Source: Aliikangiella coralliicola (GTDB taxonomy: Bacteria; Pseudomonadota; Gammaproteobacteria; Enterobacterales; Kangiellaceae). Taken from it: a stretch of 64,000 nucleotides of DNA. The position numbers and the translations under genes are program-made. Positions 1 to 64,000 of the stretch are shown piece by piece (positions within the stretch are counted from its first letter, which is position 1; each line of letters begins with the position of its first letter). The notes beneath the pieces are model-generated. The model was given only the letters and a program-made list of their open reading frames with translations, ran no database searches and was not told where the DNA came from. The DNA lies in the NCBI RefSeq assembly GCF_007004725.1, contig NZ_ML660164.1:124001-188000 (forward strand), in the 5' to 3' direction.

Positions 1-1
1 C

Positions 2-1594
2 TCCTTTGATATCCGTCGAGAGGAGCTTAAAGCTCAATTCCAAAATCCTGACCACGAATATTTCCTTGACCCAGAAGATTACGATGGTGCTGAAAGCGAG
101 GAATACCAAGATGAGCTAAATTCAGAACTCGAAGAGCGCGATTACTACGCTGAAGCTAATGTCTTCTGGGTGCCGTCTCAAGCTCGCTGGCAGTTTTTGC
201 AAGATAACAATAAAACGGTTATTGGGGGTGCTGAGTTAATCCTTGATGATGGCAATAAACTCAAACTTAGTTCTGTCGGTCATTTAATTGACAATGCTTT
301 AGAAGCTATTGAGGTTGATAACCCGAAACTTAAAGGGGTTCTTAACAAGCGCTATACCCAACTCCAAATCGACCAAGCGAAGTTGGGAGAGTTAATTGAT
401 TTAATTGCGACGGTTCCTTTCTCACACGATTCGCTTAGCAGTAAAGATATTTTGGGCCATGTGTATGAATACTTTCTAGGTCAGTTTGCTTTAGCTGAAG
501 GTAAAAAGGGTGGTCAGTTTTATACACCTAAATCCATTGTGAGTTTAATTGTTCAAATGCTAGAGCCGTTTAAAGGCCGTGTGTATGACCCCGCGATGGG
601 CTCTGGCGGTTTCTTTGTGCAATCGGAACACTTTATCACTGAGCATCAAGGTAAGATTGGTGAAGTATCTATCTATGGGCAGGAATACAATCATACCACT
701 TGGCAGTTAGCCGCAATGAATATGGCTATTCGCGGTATCGATTTTAATTTCGGTAAAGAACCAGCGAATACCTACACCAACGATCAACATCCTGATTTAC
801 GTGCCGATTTTGTGATGGCCAATCCGCCTTTTAATATGAAGGAGTGGGATGCCGGTGTGAGTGATGATGATCCTCGTTGGCAATATGGTCGTCCTCCTTC
901 AGGTAATGCCAATTTTGCCTGGTTACAACATATGCTTTATCACTTAGCGCCTAATGGCAGCATGGGGTTGTTATTAGCTAATGGTTCAATGAGTTCTAAC
1001 ACCAATAACGAGGGTGTTATTCGCAAGGCCTTAATCGAAAATGATTTGGTGGAGTGTATGGTGGCTTTGCCGGGGCAGTTGTTTACCAACACGCAAATTC
1101 CTGCGTGTATTTGGTTTTTAACCAAAAACAAAAGAGAGAGAACTTCGGCTTACGGTAAAAAGTTACGCAATAGAAAAGGTGAAGTGCTATTTATTGATGC
1201 ACGTAATTTGGGGTATATGAAAGATCGCGTGGTGCGTGATTTTACTCAGGAAGATTTAAATGCCGTTACTTCTATTTATCATAATTGGCAAACATCTAAA
1301 CCTATTAATGAACAAGACAATACTGTCATCTCGACCAAAGTGGAGAGATCTCCCACAGACTACTGCGATGTCCCTGGCTTCTGCAAGTCCGCTAAGTTAG
1401 AGGAATTGCAGAAGCACGATTATGTGCTTACGCCTGGGCGTTATGTTGGCGCTGCGGCTGAAGAAGATGATGGCGAACCATTTGCTGAAAAAATGGCGCG
1501 ATTAACAGGGCAGTTGAAAACTCAGTTTGAAGAGTCGGATAGTTTAGAAGGGGAGATTAAGAAGAATTTGGCGGGGTTGGGGTACGATGTCTGA
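2..1594 (+). CDS. hsdM: Type I restriction-modification DNA methyltransferase subunit HsdM (5' truncated by window edge)
   Basis: The reading frame is open from base 2, so the N-terminus lies outside the window; the GTG at 170 is internal. The product is the N6-adenine methyltransferase subunit of a type I restriction-modification enzyme. The sequence shows the HsdM block GGQFYTPKSIVSLIVQML, the SAM-binding motif DPAMGSGGF and the catalytic NPPF (in ANPPFNMKEW), followed by the usual C-terminal helical part. The stop overlaps the hsdS start by 8 bases, indicating translational coupling. Identification is firm; only the missing start limits confidence. Confidence 0.95.
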   Translation, partial: SFDIRREELKAQFQNPDHEYFLDPEDYDGAESEEYQDELNSELEERDYYAEANVFWVPSQARWQFLQDNNKTVIGGAELILDDGNKLKLSSVGHLIDNALEAIEVDNPKLKGVLNKRYTQLQIDQAKLGELIDLIATVPFSHDSLSSKDILGHVYEYFLGQFALAEGKKGGQFYTPKSIVSLIVQMLEPFKGRVYDPAMGSGGFFVQSEHFITEHQGKIGEVSIYGQEYNHTTWQLAAMNMAIRGIDFNFGKEPANTYTNDQHPDLRADFVMANPPFNMKEWDAGVSDDDPRWQYGRPPSGNANFAWLQHMLYHLAPNGSMGLLLANGSMSSNTNNEGVIRKALIENDLVECMVALPGQLFTNTQIPACIWFLTKNKRERTSAYGKKLRNRKGEVLFIDARNLGYMKDRVVRDFTQEDLNAVTSIYHNWQTSKPINEQDNTVISTKVERSPTDYCDVPGFCKSAKLEELQKHDYVLTPGRYVGAAAEEDDGEPFAEKMARLTGQLKTQFEESDSLEGEIKKNLAGLGYDV

Positions 1595-3002
1595 TTTTGT
1601 ATCAACGATAGGTGATATCGCACAAGTCTTCGATGGACCTCATGCTACGCCAAAGAAAATAGAAGAAGGGCCATATTTCTTAAGTATATCTAGCCTCGAA
1701 AAAGGAGCTCTTGATTTATCTAAATCAGCTCACGTTAGTGAAGAAGACTTTAAAAAATGGACTAAAAGAGTAACCCCTAAAGAGGGGGATGTTTTGTTTT
1801 CTTATGAAACACGTCTTGGTGATGCTGCTTTAATGCTGCCTGGAATAACTGCTTGTTTGGGGAGACGAATGGGGTTGTTAAGACCAAATAGAGAAAAGGT
1901 AATTCCTGAATATTTATTATATGCGTATCTTTCTCCTGCGTTTCAAGAAACCATCCGAGCCAATACAATTCATGGTGCGACAGTTGATCGAATAGCACTT
2001 AAAGAAATGCCATCTTTTGAAATAAGAATTCCGCCCATTGATGAACAGAAGAGAACAGTTGAAGTTTTAAAAGCATTAGACGCTAAAATCGAACTCAACC
2101 GCCAAACCAACCAAACCCTCGAACAAATCGCTCAAGCCATTTTTAGAAGCTGGTTTGTAGATTTTGATCCCACTCGTGCAAAAATTGCAGCCAAACAAAG
2201 TGGACAAGACCCAGAGCGAGCGGCTATGGCGGCTATTAGTGGCAAGTCGTTAGAAGAAATCAATAGACTTTGTGAAGAGCATGACGAGCATGGAAGCACT
2301 AATGTCGCGGGCGCAGGAAGCGCAGGAGCGACGCTAAAGCAATTAAAAGAAACAGCAGCTTTGTTTCCTGATGCTTTGGTTGATAGTGAGTTGGGGGAGA
2401 TTCCTGCGGGGTGGGGAACTGGTAAACTAAGTGATCTTGCGGAATTTAAAAGAGAGAGGTTTGAAGTTTCTGAACTTACTTTTGAAAACTACATTTCAAC
2501 TGAGAACATGCTGGAAAATAAAAGTGGCATTACAAGGGCTTCATCGTTACCCAAAGTGAAAACTGTCCCGCGCTTTGAAAAAGGGGATATTTTAGTTTCG
2601 AATATTCGTCCTTACTTCAAAAAAATATGGCTCGCTCACTTCGAAGGTGGGCGTTCGGGAGACGTGTTAGGGTTTAAATGCAAAGAACCGGATCAAGTTG
2701 AATATCTTTATAATTTTCTTTATCAAGATTCGTTCTTCGAATTCATGATGTTGACTTCTAAAGGTGCAAAAATGCCTAGAGGAGATAAAAACGCGATTCA
2801 AGGTCTAGAGATTATATTACCTTCGAATGAATTGAGAAAAAGATATTCGAGTCTAGTTAAGTTTTTTTATCCAAAATCGTATGAGCTTGTAAGAGAAAGT
2901 GAAACTCTTAAGAATATTCGAAATATGCTATTGCCTAAGCTACTGTCAGGCGATATAGATCCTCTGTTAGATGCAGAAGATAAAGGCTATATGTATGTCT
3001 AA
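1587..3002 (+). CDS. hsdS: Type I restriction-modification specificity subunit HsdS
   Basis: DNA-recognition subunit that sets the target of the HsdM/HsdR complex. At 471 residues it has the usual two variable target-recognition halves, separated by a conserved helical spacer (IELNRQTNQTLEQIAQAIFR, SWFVDFDPTRAK) and the restart of the second half at SELGEIPAGWG. The C-terminus carries LLPKLLSGDI, typical of the distal helix. A low-complexity Gly/Ala stretch (GAGSAGAT) sits between the halves. The ATG lies inside the hsdM end (ATGTCTGA). The next gene starts within the last codons of hsdS, so the operon is tightly packed. Confidence 0.93.
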   Translation: MSDFVSTIGDIAQVFDGPHATPKKIEEGPYFLSISSLEKGALDLSKSAHVSEEDFKKWTKRVTPKEGDVLFSYETRLGDAALMLPGITACLGRRMGLLRPNREKVIPEYLLYAYLSPAFQETIRANTIHGATVDRIALKEMPSFEIRIPPIDEQKRTVEVLKALDAKIELNRQTNQTLEQIAQAIFRSWFVDFDPTRAKIAAKQSGQDPERAAMAAISGKSLEEINRLCEEHDEHGSTNVAGAGSAGATLKQLKETAALFPDALVDSELGEIPAGWGTGKLSDLAEFKRERFEVSELTFENYISTENMLENKSGITRASSLPKVKTVPRFEKGDILVSNIRPYFKKIWLAHFEGGRSGDVLGFKCKEPDQVEYLYNFLYQDSFFEFMMLTSKGAKMPRGDKNAIQGLEIILPSNELRKRYSSLVKFFYPKSYELVRESETLKNIRNMLLPKLLSGDIDPLLDAEDKGYMYV

Positions 3003-4731
3003 ACTTGAAAAGATAGCTATTAAGAACATAAAAGGAATTTCAAACAAATCGTTTGATCTACAGCTGTTTCCAAATAAACCTTCGATTTTGGTAGCTCCGA
3101 ACGGTTTTGGGAAAAGCTCATTAGCATGTGCATTTAACTCAATGAATAATGCCAGAATAGACCTGGCTGAATGTAATCATTTCAATAAAGATAAAGCTAA
3201 AAAGCCTGAAATAGTTATTCAATTTGACGGAACTCAATTTAAAGCAACAGAGAACTCGAATACGATATTGAAAAACTTGGGAGTTTCGGTCATCAATAGC
3301 CATGTGGTTCCAGATGCTAAAAAACGAAGGATAGGTGGTTTTACTGCAGTAACTACATCCTTAAAGGTTAGCCCTGTAGTGCTCATTGACAATATTCCTG
3401 ATAAGGTTGATTTTTCGTACAAATATTCAGATCTTAAAACTGAATTCGGCCCCAGTGGTAAGGCATTGCCTAATGCGTCGAAACTATTATCTGAATTGGC
3501 GTTTGTTAGTTTAATAGAAAGAGAGATTAACTTTTCTGATTTCAAAAAGAAGCTGAAGTATAAAAATCCAATTACTCGAGTTGTCGAAGAGATTAATACT
3601 TTTGAGGGAACTGCAGTTCAGATTCAAGCTCGCATTGAATCTGACTTGTTAGACCAATTGCGTGCGGTTGATGCTTTAAAATCTTTAGCCGACCTTATAC
3701 GAGAGTACAATGATACTTCTGAAGTAGAAGCTTATTTATTAGCTTGGCAGATTGCTGAATTATCACGAAATCCTGACTTCAAATTAGCGATAGAATATAG
3801 AGTTTATTTGAATGAGAAGCTGTTTTTCGATGAGCTTTTAAGTGCGGCTGATACCACTCGGCATAAGATTAAAACTAAAGAAGAAAAGAAAAAGCAAAAA
3901 AAACGATTGGTTGTTAATTTTCCTGATGCTGATGATATGTCTAACGGCCAGAGAGATATATTGTCATTCATTGCTCAAATCCAAAGATCACTTAAAAAGC
4001 TAAAAAAACAAAACTGCATCCTAGTAATTGATGAAATATTCGACTATTTAGATGATGCCAACTTAGTCGCGTTCCAATACTATGTGACTCAGATTATCGA
4101 ACGGTTCAAAAAACAAGAGCGAAACATTTTTCCTTTGCTTCTTACACACTTAGACCCTGGATGTTTTAAGCATTTTTGTTTTAATAAGCATAAGTTACAA
4201 ATTAGATATCTCAATAGAGACTCAGAATTAAACGAACCTGTTTTCCTTAAAATAGTTAAAAATAGGAAAGATCAAGCGATTGAAAATGAACTAAGCAAGT
4301 ATCATTTCCACTATCACCCTCACGAAGTAGATTTAGAAGACGACTTTCAGCGTCTTAATATGCGAAAAGCGTGGGGGAAATCTCATTCATTCTACAGTGC
4401 AGTAAATCAAGAATTGAGAAAATATCTTGAGTCAAGAGAGTTTGATCCTATAGCAATATTGTTTGCAGTAAGAATTAAAATCGAGGAAATTGCTTACGGA
4501 AAGTTAGCTAACCAGGAGCAGCAAACAGCATTTCTTGAAGAGCACGGGACATCCAAAAAGCTAGATTATTGTCATGGTATTGGAATGGATGTACCTGAAT
4601 CCCACTATCTTTTAGGACTAATTTATAATGATAATCTGCATTGGAATAATAAGCGGGATTACTCAACACCTTTAATTGCCAAGCTAGAGAACTTCACTAT
4701 TAGAAAGATGATTGCCGAGGTGTTTTCTTGA
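2995..4731 (+). CDS. SMC/RecF-like AAA ATPase embedded in the hsd operon
   Basis: A 578-residue ATPase of the ABC/SMC/RecF type. I chose ATG 2995 (MSKLEKIAIKNIKG), which overlaps hsdS by 8 bases, over the upstream 2971 because homologous N-termini begin with such a beta-strand. Visible motifs are the Walker A APNGFGKSS at residues 34-42, an ABC-signature-like SNGQRDILSF, and the Walker B ILVIDEIFDYLDD, followed by a C-terminal extension of about 200 residues. ATPases of this kind are known as restriction-linked ORFs in type I loci. A role as accessory defence protein is inferred from position; no effector nuclease motif is evident. Confidence 0.8.
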   Translation: MSKLEKIAIKNIKGISNKSFDLQLFPNKPSILVAPNGFGKSSLACAFNSMNNARIDLAECNHFNKDKAKKPEIVIQFDGTQFKATENSNTILKNLGVSVINSHVVPDAKKRRIGGFTAVTTSLKVSPVVLIDNIPDKVDFSYKYSDLKTEFGPSGKALPNASKLLSELAFVSLIEREINFSDFKKKLKYKNPITRVVEEINTFEGTAVQIQARIESDLLDQLRAVDALKSLADLIREYNDTSEVEAYLLAWQIAELSRNPDFKLAIEYRVYLNEKLFFDELLSAADTTRHKIKTKEEKKKQKKRLVVNFPDADDMSNGQRDILSFIAQIQRSLKKLKKQNCILVIDEIFDYLDDANLVAFQYYVTQIIERFKKQERNIFPLLLTHLDPGCFKHFCFNKHKLQIRYLNRDSELNEPVFLKIVKNRKDQAIENELSKYHFHYHPHEVDLEDDFQRLNMRKAWGKSHSFYSAVNQELRKYLESREFDPIAILFAVRIKIEEIAYGKLANQEQQTAFLEEHGTSKKLDYCHGIGMDVPESHYLLGLIYNDNLHWNNKRDYSTPLIAKLENFTIRKMIAEVFS

Positions 4732-4763
4732 TAACCGAACACCAACTAGTTCAACTCTGTAGC
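4728..4763 (+). pseudogene. Vestigial hsdR start upstream of fic
   Basis: Reading from TTG 4728 gives LITEHQLVQLCS. The true HsdR start at 5796 reads MITEDQLEQLCI. Eight of ten residues after the first match, and 29 of 36 bases are identical by direct comparison. The vestige overlaps the ATPase stop codon exactly where hsdR would start if fic were absent. It looks like a duplicated or replaced hsdR 5' end left by the event that placed fic here. Confidence 0.6.
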
Positions 4764-4779
4764 AAAGACCATAAGGGTA

Positions 4780-5784
4780 ATGAATACAGCCATGCCTAAA
4801 CACCAACCCCCATTTACCCTCAACAACAAAATCCTCTCACAAGTTGCAGAGATCAGCGAGGCAATGGGACGTTTATCTGTTGTATTCGAACAAGAACAAT
4901 CACTCAAACTTCGCCGCGTTAATCGAATGCGAACCATTCAAGGCTCTTTAGCGATAGAAGGCAATACACTCTCAGAAGAACAAATCACCGCCATATTAGA
5001 TGGCAAGCGAATTATCGCACCACCTAAAGAAGTTAAAGAAGCAAGTAATGCCATAGCGGTTTATGAGCAACTCGATCAATGGCAGCCAGAAAAAGGAAAA
5101 CATCTGTTGGCTGCCCACAAAGTGTTAATGCTCGGCTTAGAAGATGACGCTGGAACTTATCGTAGTGGCGGAGTAGGCGTAATGTCCGGCAAAAAAGTCG
5201 TTCACATGGCACCACAAGCAGAACGCGTACCGGGTTTAATGAAAGCACTATTTACCTGGTTAAAAAATTCCGATGCACACCCGCTAATTACCAGCAGCGT
5301 ATTTCATTATGAATTTGAATTTATTCATCCCTTTGCCGATGGCAATGGTCGAATGGGGCGATTGTGGCAAACATTAATCCTCAGCAAATGGCATTCAGTG
5401 TTCGCTTACATTCCAGTAGAAAGCCTGGTTCATCAACACCAAGACAATTATTATCTGGCGATCAGGCAAAGCACCGCTCAAGGCGAATCAACTCCTTTTA
5501 TTGAATTTATGTTAGGGATGATTTACCAAGCCATTAAAGAATTGTCAGAAACTTCAACTACCCAGAAAACTGACCAGAAAACTACCCAGAAGACTACTCA
5601 AAATCAGCAAGCCATTTTAGACTATTTAAAAATACATCCCCAAGCTAGCCGAAAAGAATTGGCGGAAATGATTGATACCATAACTGAAAGTGGCGTGAAA
5701 TATAACCTAAAAGCGCTTCAGGATATGGGGTTACTGAAACGAATTGGCTCAGCACGATCAGGTCACTGGAAGGTATTGGATTAG
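4780..5784 (+). CDS. Fic family AMPylase-type protein with C-terminal winged helix
   Basis: Fic proteins transfer AMP (or another nucleotide moiety) to target hydroxyls. The 334-residue protein has the complete catalytic motif HPFADGNGRMGR at residues 183-194, including the catalytic His. It also has an intact N-terminal inhibitory-helix motif of the (S/T)xxxE(G/N) type, S56-LAI-E60-G61, so it is probably auto-inhibited. A Gln/Lys/Thr-rich repeat linker (TTQKTDQKTTQKTTQ) leads to a winged-helix domain (ASRKELAEMI to GLLKRIGS), which suggests DNA binding and autoregulation. ATG 4780 or ATG 4792 could be the start. It lies 11 bases before hsdR; fic genes are common inside type I loci. Confidence 0.9.
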   Translation: MNTAMPKHQPPFTLNNKILSQVAEISEAMGRLSVVFEQEQSLKLRRVNRMRTIQGSLAIEGNTLSEEQITAILDGKRIIAPPKEVKEASNAIAVYEQLDQWQPEKGKHLLAAHKVLMLGLEDDAGTYRSGGVGVMSGKKVVHMAPQAERVPGLMKALFTWLKNSDAHPLITSSVFHYEFEFIHPFADGNGRMGRLWQTLILSKWHSVFAYIPVESLVHQHQDNYYLAIRQSTAQGESTPFIEFMLGMIYQAIKELSETSTTQKTDQKTTQKTTQNQQAILDYLKIHPQASRKELAEMIDTITESGVKYNLKALQDMGLLKRIGSARSGHWKVLD

Positions 5785-5795
5785 AAGGTACAAGA

Positions 5796-8700
5796 ATGAT
5801 AACTGAAGATCAACTAGAACAACTCTGTATCGAATGGTTCCAAGAATCAAACTACGATTATATCTGCGGCTACGATATCGCACCTGATGGAAATAGTCCC
5901 GAACGAAAAGACTATCGTCAAATAATTCTTCATGATCGTTTACTGAGTCAATTAGAAGTTATAAACCCAAACATCCCAATAACAACTCTCGAACAAGTCG
6001 CTGCTCAATTATCTAAACCAGTAACACCAGTATTAATAAAAAACAACAAAGCCTTTCATCAATTCCTACTCGAAGGCGTAAAAGTCGAATTTAAAGATAA
6101 TAACGGTGAAGAGAAAATAGAATACGTTCAGCTGGTTGATTTCAACAAGGTGACAAATAATCAATTCCTAGTCGTAAACCAATTCACTATCACCGGTAGC
6201 AAAGGTAATAGACGCCCTGATGTTGTTGTGTTTGTTAATGGATTGCCCTTGGCCGTATTAGAACTTAAAAATCCCGCAGATAACAATGCGGATATTTGGT
6301 CTGCTTACCAACAACTTCAAACTTACAAAGAAGAAATACCGGATTTATTTATTTTTAACGAAGCGTTGGTAGTAAGCGATGGTCTTAATGCGCGAGTTGG
6401 CTCACTAACCGCTAGCAAAGAACGCTTTATGCCTTGGCGAACTGTTGATAATGAAAACGACAAGCCGCTCAATGAGTATTTTTTAGAAACACTAGTAAAA
6501 GGATTTTTTAAACCAGAGCTGTTTTTAGATTACATCCGGCACTTTGTGTTATTTGAGAATGACGCCGACCAAATTATTAAAAAGATCGCGGGTTACCATC
6601 AATTTCATGCTGTTCGCGCTGCAGTTAAAGCGACCGTCATTGCTGCTAAGAAAAATGAAATTGCGGAACCTAGAGCGAACTACGCTAATGAGGTTGAGCC
6701 TGGTTCTGGTAAAGCCGGGGTAGTGTGGCATACCCAAGGTTCAGGTAAATCTATTTCTATGGTTTGCTACGCTGGTAAATTATTGGCGCAACCGGAAATG
6801 AATAACCCAACTATTGTAGTTGTTACTGATCGAAATGATTTGGATGGACAATTATTCAATACATTTGGTATGGCCAGTGAAACCTTAAAGCAAACACCTG
6901 TTCAAGCAAGTGATAGAGACGATTTACGAGATATACTAGCTTCAAGACAAGCGGGCGGTATCGTGTTTACTACAGTACAAAAGTTCGCTTTATTAAAAGA
7001 CGAAAAAGAACACCCGAGGCTCAGCGAACGCAGAAATGTTGTTGTCGTTAGCGATGAAGCACACCGAAGCCAATATGGTGATAAAGGTAAATTTAATCCA
7101 CAAACTGGCGAGTATGTCTTTGGATATTCCAAGCATATGCGTGATGCCTTACCCAATGCTTCATTTATCGGATTCACCGGAACGCCAATATCAAATGCGG
7201 ATAAAGACACCCAAGCGGTATTCGGTGGTTATGTATCTATCTACGATATTCAAGATGCGGTAGATGATGGTTCAACTGTTCCTATCTATTATGAATCACG
7301 TTTAGCCAAACTCGATATTAAACAAAGTGAAATCGAATCACTTAATGACGAATTTGAAGAAGTCATTGAAGACGAAGAAGACGTCGCTGAGCGAGAAAAA
7401 ACGAAATCCAAGTGGGCTGCGCTAGAAAAACTCGTTGGTGCAGAACCAAGGTTAAAACAAGTCGCCAATGATCTAGTGACACATTTTAAGAACAGAAATA
7501 AGGGAATGAAAGTACCTGGCAAAGCCATGATAGTTTGTATGAGCCGCGAGATCTGTGTTGATATGTACAATGCAATCAAAGCGATTAGACCCGGTTGGCA
7601 CGATGCCGATCCCGCAAGGGGCTCAATCAAAATCGTAATGACCGGTTCAGCATCAGATAAAGAAAAGCTCCAGCCGCATATTTACAACAAAGAAGTAAAA
7701 AAATTCTTCGAAAAACGATTCAAAGACGTTAATGACCCACTGCAGATAGTCGTTGTTCGCGATATGTGGTTAACCGGATTTGATGCACCTAACTGTCATA
7801 CCATGTATATCGACAAACCCATGAAAGGGCATAATCTGATGCAGGCGATTGCTCGAGTTAATCGCGTGTTCAAAGACAAGCAGGGTGGTTTAGTTGTCGA
7901 CTATATCGGAATAGCCAACGAACTTAAGAAAGCGCTTAAAACCTACACAGGCGCAAATGGCAAAGGCAAGCCAACACATGACAGCCATGAAGCCTACTCA
8001 GTTCTAATGGAAAAAATGGAAGTCGCCCGCTCTATGTTTGCAACGCCAGTAGAAGGAAAAACATTCGACATAAGCAAATACGAAACAGAAGCAGTAAAAC
8101 TATTACCTGGCGCAATGGGCCACATCATGGGGTTAGTCGGCGCGAACGACAAGCTTGATGGAAAAAGACGCTTCCTTGATGTTGTTGCCGCTATTAACAA
8201 AGCATACTCACTATGTAGTACTTTGGATGAGGTAATCCCCATCAAAAAAGAAATCGCGTTTTTCGGTTACATCAAACAAGGCATTATGAAGTTTACTTCC
8301 GTAGATAAACGCCGAAGTGACGAAGAGAAGAGTTCTGCGTTAAAGCAAATAATAGACAATGCAATAGTCTCTGAAGGAGTAGATGACATTTTCAATTTAG
8401 TCGGCTTAGACAAGCCAAATATTGGATTACTTTCTCCTGAATTTATGGAAGATGTCGCTCAAATGCCAGAAAGGAACTTAGCTGTTGAACTGCTGCAAAA
8501 ACTACTGAAAGACGAAATAAAAGCACGTCTTAAAACGGATGTCGTGTCTGAAAAAAAATACTCAGATCGAATATTAGAAACGATAAGGAAATATCACAAC
8601 AGAGCAATTGAAACTGCACAGGTTATTGAAGAACTGATCCAAATGGCCAAAGACATGGCTGCCGATGCAGAGATGGCAGAAAAGTCTGGGCTGAATCCCG

Positions 8701-8975
8701 ACGAAATCGCTTTTTATCGGGCGCTTATTCAAAACGAGTCAGCGATAAAGGAATTAGGAGATAATAAACTTAGAGAGCTAGCTAAGTTTGTAACGGCTAA
8801 ATTAAGAAGCTCAACTACAGTTGACTGGCAGGTAAGAGACAGCGTTAGAGCGAAGTTGAGAAACCTTGTTAGAAGAGCACTTAAAAGATGGAAATATCCT
8901 CCGGACAAGTCAGATGAAGCCATTGACCTATGCTTGAAGCAGGCTGAAGCTTTAAGTGAGAGTTGGAGTAATTAA
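5796..8975 (+). CDS. hsdR: Type I restriction endonuclease subunit HsdR
   Basis: Motor and nuclease subunit that translocates DNA and cleaves it away from the recognition site. The 1059 residues run in family order: PD-(D/E)xK nuclease (D142, then E156-L-K158 within LAVLELKNPAD), SF2 helicase with Walker A HTQGSGKS (312-319), DEAH box (420-423) and the later motifs FTGTPI and QAIARVNRVF, then a C-terminal helical domain that binds the methylase core. Full length and no frameshift, so the enzyme is probably active together with HsdM and HsdS. It follows fic by 11 bases. Confidence 0.96.
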   Translation: MITEDQLEQLCIEWFQESNYDYICGYDIAPDGNSPERKDYRQIILHDRLLSQLEVINPNIPITTLEQVAAQLSKPVTPVLIKNNKAFHQFLLEGVKVEFKDNNGEEKIEYVQLVDFNKVTNNQFLVVNQFTITGSKGNRRPDVVVFVNGLPLAVLELKNPADNNADIWSAYQQLQTYKEEIPDLFIFNEALVVSDGLNARVGSLTASKERFMPWRTVDNENDKPLNEYFLETLVKGFFKPELFLDYIRHFVLFENDADQIIKKIAGYHQFHAVRAAVKATVIAAKKNEIAEPRANYANEVEPGSGKAGVVWHTQGSGKSISMVCYAGKLLAQPEMNNPTIVVVTDRNDLDGQLFNTFGMASETLKQTPVQASDRDDLRDILASRQAGGIVFTTVQKFALLKDEKEHPRLSERRNVVVVSDEAHRSQYGDKGKFNPQTGEYVFGYSKHMRDALPNASFIGFTGTPISNADKDTQAVFGGYVSIYDIQDAVDDGSTVPIYYESRLAKLDIKQSEIESLNDEFEEVIEDEEDVAEREKTKSKWAALEKLVGAEPRLKQVANDLVTHFKNRNKGMKVPGKAMIVCMSREICVDMYNAIKAIRPGWHDADPARGSIKIVMTGSASDKEKLQPHIYNKEVKKFFEKRFKDVNDPLQIVVVRDMWLTGFDAPNCHTMYIDKPMKGHNLMQAIARVNRVFKDKQGGLVVDYIGIANELKKALKTYTGANGKGKPTHDSHEAYSVLMEKMEVARSMFATPVEGKTFDISKYETEAVKLLPGAMGHIMGLVGANDKLDGKRRFLDVVAAINKAYSLCSTLDEVIPIKKEIAFFGYIKQGIMKFTSVDKRRSDEEKSSALKQIIDNAIVSEGVDDIFNLVGLDKPNIGLLSPEFMEDVAQMPERNLAVELLQKLLKDEIKARLKTDVVSEKKYSDRILETIRKYHNRAIETAQVIEELIQMAKDMAADAEMAEKSGLNPDEIAFYRALIQNESAIKELGDNKLRELAKFVTAKLRSSTTVDWQVRDSVRAKLRNLVRRALKRWKYPPDKSDEAIDLCLKQAEALSESWSN

Positions 8976-9011
8976 TTTCGCAATTGTTAAACTACATATG
9001 GGTATAGCCTA

Positions 9012-10175
9012 ATGGCGAATAATCTAAAAACTATATCAATTTCTTCAAACGAATCTTTACAATCTATAGAAGATTTTATTGAAAAAGTAAGTTCAGGAAC
9101 TCAATATAAAATAAGGCTTCCGTCGCGCCTAAATACTCGTGGAGCCTTGGGGATTGAGGTCGCAGTTATCCAACTGATTGGAACTTGGTTGAAGAGTTCG
9201 AAATATAAAAAAATACTTCATAGTTATCAGAGACCTCAGCCAGAGGATTTTAAAGGTTTGTGTTCTACAATTTATGGAATTGCGGGACTGTCGCTTGTTG
9301 ATGAAGTTTGGGATATCGAAAAGTCATACGTAAATAAAGGGCTGGCGTTAGAGGAGGCGAAGCTCAGCATTGAAAAATTAAGAAATAAGAAGTTTGAGGA
9401 AAGCTTTACTAGCCGATATTTTGGTATCCCATGTATAAAAACTCCGAGCTACGATAGAGAGTTTGATATGCCAGTGTACAATAAGAAAAAAGGGGATGCC
9501 GAGGTAATAGAGAGCGGGCCGTTTGAAAGTTTACTTAAAGGCGTTTTAGATTATGTGATTGGTGGAAAGAGCAGGGTAAAGAGGTTAAATAATAGAATTG
9601 GGGTGGGAGAATTATCTGAGTTGCTTTGGGAATCGTTCAAAAACACCCATGATCATGGCCGAATTGAAGAGAATGGAAATGAATTGTCATCGAATTTCAG
9701 AGGAATGATTGTTCAACAACAAGATTTAACAAGTGAGTATTTCGATATTTGGTGTGGAGACAAACCTACTCTTAAACAAAAACTGTTCAGAGAAAGCTGT
9801 TTTTCAAAAAATATGAAAAGCCATATATTGGATATATCAGTTGTAGATTTAGGAGCCGGAATCATAGAGTTGGCAAAAGTTAAGTCCAGGCTTGAGGATA
9901 GCAAAGAAATCTTACTTTGGTGCTTAGAGGATGGAAAGTCTAGATTGTCTGGAAGCAGTAGAGGAGAAGGTTTTACTAAAATTCTAAACAAAGTGGCTGA
10001 AAATAAGGGGTGGATAAGAATTCGAACTGGAAATCTATTACTTGAAAAAACCTTTCATGGTACCAGTCAAGGAATAGATATATCTGATATAGTAATTGTG
10101 GGAAATAGAGTAGCGGGGACATCTTTACATATTTCGATTCCTTTAAATAACAATACAAACAAAGGGGAGTGTTAG
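9012..10175 (+). CDS. GHKL-type ATPase (HATPase_c fold), first gene of a putative two-gene defence module
   Basis: A 387-residue protein whose C-terminal half carries the Bergerat ATP-fold boxes: N-box E207-xxx-N211-xxx-H215 (ESFKNTHDH), G1 box DLGAGI at 279-284, a G2-like GSSRGEGF at 314-321 and a G3 GT at 369-370. There is no DHp/H-box and no transmembrane segment, so it is not a classical sensor kinase. The first 190 residues are unrecognised and helical in character. Its stop is one base from the next ATG, implying translational coupling. It follows hsdR by 36 bases on the same strand. Role unknown; Hsp90/MutL/Morc-like conformational ATPase activity is an inference from the fold. Confidence 0.7.
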   Translation: MANNLKTISISSNESLQSIEDFIEKVSSGTQYKIRLPSRLNTRGALGIEVAVIQLIGTWLKSSKYKKILHSYQRPQPEDFKGLCSTIYGIAGLSLVDEVWDIEKSYVNKGLALEEAKLSIEKLRNKKFEESFTSRYFGIPCIKTPSYDREFDMPVYNKKKGDAEVIESGPFESLLKGVLDYVIGGKSRVKRLNNRIGVGELSELLWESFKNTHDHGRIEENGNELSSNFRGMIVQQQDLTSEYFDIWCGDKPTLKQKLFRESCFSKNMKSHILDISVVDLGAGIIELAKVKSRLEDSKEILLWCLEDGKSRLSGSSRGEGFTKILNKVAENKGWIRIRTGNLLLEKTFHGTSQGIDISDIVIVGNRVAGTSLHISIPLNNNTNKGEC

Positions 10176-10176
10176 A

Positions 10177-12375
10177 ATGTTTGTATTCGATTGCTATTCC
10201 GAGGAAAAGAATTGCTTAGTATTGTTTTTAGGACAATATGATCCGCGATCTAGAGCATCACTATCAAGTGAAATTCAAGAGGCATACAAACAAAGTTTAA
10301 CTCCTGAGGTTATTATATTTTTATATCCTAAATACATTTCTTCTGAAATTTCAGAATTGTTGTTAGATAACAGCTTTATCATTGACATTACTCGGCAAAA
10401 ACACTCTCAGGTTATTTGTGTACATTTCGATAAACATGGCGTGTTAAAAATACAGAAAAACTTGTCTAACGAGGGTAATTCCAATGCGTTACCAGATATG
10501 AAATATTTGTCAAGAGATATCACTAAATATGGATACCGACATCTTTTAGATTTGCGAAAAAATGAAGTTTTAGTGCGCTCTCCTGCTGGTACTATCTTTG
10601 TGAAGCCATCAGGCAAAGAAAAGGAAGAGTTTATCTATGCTTCTGCTCTGGCTAGAAATAGTTGTGAACATCAGTTTTTAGCAATGTCTTTATTAAGCTT
10701 TTTTCCGGCTGATAGAGAAATAGAGTATATCTACATCGATACTGCTAGCATCTCAGCTATTGCAGAATCTTTAACTTATTATTTGTCACGTTTTCAAAAT
10801 ACCAATTGTAAACAAGTTAAATATGAGAGTTTTAGTTCGTATGATGGAATGGATACTCAATGCCCTGATAATACAGATAGTGCCTGGGTTATTATTTCTG
10901 CTTCAGCGAGCATGAGTATGGGAAAGAAAATAGTCAAGTCCTGGCGATTAAACCCTAAACAAGTGATTACAATATTATCGTACCAGTCAACGTTGGCTGA
11001 TACAGAAGACAATATTGGAAATGCGCTTGTTTTTTCAGTTGATGATTATTCAAGTAGAGATGATAAAAGCAAATCTCCAGTTAAAGTACAAGTCCAAGGA
11101 GAGAGTTTTGCAGCCGAAATTTCAACCCCCATACCTATTTTGTTCGGTTTAGCGCACAAACCCAAACTTATTGACAGCGCAATTTATAAATATACAAAAA
11201 AAGGTACTTTTTCGTTGAACAGAAAATCCGTAAGAGTACACGTGGATTATTCAGAGCTCAGAAAGAACTATTTATCTAAAGGAAAGGTTTCCGGAAAGTT
11301 ATTTGAGTGGCTGAATCAAGTTGTAAAGTGGTCAATTCCAAAGAATTTGAAATGTATTGTTATAGGTAATGATGAATCCGACATTATTTTTCTTAAAGAT
11401 GTAAAGCATGTTTTAAAGAACAATGGATTCGAATTGAAGAATATAACTGAAATTCATGCAGATTCACACAGTGAAATGTGCGAGATTGGCGAAGGTGGAG
11501 TGTTAATATTAAGTTCTGCTATCAGCTCAGGACATAACTTTGTAGATGTAAATCGTGCGTTAAGATTGGCTGGACACAAGGGAATGAGGATCTTTGTTAC
11601 CGCATTTACAACGTCTCATACGGTTAAAGAGTTTAATTTGTTTAAGCAAAGTCTAACTCAAGGTTTTAATGGTTTTAGATATGCTTTTTTTACTTATAAA
11701 AAAATAAGCTTAGGAGATAAAAGCATTTCTTCTTGGGAAAGTGAGAAAATGTGGATTACAGGTTTAATAAATGGTGCAAAAGATGAAGAGCCGGGATTAC
11801 ATTATTGGTTGAGTAGAAAAAGTATGTTAGAGAAAGTAGGAACAGGCCTAGATGGAAAAGTAGGTTTGAAGTTCAGTAATTCAACTGGAAAGCTACAGTT
11901 TGCACCTGATTTTGTATTTTGGCCTCCATCTTATGAGGTTGACAAGGTTTGCCATGAGGCAGTTTATATGACTGTTTGCGCTATTCTACAAAACGCTCGC
12001 GACAATTACGTTTCCGGTCAAAAATTAGGTTCAAATATTTATCAACATAGCGTAATAGCTCCAGAAAACTTTGTTAGATTCAATGACTCTCTACTCCAAT
12101 CTTGTATATGGCGAGCCGCGTATCCTTCAGAGTTAGACTACCGACGTTCTGAAGTATTGAGTAATGATTTTCAAAGAATCTTATCTAAAATTATGGTTTC
12201 ATGTAATTCTGAACGAGGAGAGGTTTGTTTAGATTTACTAATCGCAATCGCTCTAAGATGGATAAAGCTCAGTAAAAAAGCATTAAATAAGTTACTAATT
12301 GATGCTGAAGAACATTTAGTGGAGCCGCATGCAAAGTTGCTAGTCGAACAAATAAAATTCGAATTTCAATTATAG
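10177..12375 (+). CDS. Large protein with two degenerate phosphoribosyltransferase-like lobes
   Basis: A 732-residue protein without close relatives that I recognise. Residues 439-463 (GGVLILSSAISSGHNFVDVN) read like the PRPP-loop of type I phosphoribosyltransferases, with the usual acidic pair replaced by Ser-Ser. A second, similar loop lies at 236-255 (AWVIISASASMSMGKKIVKS). Residues 138-152 (AGTIFVKPSGKEKEE) resemble the hood/flap strand of orotate PRTase. The layout suggests tandem PRTase-like folds with lost or altered catalysis, possibly nucleotide sensors. The C-terminal 150 residues are helical and unassigned. It is coupled to the GHKL gene by a one-base gap. The PRTase assignment is pattern-based and needs a profile or structure check. 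Confidence 0.5.
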   Translation: MFVFDCYSEEKNCLVLFLGQYDPRSRASLSSEIQEAYKQSLTPEVIIFLYPKYISSEISELLLDNSFIIDITRQKHSQVICVHFDKHGVLKIQKNLSNEGNSNALPDMKYLSRDITKYGYRHLLDLRKNEVLVRSPAGTIFVKPSGKEKEEFIYASALARNSCEHQFLAMSLLSFFPADREIEYIYIDTASISAIAESLTYYLSRFQNTNCKQVKYESFSSYDGMDTQCPDNTDSAWVIISASASMSMGKKIVKSWRLNPKQVITILSYQSTLADTEDNIGNALVFSVDDYSSRDDKSKSPVKVQVQGESFAAEISTPIPILFGLAHKPKLIDSAIYKYTKKGTFSLNRKSVRVHVDYSELRKNYLSKGKVSGKLFEWLNQVVKWSIPKNLKCIVIGNDESDIIFLKDVKHVLKNNGFELKNITEIHADSHSEMCEIGEGGVLILSSAISSGHNFVDVNRALRLAGHKGMRIFVTAFTTSHTVKEFNLFKQSLTQGFNGFRYAFFTYKKISLGDKSISSWESEKMWITGLINGAKDEEPGLHYWLSRKSMLEKVGTGLDGKVGLKFSNSTGKLQFAPDFVFWPPSYEVDKVCHEAVYMTVCAILQNARDNYVSGQKLGSNIYQHSVIAPENFVRFNDSLLQSCIWRAAYPSELDYRRSEVLSNDFQRILSKIMVSCNSERGEVCLDLLIAIALRWIKLSKKALNKLLIDAEEHLVEPHAKLLVEQIKFEFQL

Positions 12376-12416
12376 TGAGTGATAGAGTTGTAAAAGTTTG
12401 TATTTATAATCAATAA

Positions 12417-12482
12417 ACAATCAATATTAGACACTCTGATTTTAAATTATTTAAACTCAATGAGTTAAAGAACATGTTTTAA
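12417..12482 (+). pseudogene. Fossil of the 3' end of a paralogue of the 87-residue gene downstream
   Basis: The region reads TINIRHSDFKLFKLNELK, followed by a stop. This matches TPANIRHPDFNLFKINRLK near the end of the intact small gene at 12602-12865. An in-frame stop just upstream at 12414 shows that only the tail survives. It indicates a duplicated or replaced copy of the small gene behind the GHKL/PRTase pair. Confidence 0.6.
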
Positions 12483-12552
12483 AATAAAGAGATTAAAAAC
12501 AGAAAACAATGACAACGCTAATTAACGATACTGTTCTTCTATTTTCCGTATT

Positions 12553-12571
12553 ACGGGGTCAGATTCGCTGA
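12553..12571. repeat. Solo RAYT-element terminal sequence
   Basis: The 19 bases ACGGGGTCAGATTCGCTGA are identical to 23474-23492, the left end of the RAYT element, and nearly inverted-complementary to its right end at 24567-24583. There is no transposase here, so this is a solo terminus or a relic of an excised element. Confidence 0.65.
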
Positions 12572-12601
12572 GAGTAATTCTATTTAGTAAACGGAATTTC
12601 A

Positions 12602-12865
12602 ATGGACGAAAAATCATACCTAATACTTGTTTATAATAAGAATGGAGGCCGCTGGAAAGATCGCACGGCAAAGATATGCCAATATAAAAAGGGTGAAAAG
12701 ACAACTGAGATAAAATTTTATGGAAATGAAAAGATCTACTCTTACAGAAACGATAAAGTAGAAGCCTGTACCCCAGCCAATATCAGACACCCTGATTTTA
12801 ACTTATTTAAAATCAACAGGTTAAAGCGGGATGTTTTAATGGAGAAAGTTGCAGAGTCAACATAA
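12602..12865 (+). CDS. Small orphan protein (87 residues)
   Basis: Not recognised. A basic protein (MDEKSYLILVYNKNGGRWKD...) rich in Lys, Tyr and Asn, with alternating beta-like stretches (LILVYNK, EIKFYG, KIYSYR) and no membrane segment or signal peptide. A decayed copy of its C-terminal coding region lies about 360 bases upstream. That suggests it was once under duplication or selection in this island and is a real gene. It starts 31 bases after a solo RAYT terminus. It could be an antitoxin or a small nucleic-acid-binding protein; nothing in the sequence decides this. Confidence 0.55.
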   Translation: MDEKSYLILVYNKNGGRWKDRTAKICQYKKGEKTTEIKFYGNEKIYSYRNDKVEACTPANIRHPDFNLFKINRLKRDVLMEKVAEST

Positions 12866-13039
12866 CCTATCAAGCTGTTTAAAAAAGTGCCAATCAAACT
12901 CGGTTAAGAATGGCGACAAGTGACCAAAAACATTCCCAAGTTTCTAAACCCGCCTGCAAACATTAGACTGCAGAACAATCACCCAAATTTTATCATCCAC
13001 AAGCTACCAACCACCCCAATTTTCAATTATGATACCCCA

Positions 13040-13894
13040 ATGAAAACATCAATCGACCACTTGCCAGAAAACAAACAATCCCAGCTCAAATCGGCTGTTG
13101 AGATTGTTCGAAAATACACCGACCCCGAAATGATCATTCTTTTCGGTAGCTATGCCCGTGGCGAATGGGTCGATGATCTTGACGAAGAAACCATGAATTA
13201 CCGCTACCAGAGCGACTTCGATTTATTGGTGATCACCGAAACGGCAAAACAGGCCGAAAAGGTGGAAGAAAACGGACATATGAATCAAAGCCTGAGAAGT
13301 CGGATCAGAAAAACACCCATCAGCATCATTGCTGAGTCAATCGAGTCGGTTAACTCTAATTTACGCAAGCAACAGTATTTTTTCAGTGATATTAAAAGGG
13401 AAGGCATCTTATTGTTTGATTCAGGTCGTCTTAAACTGGATGAGCCTGCTGAAATTGATGACGTTTTACGAAAAAAATTAGCACAAGAAGATCTGGATTT
13501 CTGGTTTAATAACGCAAATGAATTTTTAATAAACTTTAATGCCGCTTTAAAAAGAAAGAGTTTTAATATCGCCGCTTTTGAACTACATCAAGCCACAGAA
13601 AATCTTCTAGCTACTAATCTCCTAGTGTTTACACACTACAAACCCAGCACCCATGATATCGAAAAACTCTACTCACTAGTCAACAGCTTACACAACGAAT
13701 TTATCACCGCTTTTCCATTAACTACCGACAAAGAACAGAAACTGTTTAAATTGCTACGCCGAGCTTACGTGAATGCCCGTTACAACAAAACCTACACGAT
13801 TAATCAAGAACAACTAGAATGGTTAGCTGAGTGCGTTGAAAGACTCAAAGAGCTGACGAAGAAATTGTGCCGGGAAAAGATTGAGCGTTTTTGA
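13040..13894 (+). CDS. Nucleotidyltransferase (MNT)-HEPN fusion protein
   Basis: I start at ATG 13040 (MKTSIDHLPENKQ); the longer frame from 12920 adds 40 residues of non-domain-like sequence. The N-terminal polymerase-beta-type nucleotidyltransferase shows LFGSYARGEW (G36-S37) and the metal-binding pair in SDFDLLVITE (D59, D61). The C-terminal half is a HEPN-type helical bundle, containing AFELHQATENLL and RRAYVNARYNKTY. In two-gene MNT/HEPN toxin-antitoxin systems the nucleotidyltransferase AMPylates and neutralises the HEPN RNase; here both parts are one chain, so regulation must be intramolecular or the protein acts otherwise. The HEPN RxxxxH motif is not clearly present, so RNase activity is doubtful. 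Confidence 0.82.
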   Translation: MKTSIDHLPENKQSQLKSAVEIVRKYTDPEMIILFGSYARGEWVDDLDEETMNYRYQSDFDLLVITETAKQAEKVEENGHMNQSLRSRIRKTPISIIAESIESVNSNLRKQQYFFSDIKREGILLFDSGRLKLDEPAEIDDVLRKKLAQEDLDFWFNNANEFLINFNAALKRKSFNIAAFELHQATENLLATNLLVFTHYKPSTHDIEKLYSLVNSLHNEFITAFPLTTDKEQKLFKLLRRAYVNARYNKTYTINQEQLEWLAECVERLKELTKKLCREKIERF

Positions 13895-13916
13895 TTTATT
13901 CATGTTACTTGAATAC

Positions 13917-14474
13917 TCATAATAGAGTCGCTAAGTTTTCGGCAGCTAATTTATTGCCAAGCGAAACGGCTTTCAAATAAAAATTTTTAGCTTTCTCTAG
14001 ATTTCTAGGAACGCCTAACCCATGCTGATAAAAATATCCTAAGTTATTCATTGCCATAGGATTGCCTCCGTCGGCTGCTTTTTTATACAGTTGTGCCGCT
14101 GTTTTATAGCTTTTCTTAACGCCAAGTCCATTTTCGTACATCCAGCCTAATTTAGCGACTGCTATTGGGCGTCCGTTTTGCGCCGATTGTTCAATGTATT
14201 TGAAAGCGAGGTCATAGTCTTTTTCTACACATTTTCCATGCTCTAACCAATTTCCATAATTTAGAAGGGCTTTTGGATAATCGAGTTTCACTGCATGTTC
14301 CATTGCAATAACTGCCATTTCGCAATTGCCATTCTTAACTTGTTCTATCGCGAGCTTGTGTATTGAAACAAAGTCGCCATTGGCTATATGAGCTTTAAGT
14401 TGATTTTGCGTATTATTAGAAAAAGAATAAGAACTAAAAAGCAATAACCATGAAATGTAAAAATTTCGTAACAT
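13917..14474 (-). CDS. Secreted Sel1-like repeat protein
   Basis: A 185-residue protein with an N-terminal signal peptide (MLRNFYISWLLLFSSYSFS), followed by three to four Sel1/TPR-type repeats of about 36 residues. The typical cores are AKLGWMYENGLGVKKSYKTA and MNNLGYFYQHGLGVPRNLEK. Such proteins act as periplasmic scaffolds for protein-protein interactions. It is transcribed towards the MNT-HEPN gene, with 22 bases between the stops. The start at 14474 lies directly beside a decayed transposase-derived repeat. Confidence 0.85.
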   Translation of the reverse strand: MLRNFYISWLLLFSSYSFSNNTQNQLKAHIANGDFVSIHKLAIEQVKNGNCEMAVIAMEHAVKLDYPKALLNYGNWLEHGKCVEKDYDLAFKYIEQSAQNGRPIAVAKLGWMYENGLGVKKSYKTAAQLYKKAADGGNPMAMNNLGYFYQHGLGVPRNLEKAKNFYLKAVSLGNKLAAENLATLL

Positions 14475-14496
14475 CGAAATCCCTTGATTTTAATAA

Positions 14497-14725
14497 ACCA
14501 AAATACCAGACAGGCACATTATAGCGAAAGTCTCACATACCACTGAGAAATAATCAACTTTCTAGGCGAAAGTTCCAATGCATCGAAAAATAATCAAACC
14601 AAAAACAGACACTCTGAATTTTACTTCTTAACAAGAGAAGTTGAACAGCTTGTTATTACGTGGCAACTAAAAACAACCGCTCAATATTTTTGATACTTTT
14701 AATCCAAAGCTGTTTTAGGTCTGTT
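14497..14725 (-). repeat. Dispersed island repeat, copy A (decayed Y1-transposase 3' end)
   Basis: This copy shares three blocks with copies at about 18.83-19.09 and 21.13-21.37 kb. One is a terminal block (ACCAGACAGGCACATTATAG, 14503-14522). The clearest is a block at 14646-14725 whose minus strand reads TDLKQLWIKSIKNIERLF. The same peptide is YLKQQWLEGIKNIEGLF in copy B and DLEQL*INDVKNIKRLF in copy C. In copy B it lies downstream of a clear Y1-transposase fossil, so the repeat is best explained as that transposase's C-terminus plus element end. Confidence 0.6.
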
Positions 14726-14734
14726 TTTAAATGA

Positions 14735-15042
14735 CTAACTTCGTTTTAATTTAGCTTTGGCAAGTCAACCAGAAATACTTTGATGCAGTGCAGGATAAGC
14801 ATAGCTGTTAAAATCGGCGTAGTGAAGAAACGTTAATTTGAAATCCCTTTGATATAACTTAATGAGATTTTAAATTTAGGTTATTTATCTTTAGCGCTTT
14901 TTCAACACTGTGTATCAAGGAATAAAGTGGTTTTGGCAGAGTTTCAAATGCTGATTCATGCAAATAAATAGCGCCAGGTAGTTTTTTGCTGCTGGTTAAT
15001 TTTTGAAATTGGCTACTAAATTGTCTAGAATCTAATAAATCA
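14735..15042 (-). pseudogene. Fossil resembling the N-terminus of a DNA-phosphorothioation-associated methyltransferase
   Basis: The minus strand reads KLPGAIYLHESAFETLPKPL in one frame. After a frameshift near 14870 it continues as LYQRDFKLTFLHYADFNSY and AYPALHQSISG, with an in-frame stop. These blocks resemble the N-terminal signature of the putative methyltransferases associated with DNA phosphorothioation (Dnd) clusters. No start, catalytic part or other dnd gene is present. The assignment is from remembered family pattern and is moderate; the presence of a decayed protein-coding segment is clearer than its name. Confidence 0.45.
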
Positions 15043-15096
15043 TTTGTTTATTCGTTGGTTTGACGAATTAACAAAAAGAGCAGGGAACCGAAGAGA

Positions 15097-15798
15097 ATGG
15101 AATCTACCCAAGTTAAAAGCCTCAACGAATTTCACGACGTAATCAATCAAAATAAAAATCAATGGCACTGTTGGTTTTACAGAGGCCAATCTAAAGAAAA
15201 CTATAAACTCACACCCAAAGCCGGAAGAGAACCATTTTTAAGTAAGGCAAAAAATGATCAAGCTTTATTCGAAGCTTGGTATCGACATGCCGTTGGTCTT
15301 CAAGATATTAATCACTTAACTGACTGGGAAGCACTCGCCGTCGCCCAACATCATGGATTAGCGACTCGACTATTAGATTGGTCTTTTAATCCACTCAATG
15401 CACTTTACTTCGCACTATATGGTGGAAGCTTAGAAGTTAACGAAAAAGACAACTGTGTTGTATTTGCACATTATTCAACTGAAGAGTTTGTTGATACAGA
15501 AAACCATCAGTCCCCATTTGACATAAGTGGCATTTGCCGCTTTCGGCCAAACACTGTTTCCCCAAGAATTGCACAACAAGGTGGGATATTTACTGTTCAT
15601 AGCGCACCTCATTTATGTTTAGAAGAGAATTTACATAAAGATGAAAGATTACTGAAAATCATTATTGATAAATCAGTGAAAAAAGAACTATCGCAAGAGT
15701 TATCACACTATGGTGTTAACTCTTTAGGGCTATTTCCTGATTTGGATGGATTGTCTAAGCATATTAATTGGGCGTTTGTGAATTTGGATTACAGTTAA
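15097..15798 (+). CDS. FRG domain-containing protein
   Basis: A 233-residue protein whose whole length is an FRG domain: WFYRGQSKENYKLTPKAGRE (YRG at 28-30) and the second signature QHHGLATRLLDWSFNPLNAL (84-103). FRG proteins are widespread in islands and phages and are often near toxins or defence genes; the biochemical activity is not established. A good ribosome-binding region (GCAGGGAACC) precedes ATG 15097. The next gene follows by 31 bases and is probably co-transcribed. Confidence 0.85.
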   Translation: MESTQVKSLNEFHDVINQNKNQWHCWFYRGQSKENYKLTPKAGREPFLSKAKNDQALFEAWYRHAVGLQDINHLTDWEALAVAQHHGLATRLLDWSFNPLNALYFALYGGSLEVNEKDNCVVFAHYSTEEFVDTENHQSPFDISGICRFRPNTVSPRIAQQGGIFTVHSAPHLCLEENLHKDERLLKIIIDKSVKKELSQELSHYGVNSLGLFPDLDGLSKHINWAFVNLDYS

Positions 15799-15829
15799 AA
15801 ACTGAAGAGAGTTAAACGAGGATAAGATA

Positions 15830-16660
15830 ATGTCGAAAAAAGTCGCTGTTATTACTATTCATGGAATGGGAAATACTGAAAAAGACTATGCTGATGAGCT
15901 TTTCGAAAAGCTTAGAAAATATATTGGTGTTGACAAGAGAAAAGTCCATTTTGGCAGCGTTTATTATCAGGATATTCTCCAGCCCAATGAAGAAAGAGTA
16001 TTTAAAAAGATGAAAAAAGCTGGAATCGACTATAAGAAACTTCGAAGGTTTTTTCTTTATGGCTTTTCAGATGCTGTTGGTCTTGAGCACAAATCACATC
16101 TGACTGACTCTCCTTATTATCAAACACAAGTCAGAATCAGAACATCGCTTTCAGAAGCATTTCAAGCAATGAACAATGAAAGTAACCCTGTTGTATTCAT
16201 ATGTCATTCTTTAGGAGGTCAAGTGCTGAACAATTATATCTGGGATGCTCAAATGCCTAATGCCGGTAGAGGCATATGGAAAGGAAAAACGAAAGACAAT
16301 TCTAAAGAAGATAACTTTCTCCGATTGAAGAGTTTAAATACGCTTTACACGACAGGTTGCAACATACCTATATTTTTAAGCGCTTGGGATGAAGATGATA
16401 TAAAAGCAGTTGCTCATGATTCAAAGGGGTATAACTTCAAATGGCATAACTATTATGATGAAGATGATGTACTTGGTTGGCCCCTTAAGCCATTGAGTTA
16501 TAGCTATAAGAATGCAGTATTCAAAGATCACGAAATCAACGCAGATGGTGGTTTTTTAGGTAAGTTATGGCGGGGATGGAATCCGATGAGCCATGGGGGA
16601 TATTGGACTGATAGAGATTTTACTAAGCCAGTTGCTAGACAAATTAGAACCTTAATTTGA
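15830..16660 (+). CDS. Alpha/beta serine hydrolase
   Basis: A 276-residue cytoplasmic alpha/beta-hydrolase-like protein. It has the N-terminal oxyanion block VITIHGMGN and a nucleophile elbow C125-H-S127-L-G-G (FICHSLGGQVLNNY), with Ser127 as the likely nucleophile. Candidate acid and His residues lie in the last third (SAWDEDD, NPMSHGGYW). There is no signal peptide, so a cellular lipid, ester or thioester is a likelier substrate than an extracellular one. It lies between FRG and nuclease genes, which suggests an effector role in an island module. Substrate unknown. Confidence 0.75.
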   Translation: MSKKVAVITIHGMGNTEKDYADELFEKLRKYIGVDKRKVHFGSVYYQDILQPNEERVFKKMKKAGIDYKKLRRFFLYGFSDAVGLEHKSHLTDSPYYQTQVRIRTSLSEAFQAMNNESNPVVFICHSLGGQVLNNYIWDAQMPNAGRGIWKGKTKDNSKEDNFLRLKSLNTLYTTGCNIPIFLSAWDEDDIKAVAHDSKGYNFKWHNYYDEDDVLGWPLKPLSYSYKNAVFKDHEINADGGFLGKLWRGWNPMSHGGYWTDRDFTKPVARQIRTLI

Positions 16661-16857
16661 AGCTCTTAGTTATTGAGTCTTACTAACGAGGAAATGAATA
16701 CATTACAAATGTTTTGAGTGCCAATAGTTCATTACTGGTTATATATTATCTGAACTACTTAATGTTAGTACTCAAACGAATTGTATCGAGATAGAGAAAT
16801 CCAGATTGCTCTATCTCTTTTGTTGTTCTGAAAAACAATAATCGAAAGGAGTTTCTT

Positions 16858-17838
16858 ATGACCGAAGTTACGATCGCTACTTTTAATGTTGAGAATCTTT
16901 TCACGAGGTATAATTTCCGCGGTAAACGTGTAAAGAAAAATGGGAAGAGCACTTACGTAGAATACACACCGAAAGAACTAGCTAAGGCAACAAAAGACGG
17001 TTTTATCATAGATAAAAAGGTGTTCAAACGATACATGGAACCTAATCGAAAGCTAACAGCTAAGGCATTAAAAGCAATAAAAGCTGATATTATAGGTTTA
17101 CAGGAAGTTGAAAGCTTGGATACGCTAAAACTATTTAATTCGACATATCTCAAGTCAAAGAAATTCAAGTTTCCTTTGGTGATTGATGGGAATGACCCCA
17201 GGTTTATAGATGTTGGTTTACTGTCTAATTTTGAAATTGATTTTGTGCGAACACATCAATTCACCAAGACTCCTAGGTCGTCTACCAAGCTGTTTTCTAG
17301 AGACTGTTTAGAAGTTCACATAAAGATCAACGATAATAAAATACTTCCTATATTCGTTAATCACTTTAAGTCAATGATTGGCGGAAGACCTGCGACAAAA
17401 AAACGCCGATTAGCTCAAGCTAACGGTATGGTTGAGATACTAAAAGAACGATTTGGTGAAAACTACGGACGGAAAGACTTTGTTATACTCGGAGACTTCA
17501 ATGATTATATCGAGGTTGGTAAAGAAAATGAATCGGGTATGAAGCCTCTGCTGGATAATAAGAAACTCGTAAATGTCTCGGAGCGCTTGCCAAAAAATGA
17601 CAGGTGGACACACTTCTACAAGCGAAACAAGTCGTATCGCCAGTTAGATTATATATTGCTATCCAAGTCTCTTGCCAATAAAAACTCCACAGTTAAGCCG
17701 CTTGTTGAGAGACGTGGGCAGCCATTGAGAGTTAACCAAAAAAATAAACCTAAGCGAGTCAAGAAGTTTTTCTCAGGTATAGAAAAAAACAAGAAAGCTT
17801 CAGATCATTGTCCAGTATCGATAAAAATAACAGTTTGA
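16858..17838 (+). CDS. Endonuclease/exonuclease/phosphatase (EEP, DNase I-fold) family protein
   Basis: A 326-residue metal-dependent phosphoesterase or nuclease with the full set of EEP motifs. These are FNVENLF (N10, E12), LQEVES with catalytic Glu83, the FVNHFKSMIGG block, LGDFNDY (Asp/Asn pair) and the C-terminal SDHCPVSI with the catalytic His. A positively charged C-terminal part (KNKPKRVKKFF) fits nucleic acid binding. No signal peptide is visible, so a cytoplasmic nuclease is likely. A strong ribosome-binding site (GAAAGGAG) precedes ATG 16858. It is 197 bases behind the hydrolase and may have its own promoter. Confidence 0.85.
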   Translation: MTEVTIATFNVENLFTRYNFRGKRVKKNGKSTYVEYTPKELAKATKDGFIIDKKVFKRYMEPNRKLTAKALKAIKADIIGLQEVESLDTLKLFNSTYLKSKKFKFPLVIDGNDPRFIDVGLLSNFEIDFVRTHQFTKTPRSSTKLFSRDCLEVHIKINDNKILPIFVNHFKSMIGGRPATKKRRLAQANGMVEILKERFGENYGRKDFVILGDFNDYIEVGKENESGMKPLLDNKKLVNVSERLPKNDRWTHFYKRNKSYRQLDYILLSKSLANKNSTVKPLVERRGQPLRVNQKNKPKRVKKFFSGIEKNKKASDHCPVSIKITV

Positions 17839-18085
17839 TTGTTAACCAATTCTTTTGTATTGGCTTTTCTACTAGTCTGAAGTGGCCTTAGTTGGAGAAT
17901 AAATAGGAGAGCATAGGCAATATAATTATGACTGTATCGAAAAAATATTAGACAGGAAAATTATCAAACGTACAGTTTTCCGGTTTATAAATAAAACAAT
18001 TAGATAGTCACAGCTCAGACCTTTAGCGACTATCTGGAAATGGTGATTTACGTTTTAAAGGTGGTAAAAATACAAGGAGGGTACG

Positions 18086-18565
18086 ATGTTTGATTCTGTT
18101 CAAAATGTTACAGAAATTTGTCCTGAAAATTCAAGCATTTTAAGTATTGCATTAACGATTTTTAGTATTGTACTGTCGATTATTGTTTTCGTCTTATCTC
18201 ATAAACTAAGGCGGGAGAGAGCTGAAGTGGCGAAGGTAACTGCTGAGAATAGCGTCATAAAGGACTTGACAAGTAGCTGGGTTGGTACTCAAGAACTTAG
18301 TCGGAAAGATGCCAGTTATGCTATGTGTGTGGAATCGTACCGAAAACTGAAATATACGATGGATATTTGGAAAAATAATCGCGCTGAGAAGAGAGCCATT
18401 TGTAACATATGTGGTGAAGAGTATGTAGCGTTGTATGAAAGCATGATAGGATGTTCTGGAACATTCAATGGGAAGCCCATTTATGGTATTGATTGGTTGA
18501 ATAAAAATGATGAAATTCAAAAAGTTTATAATGAAATGAAAAATTGCCATAAATATCAAAAGTAA
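18086..18565 (+). CDS. Orphan membrane-anchored protein with a CxxC motif
   Basis: Not recognised. In 159 residues there is one N-terminal transmembrane helix (SIALTIFSIVLSIIVFVLSH), then a charged helical segment (KLRRERAEVAKVTAEN) and a cytoplasmic-type domain. That domain has a possible metal-binding cluster (ICNICGEEY plus later GCSG and NCH). The ribosome-binding site AAGGAGGG lies just before ATG 18086. The following small gene also has a CxxC motif and starts 18 bases after this stop, so the two are probably co-expressed. Confidence 0.6.
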   Translation: MFDSVQNVTEICPENSSILSIALTIFSIVLSIIVFVLSHKLRRERAEVAKVTAENSVIKDLTSSWVGTQELSRKDASYAMCVESYRKLKYTMDIWKNNRAEKRAICNICGEEYVALYESMIGCSGTFNGKPIYGIDWLNKNDEIQKVYNEMKNCHKYQK

Positions 18566-18582
18566 AAAGTGAGGAAATAGAA

Positions 18583-18804
18583 ATGGAAAAAAATGTGGAA
18601 GTTTTGTTCAGTGAAATGACTCGATTAAATATGATGCTTTCTAGTTTTGATAACTTGGACGCAAATTTAAACGATAGAGAGCAACAGATTTTTGAAGAGT
18701 TATACGGGGCATTATTAGCTTCCGCAGGAGTTCTTTTACCTCCAGGTAAAAAATGTGACAAATGTGATGGTTCTGGAGTTGTTAAGAAAGGTTATGGTTT
18801 TTAA
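18583..18804 (+). CDS. Small protein with half a DnaJ-type zinc finger
   Basis: A 73-residue protein. The first 50 residues are helical and acidic, and the end carries CDKCDGSGVV, the CxxCxGxG unit found in DnaJ/TsaB-like zinc ribbons. Only one such unit is present, so zinc binding would need dimerisation or a partner such as the upstream CxxC protein. The ribosome-binding site GTGAGGAAA precedes ATG 18583. Its function is not recognised. Confidence 0.6.
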   Translation: MEKNVEVLFSEMTRLNMMLSSFDNLDANLNDREQQIFEELYGALLASAGVLLPPGKKCDKCDGSGVVKKGYGF

Positions 18805-18829
18805 AGTAGGAGGCGGAAAAGAACAAAAG

Positions 18830-19570
18830 TAGACAAGCATATTTCAAACCTTACAGCATTTCAATCTCTAGAGATTGTTTGAGCAGGCGAATTTCAATTT
18901 TTATGAGAAAGAAGTAACTAATAAGTCAGGCCGCAAGTAAATTTCTGGAAATTTACTAAAACACAGAGAGGCGAAGCTAGGAGGAGCTTGTTCTTATAGA
19001 GAAAGAAGTTAACTCGCTGATTATTTTGCAACTAAAAAACAACCCTTCAATATTTTTAATACCTTCGAGCCACTGCTGTTTTAAGTAGCGTGTCTTAGGA
19101 TTAGTGTTTTCGATAGTTCTAACAACGCGCGGATAATTATGAGCATAAGATTTAACTAGACTCAGTCAATGATTGTAATGATATCTAGTCGAATCAATAC
19201 GGAATGAATATGTGCAGGCGTCGCTGATTTGCCAGGATGAACAATGAACATTCCTTTAACTAGAACAACTTAATGTAGTCGCTATTTTCTATTGATTTAC
19301 TGAGCCCAGCTAGAGTCGATTTTAAGTCAACATCAACCATACAAGTTAAAACGGCTGATTTATCAAGAAGGACTTGAGGTGTAAATCTAGATTTAAGAAG
19401 ATGCCCTTTGCAACTATCTTCTCAATTTGACATTTTGGCGAGTGGTTCATTAATCGAACGAATCGACTAGGAGAGGCTCCTTAGCCGGTCGCGATAAGTT
19501 TTGAGTAGTTCTTCATCGACAAGGATTGCTTCTAAGCGCAATTTTCTATGCTCTTTGTATCTAGGAGCTA
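18830..19570 (-). pseudogene. Decayed Y1 (HUH) transposase with its 3' repeat (copy B)
   Basis: On the minus strand from 19569 one frame reads PRYKEHRKLRLEAILVDEEL, then TYRDRLRSLS*SIRSINEPL, and after further decay VLLDKSAVLTCMVDVDLKS and SIENSDYIKL. This follows the COG1943/Y1_Tnp family pattern (RLEAILVD, YRQRLxDxSWFMRCLNE, LLDExALLxCMxYVDLNP, ENSDYTSI). In-frame TAG and TGA stops replace family Trp or other codons. The minus-strand reading ends with YLKQQWLEGIKNIEGLF near 19.02-19.10 kb, the segment shared with copies A and C. The fossil accounts for the gene-free kilobase between 18805 and 19870. Confidence 0.7.
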
Positions 19571-19869
19571 TTTACGAGAAAAATCAACATAGTGACTAGT
19601 TGTTTTTGTTTTCGAAATTATCTTAAAGAAAAAATCTATAAGGTGGCTGTTAGTTTTTTTGGTTTGGTTTTGGAATTGTATGAAGTTTTTTTGAAACTGC
19701 TGGGATAATACTTTAATTGAAAGCACTATGTAAATAGAGCTAGCTACAAATTAGAACGAGTTACAGTAATTAGTCAGTAAATGAGTGGGTATTAGGCATT
19801 TGTTTGCAAAGAATAAATCTTTGTTCGATTGATGTGAAAATGTTTTTATTAAATTATAGGAGAGAGAAC

Positions 19870-20247
19870 ATGGCGTATAAATGGAGAAAAAACCTGGCTT
19901 GTTTTTCAACATATCGAGTCTTAGAAAGGGATGACCGATTAGACCAATTTGAGGAAGAACTAGTACCGTTGGATAAAAGTGCTGGGAAATATAAAGTTTC
20001 ATACATGGCGTTCTATCCCGATGATGGTAGTCCTAAGGTGAAAGAAAAAGCGGCAAGAAATATCGCTGTGAAATTTATTAGATTCACTATTAAAGATTAT
20101 AAACCAAAAAAAGAAGAGACAAGCCAAACATTAAAGAAATGGCATGGTGAATTAACTAATCTTTTTAAAGATGGTGATAAGACTTTAACTGATATTGCAG
20201 AAGTTCAGGACGAATATTGTAAGTTTAAGGATGAAATGGAGGATTAA
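19870..20247 (+). CDS. Orphan small cytoplasmic protein
   Basis: I start at ATG 19870 (MAYKWRKNLACF), which has a strong ribosome-binding site (AGGAGAG), instead of the upstream frame start at 19804. The 125-residue protein is charged (KEKAARNIAVKFIRF, KPKKEETSQTLKKW), has no signal peptide or membrane segment, and matches no family that I recognise. Its stop lies 3 bases before the next ATG, so it forms a two-gene unit with the following outer-membrane-like protein. Confidence 0.6.
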   Translation: MAYKWRKNLACFSTYRVLERDDRLDQFEEELVPLDKSAGKYKVSYMAFYPDDGSPKVKEKAARNIAVKFIRFTIKDYKPKKEETSQTLKKWHGELTNLFKDGDKTLTDIAEVQDEYCKFKDEMED

Positions 20248-20250
20248 TAG

Positions 20251-21123
20251 ATGCTTAAAATAATATTAGTATCTATTTTTTTTTACTTTTCTATAAGCGT
20301 TTGGGCAGAAGAAGGGCAAAAAAATAGTGAAAAAGAGGGTTATACATTAAAACCAGTTTTATTAGATGGAAGTAACTCGAACTCCATAGCTTTAGGTATC
20401 GAATATGGATTGAGTAATGGGTGGGTATTCAAGGGTGAAGAAGATGAATATGCTGATAGCGATAGTGATGTTGATGAGAATGGTTATTGGGTTGATGATG
20501 TAAATAAGAAAGTGCGAAGAAACTCTGGTTATCTTAAATACGAACTTAGTGGGGTTTGGACAAGTGAGGAAGAAACTAACCCGGAATCATTTTCAAAAGT
20601 TAAAATAGAGCTGGGATACGATTATTTCCGGCCGTCTGACTCCTGGAATAAGGATTTTGATTTCTATTTAGCATATTCAATGGAAGGAGATCAGGACTTT
20701 GACAATCGACAAGAAGTTACCTCCGCAAGTTTTTCAGGATATTTTGGAAATCCCAAAGGTACTTATATTGTTTCAATAATAGAACTCGGACAGGTCGATG
20801 CATCCGAAAATGAGCAGAGAATGGCTTTAACTACCATAGATAAGTTCGACCGATTATCAGGAGAAGTCGCATTTAAGTATAAATTAGATTTCGGTGAGAG
20901 TAGAAAATATAAACCAAAATCAATAGGAATTAACTATCGATATTTTTCAGAAAAAAGCGCTCCGCAATCAATTAAATCTGCGGGGCTGGATAAGTTCAAA
21001 AGATACTCAATTGTTCTTAAGTTCGAACATGGGTTGTACATAGCTTATAGCAAAGGTGAGTTGCCTTTTGATCTTCAAGAAGAAAAAGTACTCAAGGTAG
21101 GATTAACACATAACCTATTCTAA
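20251..21123 (+). CDS. Putative outer-membrane beta-barrel protein
   Basis: A 290-residue protein with a signal peptide (MLKIILVSIFFYFSISVWA) and many alternating amphipathic strands (KVKIELGYDYF, YIVSIIELGQV, SIVLKFEHGLYIAYS). The C-terminus KVGLTHNLF ends in Phe, as expected for BAM-inserted barrels. An acidic Asp/Glu-rich loop (YADSDSDVDENGYW) may bind cations. No family recognised. It is coupled to the 125-residue gene, and a copy of the island repeat begins directly behind its stop. Confidence 0.55.
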   Translation: MLKIILVSIFFYFSISVWAEEGQKNSEKEGYTLKPVLLDGSNSNSIALGIEYGLSNGWVFKGEEDEYADSDSDVDENGYWVDDVNKKVRRNSGYLKYELSGVWTSEEETNPESFSKVKIELGYDYFRPSDSWNKDFDFYLAYSMEGDQDFDNRQEVTSASFSGYFGNPKGTYIVSIIELGQVDASENEQRMALTTIDKFDRLSGEVAFKYKLDFGESRKYKPKSIGINYRYFSEKSAPQSIKSAGLDKFKRYSIVLKFEHGLYIAYSKGELPFDLQEEKVLKVGLTHNLF

Positions 21124-21129
21124 TAAATT

Positions 21130-21371
21130 GTGAAAAATAACCAGGCAGGCACAATTCGTAACTTACAACTTCTCAATTTCTTTAATTTTGATATCGATAG
21201 AGAAAAGAAATACTGGCTGTAGGTCAAGTTTTAGGAAATCTACTAAATGACAGGCGAAAGGATATATTGGAATCCAGTTTTTCGAAGAAGAGATTACTGC
21301 TTGTTATCTTACTGCTAAAACAACCGCTTTATATTCTTAACGTCATTAATCTAAAGTTGTTCTAGGTCTCG
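21130..21371 (-). repeat. Dispersed island repeat, copy C (decayed Y1-transposase 3' end)
   Basis: The copy begins 7 bases after the preceding stop. It carries the terminal block AATAACCAGGCAGGCACAAT and a middle block shared with copy B (AGGAAATCTACTAAA followed by ACAGGCGAA). Last is the 21298-21371 block, whose minus strand reads DLEQL*INDVKNIKRLF. It is decayed by an in-frame stop. The 360-base gap between the flanking genes holds nothing else that I recognise. Confidence 0.6.
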
Positions 21372-21483
21372 GATGTTAGCTTGAATACATTTGTTAATCC
21401 CTTCAAAGTGTTAAAAATTTAATACAGTTAAGGTAAATACATTTACTATAAGAGACGTAAAAGTTTTTAGTATTTAGAGGTAA

Positions 21484-22182
21484 GTGAGAATGAGTATATT
21501 TATAACAATTTTGGGACATGTTCTTACGCTTTTAGGCGCGATAACTGGCATATTTGGCGAAACTTACGATCCTAAGAAAAAAAGAAAGATAAAGTTAACT
21601 CGATTGGGGTGGACCGCTGCAATTGTTGCCAGTTTGGGAATATCTCTGACAATATATAAATCTGTAGACGATTATCTGACTTCAAAGGTATATGAAGAAA
21701 TTGCACTAAAGGATATCAAGACAGGTTGGCGGCAAGTTGCTTCAATATTTTTCTTGCTAGAATGGGAGGTTAAAGGTGAGAAGAGTAAGGTGAGTATTAA
21801 CGCGATTAAAAATATTCGAGATAGTGGAATGTTAGCAAAGTTTGATCAGGTTAATTTCAAAAATAAAACTAAAGTAATTCAGTACGCTGAATGGAATTTA
21901 GGTCAGCTGGCTTGTAAACAAACGTCGATGGGTATGAGAATAATGGAAAGTGCAGTAAGAGCTAATGACGAGCGTATTTCGAGAGATATTGCTGAAAAAG
22001 TTCAAAAGCTCAGACAGTCTCCAGTCTTTGGTAAGTTGCTTGCTGCTGGTTGTGGAACAACTGTAGAGAGAAAACCAAACTATGAGTTGTTTAAAGGTAT
22101 GTTTAATACAGAAGAGATGAAGAGCTATTTATCACTATTAATCGAATTAGGGAATGAACTCGGTAACCCTGGTAAAAAATAA
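21484..22182 (+). CDS. Orphan inner-membrane protein
   Basis: A 232-residue protein (start GTG 21484 or ATG 21490; ribosome-binding site AGAGGTAAG). Two N-terminal transmembrane helices (FITILGHVLTLLGAITGIFG and LGWTAAIVASLGISLTIYKS) are followed by a soluble domain of about 160 residues rich in helices, probably cytoplasmic. No motif recognised. The two-helix anchor plus soluble domain layout resembles many island-encoded effectors, but this is only an analogy. Confidence 0.55.
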   Translation: MRMSIFITILGHVLTLLGAITGIFGETYDPKKKRKIKLTRLGWTAAIVASLGISLTIYKSVDDYLTSKVYEEIALKDIKTGWRQVASIFFLLEWEVKGEKSKVSINAIKNIRDSGMLAKFDQVNFKNKTKVIQYAEWNLGQLACKQTSMGMRIMESAVRANDERISRDIAEKVQKLRQSPVFGKLLAAGCGTTVERKPNYELFKGMFNTEEMKSYLSLLIELGNELGNPGKK

Positions 22183-22323
22183 CTATATGAGACTTTCGAC
22201 TACTTTGTATAATTGGCTTTCTGGAAGTCAGACTCCGCTCACCACACGTGTTAATGTGACAAAGTATTTGATTCTTTAACTCTATAAGTTTCGTTATACC
22301 TGCCAAAGCTAAATGAGTATGCG

Positions 22324-22413
22324 AAAAAGTATTTTCTAACTGTGAGTCGGTATATCGAGCTTATTCCCTTAAAAGCTAAAATGACTACCCACCCTGGAGA
22401 ATATCTATGTAGA
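22324..22413 (+). pseudogene. Fragment of a RAYT (REP-associated Y1) transposase
   Basis: The plus strand reads KKYFLTVSRYIELIPLKAKM and then TTHPGEY. The near-complete RAYT at 24.18 kb has EKYFLTVSRYIELNPVRANM and then VAHPSEY. Only about 30 codons survive. It is on the same strand as the element 1.5 kb downstream. The rest of the 22183-22805 gap has no recognisable gene. Confidence 0.75.
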
Positions 22414-22624
22414 TGGATGGCGACTTTCAATGAGGTTTTTCTCAAAACTTAAAGTTAAGAGTAAAAGCAGCTCTTAACTTTCTACCCTTATATTTGAGTT
22501 TAGATTTTTTCATCGAAGGAATGGATTGTAGTCAAATTGACCTTCTAGAACTCAATGTATGGTATTTCTCGCAGGACTCAGTGAACAGGAAAACATCACT
22601 TTAAATACCATTCTTAGTCAATAA

Positions 22625-22720
22625 AATAACCAGGTAGTACATTTAAGAGTAGAAGGTTAAGAACAACTTGATCTGCTGATACTCAAAGTACCAAACATTT
22701 TTAACTTCTATAAAAAATCA
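22625..22720 (-). repeat. Possible island repeat, copy D (partial)
   Basis: The start AAAATAACCAGGTAGTACAT resembles the terminal block of copy C, and GATCTGCTGATACTCAAAG matches weakly the block near CGCTGATTATTTTGCAAC of copy B. The copy is short and strongly diverged, so support is modest. Confidence 0.3.
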
Positions 22721-22805
22721 ATTGAAGTGAGATAAACTCAGATTCCCTTACACATATTTAGAGTACATGAATGAATCTTAACTAACAAAAGATGAAGGAG
22801 CAAAA

Positions 22806-23417
22806 ATGAAAAGTATTCTAATACCTCTAGTGTTTTTCGCATGCTGTGTTTTTACACTTGATTGTCCTGCCCGGTTGCTGGCCGAAAACAAAGTAACTAA
22901 GAATAGTCTGAATTTCACCTATTCAGCAAAAGACTCTCTGACGAAGGACGACTCTTCCTATGGAATGGTTTGGAGTATGGAAATAGAGCATACACCATTC
23001 AAAATATTTGAGGAAAAATATCAATTCAGCTTTGATGTTTCGGCCGAACGTAGTGACTCAAAGTCTTCAACAGAAAAGACCGAAACTAAAAAGTATGGGC
23101 TTGGACTTCGTTTTAGCTCGATAGAAAGTTATAGGAAGTTTAAACCATTCATCTCGCTAGGAATCGAGAATATAAGCGAGTCCAAAGTTACCGAAACCGA
23201 AAGTGTTTTTGAAGATTACGATGCTTCTTTTAAATGGGGAGTCGGGTTTACTTTTCCTATAGTAGAGAACGGATCCTCTGACTCGAAATATGAACCAATT
23301 CTAGGACTGGAGGTTGGAAAATATATTAATTATGATAAGTTCCTTTTTGAGGAAAAGATTTTTGATGAGCTTAAGATATCAATTGTTTTTGATATATCAG
23401 CATTTATGAGTAAATAG
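22806..23417 (+). CDS. Putative exported beta-rich envelope protein
   Basis: A 203-residue protein with an N-terminal signal (MKSILIPLVFFACCVFTLDC) and a mature part of alternating beta-like stretches (YGLGLRFSSIESY, FKPFISLGIENI, FKWGVGFTFPI, EPILGLEVGKYI). The pattern suggests a small 8-stranded outer-membrane barrel, although the C-terminal residue is Lys, not an aromatic residue. The ribosome-binding site AAGGAG precedes ATG 22806. It is similar in style, but not clearly homologous, to the barrel protein at 20251. Confidence 0.5.
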   Translation: MKSILIPLVFFACCVFTLDCPARLLAENKVTKNSLNFTYSAKDSLTKDDSSYGMVWSMEIEHTPFKIFEEKYQFSFDVSAERSDSKSSTEKTETKKYGLGLRFSSIESYRKFKPFISLGIENISESKVTETESVFEDYDASFKWGVGFTFPIVENGSSDSKYEPILGLEVGKYINYDKFLFEEKIFDELKISIVFDISAFMSK

Positions 23418-23473
23418 ATTAGCAAACTACAAGATAGGCATAAATCATTCTTCGAACTTTAGGATTTCGAATC

Positions 23474-24585
23474 ACGGGGTCAGATTCGCTGAAAACTGCT
23501 CCCTTGATTGATTTAGAGAAATGGCTATGAATTTAGAACAAAGAATTGAATACGCTAAAGAAAAGGCTAGAGATTCGGCAAAGGAAATTTTTAAGTAAAA
23601 AATAGAAGATATTAAAGAATAACTCGAAAAAGAAAACTCTTTGGGTAATCCTGAAAATCTTGTTAAGCCAGATAATCAAAAAGAATAAACAACCAAGACG
23701 TCAGACTTGCTGATTTTCTCCGATATCTGGTACTGACAGTTTCTTACACAAAAAAACTCGATAATCTTAAAGCTATTTCATCGAATTCTTCTAGTTTTAA
23801 ATAAAGCGTTTCTTCAAACTCATTGATTAAAATTAAATCAAGGAAGAAACCAATGCCCAGGCCTCCCAGATTAACCATTCCAGGTATTTCGCAACATGTT
23901 GTACAACGTGGCAATAATCGCCACGAGTGTTTTTTCGAAGAAAAAGACTATGCGTTGTATCTCTCAAAGTTACACGAATATGCTGAAAAGTTTAGAGTTT
24001 CTATTCACAGTTAGGTGCTTATGACAAATCATGTTCATTTACTGCTTAAACCCGCAACGGAAACTGGAACTAGCTTGTTATTGCAGTGGCTTGGTCGGTA
24101 TTATGTTCGTTATATTAATCAAACCTATAGCAGAACAGGCACCTTGTGAGAGGGGAGATTTAAATCCTCTATTATTGATAGCGAGAAATATTTTCTCACT
24201 GTTAGCAGATACATAGAACTTAATCCTGTTAGGGCAAATATGGTTGCTCATCCATCAGAATATCCTTGGTCGAGTTATCAGCATAATGCTTTAGGTAAGC
24301 CCATAAAGTTGTTAAAACAGCATAAAATTTACTCTTCGTTAGGCAAAACTCAAGAAGAAAGAGAAGCTAACTACAAAGCATTATTTAATGACGAAATTCC
24401 AGATTCGACTCTTAAAGAGATAAGAGACGCGACTAAAAGAGCGCGGATATTAGGCGAGGAGCAGTTTGTTAAACAAATTACCAGGCAAACGGGCAGAGAA
24501 ATTCCATTGCGAATGGGAGGCGATAGAAAGTCTTCAAAATTTCAAAATAGAGGGAATTTAACTAAATCGGCGAATCTGACCACTT
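23474..24585 (+). mobile_element. RAYT element with inverted termini
   Basis: The left terminus ACGGGGTCAGATTCGCTGA (23474-23492) is matched in inverted orientation by TCGGCGAATCTGACCAC (24567-24583), 15 of 17 positions. Between them lie a small broken ORF, a degenerate third terminus-like sequence near 23699 (GACGTCAGACTTGCTGA) and a RAYT transposase gene with two stop codons. The element is therefore immobile by itself. Confidence 0.6.
23521..23688 (+). pseudogene. Small Lys/Glu-rich ORF interrupted by two TAA codons
   Basis: The frame MAMNLEQRIEYAKEKARDSA continues as KEIFK*KIEDIKE*LEKENS and NPENLVKPDNQKE. Both TAA codons lie in Lys/Glu contexts where a single change from AAA, GAA or CAA would create them. 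The 55-codon frame looks like a charged helical small protein that lost function. It lies inside the RAYT termini, upstream of the transposase. Confidence 0.45.
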
Positions 24586-24587
24586 GA
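23853..24587 (+). pseudogene. RAYT (REP-associated Y1) transposase with two nonsense codons
   Basis: HUH-type single-strand transposases of the REP-associated group cut and join DNA at short palindromes. The frame starts MPRPPRLTIPGISQHVVQRG and keeps the HUH motif in VLMTNHVHLLLKPAT, then EGRFKSSII, YFLTVSRYIELNPVRANMV and the C-terminal region to 24587. Two in-frame stops break it. The TAG at 24012-24014 replaces the Tyr/Ala-type codon before VLMTNHVH. The TGA at 24147-24149 stands where the family has Trp (GTLWEGRF). There is no frameshift, so inactivation appears recent. Confidence 0.85.
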
Positions 24588-24692
24588 TACCTTGATAGAA
24601 TCCATGATGATGCTTATTATTTCAAAGCAGGCATTGACAAACGACCAAGTGAACAGCCTTCCTTGGTTAGAATAATAAATATAGAGGTGACA

Positions 24693-26276
24693 GTGGATTT
24701 TATTTGGATACTTTTTGCATTCGCCCTGGGTCTTTCGGCAAAAGTCATTTCATTACCCCCATCTATTGGTTATCTAGCAGCAGGCTTTGTCCTTAATTAT
24801 TTAGGCTATTCCTCCAATGATAGTTTACAGATGCTTGCTGATATTGGGATTACGCTAATGCTGTTTACCATTGGTCTCAAACTTAATATCAAAGATTTAG
24901 CCAAAACCGAAATTTGGGGAGGTTGCCTTTCTCACTCAATCATTTGGTTGGTTCTAGCTCTCGGCGCTATTAAACTCTTAGGTGTATTAGCTTTAAGCTA
25001 TTTCGCTGAATTATCTAACGCATCAGCATTTATTGTTGCTTTTGCGTTAAGTTTTAGTAGCACGGTTTGCGTGGTCAAACTAATGGAAGAAAGCGGCGAA
25101 ATGAGAACACGCCACGGTAAGTTGGCTATCGGTGTGTTAGTTATTCAGGACATCATTGCTGTTGGTTTTATCGTTGCCGCTACCGGAAAAATACCTTCTA
25201 TTTATGCCTTGGGCCTACTCGCAATTTTTCCGTTGAGAAAAGCAATATTTAAACTCATTAATCAAATAGGCCATGGAGAGCTAATACCGTTAGGTGGATT
25301 TTTTATTGCACTCGGTAGCTATGAGCTGTTTGAGTTAGTCAGCATAAAAGGTGATTTGGGCGCGCTATTAGCGGGGATGTTTTTAGCCACACATACTAAG
25401 GCCAGTGAGATCACTAAATCGTTACTCAGTTTCAAAGATCTCTTTTTAATCGGTTTCTTCCTCTCTATTGGATTTAGCGCTTTACCCACATTGAATATGA
25501 TAATTATTGCCGGCGTTTTATTCTTACTCATACCAGTGAAGTTCCTTTTATTCTTTGTATTATTTAACCAACTTAAATTACGCTCGCGGACTTCATTTCT
25601 GTCGGCGCTGGCGTTAAGTAACTTCAGTGAGTTTGGATTAATCGTCGCGGCTATCAGTGTTAAGTCGGGGTGGTTAACAAACGACTGGCTGGTCATTTTA
25701 TCGTTGAGTGTCACGCTTTCTTTTATATTCACTAATGTCGTCTACAAATACGCTCATGATTTCTTCACCGAATACAAAACCATGATAAAGAAATATCAAC
25801 GCCCAGAGCGATTACCCGAAGATGTGTTTATTCAACCTTGTTCCGCCCCCATTGTTGTCATTGGCATGGGACGAGTCGGAATGGGAGCCTATAAATCACT
25901 AGATTTACACCATAGCAAACAGGCCTGGGGGTTAGATGCTGATAGTAGTAAAGTTGCCTGGCTTCAAAGTCAGGATTTTGACGTCTACAAAGGCGATGCT
26001 GAAGATATCGATTTTTGGGAAAGTATTGATTTAGACCAGATCAAATTAGTTTTGCTAGCGGTTCCATCTGTTCAAGATTGTATGAACATAACCACACAAC
26101 TTAAGACAGCCAATTATCAAGGTATGATTGCTGCGATTGCGCGTTTTGATGACGAACGAATTCAATTGCAAGAATATGGAATTGATAAGGTTTTCAACTT
26201 TTTCAATGAAGCCGGTGTTGGTTTAGCTGATGAAAGTATGGCGATGGTAGAAGCAAATCTAAAGGCAACGAACTAA
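24693..26276 (+). CDS. CPA2-family monovalent cation:proton antiporter with RCK/TrkA-N domain (KefB/YbaL-like)
   Basis: Inner-membrane antiporter. I choose GTG 24693 (AGAGG 6 bases upstream) because the first transmembrane helix begins at once (DFIWILFAFALGLSAKVISL); the TTG at 24663 adds non-helical residues. About 12 helices follow, including the family blocks DIGITLMLFTIGLKL and ALSFSSTVCVVKLMEE. A cytoplasmic Rossmann TrkA-N domain follows from VVIGMGRVGMGAYKSLDL. It probably exchanges K+ or Na+ for H+. It lies just beyond the RAYT element and marks the return to core-like gene content. Confidence 0.88.
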   Translation: MDFIWILFAFALGLSAKVISLPPSIGYLAAGFVLNYLGYSSNDSLQMLADIGITLMLFTIGLKLNIKDLAKTEIWGGCLSHSIIWLVLALGAIKLLGVLALSYFAELSNASAFIVAFALSFSSTVCVVKLMEESGEMRTRHGKLAIGVLVIQDIIAVGFIVAATGKIPSIYALGLLAIFPLRKAIFKLINQIGHGELIPLGGFFIALGSYELFELVSIKGDLGALLAGMFLATHTKASEITKSLLSFKDLFLIGFFLSIGFSALPTLNMIIIAGVLFLLIPVKFLLFFVLFNQLKLRSRTSFLSALALSNFSEFGLIVAAISVKSGWLTNDWLVILSLSVTLSFIFTNVVYKYAHDFFTEYKTMIKKYQRPERLPEDVFIQPCSAPIVVIGMGRVGMGAYKSLDLHHSKQAWGLDADSSKVAWLQSQDFDVYKGDAEDIDFWESIDLDQIKLVLLAVPSVQDCMNITTQLKTANYQGMIAAIARFDDERIQLQEYGIDKVFNFFNEAGVGLADESMAMVEANLKATN

Positions 26277-26296
26277 TCAAAGCGAGGAGAAACATC

Positions 26297-26701
26297 ATGT
26301 CGAGCATTATCATCCCTACCTTGAAGTACGAAGACGCGGCATCTGCCATTGAATGGCTCTGCAAAGCGTTCGATTTTAAGAAACATTTGGTTGTAGAAGG
26401 CGAAGCAGGGCGAATTGAGCACGCGCAACTCACGTTTGGTAATGGAATGATCATGCTGAGTTCAGTGAGAGACAACGAGTTTGATAGCTTTCAAAAAACA
26501 ACCAAAGCTGTTGGTGGTGTTGGTACACAGAGCCCCTATATCATAGTGTCGGACGTCGACTCACACCATGCGAGGTCGCTTGAAGCAGGTGCTAAGGTCG
26601 TCCTTCAGCCAGAAGATCAGGATTACGGAGGCCGAGCCTACTCATGTTTAGATCTTGAGGGCAACTTGTGGAATTTTGGTTCTTACAATCCTTGGGAGTA
26701 G
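26297..26701 (+). CDS. VOC (glyoxalase/bleomycin-resistance) family protein
   Basis: A 134-residue protein with the two-module VOC fold: module one has AASAIEWLCKAFDFKKHLVV and GRIEHAQLTFGNGMIMLSS, and module two has IIVSDVDSHHARSLEAGAKV and GGRAYSCLDLEGNLWNFGSY. This arrangement matches the PhnB/YdfH-like subset, whose substrates are usually unknown. The ribosome-binding site GCGAGGAG precedes ATG 26297, and the gene follows the antiporter by 20 bases. Confidence 0.85.
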   Translation: MSSIIIPTLKYEDAASAIEWLCKAFDFKKHLVVEGEAGRIEHAQLTFGNGMIMLSSVRDNEFDSFQKTTKAVGGVGTQSPYIIVSDVDSHHARSLEAGAKVVLQPEDQDYGGRAYSCLDLEGNLWNFGSYNPWE

Positions 26702-26809
26702 AGTTTTCCACTCTGATACTTGACCTCCTGATAATTGAATTAGCTAGCGGAGAAAATTAGCGAATCTGTTCTTTCAATTGGTTTATAATTAGTTAGACGA
26801 TTATCTAAA

Positions 26810-28954
26810 ATGAGTTTTGAAGTCTCACGTATAATGATCAATAAGAAACAACCCATTGATAAACAAGAATTTATTCAGCACTTATTTGGCGCCGTATCTT
26901 CGATTGACGAAGATGAGTCTAGTTTAGGTGATTCTGGTGTTTCAGGTGTGAAAGATGTTGCGACTAACCAGGCAATCGATCCGTTGATAAATCCTTTACT
27001 GCAACAACAGGTTATCAATACCGAACATGACCCTGTTTTTCCATCGATGTCTATATTGCTCAAGCAACAACTTTTAGAGCAAGACTTAACTCTTTCCGCA
27101 GATTTTTTTAAGCTAGTCAAATTAATCGATAAATTATTCGATAATCTGTTAATTGATAAGTACCTGAAAAAAGGTATAAAAAACCTCATTAGCCAGATAA
27201 GAATTCCTTTCTTTAAATTAGCGCTAAACGACAAAACATTGTTGACCGAAACTTCCCATCCAGCGAGATTACTACTCAATGATATAAGCAAAGTTGGCCT
27301 ACTATGGTCTGCACAAGATCCAAAAACGTCTCAAATTAAAGAACAGTTAGAAGTCATTATCCAACAGATCATTTCAACCAGCAAAGAACAAGATATTAAT
27401 AAAGTATTCTCCTGCGCAGAAGAGCAGTTCAGACAGTTTTCCAGTGGATTAGTCAAGCGTGTTGAAATCTTTGAAAAACGACTAAGAGAATCAGAAGAAG
27501 GTAAAGCTCGCGCAGAATCAACTCAAGCTGCTGCTAAAAAACTGCTAAGTAAAGTCACTTGCAAAAAAGATATCCCGCTTTTCGTACTCAATATTTTTAA
27601 TAAAGCTTGGGAACGCGTCATTTTTCTTGAGTTACTTAAAGAGAATGACGGAAAAAAGGGCAACGACGAAACAAAAGTCAACGACGAAGAACAGAGTGAA
27701 GCATTGTTCACCGCGAAACAATTGCTTGTCAGCTTGCAGCCCATATCCGACGAAGAAGAATTAGAAAACCACAAAACACTTCAATCACAATTAATAGACA
27801 GGCTTAAACGTGGCCTGCTAAAAGTCGCTTATCCATATAGTGAAGCTGATATATTCTTTGAACAGCTTAACGACCAGTATGAAGCTATTTTAGCTCAAGC
27901 TAAAATTACTATTAAAGAAAAGGAATCACAAAAAATAATTCGTTTAAAACCGATTGACATATTTGATGATAAACATAGCGATGATGTTATTGAAGAAAAT
28001 CAATCAGAATCTGGGGCAAGAGCAACTTCAACATCAATGGCGGAGAAAAAATTGAATCAATGGGTTGATAACGTTTTTTCTGAGTTGCCCGTCGATGCAC
28101 AAAATTTAACCACAATTAATGATGAATCCATTGAAAAGAAAACTACCGCTAATCTGGAAACGTTAACCGATTTACAAAAATCGCCGTGGTTTGAGCTTAT
28201 GGTAGAGCAACATAATATTCGAGTCAGGTTTTCCAGCTACATTCAGCTGATTGATAAATATGTTTTTGTCGATGGGGCAGGTACTAAAATAGCCGAGTTT
28301 AATAGTAGTGAATTAAACCAGCTATTTCGTGATAAAAAAATTGTAGCACTTGATCCATCTCCTGCATTTGATAAAGCCTATCGCCTGGTCGTTGACGAGT
28401 TCATATCAGCTCATTTAAAAGCCGAACAAGAAAGACTAGAGATAGAACAACGAGAAGCACAAAAAATTAAAGAAGAACAAAGAAAAGCAGAAGAAATTGA
28501 AACGATTAAGAAGAAACTAGATCAAGCCGAGCAATTAGTGAAAGAAGAAAAAGACAAAAGGGAAAAAGAGAAAAAAGAAAAAGAAGCAGCGTTAAAGAAA
28601 GCCGATTTAGAGCTAAGAGAAAAACAGCCGGCAATTGAAATCAGTCAACTGACTGAAGGGGAGCGTAACCACATTTTAGAAAATATTGCCAACTTAGCAT
28701 TAGGCACACGGGTAGAGCTTGAATTAAAAGGTGAAATAAAATGGTGTCGACTTGCTGCGAAAATAGCTTCTACCGGAATGTTTGTTTTTGCTGATCAAAA
28801 TGGCAACAAAGTGATGCAATGTACTGAGCAAGAGCTGGTTGAAATGTTTGAATCAGGCCAACTTAAACTTAGACAAAAAACAGGCCTGTTTGATGAAGCG
28901 TTAACGACTATTATATCTAGTATGCGAAGTTTGAAGTCAGATAAAAATAGCTAA
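26810..28954 (+). CDS. DUF1631 family protein
   Basis: A 714-residue cytoplasmic protein of the DUF1631 type. The N-terminal helical part contains family-like blocks (LTLSADFFKLVKLIDKLF, HPARLLLNDISKVGLLW). Two short beta modules (WFELMVEQHNIRVRFSSYIQ and RVELELKGEIKWCRLAAKIA) flank a long Lys/Glu coiled coil of about 100 residues (EQERLEIEQREAQKIKEEQ onward). The beta modules resemble PilZ-like folds in size and repeat pattern, which would fit nucleotide or c-di-GMP sensing, but I cannot confirm this. Function unknown. Confidence 0.75.
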   Translation: MSFEVSRIMINKKQPIDKQEFIQHLFGAVSSIDEDESSLGDSGVSGVKDVATNQAIDPLINPLLQQQVINTEHDPVFPSMSILLKQQLLEQDLTLSADFFKLVKLIDKLFDNLLIDKYLKKGIKNLISQIRIPFFKLALNDKTLLTETSHPARLLLNDISKVGLLWSAQDPKTSQIKEQLEVIIQQIISTSKEQDINKVFSCAEEQFRQFSSGLVKRVEIFEKRLRESEEGKARAESTQAAAKKLLSKVTCKKDIPLFVLNIFNKAWERVIFLELLKENDGKKGNDETKVNDEEQSEALFTAKQLLVSLQPISDEEELENHKTLQSQLIDRLKRGLLKVAYPYSEADIFFEQLNDQYEAILAQAKITIKEKESQKIIRLKPIDIFDDKHSDDVIEENQSESGARATSTSMAEKKLNQWVDNVFSELPVDAQNLTTINDESIEKKTTANLETLTDLQKSPWFELMVEQHNIRVRFSSYIQLIDKYVFVDGAGTKIAEFNSSELNQLFRDKKIVALDPSPAFDKAYRLVVDEFISAHLKAEQERLEIEQREAQKIKEEQRKAEEIETIKKKLDQAEQLVKEEKDKREKEKKEKEAALKKADLELREKQPAIEISQLTEGERNHILENIANLALGTRVELELKGEIKWCRLAAKIASTGMFVFADQNGNKVMQCTEQELVEMFESGQLKLRQKTGLFDEALTTIISSMRSLKSDKNS

Positions 28955-29177
28955 CCATTTTATCTAGAGAGATACAACGGTGGGTTAACAAACTCAACAA
29001 ATTAGTGCAATTAACTTTCCTTAAGAACCTATGATAGAATTAAATGCAGAGAATAAACCAAGACTGTTCGTTTAGGGAAGCTCGCCATGGTAGAAAAAGT
29101 GTATCGGGCAAATATGAAGGATATATATAAATATTAAACAGATTTAGATAGGAAAAAGGAATAAAAAGGTGTTGCCG

Positions 29178-29738
29178 ATGTTAAAAAAATTTCTCATTTT
29201 GGGTCTTATTTTTGCCTCTCAAAAAACATTTAGTATTGAAATTGCGCTTGGTAAAGAAGATAGTCCTATCACAATGATCGAATATGGCTCACTAACCTGT
29301 GATCACTGCATAGGTTTTCATCGAAAAATACTTCCAATAATTAAAGAAAAATATATTAAGTCAGGTAAGGTAAGATTTATTTATCGTCACTACCCAACAA
29401 GCAAAGTTGCTCTGCAAGCAGCCATCGCAGTAGAGTGTGCCGCTGAAAACCATTATGAAGTACTGAATAATTTTTATTTCAATATAAAAGACTGGTATTC
29501 ACCGAAAAATCGAAACGAAGCATTTAAGAAACATGCCCAAATAAAAGAAGAAGATACCTTTCGTTATGATAAATGTCTTGAAAACGAAGAGACTGGGAAA
29601 AAAATAATGGCTGATCAAAAAGCGGCATATGAAAAGTACGACATTCAAGGGACACCATCTTTTATCGTTAACGGAAAAGTGTTTAAAGGTGAACATAGTT
29701 TGGAAGACTTAGAAAAAATCATACAGAATGAAAAATAA
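29178..29738 (+). CDS. DsbA-like periplasmic thiol oxidoreductase
   Basis: A 186-residue protein from ATG 29178 (AAAAGG 8 bases upstream; GTG 29169 is an alternative). The signal peptide is MLKKFLILGLIFASQKTFS. The thioredoxin-fold active site is CDHC in EYGSLTCDHCIGFH, with a cis-proline loop IQGTPSFIVNGK. The family (thioredoxin_4/DSBA-like) introduces or shuffles disulfides in exported proteins. The secreted enzymes in this window contain cysteines and could be clients (inference). Confidence 0.85.
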   Translation: MLKKFLILGLIFASQKTFSIEIALGKEDSPITMIEYGSLTCDHCIGFHRKILPIIKEKYIKSGKVRFIYRHYPTSKVALQAAIAVECAAENHYEVLNNFYFNIKDWYSPKNRNEAFKKHAQIKEEDTFRYDKCLENEETGKKIMADQKAAYEKYDIQGTPSFIVNGKVFKGEHSLEDLEKIIQNEK

Positions 29739-30030
29739 CAAACAGGCACAATATAGCCATTAGTTTGACAGCCAGGTTTTGCGACTTTTCAGATAGTTTT
29801 GAAATACGCCGTTGAATATCGGCATAGTCACTGTTTTCGAGTGGCTCAATAACGAGCCGCTGGATTCGGTTTGACAATGCGGATTGTTCAAAACAGACCG
29901 TTCTCAGAATATTTGCAGGGAACGGACTGTAATGTTTCACATTACCCTGCGCACTGGTTTCAAAGCAACGAACCAAAACCATTATCAGCCCAGTTTTATT
30001 TCCCCAAATCAACCTATGTAAATGCGTCAA
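29719..30030 (-). CDS. Possible small protein or relic on the minus strand
   Basis: A 103-codon frame from TTG 30030, overlapping the end of the DsbA-like gene by 20 bases. Its composition is more G+C-rich than its surroundings and it reads plausibly protein-like (ADIQRRISKLSEKSQNLAVK). Its last codons (GCTATATTGTGCCTG) are the complement of the terminal block that also begins the island repeats (CAGGCACAATATAGC). It may be the tail of a truncated mobile-element gene and not an intact gene. No family recognised and no good ribosome-binding site. Confidence 0.3.
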   Translation of the reverse strand: MTHLHRLIWGNKTGLIMVLVRCFETSAQGNVKHYSPFPANILRTVCFEQSALSNRIQRLVIEPLENSDYADIQRRISKLSEKSQNLAVKLMAILCLFVIFHSV

Positions 30031-30095
30031 TGTATCTCAGCAAGTAAGCTTCAACCATCAAACATAGACTTTACTCGCGCATACACGGAGATACC

Positions 30096-30848
30096 ATGAA
30101 ACAAATTCTTAACTTTTCCTTGATGTTGTTCATCATTCTTATTTCAACTGCCGGTCATGCTAATGTTGATGCCAAAATACTAATCGTTTTAACTAGTCAC
30201 TCGGACTTGGGAAATACCGGTAAGAAAACCGGATTCTGGTTACCAGAATTAACCCACCCATATTATGAATTTAAAGATGCCGGATATTCCGTTGATGTTG
30301 CATCGATTGAAGGAGGCATGGCTCCGCTAGACGCTAAAGCTTTTCAGGAAGCCGATGAGTATCACCAAAAGTTCCTCAACGATGCCGAACTTATGGCGAA
30401 AGTCATACGCAGCATCCCGTTATCTCAAGTAAATCCAGAGGATTATAAGGTTATTTTATTTGCCGGTGGTTCCGGTCCAATGTGGGACTTCCCGAAAAAT
30501 AAAGATATTAGTCGTATATCGTCAGCAATTTACGAGCGAAATGGCATTGTTTCAGCGGTTTGCCATGGCAACGCAGCGCTGATTGATATCAAGCTCTCTG
30601 ATGGAAAATATTTGATAGCCGATAAACGAGTATCTGCGTTCACCAATGAAGAAGAACAGTCACTAGGTACAACTGAAATCGTTCCATTTTTATTGCAAGA
30701 CAAACTGGTTGAGCGAGGCGCTATTCATGTATATGGCAAAGCCTGGGAAGAAAATGTCGTGGTTGAAGGACGATTAATTACCGGCCAAAACCCTGCATCG
30801 GCGAAGAAAGTCGCTCGTAGTATCATTGAGGCTTTACGAAAGCAGTAA
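30096..30848 (+). CDS. DJ-1/PfpI family protein, exported
   Basis: A 250-residue protein with a signal peptide (MKQILNFSLMLFIILISTAG, cleavage near GHA). The mature part is a DJ-1/PfpI class-I glutamine-amidotransferase-like fold: strand ILIVLTSHSDLGNTGKKTGF, an acidic and Gly-rich FAGGSGPMWDF, and the nucleophile elbow SAVCHGNAAL with Cys156. The subgroup resembles Hsp31/YhbO-like glyoxalase III or deglycase proteins, but export is unusual. The ribosome-binding site GGAG precedes ATG 30096. Confidence 0.85.
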   Translation: MKQILNFSLMLFIILISTAGHANVDAKILIVLTSHSDLGNTGKKTGFWLPELTHPYYEFKDAGYSVDVASIEGGMAPLDAKAFQEADEYHQKFLNDAELMAKVIRSIPLSQVNPEDYKVILFAGGSGPMWDFPKNKDISRISSAIYERNGIVSAVCHGNAALIDIKLSDGKYLIADKRVSAFTNEEEQSLGTTEIVPFLLQDKLVERGAIHVYGKAWEENVVVEGRLITGQNPASAKKVARSIIEALRKQ

Positions 30849-31086
30849 GTTGTGGATTGGACTAGCGTCAAAGCACAATTACGCAGTGAGTTTCATACTC
30901 GCTGCTTTATATCTATTTAATATAATTATGACCCTCAATCAAAAATATCAGTCCCATTTTTTAAAATTATCAAGGCAATATAGTGATATTTTCCATTAAT
31001 GAAACTCACTCGGATTTATTGACCTTTTATTCGCAAACAAAATTATAAATATCTCAATAAATCTTACTAAATTAATGGGAAATATT

Positions 31087-33447
31087 ATGAAGATAAACTC
31101 AAAGCGCTTGTTTTTTGTGGGAGGCGCATTATTCTTTTTTCATTCTGTTTTAGCTCAACCTGCCTACGCAATCGATTGTAGTAATTTACCTGAATGGAAT
31201 AGTTCGAATATCTATACTGGTGGAGACCAGGTTCAGCAGAGCAACAAGGGCTATGAGGCGAAATGGTGGTCTCAGGGAAACAGCCCGGAAACACATTCTG
31301 GCCAGTGGCAGGAATGGAAAAATCTTGGAAATTGCGATGGTGGAGATCCAGACAATAAGCCGCCTTTCGCCAATACTAACGGCCCATATGCCGGAAAGGT
31401 CAATACTGACATTGCGTTTAGCAGCAGTGGCTCAGCCGACAACGATGGGCATATTGCGAGCTATGCATGGGATTTTGGCGATGGAAATTCCAGCACGCAG
31501 GCAAATCCTGTACACCAATATTCTCGAGAGGGAAGCTACGCCGTCAAGTTAGTTGTCACTGATAATAAAGGGGCTTCCGCCTCCGCGAGTACAACTGCAA
31601 ACATCGAAAGAGATGGTGGTGGCGATGATTGTGATGCGTCCCAGTACTCGGCAGGCACTCGTTACGAGTCAGGCGATATTGTCGCCAATGTTGGCAGAAA
31701 ATACCGATGCGATATTGCTGGCTGGTGTTCCTCATCGGCAGCATGGGCATATGAACCTGGTGTTGGTGCCCACTGGAACTCAGCCTGGACAGACGTTGGC
31801 GAGTGCGATGATACACCGAAAAACAAACCGCCGGTTGCTAATGCAAATGGACCTTACAACGCGAAGGTCAATGAGAATGTATCTTTCTCTAGCGCAGGTT
31901 CTGCTGATCCCGACGGAATGATTGTCTCTTACCACTGGGATTTCGGTGACGGCAATTCAAGTTCAGAAGCTAATCCCGTTCACGCTTATGCCAGGGCTGG
32001 CAGTTATTCAGTTAGCCTTACCGCCACTGACGACAAAGGCGCTACAAGCAGCGCTACTGCAACAGTTTCAATTTCAGATGATAGTGGTAACGAATCACCT
32101 GTAGCGAACGCTAATGGGCCTTATAGCGGACGAGAGGGAGATGAGATTTCATTTAGCAGTGCGGGCTCGACGGACACTGACGGCTCAATTGTTAAATATC
32201 GTTGGGAATTTGGTGATGGTGGTTCAAGTGAAATGGCAAATCCTCAACATCGCTACAGTGCGCCGGGCGTTTTCAATGCTAGTCTGACTGTGACAGATAA
32301 TGATGGTGCTAGTCATACGGATTCGGCAACAGTAACTGTTTCACCGAAGGGTAATCCAGGTAATGGTGATAAAGTGGTGGGCTACTTTACCGAATGGGGA
32401 GTCTACGACCGCAATTACCATGTAAAAAATATTCATACCAGCGGTTCAGCTGAAAAACTGACTCACATTGTTTATGCGTTCGGTAATGTGGTTGGCGGCA
32501 AGTGTGTGATGGGCGATAAATATGCGGCGATTGAGCAACAATATGACGAAAATGGTAGCGTTGACGGTGTAGCTGATCAATGGGACGCGCCGTTACGCGG
32601 TAACTTCAATCAATTATTAAGTTTGAAGAAAATGTACCCCCATTTGAAAATTCTATGGTCGTTTGGCGGCTGGACCTGGTCCGGTGGATTTGGTGAAGCT
32701 GCTGCCAATGCTGAGTCATTCGCCAACTCTTGTTTTGACCTTGTCTACGATGAGCGTTGGTCCGGACTTTTCGATGGTATCGATATCGACTGGGAATACC
32801 CGAATGCTTGCGGTCAGGAATGTGACACCAGTGGCTATGACAGTTACCCGAGATTAATGGGAGCATTGCGTGCTCGTTTCGGCGATCGGTTGGTGACAGC
32901 GGCCATCGGAGCAGGGGAGTCTAAGTTGAATGCGGCTGATTATGGTACAGCCTCACAGTATGTCGACTTTTATATGTTGATGACATATGACTTCTTCGGT
33001 GCGTGGGATGCTAAAGGCCCAACCGCTCCGCATTCGCCGTTGTATGCCTATGATGGTATTCCCATTCGTGAATTTAATTCCGATTACGCGGTGAAACTCT
33101 TGTTAAGCAAAGGGGTTTCTGCTGAGAAAGTATTATTAGGTATCGGTTTTTATGGACGCGGTTGGACTGGCGTAACACAGTCTGAGCCAGGTGGATCAGC
33201 AACAGGCGCTGCAAAAGGAAACGGCGACTATCGAATATTGAAAAATAGTTGTCCTGCAACAGGACTTGTTGGTGGCACGGCCTATGCTAAATGCGGTAGT
33301 GATTGGTGGAGCTACGATACGCCCGCTACCATCTCAGGAAAAATGGATTACGTTAAACAACAGGGAATGGGCGGAGCGTTTTTCTGGGAGCTTGGCGGTG
33401 ATACCGATAATGGTGAATTAATCAAAGCAATTAAAGATAATTTATAA
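31087..33447 (+). CDS. Secreted multidomain GH18 chitinase
   Basis: Hydrolyses chitin outside the cell. The likely start is ATG 31087 (signal peptide MKINSKRLFFVGGALFFFHS, cleavage after AYA). Domain order: CBM5/12-type module (WNSSNIYTGGDQVQQSNKGY), PKD 1, a second CBM5/12-like module (YSAGTRYESGDIVANVGRKY), PKD 2 and PKD 3, then GH18 from about residue 425. GH18 has the catalytic motif GIDIDWEYP with Glu near residue 569, and substrate-binding blocks YMLMTYDFFGAW and GFYGRGWTG. The PKD modules resemble those of the collagenase and the last ORF of the window. It stands alone, followed by a strong terminator. Confidence 0.95.
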   Translation: MKINSKRLFFVGGALFFFHSVLAQPAYAIDCSNLPEWNSSNIYTGGDQVQQSNKGYEAKWWSQGNSPETHSGQWQEWKNLGNCDGGDPDNKPPFANTNGPYAGKVNTDIAFSSSGSADNDGHIASYAWDFGDGNSSTQANPVHQYSREGSYAVKLVVTDNKGASASASTTANIERDGGGDDCDASQYSAGTRYESGDIVANVGRKYRCDIAGWCSSSAAWAYEPGVGAHWNSAWTDVGECDDTPKNKPPVANANGPYNAKVNENVSFSSAGSADPDGMIVSYHWDFGDGNSSSEANPVHAYARAGSYSVSLTATDDKGATSSATATVSISDDSGNESPVANANGPYSGREGDEISFSSAGSTDTDGSIVKYRWEFGDGGSSEMANPQHRYSAPGVFNASLTVTDNDGASHTDSATVTVSPKGNPGNGDKVVGYFTEWGVYDRNYHVKNIHTSGSAEKLTHIVYAFGNVVGGKCVMGDKYAAIEQQYDENGSVDGVADQWDAPLRGNFNQLLSLKKMYPHLKILWSFGGWTWSGGFGEAAANAESFANSCFDLVYDERWSGLFDGIDIDWEYPNACGQECDTSGYDSYPRLMGALRARFGDRLVTAAIGAGESKLNAADYGTASQYVDFYMLMTYDFFGAWDAKGPTAPHSPLYAYDGIPIREFNSDYAVKLLLSKGVSAEKVLLGIGFYGRGWTGVTQSEPGGSATGAAKGNGDYRILKNSCPATGLVGGTAYAKCGSDWWSYDTPATISGKMDYVKQQGMGGAFFWELGGDTDNGELIKAIKDNL

Positions 33448-33500
33448 AAAAACTCGTCTTGTTTTACTGATTATTTCAGTTTCTGATAAGCAGACCGTTA

Positions 33501-33538
33501 AAATCCTGATCGAAGTTATTCTTGATCAGGATTTTTTT
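33501..33538. terminator. Rho-independent terminator between chitinase and RND gene
   Basis: An 11-base perfect stem, AAATCCTGATC (33501-33511) pairing with GATCAGGATTT (33524-33534), runs into a T tract to 33538. It lies between two convergent genes, and the A-rich left side lets it act in both directions. Confidence 0.85.
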
Positions 33539-33572
33539 ATTCTCATCAAATTAATCATTTCATTAACAACAA

Positions 33573-36500
33573 CTAACCTTCCTTTTCCCTCATCACACTC
33601 ACTAACAATGCCGGCAGAAAACTAAGGCTTAACAAAGTAGAAAACAATATCCCGGTTAAAACAATAATGCCGACACCGCGATACAGTTCTGCACCTTCTC
33701 CCGGAATAAATACTAGCGGCGCCAAACCAAAAATCGTTGTCGCCGTTGACATTAAGATCGGCATCAAGCGTTTTTTAACCGCGTGCCTGACAGCTTCAGT
33801 GACTTGCGTACCTTTTTGCTGTAAATACTTGCGCGTTTCATCAACGATTAAAATCGGGTTGTTTACGACCGTCCCCAACAAAATTAAAAAACCTAACATA
33901 GTTATCATATCAAACGGTTGATGAATGCCACCCAAGCCTAAACTATTGAGCAAACTGCCCAGTCCGTTAACAGTGACTAAACCTAACAAACCACCGGCCA
34001 TACCAAGAGGCACTGTCGCCAAAATAAACAAGGGATATCGCCAGTGGATAAAAATTGCCACTAGCAGTAGATAACTTAATACAATTGAAATCGCAAAGTT
34101 GCTCGACAGGGAAGCCCGGGTCGATTCCAACTGATCCGCCGCACCACTGATGCTAACGATAATCCCTTGAGCTATTTTTCCCTGTTGCCAGAGTGACGGT
34201 AGCATTTCGGTTCTGATCATTTGTTCAGCGGTTTCCAGCGCCACATTCCGCGGCGGAATAATATAGACCGTGACGGTTCGATTGCCATCTACGCGACGCA
34301 CGCTATTGCTGCCTTTACTAACGCTCAAATCGGTTAGCGCGTTTAACGGCATGACTTTTCCAGCCGGGGTGATTATTGGCGAATTGGCTAGCTGGTCGAT
34401 ACTTTGTTGATTACCTGCGCTGCTAAATAAAAAGATATCGACTTTGTCGTCTTCCAAAATAAATTCATCCACATAAGCACCGTCACTCAGAGCAGACACC
34501 GAATAACCTAACTCGCTGCTGCTCAAACCCAATTCGGCGATGCGATCCCATCGAGGTTTAATTTCGATCATTGGTTGATTAAGACTTAATGATCGCGGAT
34601 CAGAATTAATTTGCGGATTTTCAAAGGTTTTTTCCGCTGCTTGATAAATGGCTTCTGCCGCCTGATAAAGTTCTGTAATTCTTGGGCCGGCGATATCAAC
34701 TGCGACCGCGCGAGTGCCGCCATCGTTACTCGATATTATTGAACCGCGAGAAGAAAATGCGCGCATTCCTTCATAGCTTTTAAATTTTTGTGTAATCGTA
34801 TTCATCATAGTCTGAATATTGGCGTGGTCGACTGGCGCGCTTAAAACCCAGATGCGGCTCACGGCAACTCGCATACTGTAATAGGCGAGGGGCGGCATAT
34901 CGGTTTTGCCGTTGATGAAGTCCTCTTCTGAGGCATTAACGTGACTGTCAAAATAGGTTCTCAGCTCGACGCCAATCTCTTTCATTTGTGACAGGTTATA
35001 ACTGGGTGGCGCGATCATCATGGAAAAGGCTTTGGGTTCTTCACCTTCCGGTAAATATTCTGCTGCAGGCATTAACCAATAGGCGGCGCCCATGACGGTG
35101 ACGATTATAGCGGCTGCTGAAATTCTGGCTTTTTGTTTACTCTGAATAAAAAAATCGACAAACTTTAACCATTTGTCAGAGAGTTGAATTTGCTGCGCGT
35201 CATCAACAGCATCTTTTTTACTGACGTTAGCTAAAGCGACGGGAACGACAAAAATAGCGACCAGCATTGAGGTAATAATGGCTGCGGAAATGGCGATTGC
35301 AATGTCTGAGTAAAGCTGCCCGGCTTCTTGTTGCACAAAAAGGATGGGGGCAAACACCAATATGGTTGTGGTGGTTGATGCGAGAACTGCTGGCCATACT
35401 TCTTGAGCACCACTGACTGCCGCTTTAAAACGAGTAATCCCTTTTTTCTTGGCTTGCATAATACTTTCTAAAACGACAATCGAATTATCGACGGTCATGC
35501 CGATGGCGAAAGCTACCCCCGCCAATGAAATCACATTGATTGTTCGATTAAATAAAAGTAAACCTAAAAATGCGGCAATAGTACATAGCGGTATTCCCAG
35601 CACGCCGATAATGGTTGCCTGAGTAGAACGCAAAAACAAATACATCACCAAGGTGGCGAGCAGGGCTCCCAGAGCTAAATTAAACCAAACATTTTGTAGC
35701 GAGCTTTGTACGTATTTAACATCATCACTGGTTAGTTTTAGTTCCAGGCCATTGTGTTGCAACAGATCCTGATTGATTTGTTCGACCACGGTTAACATCT
35801 GCGATTTAATGTCGATTACATTAGAACCTGATTCACGGCGTACCGCTAAACTTAATGTTCGTTCGCCGTTGTAGTAGGAAACCGCTCGGGTTTCAAAATG
35901 ATCCAGCTCGACAGTCGCCACGTCGCTGAGGTAGATATTAGTTTCTCCCTTGCGGGCAATAATCAGTGATTCTAATTCATCAACCTGTTTAAACCGACCG
36001 ACCATTCGGATCAGAAACCGCTCTTTACCGCCCTCAATATCGCCTGCCGATGCGTCTCGGTTGCGTTGACGAATAGCGTTACGCACTTGGGATAAACTAA
36101 TGCCTCTTTGGGCGAGTCTTGATGGATCAACTTTTATCTGGATTTGCCTGGCTGCGCCGCCGCCGACTCGGACTTCAGAAACGCCGGGAACCGTTTCCAT
36201 TCGCGGTCGCACATAGTCTTCGGCATAATCACGAATAAGGTCCATATCCAACTTAAGTGGATTGCCTTTTTGCGGGCGCAAAGTGAAGTACATAAAGGCA
36301 TTACTGGAAAAAGAACTGGCCAAGATGCGAGGCTGGTCTACGTTCTCAGGGTAGGAGGGAACCTGACTCAGGGCATTGTTAACATCTAGTAACGCATCAC
36401 TCACTTCAACACCAAACGGAAACTCTAGTTCGATCGACGCTGAACCCATTTCTGCATAAGAGGTCATGCGTTTTAAATTAGGCAGATTACGCAGATATCT

Positions 36501-36698
36501 TTCCTGCTCAATCAGAATTTCCTTTTCAACATCTTGCGGGGTCGCGCCCGGCCAACCGGTGGATACGCTGATGGTACGCACTTCCAGATCGGGGATCATT
36601 TGCACTGGAATTTTTAACGCGCCGACAACCCCTAAAATAGTCACAATAAAGACAATAACGGCGACTAAGGTGCCATGTTTAACAGCTGACTGAAACAC
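33573..36698 (-). CDS. RND-family efflux transporter, inner-membrane pump
   Basis: A 1041-residue HAE1/AcrB-class proton-driven pump. It has the N-terminal helix (FQSAVKHGTLVAVIVFIVTI), large periplasmic loops after TM1 and TM7, and conserved TM4/TM6 and TM10-12 blocks (GVAFAIGMTVDNSIVVLESI, TMLGFLILLGTVVNNPILIV). The GTG start shares one base with the stop of the upstream adaptor gene, so the two are translationally coupled. No TolC-like outer-membrane gene is adjacent, so a remote channel is probably used. Substrate unknown; a Fur-like site ahead of the operon hints at iron or siderophore-related control. Confidence 0.92.
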   Translation of the reverse strand: MFQSAVKHGTLVAVIVFIVTILGVVGALKIPVQMIPDLEVRTISVSTGWPGATPQDVEKEILIEQERYLRNLPNLKRMTSYAEMGSASIELEFPFGVEVSDALLDVNNALSQVPSYPENVDQPRILASSFSSNAFMYFTLRPQKGNPLKLDMDLIRDYAEDYVRPRMETVPGVSEVRVGGGAARQIQIKVDPSRLAQRGISLSQVRNAIRQRNRDASAGDIEGGKERFLIRMVGRFKQVDELESLIIARKGETNIYLSDVATVELDHFETRAVSYYNGERTLSLAVRRESGSNVIDIKSQMLTVVEQINQDLLQHNGLELKLTSDDVKYVQSSLQNVWFNLALGALLATLVMYLFLRSTQATIIGVLGIPLCTIAAFLGLLLFNRTINVISLAGVAFAIGMTVDNSIVVLESIMQAKKKGITRFKAAVSGAQEVWPAVLASTTTTILVFAPILFVQQEAGQLYSDIAIAISAAIITSMLVAIFVVPVALANVSKKDAVDDAQQIQLSDKWLKFVDFFIQSKQKARISAAAIIVTVMGAAYWLMPAAEYLPEGEEPKAFSMMIAPPSYNLSQMKEIGVELRTYFDSHVNASEEDFINGKTDMPPLAYYSMRVAVSRIWVLSAPVDHANIQTMMNTITQKFKSYEGMRAFSSRGSIISSNDGGTRAVAVDIAGPRITELYQAAEAIYQAAEKTFENPQINSDPRSLSLNQPMIEIKPRWDRIAELGLSSSELGYSVSALSDGAYVDEFILEDDKVDIFLFSSAGNQQSIDQLANSPIITPAGKVMPLNALTDLSVSKGSNSVRRVDGNRTVTVYIIPPRNVALETAEQMIRTEMLPSLWQQGKIAQGIIVSISGAADQLESTRASLSSNFAISIVLSYLLLVAIFIHWRYPLFILATVPLGMAGGLLGLVTVNGLGSLLNSLGLGGIHQPFDMITMLGFLILLGTVVNNPILIVDETRKYLQQKGTQVTEAVRHAVKKRLMPILMSTATTIFGLAPLVFIPGEGAELYRGVGIIVLTGILFSTLLSLSFLPALLVSVMREKEG

Positions 36699-37855
36699 TA
36701 GCGCTTACCTCTGTTGTTGAAGCCGGTGACGGTGACCGGAGTGACTGTCTGGTTGTCTTTTAGTAGTTCAGTCCCCGATACGACTACTGCAGGTTCGTTG
36801 GGCAGGCCGGTGACGGCAATGCGATCCGATTCGCTTTTGATCAGGCTAATTTTATGCCGCTTAATTTTATTGGTGTTCACGGTAAAAACACTGTTGCCGC
36901 CATCGGGGTGACGCTTGAGTGCGGATCTCGGTATCCAGGTGAGTTTGTCATCCTTATTCGATAAATCGAATCTTGCTCTGGCTGACATTCCCGGGATCAG
37001 CACCTGATTGTTTGGCTGTTCGTTCTTTGGCAAAGCGTTCTCTGATAGGTCACTTTCTGATGAATTGGTTTCAGGTAAACTAATTTCTGGAAGATCAATT
37101 CTGACCTGAAGGGTGCGGCTAACTGGCTCAGAGACGGTTACAATATTAGTCAGTGGCAATCGGTATTGTTGGTCTGGTGTTGCGTCGGGAATGATCAGGA
37201 CCATCAAGTCAGATGAGGTTGAAATTGCTTTCAGATGTTCTTGAGGTAAATCAACAATTAAACGAAGTGATTTATCAGAAACTAATTGAAAAATCTGGTT
37301 TTGCTGGCTAATCCATTCACCAAGGTCCACATTACGCTGCGCAATAACACCGTCAAAGGGGGCTGTTACTGTGTGGCGTTTGACGATTTCTTTTTGTAAG
37401 GCAACTTGCGCATGGCTATTGCTTAGGGCCGCATTGGCACTTGCCAGACTCGCTTTACGCTCTGCTAATAAACTGTCGGCGACGAGCTTACTCTTGGCCA
37501 GCGAGACGACTTCATCGTATTGTCGTTTCGCTTCCTGTTGCTGAACCTGTGCCGATATTTGATTTGCTTCCGCTTGAGCCAGGCGAAGCTTTGCCAGGGT
37601 ATCGTCAAGTGATAGTAAAGCCTGACCAGCACTCACTTTGTCGCCGGCTTCGACCAGGATATTCTTAACTAATCCAGCTTCCAATGGAGCTAGTTGGGCG
37701 TCTTGTTTGGCAACGACTGTTCCGCTTAATTCCAGGGATAATTTATGGATTTCTTGTTCAGGATAAAAGACTTCCACTTGAATTGGCTCTGCCAGCGAAG
37801 TCAAAGCGATACTGGTGAAAAACAGGCTAATAATTGGAACAATTGCCTTTTGCAT
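36698..37855 (-). CDS. RND efflux periplasmic adaptor (membrane fusion protein)
   Basis: A 385-residue adaptor that links the pump to an outer-membrane channel. It has a signal peptide (MQKAIVPIISLFFTSIALTS), a lipoyl/barrel-sandwich domain split by a coiled-coil hairpin (AQLAPLEAGLVKNILVEAGD, KVSAGQALLSLDD, then HTVTAPFDGVIAQRNVDLGE), a beta-barrel domain and a membrane-proximal domain. A short acidic insert (LPETNSSESDLSENALPKNE) is unusual. It overlaps the downstream pump gene by one base and has a Fur-box-like sequence immediately upstream of the ATG. Confidence 0.92.
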   Translation of the reverse strand: MQKAIVPIISLFFTSIALTSLAEPIQVEVFYPEQEIHKLSLELSGTVVAKQDAQLAPLEAGLVKNILVEAGDKVSAGQALLSLDDTLAKLRLAQAEANQISAQVQQQEAKRQYDEVVSLAKSKLVADSLLAERKASLASANAALSNSHAQVALQKEIVKRHTVTAPFDGVIAQRNVDLGEWISQQNQIFQLVSDKSLRLIVDLPQEHLKAISTSSDLMVLIIPDATPDQQYRLPLTNIVTVSEPVSRTLQVRIDLPEISLPETNSSESDLSENALPKNEQPNNQVLIPGMSARARFDLSNKDDKLTWIPRSALKRHPDGGNSVFTVNTNKIKRHKISLIKSESDRIAVTGLPNEPAVVVSGTELLKDNQTVTPVTVTGFNNRGKR

Positions 37856-37862
37856 GTAAACC

Positions 37863-37881
37863 TCAAATGATAATCATTGTT
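37863..37881 (-). promoter_or_regulatory. Fur-box-like operator upstream of the RND operon
   Basis: The sequence TCAAATGATAATCATTGTT contains the 12-base palindromic core ATGATAATCATT and matches the 19-base Fur consensus at 14 positions. It ends 8 bases before the adaptor ATG on the minus strand, where bound Fur would block initiation. Regulation by iron is therefore likely but untested. Confidence 0.6.
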
Positions 37882-37962
37882 ATTAGCGGCTATTATGCCT
37901 CGATTGAGATTTTTACAACAGTGTTATTTGTTGATTGCACATGCGAAAGCTAATAGGAATTT

Positions 37963-37997
37963 CCCTCTCCTTTGAAGGAGAGGGCTAGGGAGAGGTG
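37963..37997. repeat. Dispersed palindromic repeat, copy 1
   Basis: A hairpin-forming sequence, CCCTCTCC-TTTGAA-GGAGAGGG, followed by CTAGGGAGAGGTG. It occurs in inverted orientation at 52511-52547. The type is common between genes in gammaproteobacteria and may act as a processing or termination signal. Confidence 0.65.
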
Positions 37998-38021
37998 GAA
38001 GTCGCAGGCTAATGTAACAAA

Positions 38022-38456
38022 CTAATCGATATTCCGTAAGTTTTCTATTAAGCAGCTTGAAACCAAAAAGAAGGTATCCAACTGTTCCTTTTCGATACCC
38101 TTTGTTAATTGTTTAGAGAACTCAGCTTCCACTTTTTCAACCTTTTCGAAAAACTCACGACCATTGTTAGTCAGTATTAAAAGTTTACTGCGCCCATCGT
38201 TCGGATTAGGTATTCGTTCGATCATCTTTAAACTACATAGTTCGTCTAAGAGCCTTTTAATTTGTGCCTTGTCCCGTTTTAAGGTTTTAGCAATATCAAT
38301 TAAGGTTGATTCTCCATCAACCCAAATTTGACGCATTGCGCGTAGTTGTTGAGGCGCAAGTTTTACGTTCAAGTTTTCTAATTTAGGGGCTATCTGTAAG
38401 CCCAGGTCATAACTCAACTGGAATACTGCTTCATGCACGCTTTGCTTGTTTTTCAT
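38022..38456 (-). CDS. MarR family transcriptional regulator
   Basis: A 144-residue winged-helix repressor. It has the helix-turn-helix STLIDIAKTLKRDKAQIKRL, the wing IERIPNPNDGRSKLLILT (the DGR block typical of MarR) and flanking dimerisation helices. It is divergent from a small membrane gene and a DUF4345-like gene. Two near-identical palindromes in the divergent region are its likely operators, so it probably controls itself and these membrane proteins. The inducer is unknown. Confidence 0.88.
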   Translation of the reverse strand: MKNKQSVHEAVFQLSYDLGLQIAPKLENLNVKLAPQQLRAMRQIWVDGESTLIDIAKTLKRDKAQIKRLLDELCSLKMIERIPNPNDGRSKLLILTNNGREFFEKVEKVEAEFSKQLTKGIEKEQLDTFFLVSSCLIENLRNID

Positions 38457-38516
38457 AAAAGGTTTCTCTTACATCCTGTTATCTAATGAATACCTCAAAA
38501 TGTTAATTTATCTTTT

Positions 38517-38564
38517 TAGTTGACAAATATCAAATAAATTGCGATAGTTGATAAATGTCAACTA
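38517..38564. promoter_or_regulatory. Twin MarR-type operators in the divergent promoter region
   Basis: There are two 20-base palindromes with 7-base arms and 6-base spacers. Site 1 (38517-38536) is TAGTTGA-CAAATA-TCAAATA, with one imperfect position. Site 2 (38545-38564) is TAGTTGA-TAAATG-TCAACTA, with perfect arms. Their centres are 28 bases apart, nearly three helical turns, which suits side-by-side binding of two dimers on one face. Confidence 0.65.
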
Positions 38565-38593
38565 ATTGTGACTCAAGTCACTTTTAAGAAACC

Positions 38594-38749
38594 ATGAGCC
38601 AATTTACACGAAAACAACTTTTAAGCAGGGTCGCTATTGCCGCTCTTGCCTACACATTTATCGAAGCCGCGGCAGCGGTCATAGGTCTCGTTTTATTCAC
38701 AGCAAGTAATAACGCTACGGCACAATATTTTATTATCAAGAGGAGTTAA
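38594..38749 (+). CDS. 51-residue single-span membrane microprotein
   Basis: A short frame, MSQFTRKQLLSRVAIAALAY onward, with a basic N-terminus and one hydrophobic helix (AIAALAYTFIEAAAAVIGLV) ending in IIKRS. Its stop lies one base before the ATG of the next gene, and its last codons contain the AGGAG ribosome-binding site of that gene, so the two are coupled. It sits downstream of the twin MarR-type operators. A true small protein is likely but not proven; the upstream ribosome-binding site is weak. Confidence 0.5.
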   Translation: MSQFTRKQLLSRVAIAALAYTFIEAAAAVIGLVLFTASNNATAQYFIIKRS

Positions 38750-38750
38750 T

Positions 38751-39149
38751 ATGATTCGTTTCGCACAGGTTTTATCTGCTATATTCGTGGTGATACTTTT
38801 GTCAGCCGCAATAACTAGCATTTTTTTTCCGGAAGCTATCAATGCCGCCGGTGGTTTTAATGTCACGACCGATTATGGAAAAACTAATCTCCGTACGTTA
38901 GGAGCACCATTGTTAAGTTTGGCCATCATAACGATATTCGCAATTTACCGAAAAGAATGGCTGTTACTTCTTCCTGCGTCTCTTTATTTCTTTTTCAATG
39001 GTTCTGCTCGAGTCATTTCTTTATTTAACGAACAGTATGATCCAGTCATGATACGCGGCTTAGTTTTTACATTTAGCCTATTTGTTTTATCGCAAGTCGC
39101 ACTTCATATTTTTAGGCGCGCCAGTAAAGATTTGAACTCAAGCCATTGA
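38751..39149 (+). CDS. DUF4345-like four-helix membrane protein
   Basis: A 132-residue inner-membrane protein with four predicted helices (FAQVLSAIFVVILLSAAIT, LGAPLLSLAIITIFAIY, LLLLPASLYFFFNGSARVI, GLVFTFSLFVLSQVALHIF). The loop after helix 1 (FFPEAINAAGGFNVTTDYGK) fits the DUF4345 pattern. AGGAG lies 5 bases upstream. It is divergent from MarR and probably repressed by it. Function unknown. Confidence 0.7.
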   Translation: MIRFAQVLSAIFVVILLSAAITSIFFPEAINAAGGFNVTTDYGKTNLRTLGAPLLSLAIITIFAIYRKEWLLLLPASLYFFFNGSARVISLFNEQYDPVMIRGLVFTFSLFVLSQVALHIFRRASKDLNSSH

Positions 39150-39194
39150 AATATAATCCTGGCTTTATTCTTATTTGTAGCGGTTGCGATAAGC

Positions 39195-40643
39195 TTAAAT
39201 GCAAACCTTGTTTCTACCGCTATCTTTGGCACGATATAAAGCAGAGTCGGCTCGTGAAATGATGGACTCCTGACTTTCTCCATTTTCCCAGCCGGCGACA
39301 CCAAAGCTGGCAGTGACTTTTCCGAGTGGTGAGAATTCGGTATTGGCTAAAGTTGATCGGAGTTTTTTGGCAACCAGCTGTGCTTTATCAATATCGGTTG
39401 AAGGGCAAATGATCAAAAATTCTTCGCCGCCCCAACGCCCGAGAAAATCGTTAGTGCGTAAATTCGATTGTATTGTTTGGGCTATCTTTTTTAATACACC
39501 ATCTCCAACAACATGACCATATTCATCATTGATATTTTTAAAATGATCAACGTCTAACATGATGACAGAAAGTGGGGAATGGTATCGTTTGCTCTTTTCA
39601 ATTTCCTGGGTAAACGCTTCATCCATTTTTAGACGATTATAGACGTTGGTTAATGGGTCCGTTACCGAAAGCAATTCTAGTTTTCTTTGAGAGTCTGTTA
39701 GTTTGGCATTGAGTGTTTTTAAATAACGATTCCACCAAACGAGAATTAACACCACAAAAATAACCGATACTGCGACCCCCCAATATTTTTGATAATCGAC
39801 ATCCGGATCGTAACTCACAACGGCACCTTCGGTCATGAACTCTTCGATAAGTCTTGGGTTAGTTGCAATTAGTGATTTTTCTAAAATATTATGTAAGGCG
39901 CTATCTTCTCTGCGCGTAGCAAGTGATGCAATATCATCATAAATGGGAGGAAGTACGCCAACGACCTTTAGTTCTCTGACTTGTTCGTTGTTAAACAAAT
40001 TGGCGGCAGAATATAATGAAACGATTGTGCCGTAGGCTTTATCTTGCAATATATAATCGATTTCGTCCTGAACGGTATCGACATAAACAAACTGAACATT
40101 GGGATGGGTTTTTCTTACCTGGGTGACCGCATAATTACTTTTCAGCATTGCGAATATTTTATCAGAGACTTCGTCTAAATCTCTGATATAAGGTTCTTGC
40201 TTTTTAGCGACGACAACACGTTTTATTCTCACGTAGGGTCGAGTGAAATTCATGAGCTTGCTGCGGGCTTCTGTCTTTGTCGCCCAGGGTAAGATGTCGC
40301 AGCGTCCAGTCTTCAGACCTTCGAGTGATTTCGCCCAGGAAAGCAGTGGCGTTGCTTCGAATTGAAGCCCGCTTTTATTCGCGATTAAGCTCACAATACC
40401 AATGCTGGCATCATTACTTGCCTGTTGAATCACATTACATACTTTAAATATTCTGTTGCTATCTATTAGCGCTCTTTCCTCTGGTGTGAAAATTTGAGAG
40501 GAGTAAAGAGGCTGGTTATCCGACGGGCTAGAAGGCTGTTTATTAAGAGAAGTCTCTGTATCTTGGGCAAAAACTAGACAGTTCATGCTTATTAACGCGA
40601 GGTTCAGTAGTAATAATGTGATATGAACGAATTTTGTCATCAA
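39195..40643 (-). CDS. Diguanylate cyclase with periplasmic SBP_bac_3 sensor
   Basis: A 482-residue membrane protein that makes c-di-GMP. It has a signal or anchor helix at the N-terminus, then a periplasmic amino-acid-binding-like domain (ERALIDSNRIFKVCNV, LLSWAKSLEGLKTGRCDILP). A transmembrane helix (WGVAVSVIFVVLILVWW) leads to a GGDEF domain with the active-site variant GGEEF in GRWGGEEFLII. An RxxD inhibitory site (RTND) lies five residues before GGEEF, so product feedback is expected. The ligand may be an amino acid or small solute. It stands alone. Confidence 0.92.
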   Translation of the reverse strand: MMTKFVHITLLLLNLALISMNCLVFAQDTETSLNKQPSSPSDNQPLYSSQIFTPEERALIDSNRIFKVCNVIQQASNDASIGIVSLIANKSGLQFEATPLLSWAKSLEGLKTGRCDILPWATKTEARSKLMNFTRPYVRIKRVVVAKKQEPYIRDLDEVSDKIFAMLKSNYAVTQVRKTHPNVQFVYVDTVQDEIDYILQDKAYGTIVSLYSAANLFNNEQVRELKVVGVLPPIYDDIASLATRREDSALHNILEKSLIATNPRLIEEFMTEGAVVSYDPDVDYQKYWGVAVSVIFVVLILVWWNRYLKTLNAKLTDSQRKLELLSVTDPLTNVYNRLKMDEAFTQEIEKSKRYHSPLSVIMLDVDHFKNINDEYGHVVGDGVLKKIAQTIQSNLRTNDFLGRWGGEEFLIICPSTDIDKAQLVAKKLRSTLANTEFSPLGKVTASFGVAGWENGESQESIISRADSALYRAKDSGRNKVCI

Positions 40644-40925
40644 ATTAGGAATACCTTGTTTAGTCTATACACTTCGACGAACAGTTACCTTAATCATTTG
40701 CAAAATATCGAACGTCCTAAACCCTTATTTATCGAAACCTCTGGTAAAGTTTAGACCATATTAGCTATTTGTGGTTATTTTTAAGGTCAGGACTGTTTCA
40801 ACAAAAGATTTTGAAGAGCTGGGAGTTCAGCCATAAAGAGATTACAGGGTTAGGAGCATAGAGGGGGAGGTGCTTAGATGACTCAATATTTCCCGACTAG
40901 AAAAAAGGGGGACTTCTTTGGAGTA

Positions 40926-42101
40926 TTAACCGCTAAGAGATTTAATCGCTTGTTCCATCCCGGCCAGGGTAAGCGGATACATTTCACCTTCTACTAACTC
41001 AGTGGTCATTTCAATACTATAGGTGTAGTGCCAGTATTTTTCTTCCACCGGGTTTAGCCAAACTACTTTGTCAAAGCTAGCTTTAAGTCGTTGCATCCAA
41101 ACATAACCTGGCTCTTCGTTCATATGCTCGACACTGCCGCCTGGATGGGATATTTCATAAGGTGACATTGAAGCATCACCGATAAAAATCACTTTATAAT
41201 CGCTACCATAAGTTCTCAAAACTTCTTCCAATGGAATATTTTCAGTGTATCTTCTTGCATTATTTTTCCACACGTTCTCGTAGATAAAATTATGAAAATA
41301 ATAATACTCAAGATGTTTAAATTCAGTCTTGCAAGCAGAGAATAACTCTTCGCAGATTTTGATGAAGGGATCCATTGAGCCGCCAACATCTAGGAAAAGT
41401 AATACCTTAACTGCGTTATGACGCTCGGGAACCATTTTAATATCTAGCATGCCGGCGTTCCTCGCCGTGCTGCTAATCGTATCATCCAGATCGAGTTCGT
41501 TGTGGGCTCCACTTCGGGCAAATTTTCGTAATTTTCTCAAGGCCATTTTTAAATTTCTGGTGCCCAGCTCAACGCCGTCATCTAAGTCTTTAAACTGCCT
41601 TTTTTCCCAGACTTTAACCGCAGACTTATTCCGGCTTTCGCCACCGACACGAATGCCTTCGGGATGATAACCGCTGTGACCAAAAGGGGAGGTGCCACCA
41701 GTGCCGACCCATTTATTACCACCGGCGTGGCGTTCTTGTTGCTCTTTTAATCGCTGCTTAAAAGTTTCTAGCAGTTTTTCAAGACCGCCTAAGGCTTTTA
41801 TTTCAGCTTTTTCTTCCTCAGATAAATGTTTCATAAACTCTGCGCGTAACCAATCTTCCGGGATCAATGCTTCTAAAATGTCATCGATACTTTCAAGTTC
41901 GTTGAAGTAGAGTCCAAAGGCTTTATCAAAGCGGTCAAAATATTTTTCATCTTTGATCAGACATAGTCTTGCCAATAAATAAAAATCGTCCAAACTACAA
42001 AAGGCTAATCGCTTTTGCATCGCTTCCAATAAATGCAGCAGTTCTTTTATAGAAACAGCTAGCCCCATTTTTTTGAGTGTATAGAAAAAGTCAATTAACA
42101 T
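40926..42101 (-). CDS. VWA/CoxE-like protein
   Basis: A 391-residue cytoplasmic protein with a helical N-terminal half and a C-terminal von Willebrand A-like domain. It has the MIDAS-type variant FLDVGGSMDPFI and, later, IFIGDASMSPYEI. Proteins of this CoxE group pair with MoxR-type AAA ATPases to remodel or assemble metalloenzyme or envelope complexes. The MoxR gene is 56 bases upstream on the same strand. The client complex is not visible in the window. Confidence 0.85.
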   Translation of the reverse strand: MLIDFFYTLKKMGLAVSIKELLHLLEAMQKRLAFCSLDDFYLLARLCLIKDEKYFDRFDKAFGLYFNELESIDDILEALIPEDWLRAEFMKHLSEEEKAEIKALGGLEKLLETFKQRLKEQQERHAGGNKWVGTGGTSPFGHSGYHPEGIRVGGESRNKSAVKVWEKRQFKDLDDGVELGTRNLKMALRKLRKFARSGAHNELDLDDTISSTARNAGMLDIKMVPERHNAVKVLLFLDVGGSMDPFIKICEELFSACKTEFKHLEYYYFHNFIYENVWKNNARRYTENIPLEEVLRTYGSDYKVIFIGDASMSPYEISHPGGSVEHMNEEPGYVWMQRLKASFDKVVWLNPVEEKYWHYTYSIEMTTELVEGEMYPLTLAGMEQAIKSLSG

Positions 42102-42157
42102 AATTGTGACTCATTACCTACTTGAGTTTCATCGCCCACTTAAAATTCATCACTCAC

Positions 42158-43000
42158 CTATGATTCGCGTCGAATCATAAACGCCAACTTTTCTAACAAA
42201 TGAACGTCTTGCTCATTTTTGAGTAGCGCACCATAGAGTGGTGGGATGGCTTTGGAGGGATTACGGTCTTTTAATACGCCTTCGGAAATATCGTCAGCGA
42301 GTAAAAGTTTTAACCAGTCAATCAGCTCAGAGGTGGACGGCTTTTTCTTTAAGCCGCGGACCTCTCTCACTTGAAAAAATATTTCCATGGCTTCTTTGAG
42401 TAAGGTTGGCTTTAAGTCAGGGAAGTGAACATTAATAATTTTTTCCATCGTTGCCTTGTCGGGGAAGCTAATATAATGAAAAAAGCAACGTCTTAAAAAT
42501 GCGTCTGGTAATTCTTTCTCATTGTTACTGGTGATAATGATAATCGGACGGTGAACAGCTTTTATTGTTTCACCTGTCTCATAAACAAAAAACTCCATTT
42601 TATCGAGTTCTTGTAAAAGATCGTTAGGAAACTCAATATCGGCTTTATCAATTTCGTCAATGAGTAATACCGCCTGTTGCTCAGATGCAAAAGCTTCCCA
42701 CAGCTTACCACGCTTAATATAGTTCTTAATATCGTGGACCTTATCGTCACCCAGTTGGGAGTCGCGTAGTCGAGAAACCGCATCATATTCGTACAAGCCT
42801 TGATGAGCCTTAGTGGTAGATTTGATATGCCATTGAACCAGGGGCATGTCTAACGCTGCCGCGACTTCCTCTGCTAGCATCGTTTTACCGGTGCCTGGCT
42901 CTCCTTTAATGAGTAGCGGACGCTCTAAGGTTTTAGCAGCGTTGACGGCCATTTGCAGCTCCGCGGTTGCGATATAGTTTTTTGTACCGGTAAAACTCAT
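42158..43000 (-). CDS. MoxR-family AAA+ ATPase
   Basis: A 280-residue AAA+ chaperone-like ATPase with Walker A GEPGTGKTMLAEEVA, Walker B VLLIDEIDKAD, sensor-1 IIITSNNEKELPDAFLRRC (including an Arg finger-like RRC) and a C-terminal lid domain. It works with the downstream VWA/CoxE protein as a two-part assembly or remodelling machine. Confidence 0.92.
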   Translation of the reverse strand: MSFTGTKNYIATAELQMAVNAAKTLERPLLIKGEPGTGKTMLAEEVAAALDMPLVQWHIKSTTKAHQGLYEYDAVSRLRDSQLGDDKVHDIKNYIKRGKLWEAFASEQQAVLLIDEIDKADIEFPNDLLQELDKMEFFVYETGETIKAVHRPIIIITSNNEKELPDAFLRRCFFHYISFPDKATMEKIINVHFPDLKPTLLKEAMEIFFQVREVRGLKKKPSTSELIDWLKLLLADDISEGVLKDRNPSKAIPPLYGALLKNEQDVHLLEKLAFMIRRES

Positions 43001-43124
43001 TGTGTTTCCAAAATGTTCAAGCTTGAAATTAGTCGCATTTTAGCACAAGCTAATCGACAGAAGGCAATAGCGTTTATTTCCCAAAATCGTTACACTTGCG
43101 CCAAAATATACAAAAACTGAATTT

Positions 43125-43619
43125 ATGAACCAGCCATTTAACCAATCTGTGACTTTTGTTTTAGATAAAGCCCATTTTCAGGAATGCTTTGAACAATCCG
43201 CACCACCGGTACAAGCCAGGGATTATGGCAAGGCTGTAATTTTTGGCCTGGCAGCTTTCGCGTCAATCTTTGTGGAGACCGAACATTATTACATTCTGTT
43301 TTTTTTAATCGGGCTCGCTATTTTGGAGCTCTTCAGTATTCGCTATCGCCAAACATGGTGGGTGTGGCGTCAGTTAATGGGCAAGTCAGCCAATGGTCGG
43401 GTTAAGCTCATCATCAATGAAGAGGGAATAACGACTGAGTCTACATATGTTAATTCACAGATCTTGTGGCCAGATGTTAGTGCGGTAGAGCAAACCGAAA
43501 AAGGCTTGTTGCTAAGACATCAAGGCGGCGTTAATTATCTATCTAATAGCCATCTTAGTGATGAGATAGTCGCGTTTATTTTACTACATGATAAAAAAGC
43601 ATCTATCGAAAATACTTGA
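43125..43619 (+). CDS. YcxB-like membrane protein
   Basis: A 164-residue protein with two transmembrane helices (AVIFGLAAFASIFVETEH and YYILFFLIGLAILELF), followed by a beta-rich C-terminal domain (GRVKLIINEEGITTESTYV, ILWPDVSAVEQTEKGLLLR). The last part matches the YcxB-like domain pattern. The role is unknown. It is divergent from the MoxR gene. Confidence 0.65.
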   Translation: MNQPFNQSVTFVLDKAHFQECFEQSAPPVQARDYGKAVIFGLAAFASIFVETEHYYILFFLIGLAILELFSIRYRQTWWVWRQLMGKSANGRVKLIINEEGITTESTYVNSQILWPDVSAVEQTEKGLLLRHQGGVNYLSNSHLSDEIVAFILLHDKKASIENT

Positions 43620-43766
43620 TCTAATTCACGAAAAAGTGGGTTCCAAGTCGATGATATCGGATACTGTTAATGTCAGCGTATATCGCACAAAGTGCATATA
43701 AGTTTTTATCAAATTAAATGAGCGCGCAAACAGACTGCGCAGGCTCCAAATACTTTGTGCTGGTGC

Positions 43767-45068
43767 TTAGTCATTTTCATTACTCACATAAATACTAAGA
43801 ATATCTTCATTGGTAACTTCATAACTCAGCATTTTTTCAATCAACACCTGCGAGACAATGGTACCTTTCGATATTAGTAAAGCGTCAGTGCTACTGTAAA
43901 CGTCACGAGTAACTCTCATTCCGTCCTCTAATTCACAAACTGATTTAACAGAATCACAAAACTCAGGCAGTGCTGGGGCGTTTTGTAGAATTTCTAGATA
44001 CATCGCCACTAAGTTTTCGTCATACTCTTTGGTACTTCCATTTTTTAACATTACGATTGCGTCATCTATATTTTTAGTTTTTTCCTTTGTTAAAAATTCA
44101 TTAAAATCCACAACAATACGTAAAATTCTTGCTTCAATATTGGGACTATGTTTTTCGAGGCCGTGCACTCGTTCCTCGTCGGAAAGCGGGTCTTTGTGGC
44201 AACTAATAATTCGAGCCACATCTTGTAGCGCCACTAAAGGTGTTAAAACTGATTCGCCTAATTTGGGATAGCCTGCATAGGTAACTTTCTCTTCAGGTGT
44301 CATTTCGCTAACTGTTTTATTTAAAAGTTCATCAGAGAAATTGAACTTTCCTAATGCGTACAACATTGCCGCATTTTGTAAATTGCCTTTTCTTTCATCT
44401 GGCAATTCCAAGTGGTCGGCAAGTTTGCATGTTTGCGTTATCACTTGCTCTATAAATTTTGGTGTATTACCAACTCTTTGATTAATTATGTTGGCGAAAA
44501 CTTTTATCGTTGTCTCATAAGCTTCGTTGAGTTCAACCCTGGCAAAATCCAAAAATGAAGTCGTTTGTTTAAGTTCTTCCTGAGTGGACTGTGCTTTCTT
44601 GTTCAGAGCACTGGCTTTTGAAAATAGGGTTTTGTTACTTAACTGCAATTTCGCAATAAGTTTCCTGCGTTTATCAAGTTCTGATTTTTTGTTTAACGCG
44701 CGTACAACAGTTTTTTTCAGCTCTTCATTTTTCCAGGGCTTATTGATGTACTCGAAAATTTTTCCTTTATTGATCGCGCGAATAGTTGCGTCCTGATCGG
44801 AGTACCCGGTTAGTAACAGCCTGACGCTATCTGGAGATTGGCTAAGTGATTTTTCAAGAAACTCTGCGCCGTCCATATTTGGCATACGCATATCTGAAAT
44901 AATTAAGTCAAAAGGTTCTTTATTCTCAATAGCCTCCAATCCTTCTTGCCCACTGTTGGCTAGCGTTACTTTAAAGCGTTTTCCCCTAAATAACCGTTTC
45001 AAAGACATTAACACCGAGCGTTCATCATCAACGCAGAGAATTCGGGCAACTTGGACATCTTCACTCAT
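43767..45068 (-). CDS. hnoD: HnoD-like response regulator with degenerate HD-GYP domain
   Basis: I start at ATG 45068, which has a perfect GGAGG 6 bases upstream; the longer GTG 45080 frame would swallow that site. The 433-residue protein has a receiver domain (Asp59 in ISDMRMPNMDG), a coiled linker and an HD-GYP-like domain. The metal site is lost in that domain: AAMLYALGKF replaces the HD-containing AAxLHDIGK, and no GYP loop is seen. In Shewanella, HnoD is a degenerate HD-GYP regulator that tunes c-di-GMP hydrolysis after phosphorylation by HnoK. The name rests on this architecture and the H-NOX neighbourhood. Confidence 0.75.
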   Translation of the reverse strand: MSEDVQVARILCVDDERSVLMSLKRLFRGKRFKVTLANSGQEGLEAIENKEPFDLIISDMRMPNMDGAEFLEKSLSQSPDSVRLLLTGYSDQDATIRAINKGKIFEYINKPWKNEELKKTVVRALNKKSELDKRRKLIAKLQLSNKTLFSKASALNKKAQSTQEELKQTTSFLDFARVELNEAYETTIKVFANIINQRVGNTPKFIEQVITQTCKLADHLELPDERKGNLQNAAMLYALGKFNFSDELLNKTVSEMTPEEKVTYAGYPKLGESVLTPLVALQDVARIISCHKDPLSDEERVHGLEKHSPNIEARILRIVVDFNEFLTKEKTKNIDDAIVMLKNGSTKEYDENLVAMYLEILQNAPALPEFCDSVKSVCELEDGMRVTRDVYSSTDALLISKGTIVSQVLIEKMLSYEVTNEDILSIYVSNEND

Positions 45069-45230
45069 AAATACCTCCACGACTCAATTCATTTTGTTAT
45101 TTAAGTAAAGCTCAACCTGTCTAACCTGTCAAATGTAATTTTAAATTATATTTTGACTAATGTTGTTATTGTATCTATATTTACTAACAAGAAATGAAAG
45201 ATTGATAGAAATTCGGATAATAGGGTAATT

Positions 45231-45803
45231 ATGAATTTAGCGGTAAAGACGTACACTACCGGGGAAATTGCTAAAATTTGCGGGGTAAATTTCCGCACAG
45301 TTATAAGATGGATAGAAAAAGGGTATATCGAAGCCTATAAATTACCTGGACGCGGAGATAACCGTGTTACCGAAGATTCGCTTGTTAAGTTCTTGAAAAA
45401 CAACAATATGCCTATTCCATCTGAGATCGAAACCGTAAATAAGAGAGTTTTGGTTGTTGACGACGACGAGAAAATGGCTAGAGCGATATCCAGAACGCTA
45501 AAGAAAGCAGGTTTTGATACCGATATCGCTCACAATGGCTTTATTGCGGGTTCGAAGCTCGAAGTTTTTAAACCCGCAGTAATGACACTGGACTTAAAAA
45601 TGCCGGGAATCAGCGGTTTGGAAGTTATTCATTACGTTCAAAACTCAGAACAACTAGTAAATTTGAAAATTTTGGTTGTGTCAGCACAGGATCAAAAAGA
45701 GCTAGACGAAGCGGTTCAAAAGGGGGCTAGCGACGCATTAAGTAAGCCTTTTAAGAACAGCGAATTAGTAGCAAGAGTTAGCCAATTGATAGGTGTAAAT
45801 TAA
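45231..45803 (+). CDS. hnoC: HnoC-like DNA-binding response regulator
   Basis: A 190-residue protein with an unusual order: an N-terminal MerR/excisionase-type helix-turn-helix (YTTGEIAKICGVNFRTVIRW) and then a receiver domain (VLVVDDDEKMARAISRTLKK, phosphoacceptor Asp121 in TLDLKMPGISG, conserved KPF). HnoC of Shewanella is the transcriptional regulator of the H-NOX pathway. It is divergent from hnoD, with 162 bases between the starts, where its own operator would be expected, and it is followed by the H-NOX gene. Confidence 0.78.
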   Translation: MNLAVKTYTTGEIAKICGVNFRTVIRWIEKGYIEAYKLPGRGDNRVTEDSLVKFLKNNNMPIPSEIETVNKRVLVVDDDEKMARAISRTLKKAGFDTDIAHNGFIAGSKLEVFKPAVMTLDLKMPGISGLEVIHYVQNSEQLVNLKILVVSAQDQKELDEAVQKGASDALSKPFKNSELVARVSQLIGVN

Positions 45804-45859
45804 CAGGCCTTATCCATTGCTCTCACCTTGCTTTCAGGTCAATTAATCAGGAGAGTTGT

Positions 45860-46405
45860 ATGCAGGGTATTATCTATACTTTACTTAGCGATATGGTGAT
45901 TGAGCAAGCAGGAATGGCGGCTTGGAATGATGTACTGAATCAAGTCCAGCCAAAATCGGGTGGGGCTTATACCGCTGGCCAGCAATATGACGATGAAGAA
46001 CTGTTATCGATAGTTCATTTTTTATCTGACAAACTTTCAGTTCCTGTGGCCGATTTAATTAGACAGTTTGGCGAATATATTTTTCCCGCTCTCATGGCAA
46101 GAAACCCCTGTGATTTACCCGATGGAATTACCGCCAAAGAATTCCTCAAACAAGTTGACTCTGTTATTCATGTTGGCGTTAAACATATTCACCCCAACGC
46201 TTATCTACCGACATTCCGATATGAAGATCCTGCCGATAACCGGCTGGTTATGCTCTATCAATCCAAAAGAAAAATGTGCACATTAGCAGAAGGTCTTATT
46301 TATGGTGCCGGCAAGCACTACGATACTCATGTAGATATTAAACACACAAAGTGCCTCCATAAAGACGACGATCACTGTCGATTAGAACTCGCTTTTGGTG
46401 ATTAA
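45860..46405 (+). CDS. H-NOX (heme nitric oxide-binding) sensor
   Basis: A 181-residue stand-alone gas sensor. It begins MQGIIYTLLSDMVIEQAG. The proximal heme ligand is probably His104 (VDSVIHVGVKHIHPNAYLP), with conserved prolines after it. The YxSxR heme-propionate motif is Y133-Q-S-K-R137. It inhibits its partner kinase when NO is bound, as known for Shewanella and Vibrio H-NOX. The distal pocket has no obvious Tyr for O2 binding, which fits NO selectivity. Its stop is 2 bases before the kinase ATG. Confidence 0.93.
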   Translation: MQGIIYTLLSDMVIEQAGMAAWNDVLNQVQPKSGGAYTAGQQYDDEELLSIVHFLSDKLSVPVADLIRQFGEYIFPALMARNPCDLPDGITAKEFLKQVDSVIHVGVKHIHPNAYLPTFRYEDPADNRLVMLYQSKRKMCTLAEGLIYGAGKHYDTHVDIKHTKCLHKDDDHCRLELAFGD

Positions 46406-46407
46406 GA

Positions 46408-47928
46408 ATGGCAGATGATGCATACAAAATTGCTTATGAGAGAGAAAGAACTGCACGATTAGCCGCGGAAAAGTTACTTGACGAAAAAATCAAAGAAGTC
46501 GCATCAAGTATGACGATGGTTACCCAACAATTTGATACCTTGATGGAGCAGAAAAGAGAACTAGAGCTATTGATGACCGTTGCTAACTTCTCTCAACAAC
46601 AACTGTCTTTCTCTAAAGCTTTAAGTGAATTTATTTCTGTCTTAGGAGATGGTACTCAGGCGGCCTATATCATTGTCTATTTATTTAATAGTAAAACAAA
46701 TAACTTGAAGGCATCAGACATTCGATGGGCTACAGATGAATTTCCGAAACCGCTTGCTGAACTTGTGGCGGAGAACGAATATGCATGTGGTAATAGCATT
46801 CCTGGAAAGGTATTACAAACCGGTAAAGATTTAAAATGGTGTGGAGAAGCTGAAATTGCACCAAAGCGAGTGGCTATCAGAGAGCAGATTAGCACCGCTG
46901 GTTGTTATGCAGTGCCAATCAAACGTTATGGCCATGTGGTCGCTGTTATCGAAATTGGTGTGCATTCATGGGAAAATTTTCCTGAGCGTTTGTTAAAAAT
47001 TGTCAATTCTGCAGCATTGCAACTTGGAGTTACGTTAGAAAGGCGTGATGCGCAAAAAAATACCGAGAAAAATTTATCCAAATTAAGAAAGGCCCACGAT
47101 GACCTGAAACACACCCAGTCTCAACTGGTTCAGTCTGAGAAAATGGCTTCATTAGGGCAATTATCCGCTGGTGTCGCCCATGAAATCAATAACCCAATTG
47201 GTTTCGTTATGAGCAATATCGAAACAATGAAAGACTATGCAAGCGTATTTGAAAGAATTATTAAAGAGTACGCTGAATTAGAAAAAATTCTGCCCAAAGA
47301 ACTTTCTAATGAAATGAAAAAGAAATTAAATGATATTTCAGAAATCAAGGAAGAAGAAGACCTGGAGTTTTTGTTAGAAGATATCTGTCAAATGGTTTCC
47401 GACTCTGAGGAAGGGTTAAAACGAGTTAAAGATATAGTCGCTAATCTAAAAAACTTCTCCCGCGCTGATGAAGATGGAAAGCTGGAACCCAAAGATGTTA
47501 ATGAGTGTATTGACAACACGCTAAAAATTATTTGGAACGAGATTAAGTACACTTGTGAGGTTGTTAAAAACTATGGCGAAATTCCTCTATTAAATATTAA
47601 TGAGGGACAAATTGGTCAGGTTTTTATGAATTTACTGATCAATGCAAGTCATGCCTGCCAGAAAAATGGGTTAATTACAATTACCACAAAAGTTCATAAT
47701 GAGAATGCAGTTTTCATTGTTGAAGATAATGGTTCTGGTATTGAAGCCGAAAAACTAAGTAAAATATTTGACCCGTTTTACACCACAAAAGCCGTAGGTG
47801 TAGGTACAGGATTAGGCTTATCAATTTCTTATGGCATTATCGAAAAGCATAAAGGAAAAATTGAAGTAGAAAGTACGCCAGGGAAGGGAACAAAGTTTAC
47901 CATTGTGCTGCCTATACCTGTAAGTTAG
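46408..47928 (+). CDS. hnoK: H-NOX-associated sensor histidine kinase (HnoK/HahK-like)
   Basis: A 506-residue soluble histidine kinase. An N-terminal coiled coil (residues 1-60) leads to a GAF-like domain (about 60-205). The DHp H-box SAGVAHEINNPIGFV has phospho-acceptor His258. The catalytic domain has the N-box LLINASHAC, G1 VEDNGSGI and G2 GTGLGLSIS. There are no membrane helices, so control comes through the coupled H-NOX protein. Likely targets are HnoC and HnoD, encoded next door. Confidence 0.9.
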   Translation: MADDAYKIAYERERTARLAAEKLLDEKIKEVASSMTMVTQQFDTLMEQKRELELLMTVANFSQQQLSFSKALSEFISVLGDGTQAAYIIVYLFNSKTNNLKASDIRWATDEFPKPLAELVAENEYACGNSIPGKVLQTGKDLKWCGEAEIAPKRVAIREQISTAGCYAVPIKRYGHVVAVIEIGVHSWENFPERLLKIVNSAALQLGVTLERRDAQKNTEKNLSKLRKAHDDLKHTQSQLVQSEKMASLGQLSAGVAHEINNPIGFVMSNIETMKDYASVFERIIKEYAELEKILPKELSNEMKKKLNDISEIKEEEDLEFLLEDICQMVSDSEEGLKRVKDIVANLKNFSRADEDGKLEPKDVNECIDNTLKIIWNEIKYTCEVVKNYGEIPLLNINEGQIGQVFMNLLINASHACQKNGLITITTKVHNENAVFIVEDNGSGIEAEKLSKIFDPFYTTKAVGVGTGLGLSISYGIIEKHKGKIEVESTPGKGTKFTIVLPIPVS

Positions 47929-48102
47929 ATTCCTGTATGACTCCGGGCAATATCAATGTGCTAAGGTTTTCTCAAAGCGCTCTGATTTCGCTAAATAATT
48001 AATTGATAAATATATAAAAGATTGGCAAACTGATTTATATCTAAAGGCTACTCCATATTCTATTAGTAGGTCACCTATCATTCCCTCCAGGAGAGTTAGT
48101 AT

Positions 48103-49392
48103 ATGTTCCAAAAAATCGGCGTACTTATTTTCTTAATATTACTTGGAATTTTTCGAGCTGCACTCGCTAATGATTTGAAAGAAATAGGTAGCTATTTTAA
48201 CGAAGCCAGAAGTGCTACCGGAGAAAATAAAAAATTCTGGGGAGTTGATTTATACGGTCCGATATTATTGGTTGAGCCTGAAAGCCGAAATATATTTGCA
48301 AATGTTGAGGCGTCTTCTGGTGTTTTGGAAAAAAAAGAGCAGGTTTTTATAGGAAAACTACCTGACAATATAGGTATTGCTAATACTTGTGTTAACTGGG
48401 AAGGTAAAAGTTGGGCGATGGTCATGTTACCGATTTCCGATAACCGGTCAGAAAGACTAAATTTATTAACTCATGAACTATTTCATTGTTCTCAGGTGAA
48501 ATTAGGTTTCCCCGCGAATAATCCATCAAATAGTCACCTGAATGAAAAAGAAGGCCGAATACTTTTCCGTTTAGAACTGCAAGCGTTAAAGAAAGCTATA
48601 GCCGCCGAAACTATTTCCGAGAGAAAAAAGCACATTATTAGCGCGTTGACTTTTCGAACATATCGACAAGAGAGCTTTAACGAAGCGAAAGTCGAAGAAA
48701 ATCTTTTAGAATTAAATGAGGGGCTTGCGGAATATACTGGTCTAATGATGAGTGGAAGAGGAAGCAATCAAATTAAAGCACATCTAATTAACAACCTGAG
48801 TTCTTTTGTTTCCAATCCAAGTTTCGTTAGATCGTTTGCTTATGTGACGACTCCTGCATATGGATATTTATTATTCACGAATAACAAAAACTGGCATAAG
48901 GAAATTTCATCTGATGATAACTTGATTGATTATTTGCAAAAGGTTTTTCAAATTCAATTAACAATACGAAAAAATGATTTGCCAAATGAACTCAGCGATG
49001 ACTATAACGGTATCGCTATTTACGAGGAAGAAAGTCTTAGAGATGAAGAAATCAAAAGAATTAAACAAGAGTATATCAATAAATTTGTGAAGAATTCGAA
49101 TTTGGCGATCAAACTGGAAAAGATGAATATTACCTTTGATCCTAGAAATTTAGTTCCTCTTGATGGTTATGGTACAGTCTATCCAAATTTAAAAATAACT
49201 GATACTTGGGGAGTTCTTACTGTTGAAAATGGGGCTCTGCTGGCTACTACTTGGGATAAAGTTTCAGTTAGCAAGCCAACAAAAATAAGCAAAAACAGGG
49301 CCGTTGGTGATGGTTGGGTTTTAGAATTAGCGGATGGTTATTCTATTCGTTTAGATAAAAAAGGGAATAATTATTATTTGCTGGCACAGTGA
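48103..49392 (+). CDS. Exported gluzincin-type metallopeptidase
   Basis: A 429-residue protein with a signal peptide (MFQKIGVLIFLILLGIFRAA, cleavage near LA). It has a zinc site of the HExxH type, LLTHELFHCSQVKLGF, and a third-ligand motif NEGLAEYTGLMM about 85 residues later. This spacing is typical of MA-clan peptidases. The C-terminal 100 residues (TVENGALLATTWDKVSV) look like a beta-rich substrate or inhibitor domain. The ribosome-binding site CAGGAGAG precedes ATG 48103. Family not precisely recognised. Confidence 0.75.
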   Translation: MFQKIGVLIFLILLGIFRAALANDLKEIGSYFNEARSATGENKKFWGVDLYGPILLVEPESRNIFANVEASSGVLEKKEQVFIGKLPDNIGIANTCVNWEGKSWAMVMLPISDNRSERLNLLTHELFHCSQVKLGFPANNPSNSHLNEKEGRILFRLELQALKKAIAAETISERKKHIISALTFRTYRQESFNEAKVEENLLELNEGLAEYTGLMMSGRGSNQIKAHLINNLSSFVSNPSFVRSFAYVTTPAYGYLLFTNNKNWHKEISSDDNLIDYLQKVFQIQLTIRKNDLPNELSDDYNGIAIYEEESLRDEEIKRIKQEYINKFVKNSNLAIKLEKMNITFDPRNLVPLDGYGTVYPNLKITDTWGVLTVENGALLATTWDKVSVSKPTKISKNRAVGDGWVLELADGYSIRLDKKGNNYYLLAQ

Positions 49393-49555
49393 TATTAGAT
49401 AACGACTTAATATTTATAGCTTTTCAGCCATCCTTCTTGTATTTAGATTAGAAAATCCCCACTAGTTGGTTACACAGTGACTGTCGGTTTTTGTACGTTA
49501 CGGTATAATCAACAGTCTTTATAGTTATGATAAGCAAGATATCTCGGACTGGCAG

Positions 49556-50422
49556 ATGTTGAACCTATTTTCTCAACCCAAAATATTATTAGATGAAAAT
49601 ATCATCGACTGGATATTCAATTGTTACGCTTGGGCGCTTGAGCAGTTTGATAGGGACGTGTTCTTGAATGAGTCAACTTTAGTTATCCCTGATAATAAGC
49701 ATTTTCCAGGAAAGGAAACCTCTGCGGAAGGCATGGCCAGCCTGATATTTGACCAGGTTAAAAACTATGCGGGGATGACGCACTGGCCGACACAACTTTA
49801 TAACTTAGCTGAGAGCAACGGCCAGGTGCCACAAAGTCAGCCAGTCGTAATAAGTGGCGCCCTACGTGGCAGGAAAGCCATTGAGCAATCCAACCAGTCA
49901 CCTAGCGCCCAAAGCATTGTTTTTCAATCTGCGATGCCTCAGTCAAGCATGCCCATTTCGAGTATGCCTCAGCCAGATCCCAACATAGTATTCACCTACC
50001 ACCCGCAGCAACTGAAAAGTCCTGAAGGAATTATTGCCCATTTTGCTCATGGTTTGTCCAACCACCTGGTAAGCTCCGCCACAACACCGCCACCGGGTGG
50101 GGCTGATTACATACCAATGGCCGGCGAACTTGCTGGTATATTTATGGGCTTTGGTATTATGTTCGCGAATAGTGCGGTGGTTCCTCGTGCAGGTGGATGT
50201 GGTGGCTGCGGTGGAGGGCAATCACCGGTACGGCAGGTATTCTTGAGCGAAGAAGAAGCGACTTATGCATTGGCCGTTTTTTGTGTATTAAAGAACATTG
50301 AAGCCAAAAGTGCGAGTAAGCATTTAAAGAAACATCTACGAGGATTTTTTAAGTCAGCTGTTAAAGATTGCAGAAAGAGAATTGGTCAATATAGCAGCCT
50401 TCAATTACAAACCGGACTTTAA
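49556..50422 (+). CDS. Degenerate metallopeptidase-like protein with a Cys/Gly loop
   Basis: A 288-residue protein with no signal peptide. HFAHGLSNHLV stands where peptidase relatives have a HExxH-type helix (HELAHYL-like), so the general base Glu is lost. A later block YIPMAGELAGIFMGFGIMF resembles the metallopeptidase third-ligand helix. A CGGCGGGQ loop could be a metal or redox site. I infer a catalytically changed peptidase-fold scaffold; family unknown. Confidence 0.4.
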   Translation: MLNLFSQPKILLDENIIDWIFNCYAWALEQFDRDVFLNESTLVIPDNKHFPGKETSAEGMASLIFDQVKNYAGMTHWPTQLYNLAESNGQVPQSQPVVISGALRGRKAIEQSNQSPSAQSIVFQSAMPQSSMPISSMPQPDPNIVFTYHPQQLKSPEGIIAHFAHGLSNHLVSSATTPPPGGADYIPMAGELAGIFMGFGIMFANSAVVPRAGGCGGCGGGQSPVRQVFLSEEEATYALAVFCVLKNIEAKSASKHLKKHLRGFFKSAVKDCRKRIGQYSSLQLQTGL

Positions 50423-50532
50423 TTGAAATCGGAAAGTCGCAATTCTATCGATTAAATAGGATTCTATAGGTAAGAACTGAATTGCCGGTTTTGTTCAGTT
50501 GCCTGGAACGTAAAAAAGATTAAGGATAAAAA

Positions 50533-51000
50533 ATGAGAAATGGCTGGATGGTACGCGCGGGGCGCGGTGGTCGTCTTTTTCAACAATTTTCTGATGGTGG
50601 TTTTGTTGCAGTCGGGTGGAACCTTCTGGCACCGCTCGATCAGTACCAAGACAAAGCCGAAATTAAAGCGGCTTACGTTAGAAACTATGGCAATGATAAG
50701 CCGAGTAAGACAGGAAATTCTGTCGCCATAATCGATAAATTTGTCAATATCAAAACAGGCGATTATGTAGTGACATATGAGCCCAAAACAAGAAATTATC
50801 TTGTGGGAGAAGATTTGGGACAATATTTATTTCTTGATACTAATGTTGATGATTATCGCAATATTCGAAAAGTTAACTGGCTTGGGACTGTTAAGCGCGA
50901 TTGTTTATCTGATGACGCGCAACGCTCTTTAACTTCGGTATTAACTTTATTTAGCCTGAGACCTGAAGTGCTTAAAGAATTTACTAGTCAACTGACATAA
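50533..51000 (+). CDS. Orphan N-terminal (reader-like) domain of an Mrr-type restriction endonuclease
   Basis: A 155-residue protein that begins NGWMVRAGRGGRLFQQFSDG and continues GGFVAVGWNLLAPL. This is the typical start of Mrr-cat superfamily restriction enzymes, in an EVE/PUA-like fold thought to recognise modified DNA. The Mrr catalytic domain is absent, and the frame ends normally without a visible remnant behind. It could be a truncated enzyme or a stand-alone modified-base reader. AAGGAT lies before ATG 50533. Confidence 0.6.
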   Translation: MRNGWMVRAGRGGRLFQQFSDGGFVAVGWNLLAPLDQYQDKAEIKAAYVRNYGNDKPSKTGNSVAIIDKFVNIKTGDYVVTYEPKTRNYLVGEDLGQYLFLDTNVDDYRNIRKVNWLGTVKRDCLSDDAQRSLTSVLTLFSLRPEVLKEFTSQLT

Positions 51001-51012
51001 AAAGAAACTTGT

Positions 51013-51037
51013 ACGCAGCATTGGAGAATGCCTGCGT
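51013..51037. terminator. Hairpin between convergent genes
   Basis: ACGCAGCATT (51013-51022) pairs with AATGC-CTGCGT (51027-51037) in a 10-base stem with one bulged C and a GGAG loop. There is no T tract on the plus strand, so it is at most a weak or processing-type terminator for the two convergent genes. Confidence 0.4.
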
Positions 51038-51045
51038 TACAACTG

Positions 51046-51378
51046 TTAATCCATTTTCGAAAAGTAGCTCTTTATCCAATCATAAATCACTTGCGTTGTA
51101 AGCTCATTAAACGCTATTGCTTCAAATTCTTCATCAGGATCTTTATCGATGCCGGTAAATTGATAACTCACAATGTCTGGCTGCTCATCATGTAAGATTA
51201 ATATAATTCGACGTCGAGTTTTAAGGCAGTCGATTGTCAATGTATCGGAAGGAAATCCAATATCTCTCATTTTGCGGCTGAGACCAACAATAGGGTTAAT
51301 ATTCTGGAAGTCATGCTGAATACGGCCGTGCGCTTCAGTGAGTCGATCAGATAGAATTTCTAGCGGTGGTTGGGACAA
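51046..51378 (-). CDS. Hypothetical small cytoplasmic protein
   Basis: A 110-residue protein (MSQPPLEILSDRLTEAHGRI...) with an amphipathic N-terminal helix and a beta-rich middle (RRRIILILHDEQPDIVSYQF). The end is ELTTQVIYDWIKSYFSKMD. There is no signal, membrane span or recognised motif. It converges on the Mrr-type gene and is separated from it by a hairpin. Confidence 0.6.
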   Translation of the reverse strand: MSQPPLEILSDRLTEAHGRIQHDFQNINPIVGLSRKMRDIGFPSDTLTIDCLKTRRRIILILHDEQPDIVSYQFTGIDKDPDEEFEAIAFNELTTQVIYDWIKSYFSKMD

Positions 51379-51633
51379 ATTGATTTCGCTTGGATTAGAT
51401 TAGAGTTCACTGATTATAGCGAAGCGTTAGTTATGAGTCATTCACTGGTTGTGAAAAATGTGCCACAGGTATGAACTTTAATTATCTAACCAGAATTCCA
51501 CACTTTTGATTGAATAGAACCTATGGGACCGAATTGGCATTGATAGTTAACTCGACAGTTATTTAACCAAGAAATTGACTGCAGGGCCAATACCTAGCTA
51601 AACTGTTCAATAAAAATACAACGGACCTCCAAG

Positions 51634-51966
51634 ATGAATAAAAATATTCTAATCATATTCGTTGCCTTGATTTTGATTGGCTGCTCAGATCCCTTACCCA
51701 ATGAGCGTTTGAACTATGCTGGAGAATGGGAAGGGGAAAACATGTACCTGTTTATTTCGCGAGATGGAGGCGTGGAATATGAGCGCAAAAGTGGTAGTAC
51801 AACCACGTCAATTGATGCACCGTTAAAAGAATTTATCGGCGATGATTTTGTTGTTGGTATTTTGTTTATGGATACAACTTTTGAAGTCTCTGAGCCGCCG
51901 CATGAGTTCGAGGGTAAATGGTATATGACAGTTGATGGTGTTCGATTGACAAGAATTGATGATTAG
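51634..51966 (+). CDS. Small lipoprotein
   Basis: A 110-residue protein with a lipoprotein signal: MNKNILIIFVALILIGCSDP has lipobox LIGC with acylation Cys17. The mature part is short and beta-rich (YAGEWEGENMYLFISRDGGV, GKWYMTVDGVRLTRIDD), lipocalin-like in style. AAGATG context is present, but the ribosome-binding site is weak (CGGACCTCC). Function unknown. Confidence 0.7.
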   Translation: MNKNILIIFVALILIGCSDPLPNERLNYAGEWEGENMYLFISRDGGVEYERKSGSTTTSIDAPLKEFIGDDFVVGILFMDTTFEVSEPPHEFEGKWYMTVDGVRLTRIDD

Positions 51967-52108
51967 CTCAGACCAAAGAAAAACCAGAACAGAAACTCAA
52001 CGAATACTATGCTAACCTTTGAAAGGTTTTATGAGAGATTTATGAGTGATTTAGATTTATGAGAGTGTTATAAGTGTTTTTAAAACAATAAATTTTGAGG
52101 AATAAAAA

Positions 52109-52447
52109 ATGCGTCTATTACTGAAAATGATATTTGTCGTCACGTTACTCCAAGCTTGTTCTTCAGAAGATTCTTCAAATCAGTCTGAGTCGGCTAAAAA
52201 TACCATTGCTGGTCCATTCCCTAAGACAATTACAGGAACTGTTGAGCATTGGGAACAGGCTGGGGACGGTAAAGGAACTATCCTGGTTTTTCTCAAGGAG
52301 TTTAATGGGGCGATGCTCGTTCTGCCGGAGAACCCTGCAGATCCTGGCAGAGTTGAACAGGCTGGAACGAGAGTTACCTTTGAAGTCGATACACTATCGG
52401 CGGATAAATGTGGCGGCAGTAAAATGCAGTGTTTGTCTGCGAAGTAA
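52109..52447 (+). CDS. Small lipoprotein
   Basis: A 112-residue protein with signal MRLLLKMIFVVTLLQACSSE, lipobox LQAC and Cys17. After a Ser/Glu/Asn linker, the mature domain (ITGTVEHWEQAGDGKGTILV) is a compact beta unit with two C-terminal Cys residues (DKCGGSKMQC) that could form a disulfide. The ribosome-binding site TGAGGAA precedes ATG 52109. Function unknown. Confidence 0.7.
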   Translation: MRLLLKMIFVVTLLQACSSEDSSNQSESAKNTIAGPFPKTITGTVEHWEQAGDGKGTILVFLKEFNGAMLVLPENPADPGRVEQAGTRVTFEVDTLSADKCGGSKMQCLSAK

Positions 52448-52510
52448 ATTGGACCTTTAAATACATTTTGTGATAGAGCCTCTGTAATTGTTTTAGGGAC
52501 TTAAAGTTCA

Positions 52511-52547
52511 CACCTCTCCCCAACCCTCTCCTCAAGGAGAGGGGGCC
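52511..52547. repeat. Dispersed palindromic repeat, copy 2
   Basis: CACCTCTCCCCAACCCTCTC is followed by CTCAAGGAGAGGGGG. It is the inverted-orientation relative of 37963-37997. It lies in the 210-base gap between a lipoprotein gene and the convergent LysE gene and could serve as a terminator hairpin. Confidence 0.65.
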
Positions 52548-52657
52548 AGTCTTGTGGAGCATGCTTAGCTAGCTAGTTAAAAGTGATAGAAAGAAAATAT
52601 TCGATTGTTCCAACTCGGTGAAAAAATAATGCTTAATTTAGTATTTTAGCCCAGAGT

Positions 52658-53272
52658 TTAATCAATGGAGAAACTCGCATACAAATCACGTAACACGGGT
52701 AACAATGAAGCCATTAACAGTAAACCCATACTCAAATTGAATGCTCTTAAATATTTGGGATTTGATAATACCTTTTTCAATGAAGAACCAAACCAAAGCC
52801 AGGTTACCGTGCAGGGCGAACCAAAGGTGAAAAATAGTAAAGCAATAACTAATACTTGTTGAAAGTAAGAACCTTCAGCTACTGTATAAGTTACCACCGC
52901 ACCGATGCACATAATCCAGGCTTTGGGGTTGACCCACTGGAATAATACCGCTTGAAAAAAAGTCATCGGCTTCGCTTTTTTCGCTTCGAAATTTTGTACC
53001 GGGGCTGTTGCTATTTTATATGCTAGATACGTCAGATAGAGCGAACCAATAATTTTTAGCCAGATAAAAATTGAAGGCGATTGTTGAAATATTTGTCCTG
53101 CGCCCAGGCCAATCGCTATCAACATAATTGGAAAGCCCAAATCAATGCCCAACAAGTGAGGGATGCTTTTTCGAAATCCGTGATTAGCGCCAGACGTCAT
53201 TATCATCACGTTATTGGGGCCCGGTGTAATACTCGTGGCAAGGGTAAATAATATTAGCGCAGTATATTCCAT
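52658..53272 (-). CDS. LysE-family amino-acid exporter
   Basis: I start at ATG 53272 (MEYTALILFTLATSITPGPN); the longer frame from 53302 adds an unlikely basic leader. The 204-residue six-helix membrane protein has the LysE/RhtB signature TPGPNNVMIMTSGANHGFRK and later LGIDLGFPIMLIAIGLGAGQ. It probably exports amino acids or small metabolites. Confidence 0.88.
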   Translation of the reverse strand: MEYTALILFTLATSITPGPNNVMIMTSGANHGFRKSIPHLLGIDLGFPIMLIAIGLGAGQIFQQSPSIFIWLKIIGSLYLTYLAYKIATAPVQNFEAKKAKPMTFFQAVLFQWVNPKAWIMCIGAVVTYTVAEGSYFQQVLVIALLFFTFGSPCTVTWLWFGSSLKKVLSNPKYLRAFNLSMGLLLMASLLPVLRDLYASFSID

Positions 53273-53537
53273 TTCAACTCGAACTCTGACTCTTTGATTC
53301 AATAAATATGATTAAATGATTGTCCAATTTTATTTCTGCTGGGTAAATAAACAGAATTGGTGCAAAAATGATCAAAACTGTGATGGTCTCAAAATTGCGG
53401 AGGGTGGCTTTTTTAAGAATATCTGAGGTGATTATTAAGAACCGATTGAGACGTTTACACCAGCGGGCTTGCCTGCCATAAACTTGAATGTTATAAGGTG
53501 AACCCAAATATCAATGCTAATCAATTACTAAGAGATA

Positions 53538-53891
53538 ATGATGTCAATCGAGAGACTTGAAACTAAACAACGCATGAGCAGAATCGTTAAACATAACGGG
53601 GTTATTTACTTATGTGGACAAGTTTGCGCCGACGCCACTCAGGGGATTAAGGAGCAAACTCAAACCATGTTGGACAAGGTGGATGCTTTATTAGAGCAGG
53701 CTGGAAGTGATCGCCAACACCTGCTATCAGCGACAATTTATATTAAAGATATGAAGTACTTTGCGGAGATGAATGAAGTATGGGACAACTGGGTTCCAGA
53801 AGGGCATGCACCGGCGAGAGCTTGTGTGACTGCGAACATGGCTCGCGAAGCTTTGCTGGTAGAAATATCTGTGGTGGCGGCAGAAATCTGA
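53538..53891 (+). CDS. RidA family protein
   Basis: A 117-residue YjgF/YER057c/UK114-fold protein. The conserved block [20 protein letters not shown] contains the Arg that binds the carboxylate of enamine/imine intermediates in RidA proteins, plus the terminal VEISVVAA. The N-terminus ([16 protein letters not shown]) is also typical. Members hydrolyse reactive 2-aminoacrylate-type imines or act in catabolic pathways. The ribosome-binding region before ATG 53538 (AAGAGATA) is modest. Confidence 0.9.
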
Positions 53892-53955
53892 TTTTCTGCC
53901 TGCCATTTTATGATTTGCTATCTTTTATCATCAATCCCTGAAAAGTGCATACTTA

Positions 53956-54531
53956 ATGATTAAAATAATCCGAAAAAAATCATTCAAGAAAATTCCGTGG
54001 AAGAACGGTAAAGGTTCTACTCTGGAATTAGCTATTAATGAAGGTGGTTCGTTAGCTGATTTTGACTGGCGGCTGAGCATCGCAACGGTTGATGAAGATG
54101 GTGCGTTTTCTGACTTCGCCGGATACAACAGGAATCTGGTTCTTATCGAAGGAAATGGAATAGTGCTTCATCACAATGAACAGCAAGTTGATCGGTTGGA
54201 AAAGTTATTGACGTTTTCAACTTTTGACGGCGCTAGTAAAACGACTGCAGAATTAATCTCCGGCCCGATCACAGATTTTAACTTAATGACTAAAACAGAA
54301 AGTTTTTCTGGTTCTGTGGAAACTTATCGAGGTATACATCAGGTCACCATAAGAAATTCGCAGCTTTGTTTTATTTATGGATTAAGCACAAGTCTGGAAA
54401 TATACTCAACCAATCATTCAGCACATAGGCAAGTTGCCTCAGGCGACCTGGTACAATTGTTGAGTGATGGTGAGTCAGGTTATTCGGTAGCCGGCCAAGA
54501 TTTGATTATTGTTTACATTAATCGACGCTAG
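53956..54531 (+). CDS. HutD family protein
   Basis: A 191-residue cupin-like protein of the HutD/Ves type. The N-terminal block KKIPWKNGKGSTLELAINEG and then FDWRLSIATVDEDGAFSDFA are the family signatures. HutD is linked to histidine utilisation in Pseudomonas, but no hut genes are near, so its role here is open. It follows the RidA gene by 64 bases on the same strand. Confidence 0.88.
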   Translation: MIKIIRKKSFKKIPWKNGKGSTLELAINEGGSLADFDWRLSIATVDEDGAFSDFAGYNRNLVLIEGNGIVLHHNEQQVDRLEKLLTFSTFDGASKTTAELISGPITDFNLMTKTESFSGSVETYRGIHQVTIRNSQLCFIYGLSTSLEIYSTNHSAHRQVASGDLVQLLSDGESGYSVAGQDLIIVYINRR

Positions 54532-55240
54532 ATAAAAAGCTGGAAAATATTATTTACAGGTAATGATATCGTCTTGATTCTACATCCTTCCAAATAGAAA
54601 GTCGGTCAACCTGAAGAAGAGTAAGTTAAACATAACGCTATCAAAAAATTAGCAATGCATAGCATTTTTAAAAACTGTGAATATTAACATCAATAAATGA
54701 CAAAAATATTAACTTCATAGATTATACAAATTGAGATATTTAGCTAATATAATTTCGCGAAGCTCAGGTTTTTACGCGTTAAAACAAAACTTTTATCAAT
54801 TTTCTAAGATCAATAGCCAAACCACCTTTTTATTTCTGGTTGTTTTTTAAACATCTCAAGCGTTTACAGCTTCAGGGCTTTTTGCTAGGCTGAGCTCGCT
54901 TTCGTCAAAAGTTGATATTGTATGCATTATATGTTTTATCGTGTGCGATAATATTTATTTGGTGATTGGGTGACTAAGGCTATGTTGTTAAAAAGCAGAA
55001 CGGTTTTATCATTATTAACGGTTGAAATAAAAGATACCGAGCTAGTAATTTTAATTAAGTAAAATCTAAAATTATTCAAAATAATAATTATACCTACTCA
55101 TTTTAATAATATTGCCGAACGGCAATTTTAACTCTTAAATAACAATATTCTAAACAAAATTGCCTGAAAAAAATAATGTGTTAATCCGCAATTTTATTCG
55201 CGTTTTTTCACTCTAATATAGTTAATCAGGAGGTTTGGTT
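54532..55240. other. Gene-free 0.7 kb region upstream of the collagenase gene
   Basis: I see no open frame of note on either strand. The stretch is AT-rich. At 55111-55130 there is a 6-base stem with a 4-base loop (ATTGCC-GAAC-GGCAAT) followed by TTTT, which could be an operator or an attenuator. The last bases carry AGGAGG (55228-55233) for the downstream gene. A long regulated leader is plausible. Confidence 0.4.
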
Positions 55241-58200
55241 ATGTCGAGAACTGCCAGTTTTGTTCTGCGGTTTTTTTCTATTTTTGTCTTATTCATATCC
55301 CAAAATTTATTCGCTGCTACAGTCGATGAAATTTTTACGGTTTCCAAAACCTGTAACGAAGAAGTCAGTATTCGCGCGCAGACAGGTGTTACTGAACAAC
55401 AACTTTCAACTAGCTGTAGTGAAATGTCTGTTGCTGATACAAAGTTCCACCAACTTTTTAATTCTCAAGGTTCGCCGCTACCAAGCGACAAAACGGAGAT
55501 GCTAGAAATTTTTATTTTCCATACACTCGCTGATTACGAAAAATATGGTAACGAACTCTTCGGTATCTCGACTAATAACGGCGGAATATTCATCGAAGGC
55601 GATCCTTCAAAGGTTGGTAATATCGCGAAGTTTTACGCCTATATCTGTGAAGATAGTTGGGTGCCGTACTCTTGCGCTTACAAAGGAAAAGTTTATAACC
55701 TTGAACATGAATATGCTCACTATCTGAATGGCCGCTACAACTTGTACGGAGGATTTGGATATTACAATCTTGTTGCAGGACTTAACGAAGGTCTTTCTGA
55801 GTACATTATGTTTGGTGAAGATCACCCGCGTACCCTTGCAGAAGTAAAAGGGGAAGAGGTTCCTCCTTTTTACAACATCATGTTTGCTAATTACACACAT
55901 CCAAATTTATACCGATGGAGTTACTATGCCACAAGGTATATGGTCGAGAAACATCCCAATGAATATAACTTAGTTATTTCTGCGGCGAGAGCAGGGGATA
56001 AAAATGCCTACTACGATACAGTAAACGGTGTTATCGACCGCATCGGCAATGGCTATGAAGCCTATGTGCTTTCAATCACAGAAGCAAAAGCTGCGCCTCC
56101 GGCTGCAACACTACCACCGACGAATACTTTCGGTAGCTGTGATTTACAACAAGTTTATGTCAAAGATTTGATCACAACAGATTACGCTTCATTGAGTGTG
56201 ACTAATAGTTCCAACAAACCTGTTCGTATATTTTGGGTAAACAACTACTCTGGCAAACTTAGCAGTCAAATTTCGCGATTAGAGCCGGGGCAAAGTTACA
56301 ATAATGAATTCTGGCGAGACGGTGACCGAGTTTTGATAATGAGCGATTATCGAGACTGTTTGGGCGTTGGTGTTATCAAAGGTTCGGCTGGTAATTTTAC
56401 CGTTGATCAAAACATGGTGAAGGACGTTATCGTTGAAACTTTACCAGACGCCAATCAAATTGGTAGTTGTACATTGAATCACGCTTATTTCCGTCCTGAC
56501 AATGCTGGTAAAGCGTCTGTATCTATCACTAATACGACTAACGTCCCGGTACGTGTTTACTGGATCGATCTTGAAAGCGGTGAACCGCTCTACAGCAGTG
56601 AGCAAGCAAGACTAATCAGTGGCCAAAGCTACAACAATGATAACTGGAGCGAAGGTGACCGCATTGTTTTACTCAGTGACAATAGAGAATGTATTGGTGT
56701 GGCAGTGTTAAAAACAGGTGCTAACACGTACAGCATTGGTGAAAGTCTGGTACAAAATATTGTGGCTGATGTATTACCTGACGCAAATAAAATTGGTAGT
56801 TGTGATTTGAAGCGTCCTTATTTCCGTTCTAGCACTAAATCGAAAGTGTCGATCACTAACACCACGGATGTACCGGTAAAAGTATACTGGGTAAGCATGT
56901 ACACCGGAGAATATAGTACGAGCGAATACGCAAGATTAGAAAACGGCCAAACTTATACTGAAGATAATATCTGGTCTCAATATGATCGCATGGCAATACT
57001 AAGAGATAACAATTCTTGTGTTGGTATTGCGTCGTTAAGCGGAGCAGACAATGCTTATATCGTCGATGAAGATCTTGTTGGCGGTGGAAACAACAATGTT
57101 GATAGTGACGGCGATGGTGTGCCTGATTCAGAAGACGCCTTCCCTAATGATCCGACTGAAACCAAAGACAGCGATGGCGACGGTGTAGGCGATAACGCAG
57201 ATGCTTTTCCTAACGATGCGTCTGAAACTAAAGATACTGACGGTGATGGCATTGGCGATAACTCTGATCCTTTCCCGAATGATCCGACTAACGGTCAATT
57301 AAATTACTGTGAACAAAAAGCCACTGATCAAAATTATGAATGGATTACCAGCGTTAACGTAGCAGGTAACAATCATACCTCTGGTAAAGAGAATGGTGGT
57401 TATAGTGACTTCACTGCAACGCAAATGTCATTGACTGCCGGTGCTGCTAACAGGCTGACATTAACGACTAATGCGACTAATACTTCGGAACATTGGGTGG
57501 TATGGATTGACTATAACCGTGACGGTGATTTCGCCGATGCTAATGAGCAGGTGTTTAGTGAATCGATTACCGGTGCAACGATTAATGGCAACATTAATGT
57601 GCCGGCAGGTCTTAATGTGACGACAAGAATGCGAGTGGCGTTACAGTATAAAAATGCTGCAACACTTTGTACTGATCATCGTTATGGTGAAGTAGAAGAT
57701 TATACAGTGGTTATTTCTTCTGCTACTGGCAACCAGGCGCCTATTGCAAATGCTAATGGTGCTTACACGGGCAAGACCAATGCGAGCGTCAGTTTTAGTA
57801 GTAATGGTTCGTCAGACAGCGATGGTTCTATTGCCAGTTATCTTTGGGACTTCGGCGACGGTTCGTCCAGTACCGATGCTAACCCAAGCCACACCTACAC
57901 GTCAGCGAATACTTACACGGTGACATTAACGGTAACGGATAACCTCGGTAAAAAATCAACGCCATCGTCAACCACGGCGACGATTACCGACGATGTTGTC
58001 AGTTATTGTTCAAGCACCGGTGGCGGCACCTATGAATGGATTGCCAATGTGGCTGTCGGTGGTCTTGATAACGCTTCATCCGGCGCCGCAGAATATACTG
58101 ATTTCACCAGCAAAACAGCGAACCTGGTAGTTGGTGATAACGCGGCAACATTCACTCCGGGCTTCAAAAATGGTAGTAGCTATGATGAGTATTGGTCTGT

Positions 58201-59059
58201 TTGGATAGACTTCAATCAAGATGGTGATTTTGAAGACGCTGGCGAACAACTGGTGAATGGTTTGAAAAGTAGAACCGCGGTTGCCGCAACATTGAATATT
58301 CCTTCATCAGCCGCTGGTGTAACCACGCGTATGCGAGTTTCAATGAAATATAATGCAGCTGTCAATTCGCCTTGCGGAAGCATCGGTTCAGGTGAAGTGG
58401 AAGACTATACTGTTTCTATCGCAAGTGCCGGTAACCAGGCGCCGACTGCAAATGCCAATGGTCCTTACAACGAACTGGTTAATGCGGCGGTAAATTTCAG
58501 CAGTAACGGTTCGGTGGATTCTGATGGAAGTATCGCAAGTTACAGTTGGGACTTTGGTGATAACAGCGCAGTTTCAACTTCAGCGAATCCAAGCCACAGT
58601 TACGCAGCCGCTGGAACCTATACGGTGACATTAACGGTAACTGACAATCAGGGAGCTCAGGCAACTGATACTGCAACAGTAACAATTACCAGCGGTTCTG
58701 TATCGTCTGTACCTGACGCGTGTGCCACTGAGTCTGCGATTACTTCTGGTCAACTGACTGCCGGCGATGCTGCCTGTTTAGGAGATCAATCGGTTATCTG
58801 GTTGTCGGTTCCAGATGTTAATGATCACAACAGCATTGCAATTACCACCAGCCATGGCGCCGGAAATCTGGATATTGAGTACAGTAACTCAAGCTGGCCA
58901 AACGGTTCAAACAATGATGGTAGTTCATCTAATGCAGGTAACACCGAATGTATTTATGTTACCGGTGGAACTAACCATTGGGGGTTGATTAAAGTATCTG
59001 GATCCACTGGTGGAGCTTCCATAGTGGTTGATTATGATACGGCAGCTTGTCGACAGTAA
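55241..59059 (+). CDS. Secreted M9-type collagenase with VHL-beta-like, TSP3, GEVED and PKD modules
   Basis: The start is ATG 55241, with AGGAGG 7 bases upstream. The 1272-residue protein has a signal peptide (MSRTASFVLRFFSIFVLFIS). The M9 peptidase catalytic part has the zinc site NLEHEYAHYLNG and the third-ligand block LNEGLSEYIMF; the large M9 N-terminal activator domain is absent. Three tandem repeats of about 110 residues (56129-57080) have cores NTTNVPVRVYWIDLESGE and WSEGDRIVLLSDNRECIG and resemble the pVHL beta domain. Next come Ca-binding TSP3 repeats (DSDGDGVPDSEDAFPNDPTE), GEVED, PKD, GEVED, PKD and a PPC-like end. It probably degrades collagenous or other structural protein outside the cell. 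Confidence 0.85.
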   Translation: MSRTASFVLRFFSIFVLFISQNLFAATVDEIFTVSKTCNEEVSIRAQTGVTEQQLSTSCSEMSVADTKFHQLFNSQGSPLPSDKTEMLEIFIFHTLADYEKYGNELFGISTNNGGIFIEGDPSKVGNIAKFYAYICEDSWVPYSCAYKGKVYNLEHEYAHYLNGRYNLYGGFGYYNLVAGLNEGLSEYIMFGEDHPRTLAEVKGEEVPPFYNIMFANYTHPNLYRWSYYATRYMVEKHPNEYNLVISAARAGDKNAYYDTVNGVIDRIGNGYEAYVLSITEAKAAPPAATLPPTNTFGSCDLQQVYVKDLITTDYASLSVTNSSNKPVRIFWVNNYSGKLSSQISRLEPGQSYNNEFWRDGDRVLIMSDYRDCLGVGVIKGSAGNFTVDQNMVKDVIVETLPDANQIGSCTLNHAYFRPDNAGKASVSITNTTNVPVRVYWIDLESGEPLYSSEQARLISGQSYNNDNWSEGDRIVLLSDNRECIGVAVLKTGANTYSIGESLVQNIVADVLPDANKIGSCDLKRPYFRSSTKSKVSITNTTDVPVKVYWVSMYTGEYSTSEYARLENGQTYTEDNIWSQYDRMAILRDNNSCVGIASLSGADNAYIVDEDLVGGGNNNVDSDGDGVPDSEDAFPNDPTETKDSDGDGVGDNADAFPNDASETKDTDGDGIGDNSDPFPNDPTNGQLNYCEQKATDQNYEWITSVNVAGNNHTSGKENGGYSDFTATQMSLTAGAANRLTLTTNATNTSEHWVVWIDYNRDGDFADANEQVFSESITGATINGNINVPAGLNVTTRMRVALQYKNAATLCTDHRYGEVEDYTVVISSATGNQAPIANANGAYTGKTNASVSFSSNGSSDSDGSIASYLWDFGDGSSSTDANPSHTYTSANTYTVTLTVTDNLGKKSTPSSTTATITDDVVSYCSSTGGGTYEWIANVAVGGLDNASSGAAEYTDFTSKTANLVVGDNAATFTPGFKNGSSYDEYWSVWIDFNQDGDFEDAGEQLVNGLKSRTAVAATLNIPSSAAGVTTRMRVSMKYNAAVNSPCGSIGSGEVEDYTVSIASAGNQAPTANANGPYNELVNAAVNFSSNGSVDSDGSIASYSWDFGDNSAVSTSANPSHSYAAAGTYTVTLTVTDNQGAQATDTATVTITSGSVSSVPDACATESAITSGQLTAGDAACLGDQSVIWLSVPDVNDHNSIAITTSHGAGNLDIEYSNSSWPNGSNNDGSSSNAGNTECIYVTGGTNHWGLIKVSGSTGGASIVVDYDTAACRQ

Positions 59060-59070
59060 AAACTCAATAC

Positions 59071-59136
59071 AGGTGCGGTTGTAAATGTCGCACCTTTTGA
59101 GCGAGAAACCACTTTATTTTGATATAAAGTGGTTTT
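59071..59136 (+). terminator. Double hairpin terminator after the collagenase gene
   Basis: Hairpin 1 pairs AGGTGCG (59071-59077) with CGCACCT (59089-59095) and is followed by TTT. Hairpin 2 pairs AAACCACTTTAT (59106-59117) with ATAAAGTGGTTT (59124-59135) and runs into T residues. The second is a strong Rho-independent terminator between convergent genes. Confidence 0.85.
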
Positions 59137-59196
59137 TTATTTGCCAAATCGAAGGAACTTAAAATCGATTTCTCAACGCAAAAATATTGCGATTAA

Positions 59197-62184
59197 TTAA
59201 AATTCAATCCGCGCAGTCAGCGATAAAAACCTCGCTCGTTGTAGCGTTTCTGCAATTCCATAGTCTTCTCTCGGCGTGGTCCATTCGCGAACATCAATCG
59301 CTGTGTCAGCAGCAAACACATTGTAAAGTGTTGCTTTCAATAATAATCCGTCAAGAATATCGTCGTTTCGGTAGTTGAAAGACAAATCAAAATTATGCGT
59401 CCAGTCTAGTCGACCCGCTGTACCGCGCGGAGCTGGATTGCCGTCAGCATCGTAGAATGCGCCGACATAACTCCGGCTTTGACAATCTGCCCAAGGGCTG
59501 GTGGGCGCGCACCCGTCAACCCCTAATGGATGCGGTGTTAATTTATTGAGTGGTCTGCCGGACGCCCCTCGATAAGCAACGCCGATAGTCATGCTGTCAT
59601 TTAGATGGTATAGCCCGGAAAATTTAACTGAGTGTCGGCGGTCGTTTGGTAAATCGCCATTGGCGAAATCGAGAGATTCGCCATAGTCGTAGTCAGACGT
59701 CCAACCGGGATCGGCTTGTCCATTGGTTGTTTTAACCAGTCCTTCTGTATTTCCTCGACTATGCGACCAGGTATAAGCAGCGTAAATATTAAAGTCTTCC
59801 GTTAACGGACCGCTCAGGACAAAATCAAAGGCAGTATATTTTCGTTCGGCTTTTGGCAATAAGTGATCTTCTTGAGTTAAAGTTATATTATCGACAGTAC
59901 CGTCGCCGTCAAAATCATACGCCAGTTCTATTTCTTCGCCAGGATTAGACAAAACATAAAAACTGCTTTGACCTGTGTTATTAACGATTCCTAGCTCGGC
60001 TAACTTGATGTCTAAAATTGGGCCATAGTCGGTGTCTTCCACAGATCGTTTTAGTTCATTAAAAATTGCCGTGGCACTGAATTCGAATCCATTTATTTCT
60101 GTGCCGTAACCAATAGAGAATTGCTCAGAAAACATCGCTTTGAGATTTTTAGACGCTATCAGGTTTGGATCAGTAATACCGTTTTGTCGATAAAAGCGGG
60201 GGATGAGCGTGTTGCCTCGAGTTGGCGAACCATCAGGCAAAAGGACTGGCCTTTCGCCGGGCGTCGGATTTTCGTAATAATCAAAATACTCGAAAGCTGA
60301 ACTTCCCTGGGTAATATTCATCCTTGCCGCAACAGGCTGAAAGTAGCGGCCAAATGACGCGTGAATTTTATGTTCACCTTGAGCGCCAATATCCCAGATT
60401 GCGGCTAAGCGAGGTGCAACATTACCATCGAGATCTGCGTAAGCTTCTCCACTGGAAACCGTATTTTCAAAATCAACAAATCGAACTCCCAGGTTAATAG
60501 TTAGCTCGTTGGACGCTTGCCATGAATCTTGAACGTAATATGCTTTAGAGCTGACGATAGAATCTGAAAAGCGATTTCTAATGCGACGCCGAATAAATTC
60601 TGTTCCATCAGCAAGACCATCGTTAACCGCTGATGCGCCGATACTGCCGACCCCTGCAAAACCATAGCTCCACCAGCCGGTTGCCGCGCTCGCATCAACA
60701 GCATTCAGATCACCGACTGCTACGCCATTTTGACGGTTATTAACCAATACATCAATTTCGTATTGATCAATACCAAAGGAAATATTATGGTTTTCTAAAT
60801 CGAGCTGAAAGTCTGCTCGAAATTGATCGCGGGTGAATTCTTGTGGCTCAAGTGCGCTGTCACTGTGGGTGCTATAAGTTACACAATTGCCAGTGCTGCA
60901 ATCTTGCACTGCAGGTAAATCATTTGCGGGAATAGGAACTTCTTCTTCTTCTGTTCTTCCCCAGACAACGTCCATTGAAAAATGATCACTTAGTTCTCCG
61001 TGATAGGTTAGTCCAACAAAATTTCCGCCCAGTTGGGAAAAGGACTTTCCATCTGAACCGGGTTGAAGTGGTAGAATTTGATCCGTTAAAGCATCATAAT
61101 TTTGCGTGACTCGAGTTTCGTCTCGTTGGGTATTAAAAGCCGTTAATTTAACTGAGTGGTTATCGGTAATAAACCACTCAGTGTTCACAAACCAGCGGTC
61201 TGATTTTCTTTCTCTTGAAACGAAAACGGCATTCGTTGCCCACTCGTCGTTGTCTTGAATTGGATTGTAGAGCACGTAGAAAAAAGCTCTGTCCTCCATA
61301 ATTGGGCCACTTGCCCAGACATTGAATTCTTGATACTTAGATGCATCTCTTTCGTTGTTGATACTGTATGTTTCTGGCGTGCTTTTTAGTCGAACAGAGT
61401 CGTGTGCGGTATAACCAAAGCTGGGATCATATCGGACTTCGGCACCGAATTTAAAATAGTTATCACCGGTTTTTGAAACTGAATTAATGATCCCACCGAG
61501 AGCGCCGCCAAATTCTGCGGTGACACCGCTGGTTTGAACATTGGTTTGCGCAATCGCTTCAAACGGCATATCAAAAGCGCCGAGACCTGATTGGATCTGG
61601 GTGATATTAATTCCATTTAAATAAAATCCGTTTTCCGCTGAGGATGCACCACCGATAGAAGAAGCGCCATTGAAAGCAACGGGTGCACCATTTTCAACAG
61701 TTCCCGAAGTCATTAATATTAATGATTCAAAATTAGCGTTAACGGGCATTAATTCCATTTCCTGAAAGTCAAATGCGCGACCGGCAGTCGTCTCCGCCAT
61801 ATCCAGTTTTTTGATCACCGAGCCGACCACTCGAATCACTTTACCATCGGTAGTCTGGCTGCCTAAAGTGGTCTCAATAATGGCTGGATTACCAACAACA
61901 ATTTTGATCGTATTGTTATCACTTTCGTAACCATCGGCCGATACAACAATTGAATATTCACCGACAGGTAAGTTGCGCAACACGTAGTTTCCTGTCGCGT
62001 TTGTTGAAATTGTACGAGTCGTTCCTTTGGTTTTATGGGTGACGGTGACTACGGCGTTAGCAATCTCTTTTCCATAGTTTGATTCAACCTGACCTCGGAT
62101 TTCTCCGCCGGTGTCTGCCGCCATAATCTTCACGGCGCACAAAGACAAGCCCAAAGTTATCAGCCGTTTAGCTATTTTCTTCAT
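59197..62184 (-). CDS. TonB-dependent receptor with CarboxypepD_reg domain (Oar-like)
   Basis: A 995-residue outer-membrane transporter or adhesin. It has a signal peptide (MKKIAKRLITLGLSLCAVKI) and an N-terminal CarboxypepD_reg-like domain (GEIRGQVESNYGKEIANAVV ... GNYVLRNLPVGEYSIVVSAD). A plug with AMNVQTSGV-like strands is followed by a long barrel ending LTARIEF with terminal Phe. Oar-like proteins take up or anchor peptides and other macromolecules. Its place between two secreted GEVED/PKD proteins suggests uptake of protein-digestion products. ATG 62184 is preceded by a GGAGATATT region. Confidence 0.9.
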   Translation of the reverse strand: MKKIAKRLITLGLSLCAVKIMAADTGGEIRGQVESNYGKEIANAVVTVTHKTKGTTRTISTNATGNYVLRNLPVGEYSIVVSADGYESDNNTIKIVVGNPAIIETTLGSQTTDGKVIRVVGSVIKKLDMAETTAGRAFDFQEMELMPVNANFESLILMTSGTVENGAPVAFNGASSIGGASSAENGFYLNGINITQIQSGLGAFDMPFEAIAQTNVQTSGVTAEFGGALGGIINSVSKTGDNYFKFGAEVRYDPSFGYTAHDSVRLKSTPETYSINNERDASKYQEFNVWASGPIMEDRAFFYVLYNPIQDNDEWATNAVFVSRERKSDRWFVNTEWFITDNHSVKLTAFNTQRDETRVTQNYDALTDQILPLQPGSDGKSFSQLGGNFVGLTYHGELSDHFSMDVVWGRTEEEEVPIPANDLPAVQDCSTGNCVTYSTHSDSALEPQEFTRDQFRADFQLDLENHNISFGIDQYEIDVLVNNRQNGVAVGDLNAVDASAATGWWSYGFAGVGSIGASAVNDGLADGTEFIRRRIRNRFSDSIVSSKAYYVQDSWQASNELTINLGVRFVDFENTVSSGEAYADLDGNVAPRLAAIWDIGAQGEHKIHASFGRYFQPVAARMNITQGSSAFEYFDYYENPTPGERPVLLPDGSPTRGNTLIPRFYRQNGITDPNLIASKNLKAMFSEQFSIGYGTEINGFEFSATAIFNELKRSVEDTDYGPILDIKLAELGIVNNTGQSSFYVLSNPGEEIELAYDFDGDGTVDNITLTQEDHLLPKAERKYTAFDFVLSGPLTEDFNIYAAYTWSHSRGNTEGLVKTTNGQADPGWTSDYDYGESLDFANGDLPNDRRHSVKFSGLYHLNDSMTIGVAYRGASGRPLNKLTPHPLGVDGCAPTSPWADCQSRSYVGAFYDADGNPAPRGTAGRLDWTHNFDLSFNYRNDDILDGLLLKATLYNVFAADTAIDVREWTTPREDYGIAETLQRARFLSLTARIEF

Positions 62185-63256
62185 TAATATCTCCCCAAGC
62201 TATTGTTTTTACATATATTTTTGGTTAATTGTGTTGTATGCTTTTGCGACATCAGGGATTTGATAAATCCAATTTTTCTGCAAAATATTGTCAGTAAACG
62301 GATATTTTATAGTTCTTAAACTACCATATCGGTTAAATCGTAGATATATCTGAGATATAATTTTAAGTAATTTGAACCGTGTCAGTTTTGGTTCTATGGC
62401 TAAGCTTCTGAACGGAATTAAATGAAAGGTTGTCTTTTTTTAGGTGAGTTCTTTTGTCGACATGTGAGCGCTTTTGCAGGCTTTCAATTGGCTTTATTAC
62501 AAATTGATGAACGCCATCATTAAAAATCGAATTTTGCCAGGTTAGAATCACTATTCTCAGGCAATAAAAGCCAGATTTAAATCGCTTGAATTCAGGCGCG
62601 CTTCAGTGTTGCCTGGCCCAACTTATGCACGTGCAAGTTAAAGTGAAAGAGGCGGTCATCGGTAAAATTAAGATGCTAAAATTCAAATAAGATACCTTGC
62701 CGAATATCTCCTAAAAACTCTCCTTAGTAAGTGTTGATAAATAGAAACGAAAAGCTAAAAATGGACCTTGAAGAATTGAAGGTCCAACTAAAGTGAGACA
62801 TCAAGCTCACCTTTTAAACGTGATTTTCTGGCGCTGTTACATCGAATTTATTGCGTATTCAAGATTTCAAAAGAAACCTCAAAGTTTTAACCTCCCCAAA
62901 ATAAAAAAAACAAATAAACATCGAAATTACGCCTAAAAATTTGCAGCGATAAAGTCCTTTATTTAATCGAGAAATGAGTCCATTGAACTTAATTTAAAAG
63001 AAGTCAGATGCCCAATATGTTTATTGATCATGTTTTATAAAGTGAACAGCGGGTAACCTAAGAACAAGTAGTTATTGCATGCAAAAGCATAAATATTGAA
63101 CGCAATATTACATTTATGTTACACATAGTTATCTCATTTTTCTGTACAAAATTTGGGCAGTTAAGCAAAACCATAAAGTGTAAGTCGTCGAGAGGTGAGA
63201 TGAAAAATAAGTAATCAAAACAATAAAACACAAAATACACAAGGTAGGAGGAAAAT
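62185..63256. other. Gene-free region of about 1.07 kb between divergent genes
   Basis: No convincing frame is seen on either strand. A perfect 8-base hairpin, TGGACCTT (62762-62769) with AAGGTCCA (62779-62786), is not followed by T residues. A repeat-like GAATTCAGGCGCGC patch occurs near 62588. The region must hold the promoters of the TonB receptor (minus) and the GEVED protein (plus). I recognise nothing further. Confidence 0.4.
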
Positions 63257-64000
63257 ATGAAATTATTTTCAAAATTATCACTGCTTGCGGCATTAATATT
63301 GGCTTCGCCAATGGCTAATGCCGCCTATTGCACGGCTAGCGGAGGAGGTAACTATGAGTATATTGCCAATGTGAAAGTTGCGGATCTCGATAATGCATCG
63401 AGTGGTCTTTCCGCATACACCGACTATACGTCGCTCACTGCTAATTTAGCGGTAGGCGCTAATGCTGTCACCTTAACCCCGGGATTCGTTAATAATTCAT
63501 ATATCGAGCATTGGGCGGTATATATTGATTTTAACAAGGACGAAGATTTTAGCGATGCGGGCGAGAAGGTGATGACCGGGAGTGGAAGTTCTTCGGTTAA
63601 CGGGACAATCACTGTGCCAACCAATGCTTCGGGCACTACGCGTATGCGCGTGTTAATGAAATACAATCAAGCGGTGCCTGGTCCATGTGGCGGACTGACA
63701 TCAGGTGAAGTTGAAGATTACACGGTTTCATTTTCTGGTGGTACGCCTAATGTTGCGCCGGTTGCACGAACAGACGGACCTTATTCCGCGGAAAAAGGAG
63801 TTGGTGTTGCTATGAGTAGTAACGACTCATCAGATAGTGACGGTAATATTGTATCGTGGCTCTGGAATTTTGGTGACGGGTCAACCAGCAATTCTCCTAA
63901 TCCAAATCATGTTTACAACACGGCTGGTACTTACACCGTCACGCTGACGGTGACAGATGATGACGGTGCAACTGGAACTACCACCACCACCGCAACGATT
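63257..64000 (+). CDS. Secreted GEVED-PKD protein (3' end beyond the window)
   Basis: The frame runs from ATG 63257 (AGGAGG at 63246-63251) off the right edge. The signal peptide is [20 protein letters not shown] (cleavage near NAA). A GEVED domain follows at once ([51 protein letters not shown]), and then a PKD domain ([19 protein letters not shown]). The GEVED is clearly related to the second GEVED of the collagenase (YCSSTGGGTYEWIANVAVGG). The catalytic part, if any, lies outside the window. Confidence 0.85.

Follow-up and report, generated by a model that had tools for sequence, protein, structure and literature searches.

Two adjacent genes, A and B, in the 64,000-nucleotide stretch of Aliikangiella coralliicola DNA that we analysed (the window) encode a predicted GHKL ATPase and a predicted tandem phosphoribosyltransferase (PRTase)-fold protein, and we tentatively read them as a stand-alone candidate phage-defence module in which B, a nucleotide-sensing pseudoenzyme, would gate the ATPase switch A. 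The parts of this reading differ in strength. The fold classes of both proteins are nearly certain, A and B very likely work together as a pair, and a role in defence is probable; nucleotide sensing by B rather than catalysis has an even chance of being right. The hsdR gene that precedes the pair probably lies outside the system. The preliminary description of this DNA had called the module undescribed, but PADLOC-DB 2.0.0 (2023) already lists the pair as candidate PDC-M65. The features discussed below are as follows.

5796..8975, + strand: hsdR, upstream neighbour given for context (TIGR00348, E 5.8e-188)
9012..10175, + strand: gene A, PDC-M65A-type GHKL ATPase, 387 aa
Residues ~1-165 of A: N-terminal alpha/beta region
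Residues ~168-377 of A: ATPase domain
9630..9647, + strand: N-box of A, ESFKNT, residues 207-212 (coordinates counted from the ORF start); N211 invariant, 74/74
9846..9860, + strand: G1 box of A, DLGAG, residues 279-283; D279, G281 and G283 invariant, 74/74
9963..9974, + strand: G2 box of A, GEGF, residues 318-321; G318 and G320 invariant, 74/74
10116..10118, + strand: G3 box glycine of A, residue 369; invariant, 74/74
10177..12375, + strand: gene B, PDC-M65B-type tandem pseudo-phosphoribosyltransferase, 732 aa
10591..10632, + strand: hood motif of B domain 1, residues 139-152, of orotate phosphoribosyltransferase (OPRT) type by hhalign to OPRT; P144 74/77, S145 74/77, F152 75/77
10738..10740, + strand: D188 of B; invariant, 77/77
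10888..10926, + strand: PRPP-loop counterpart of B domain 1, residues 238-250, VIISASASMSMGK; D or E at 241/242 in 0/77, S241 in 77/77
11500..11538, + strand: PRPP-loop counterpart of B domain 2, residues 442-454, VLILSSAISSGHN; D or E at 446/447 in 0/77, G452 in 74/77
12064..12132, + strand: C-terminal helical region of B, residues 630-652, R634-x-N-D-x3-Q-x4-R-x5-E

Gene layout and pairing

The window ORFs and sequence agree with the preliminary description on the layout: both genes lie on the same strand with a 1-base spacing between the stop of A and the start of B, and A starts 36 bases behind the end of hsdR at 8975. A promoter scan found 14 sites against 15.3 in shuffles, which leaves separate transcription unsupported. 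This close association is kept elsewhere. In 92/93 loci A precedes B on the same strand, the exception (L027) being a sequence that begins inside B. Six near-identical loci and L001, a duplicate of the window, were set aside before the gap and neighbour counts; of the 87 pairs then kept, 85 have no more than 20 nt between the two genes. Genes were called as the longest ORF, with some N-termini too long and some neighbours doubtful ORFs; on these calls, a same-strand gene within 100 bp is found upstream in 19/83 and downstream in 17/87 pairs, and thus the pair usually stands as two genes alone.

The same coupling is seen across whole genomes. Among 398 genomes of the phylum, strong A matches (leaving out two weak ones, in G306 and G419) and full M65B fall in the identical six genomes, two of which (G511 and G545) are evidently the genomes of loci L044 and L039, with identical coordinates and sequences. 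B was matched in 21 of the 398: these six, one sister protein (G442, see below) and 14 weak ones, with E between 1.2e-5 and 8.1e-4, that all belong to one family, the nine aligned ones being OPRT-like at 74% identity or more and one of the 14 having been checked in Pfam. A set of 50 B-containing genomes yielded 51 strong A matches, every one of them a copy paired with B. Obligate pairing is thus upheld, and homologues were not found mostly solo in housekeeping contexts, the outcome that would have spoken against a module.

Predicted folds and conserved residues

Pfam and NCBIfam searches with window A and B gave no match, nor did a single-sequence PDB search with the window proteins, and the parts of the pair are therefore easily overlooked. 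The structure of A was predicted with a pLDDT of 88.4 and a pTM of 0.92, and both the model and Foldseek point to a Bergerat fold: GHKL proteins make up all 50 matches listed of 595 (E up to 10), the best with a modest E of 9.9e-3. HATPase_c matches 9/74 A homologues (E up to 0.1; best 4.8e-5), the window A not among them, and a PDB search with the A profile gave nine weak matches (best E 0.13), eight to histidine kinase or CheA chains and one to an endoribonuclease. Besides the invariant positions listed above, E207 of the N-box is kept in at least 90% of aligned homologues (n = 74, without L027, which has no A, the short or split A of L019, L022 and L093, six near-identical rows and plasmid loci). 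The alignment and the predicted model bear out the earlier statement that A has N, G1, G2 and G3 boxes and no H-box. In the model, the N-terminal part of A that precedes the ATPase domain has alpha/beta structure and shows no long helical hairpin, so that A lacks the H-box on a dimerisation hairpin that marks a histidine kinase. The strand and helix order of this region, and a neighbouring pair of a GHKL and a STAS-like protein at one locus (L178), hinted at a STAS domain; hhalign against a small set of three STAS proteins gave 0.4%, and we make no claim of such a domain.

For B, the predicted model (pLDDT 88.1) finds PRTase folds in 41 of the 50 Foldseek matches listed, with a modest best E of 9.8e-4; OPRT and UMP synthase rank near the top of this list. 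The check by profile and structure proposed in the preliminary description thus returned both the GHKL fold and the tandem PRTase fold that it had claimed. A PDB search with the B profile gave no match. Against the OPRT profile, domain 1 alone aligns by hhalign at 93.6% (E 2e-7 for a single comparison) over 173 columns that span nearly the whole of OPRT, including the C-terminal CxxCxxG tail. On this OPRT-wide profile similarity, we conclude that domain 1 of B is descended from orotate phosphoribosyltransferase. In a Foldseek search of viral structures the top match was PRPP synthetase (2.5e-4, TM 0.18). That enzyme also has tandem PRTase folds, but we regard the likeness as one of architecture only. 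Three of the 50 matches listed for the B model are chains of FraB, which we take to be a SIS-fold protein, and an "ISxSxSG" loop is also similar to sugar-phosphate SIS loops; both likenesses call for caution about the ligand of B.

Neither PRPP-loop counterpart has an acidic residue at the paired positions in any of the 77 aligned B sequences (seven near-identical rows, L057 included, and plasmid loci left out), as the preliminary description had noted for the two segments of the window protein, and B lacks the acidic pair by which an active type I phosphoribosyltransferase is recognised. Other positions are strictly kept. D188, presumably near the position of the PRTase PPi loop, is also present in both sister proteins and in 14/14 further sequences, which came from other routes (ten from plasmids and four from the PADLOC profile, after a broken one, L126, had been dropped); three of these (L002, L127 and L128) are 99-100% identical to aligned rows, leaving 11 that are not near-copies of the 77. 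R463 is invariant (77/77). In the C-terminal motif, R634, N636, D637, Q641 and R646 are found in 77/77 and E652 in 73/77, but R634-A642 is the peptide pattern of the genome scan, so that invariance there is partly circular. In the 11 independently found sequences, R634, D637, Q641, R646 and E652 are kept in 11/11 and N636 in 10/11.

B thus combines two PRTase-fold domains that have lost the acids for PRPP use with a retained hood, a serine/glycine remnant of the phosphate loop and C-terminal helices. Because the acids are lost while the base-binding hood and the phosphate-loop remnant are kept, B most likely binds a phosphorylated nucleotide, probably a pyrimidine, without turnover. The level or form of this ligand would shift on infection, and A, which most likely dimerises on ATP, would most likely turn the ligand state of B into an on/off signal that probably arrests growth or blocks the replication of phage. 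Neither protein has a recognisable effector domain. The analysis shows the sequence, the predicted fold classes, the pairing, the missing acids and the hsdR enrichment, whereas the ligand, physical contact between A and B, the ATP cycle and the output are the parts of this explanation that we infer.

It is rather unlikely, but worth weighing, that B is instead an active enzyme with altered chemistry (e.g. glycosyl transfer, phosphorolysis or a nucleosidase activity on pyrimidine nucleotides) that is turned on by the ATPase of A and depletes the pool on infection, with a linked ThyX refilling host dTMP in some operons. PRTase-type effectors have been described for type III retrons (in the available text of PMC12548924), which fits this alternative. 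D188 and S241 are still found in 77/77 despite the loss of acids from both loops, suggesting that the B site is under selection and not decaying, and DD is kept in domain 2 of two sister proteins. However, we identified no other set of catalytic residues in B, and canonical PRPP chemistry requires the acid pair.

A third gene, thyX, which counts in favour of the nucleotide-sensing reading as well as of an enzymatic B, lies in or beside the operon at six loci of one alphaproteobacterial clade and is not in the window. In 3/3 genomes checked with this variant, thyA is found elsewhere and the operon ThyX is the sole ThyX, which points to pyrimidine metabolism. Phages must draw on or replace the thymidylate supply, and if B senses pyrimidine nucleotides, the thyX-carrying variant would tie defence directly to that supply. 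More speculatively, and with little confidence, the nucleotide-sensing reading can be extended to a full history: an enzyme of de novo pyrimidine synthesis, after duplication or fusion with another PRTase domain, would have given up PRPP chemistry to become a pyrimidine-nucleotide receptor. This receptor would gate a GHKL ATPase, and a shift of the pyrimidine pools by phage would thereby trigger a host response. The ThyX of the clade, as a second thymidylate synthase, might then be a supplier, antidote or effector, and the sister pair, whose domain 2 keeps the acids, a form still able to make or break a phosphoribosyl ligand. Should B sense pyrimidine nucleotides, it would be an example of a housekeeping enzyme turned immune receptor.

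Distribution and neighbouring genes

The genome scan used one C-terminal peptide pattern, and the best 80 of 139 relatives were kept. The pair is patchy, being present in 1/149 relatives and in 6/398 genomes of the phylum, and it recurs in several phyla; since both proteins also match their own PADLOC profile, this is more than chance. Ten loci are on plasmids and three are contigs of a viral collection. No B relatives were found in phage records, and a DNA-level search of E. coli genomes for the pair gave no match.

These mobile locations, together with A and B ORFs that overlap or nearly do so, would also suit a toxin-antitoxin-like pair with B as the toxin and A as a GHKL chaperone or antitoxin. 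The model for such a toxin is ShosT, a PRTase protein and the toxin of ShosTA, which shares with the window pair a PRTase-fold protein in an anti-phage setting. The ShosT profile weakly matches an OPRT, but not M65B, and even with E allowed up to 1 it does not pick up window B; A is moreover large and enzyme-like, unlike usual antitoxins. We consider this explanation improbable.

The neighbourhood argues for defence in part. Within 15 kb of 51 pairs, six HSDR_N genes over the cut-off were observed against 0.38 expected (P 3e-6, ~16 times), and at 5, 10 and 45 kb there were 3, 4 and 9 against 0.13, 0.26 and 1.15; the test assumes uniform density, with genome sizes rounded and distances taken start to start, and the counts omit two below-cut-off matches less than 9 kb from a pair (G175 and G171). 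The placement behind a type I restriction-modification (RM) operon in the preliminary description therefore stands as an enrichment, but not as the usual arrangement: a piece similar to the window HsdR/M/S occurs in 13/94 loci (fetched flanks, near-duplicates included), and HSDR_N accounts for 5/147 genes adjacent to the pair, making recognised RM an immediate neighbour in a minority. One locus adjoins Qat and another lies among TIR genes.

Other surroundings could fit a role outside defence, in which the pair, residing in variable DNA, regulates metabolism or a stress response. Loci L002 and L005 have metabolic surroundings, and the 147 adjacent genes (147/168 adjacent and 148/165 control genes entered the Pfam test) fall into 101 different families, few of the first 25 listed being defence-related. 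The listing stops at 25 families and may thus conceal control families with one hit; in the listed part, AAA_21 ("putative AbiEii") and HATPase_c are each represented by two control genes. The B tree also follows phyla closely, with 5 label changes against a minimum possible of 4 and 21.3 in shuffles, and thus does not show the frequent cross-phylum transfer that is common for defence genes. The patchy presence, the hsdR enrichment and the occurrence on plasmids and viral-collection contigs count against this alternative, to which we give a small chance. Finally, the position 36 bases behind hsdR and the enrichment could suggest an ATP-driven clamp or regulator accessory to the adjoining type I RM, but with HsdR/M/S-like pieces at so few loci, and at none of the 11 of the 94 that are on plasmids, this is very unlikely.

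Comparison with known systems

Window A and B match the PADLOC profiles M65A (E 5e-26, profile 2-341/398) and M65B (E 6.8e-80, profile 15-756/763) over most of each protein, adjacent and on the same strand, placing the pair in PDC-M65. This is a catalogue entry, and neither a paper that names PDC-M65 nor a functional test or mechanism was found in the literature searched (bioRxiv and most subscription papers were outside its scope). Another PADLOC candidate, PDC-M63AB, had no defence activity on testing, according to the available text of PMC12409345. Among PDC-M65 relatives, window B forms a deep branch: identity to the other 76 B proteins in the tree reaches 25% at best, and a plasmid copy is 26% identical.

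A rare sister pair, also of a GHKL and a tandem PRTase protein, was found at L130 and at L144 on Cupriavidus necator H16 pHG1, where it adjoins Avs1. It shares the two-gene layout and is related to the window pair in both B (hhalign 99.6%, E 1.8e-23) and A (E 8e-19 for L144, 5e-10 for L130), but both sister B proteins keep DD in domain 2, whereas window-type B has no acidic pair, and in PADLOC the L130 pair gives a partial M65B match only and no M65A match. Searches for further sister pairs found none in viral contigs and only the two pHG1 records in plasmids; among the 398 phylum genomes the one strong match was in G442, while the M65B of G560 was matched weakly (8e-4), and G442 was again alone among 78 genomes of its class. 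The L130 sister B weakly matches PRTase-CE (PF24390, E 0.074), a PRTase-domain family with a role in conflict systems. Window B has no Pfam match at E up to 5, and 0/10 over-cut-off PRTase-CE loci have an M65A-like gene in the ~1.5 kb flanks fetched; on both grounds we reject PRTase-CE as the parent family.

Partial likenesses to tested systems were also found. VcSduA, a Shedu system with a GHKL N-terminal domain, is a tested defence protein in which the GHKL ATPase is the proposed control module (available text of PMC12137116); it carries the ATPase and a PD-(D/E)xK nuclease in one fused protein, whereas no nuclease was found by profile in window A or B or among the Foldseek matches listed for either model, and we reject Shedu or GHKL-nuclease membership. 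The type III retron effectors, as far as their available description goes, are, like B, PRTase-fold proteins in an anti-phage system, but reading the window ORFs by eye brought no reverse transcriptase to notice. Figure legends of the DefensePredictor paper mention two systems that may or may not be relatives of the pair, a validated one with a PRTase and a predicted one with an HATPase, and the available text of PMC13092281 lists a thymidylate-synthase domain among newly validated defence domains. The closest enzyme is OPRT (PyrE), whose hood motif, core and CxxCxxG tail align with B domain 1. B differs from it in the missing acid pair, in an invariant D188 motif that replaces the PPi loop, and in its additional second PRTase domain and helical C-terminus. 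To the catalogue entry already known as PDC-M65, our analysis adds the OPRT descent of B domain 1, the sister pair and the thyX variant, and the description of B as an OPRT-derived double pseudoenzyme and A as a GHKL ATPase makes this blank catalogued candidate testable.

Gene layout, pairing and distribution

The preliminary description placed a GHKL ATPase gene (A) and a gene for a tandem phosphoribosyltransferase (PRTase)-like protein (B) behind hsdR, and this two-gene layout was confirmed by the window sequence, with 36 bases between hsdR and A and one base between A and B. Genes for HsdM (whose frame extends past the left window edge), HsdS, an SMC/RecF-like ATPase, a Fic protein and HsdR lie 5' of the pair, and 3' of it come genes for a nucleotidyltransferase-HEPN fusion and an FRG protein:

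2971-4731, + strand, SMC/RecF-like ATPase (PF02463, 1.7e-4)
4780-5784, + strand, Fic protein (PF02661, 6.6e-21)
9012-10175, + strand, A, ORF of 387 aa
10177-12375, + strand, B, ORF of 732 aa
12920-13894, + strand, Polbeta nucleotidyltransferase and HEPN domains in one protein (PF18765, 2.6e-7; PF05168, 1.1e-14)
15097-15798, + strand, FRG-domain protein matching the PADLOC candidate PDC-S15 (E 7.4e-72)

These surroundings look like a defence island. The SMC/RecF-like ATPase and Fic genes are inserted between hsdS and hsdR, making this a restriction-modification (RM) operon with extra genes, and the product of 12920-13894 resembles MntA and HepT of the type VII toxin-antitoxin pair joined in one chain.

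We pooled ten plasmid matches, 80 genome loci kept from 139 relatives, and three viral-collection contigs, and found A on the same strand and 5' of B in 92 of these 93 loci; one sequence starts within B (L027) and another retains just the end of A (L022). After removal of six near-identical loci, and with the window included, the gap between A and B was 20 nt or less in 85/87 pairs and larger in L006 and L093; A is broken into two frames in L019 and L093. When 50 B-holding genomes were searched with an A profile, all 51 strong matches fell at a B-paired A (one genome, G193, has two such copies) and two other matches were weak. In a set of 398 genomes from the phylum, six had strong A matches, the same six that hold a full M65B, and two more had weak ones; among 149 relatives B was found only in the window's own genome. 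Given this layout, co-occurrence and scarcity, A and B are one patchily distributed unit, and the genes are indeed coupled, as had been proposed. Neighbours on the same strand within 100 bp occur upstream in only 19/83 pairs and downstream in 17/87 (a count that includes contig ends), so the unit usually consists of just two genes. A toxin-antitoxin pair is a rival reading of such a unit. The B tree tracks phyla closely (5 changes, against a possible minimum of 4 and a shuffled mean of 21.3), with one Pseudomonadota-labelled bin nested in Bacteroidota, and therefore does not demonstrate frequent cross-phylum transfer. One B, in genome G560 (L126, contig C2, 6376-8522), which is among the six genomes counted as holding a full M65B, is interrupted by a stop beside a full-length A, a decaying copy.

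Genomic surroundings and catalogue status

Measured against the genome-wide density of HSDR_N genes over the cut-off, 6 of these genes lay within 15 kb of 51 pairs where 0.38 were expected (P 3e-6), and 3, 4 and 9 were observed at 5, 10 and 45 kb versus 0.13, 0.26 and 1.15 expected. The 147 genes adjoining pairs included HSDR_N (5), SWI2_SNF2 (4) and ResIII (4), which we assume to be partly the same proteins, as well as N6_Mtase (2) and Methylase_S (2); no restriction family reached a count of two in a control set of 148 genes taken from 20 stretches of those genomes. By direct comparison, a piece similar to the window HsdR/M/S was present in 13/94 loci, near-duplicates counted. Such neighbours also bear on a rival role for A/B as an RM accessory. 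Qat adjoins one locus, tail-type genes (judged by eye) adjoin another (L092), and certain loci have plainly metabolic surroundings; a function in non-defence regulation is a further rival.

Neither A nor B matched anything in Pfam, NCBIfam or single-sequence PDB searches. PADLOC profiles cover most of each protein (A, PDC-M65A, E 5e-26; B, PDC-M65B, E 6.8e-80), so the pair is a catalogued candidate. The earlier interpretation was thus partly right: both folds and their pairing stand, and the claim that the module was undescribed falls, as the family is already listed. According to passages of PMC12988326, PDCs are putative candidates from a "guilt-by-embedding" approach, most of which await validation, and an excerpt of PMC12409345 reports a different one, PDC-M63AB, as inactive when tested. 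In the literature searched, the name PDC-M65 was not found, and no title on the A/B pair appeared for GHKL/HATPase with PRTase in defence or for ThyX or OPRT (orotate phosphoribosyltransferase) in an anti-phage context; figure legends of PMC13092281 mention a validated system that includes a PRTase and a predicted system with an HATPase. As far as these searches show, this work adds the ancestry of the folds, the divergent sister pair and the thyX-linked loci described below.

Folds and ancestry of the two proteins

The AlphaFold model of A is good (pLDDT 88.4, pTM 0.92), and each of its best 50 Foldseek matches, out of 595 with E up to 10, is a GHKL protein (GyrB, ParE, Topo II, Hsp90, a histidine kinase), at weak E-values from 9.9e-3. 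The GHKL box residues are invariant in 74/74 homologues, nine of which, the window protein not among them, match HATPase_c (best 4.8e-5). These results bear out the proposed GHKL assignment; no H-box hairpin was seen, again as described. A guess that the N-terminal alpha/beta region of A is a STAS domain was not supported by comparison. At L178 (919-2440), a GHKL protein (HATPase_c 2.3e-5) precedes one that matches STAS_2/DUF4325 and MarR weakly; this is a different GHKL pair with weak similarity to A.

The model of B is also good (pLDDT 88.1, pTM 0.79). PRTase folds make up 41 of its best 50 of 1367 Foldseek matches (E up to 10), headed by UMP synthase and OPRT, with one match below 0.001; three FraB chains are among the other nine. 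Acids are present in 0/77 homologues at either acidic-pair site, 241/242 in domain 1 or 446/447 in domain 2, upholding the tandem PRTase-like assignment without an acidic pair. The OPRT link, first seen as weak PADLOC matches to 192-aa pyrE-type genes, recurred in a profile comparison with nine OPRTs (93.6%; E 2e-7, valid for this single comparison), whose alignment spans the N-terminal hood through the C-terminal CxxCxxG tail. The domain 1 hood is retained (P144 and S145 in 74/77, F152 in 75/77), as are D188, S241 and R463 (77/77) and G452 (74/77). In 11 sequences found by other routes, with near-copies removed, D188, S241, R463, R634, D637, Q641, R646 and E652 occur in all, and G452 and N636 in ten. 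Such conservation marks remodelling under selection rather than decay.

A divergent sister pair occurs in L130 (G442) and L144 (Cupriavidus necator H16 pHG1). Its B is related to M65B at 99.6% probability in profile comparison and its A is related as well (E 5e-10 in L130, 8e-19 in L144); PADLOC gave the L130 proteins only a partial M65B match and no M65A match. D188, S241, R463 and E652 are common to both B families, and the R634-Q641 motif just partly. Both sister B proteins lack the domain 1 acids and keep DD in domain 2. These two sequences suggest that M65 descends from an ancestor in which one domain still looked PRPP-competent. In L144 (1-11043), the pair lies close 3' of avs1b/avs1c with one opposite-strand gene in between. 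Elsewhere (L179-L188), PRTase-CE (PF24390) genes stand beside ATPase-like genes, some with a gene that by eye resembles a retron-type reverse transcriptase.

The thyX variant and a possible mechanism

In 6/94 loci thyX lies within or adjoining the operon, upstream in L004, L008, L009, L049 and L057 and downstream in L028. L028 and L049 cluster with L027 in the B tree, L057 shares 89% identity with L027, and identity to L049 is 68-85% for L004, L008 and L009; all six therefore fall in a single clade and the association is that of one lineage, and the different placing of thyX in L028 hints at a link that outlasted a rearrangement. G158, G178 and G172 were checked for other copies: in each, the linked gene is the sole ThyX and ThyA is located elsewhere. 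Of three genomes used for comparison, G151 and G170 carry ThyA alone, and G153 carries ThyX alone, at an unlinked site. In L008 (Rhizobium sp. NZLR1 p3), thyX-A-B sits amid several TIR-domain genes and dgt (dGTPase), followed by a multiubiquitin/ThiF cassette.

With its hood and serine/glycine phosphate loop kept and the acids lost, an OPRT-derived B domain would bind a nucleotide in phosphorylated form but carry out no PRPP chemistry; altered catalysis by B is the rival here. For nucleotide binding, the association with thyX hints at a pyrimidine ligand, and the conserved helical C-terminus of B would be the most likely place of action or contact. Its GHKL partner A is best read as a putative ATP-driven dimer switch, the same reading as that hypothesised, in the portion of PMC12137116 consulted, for the GHKL domain of VcSduA.
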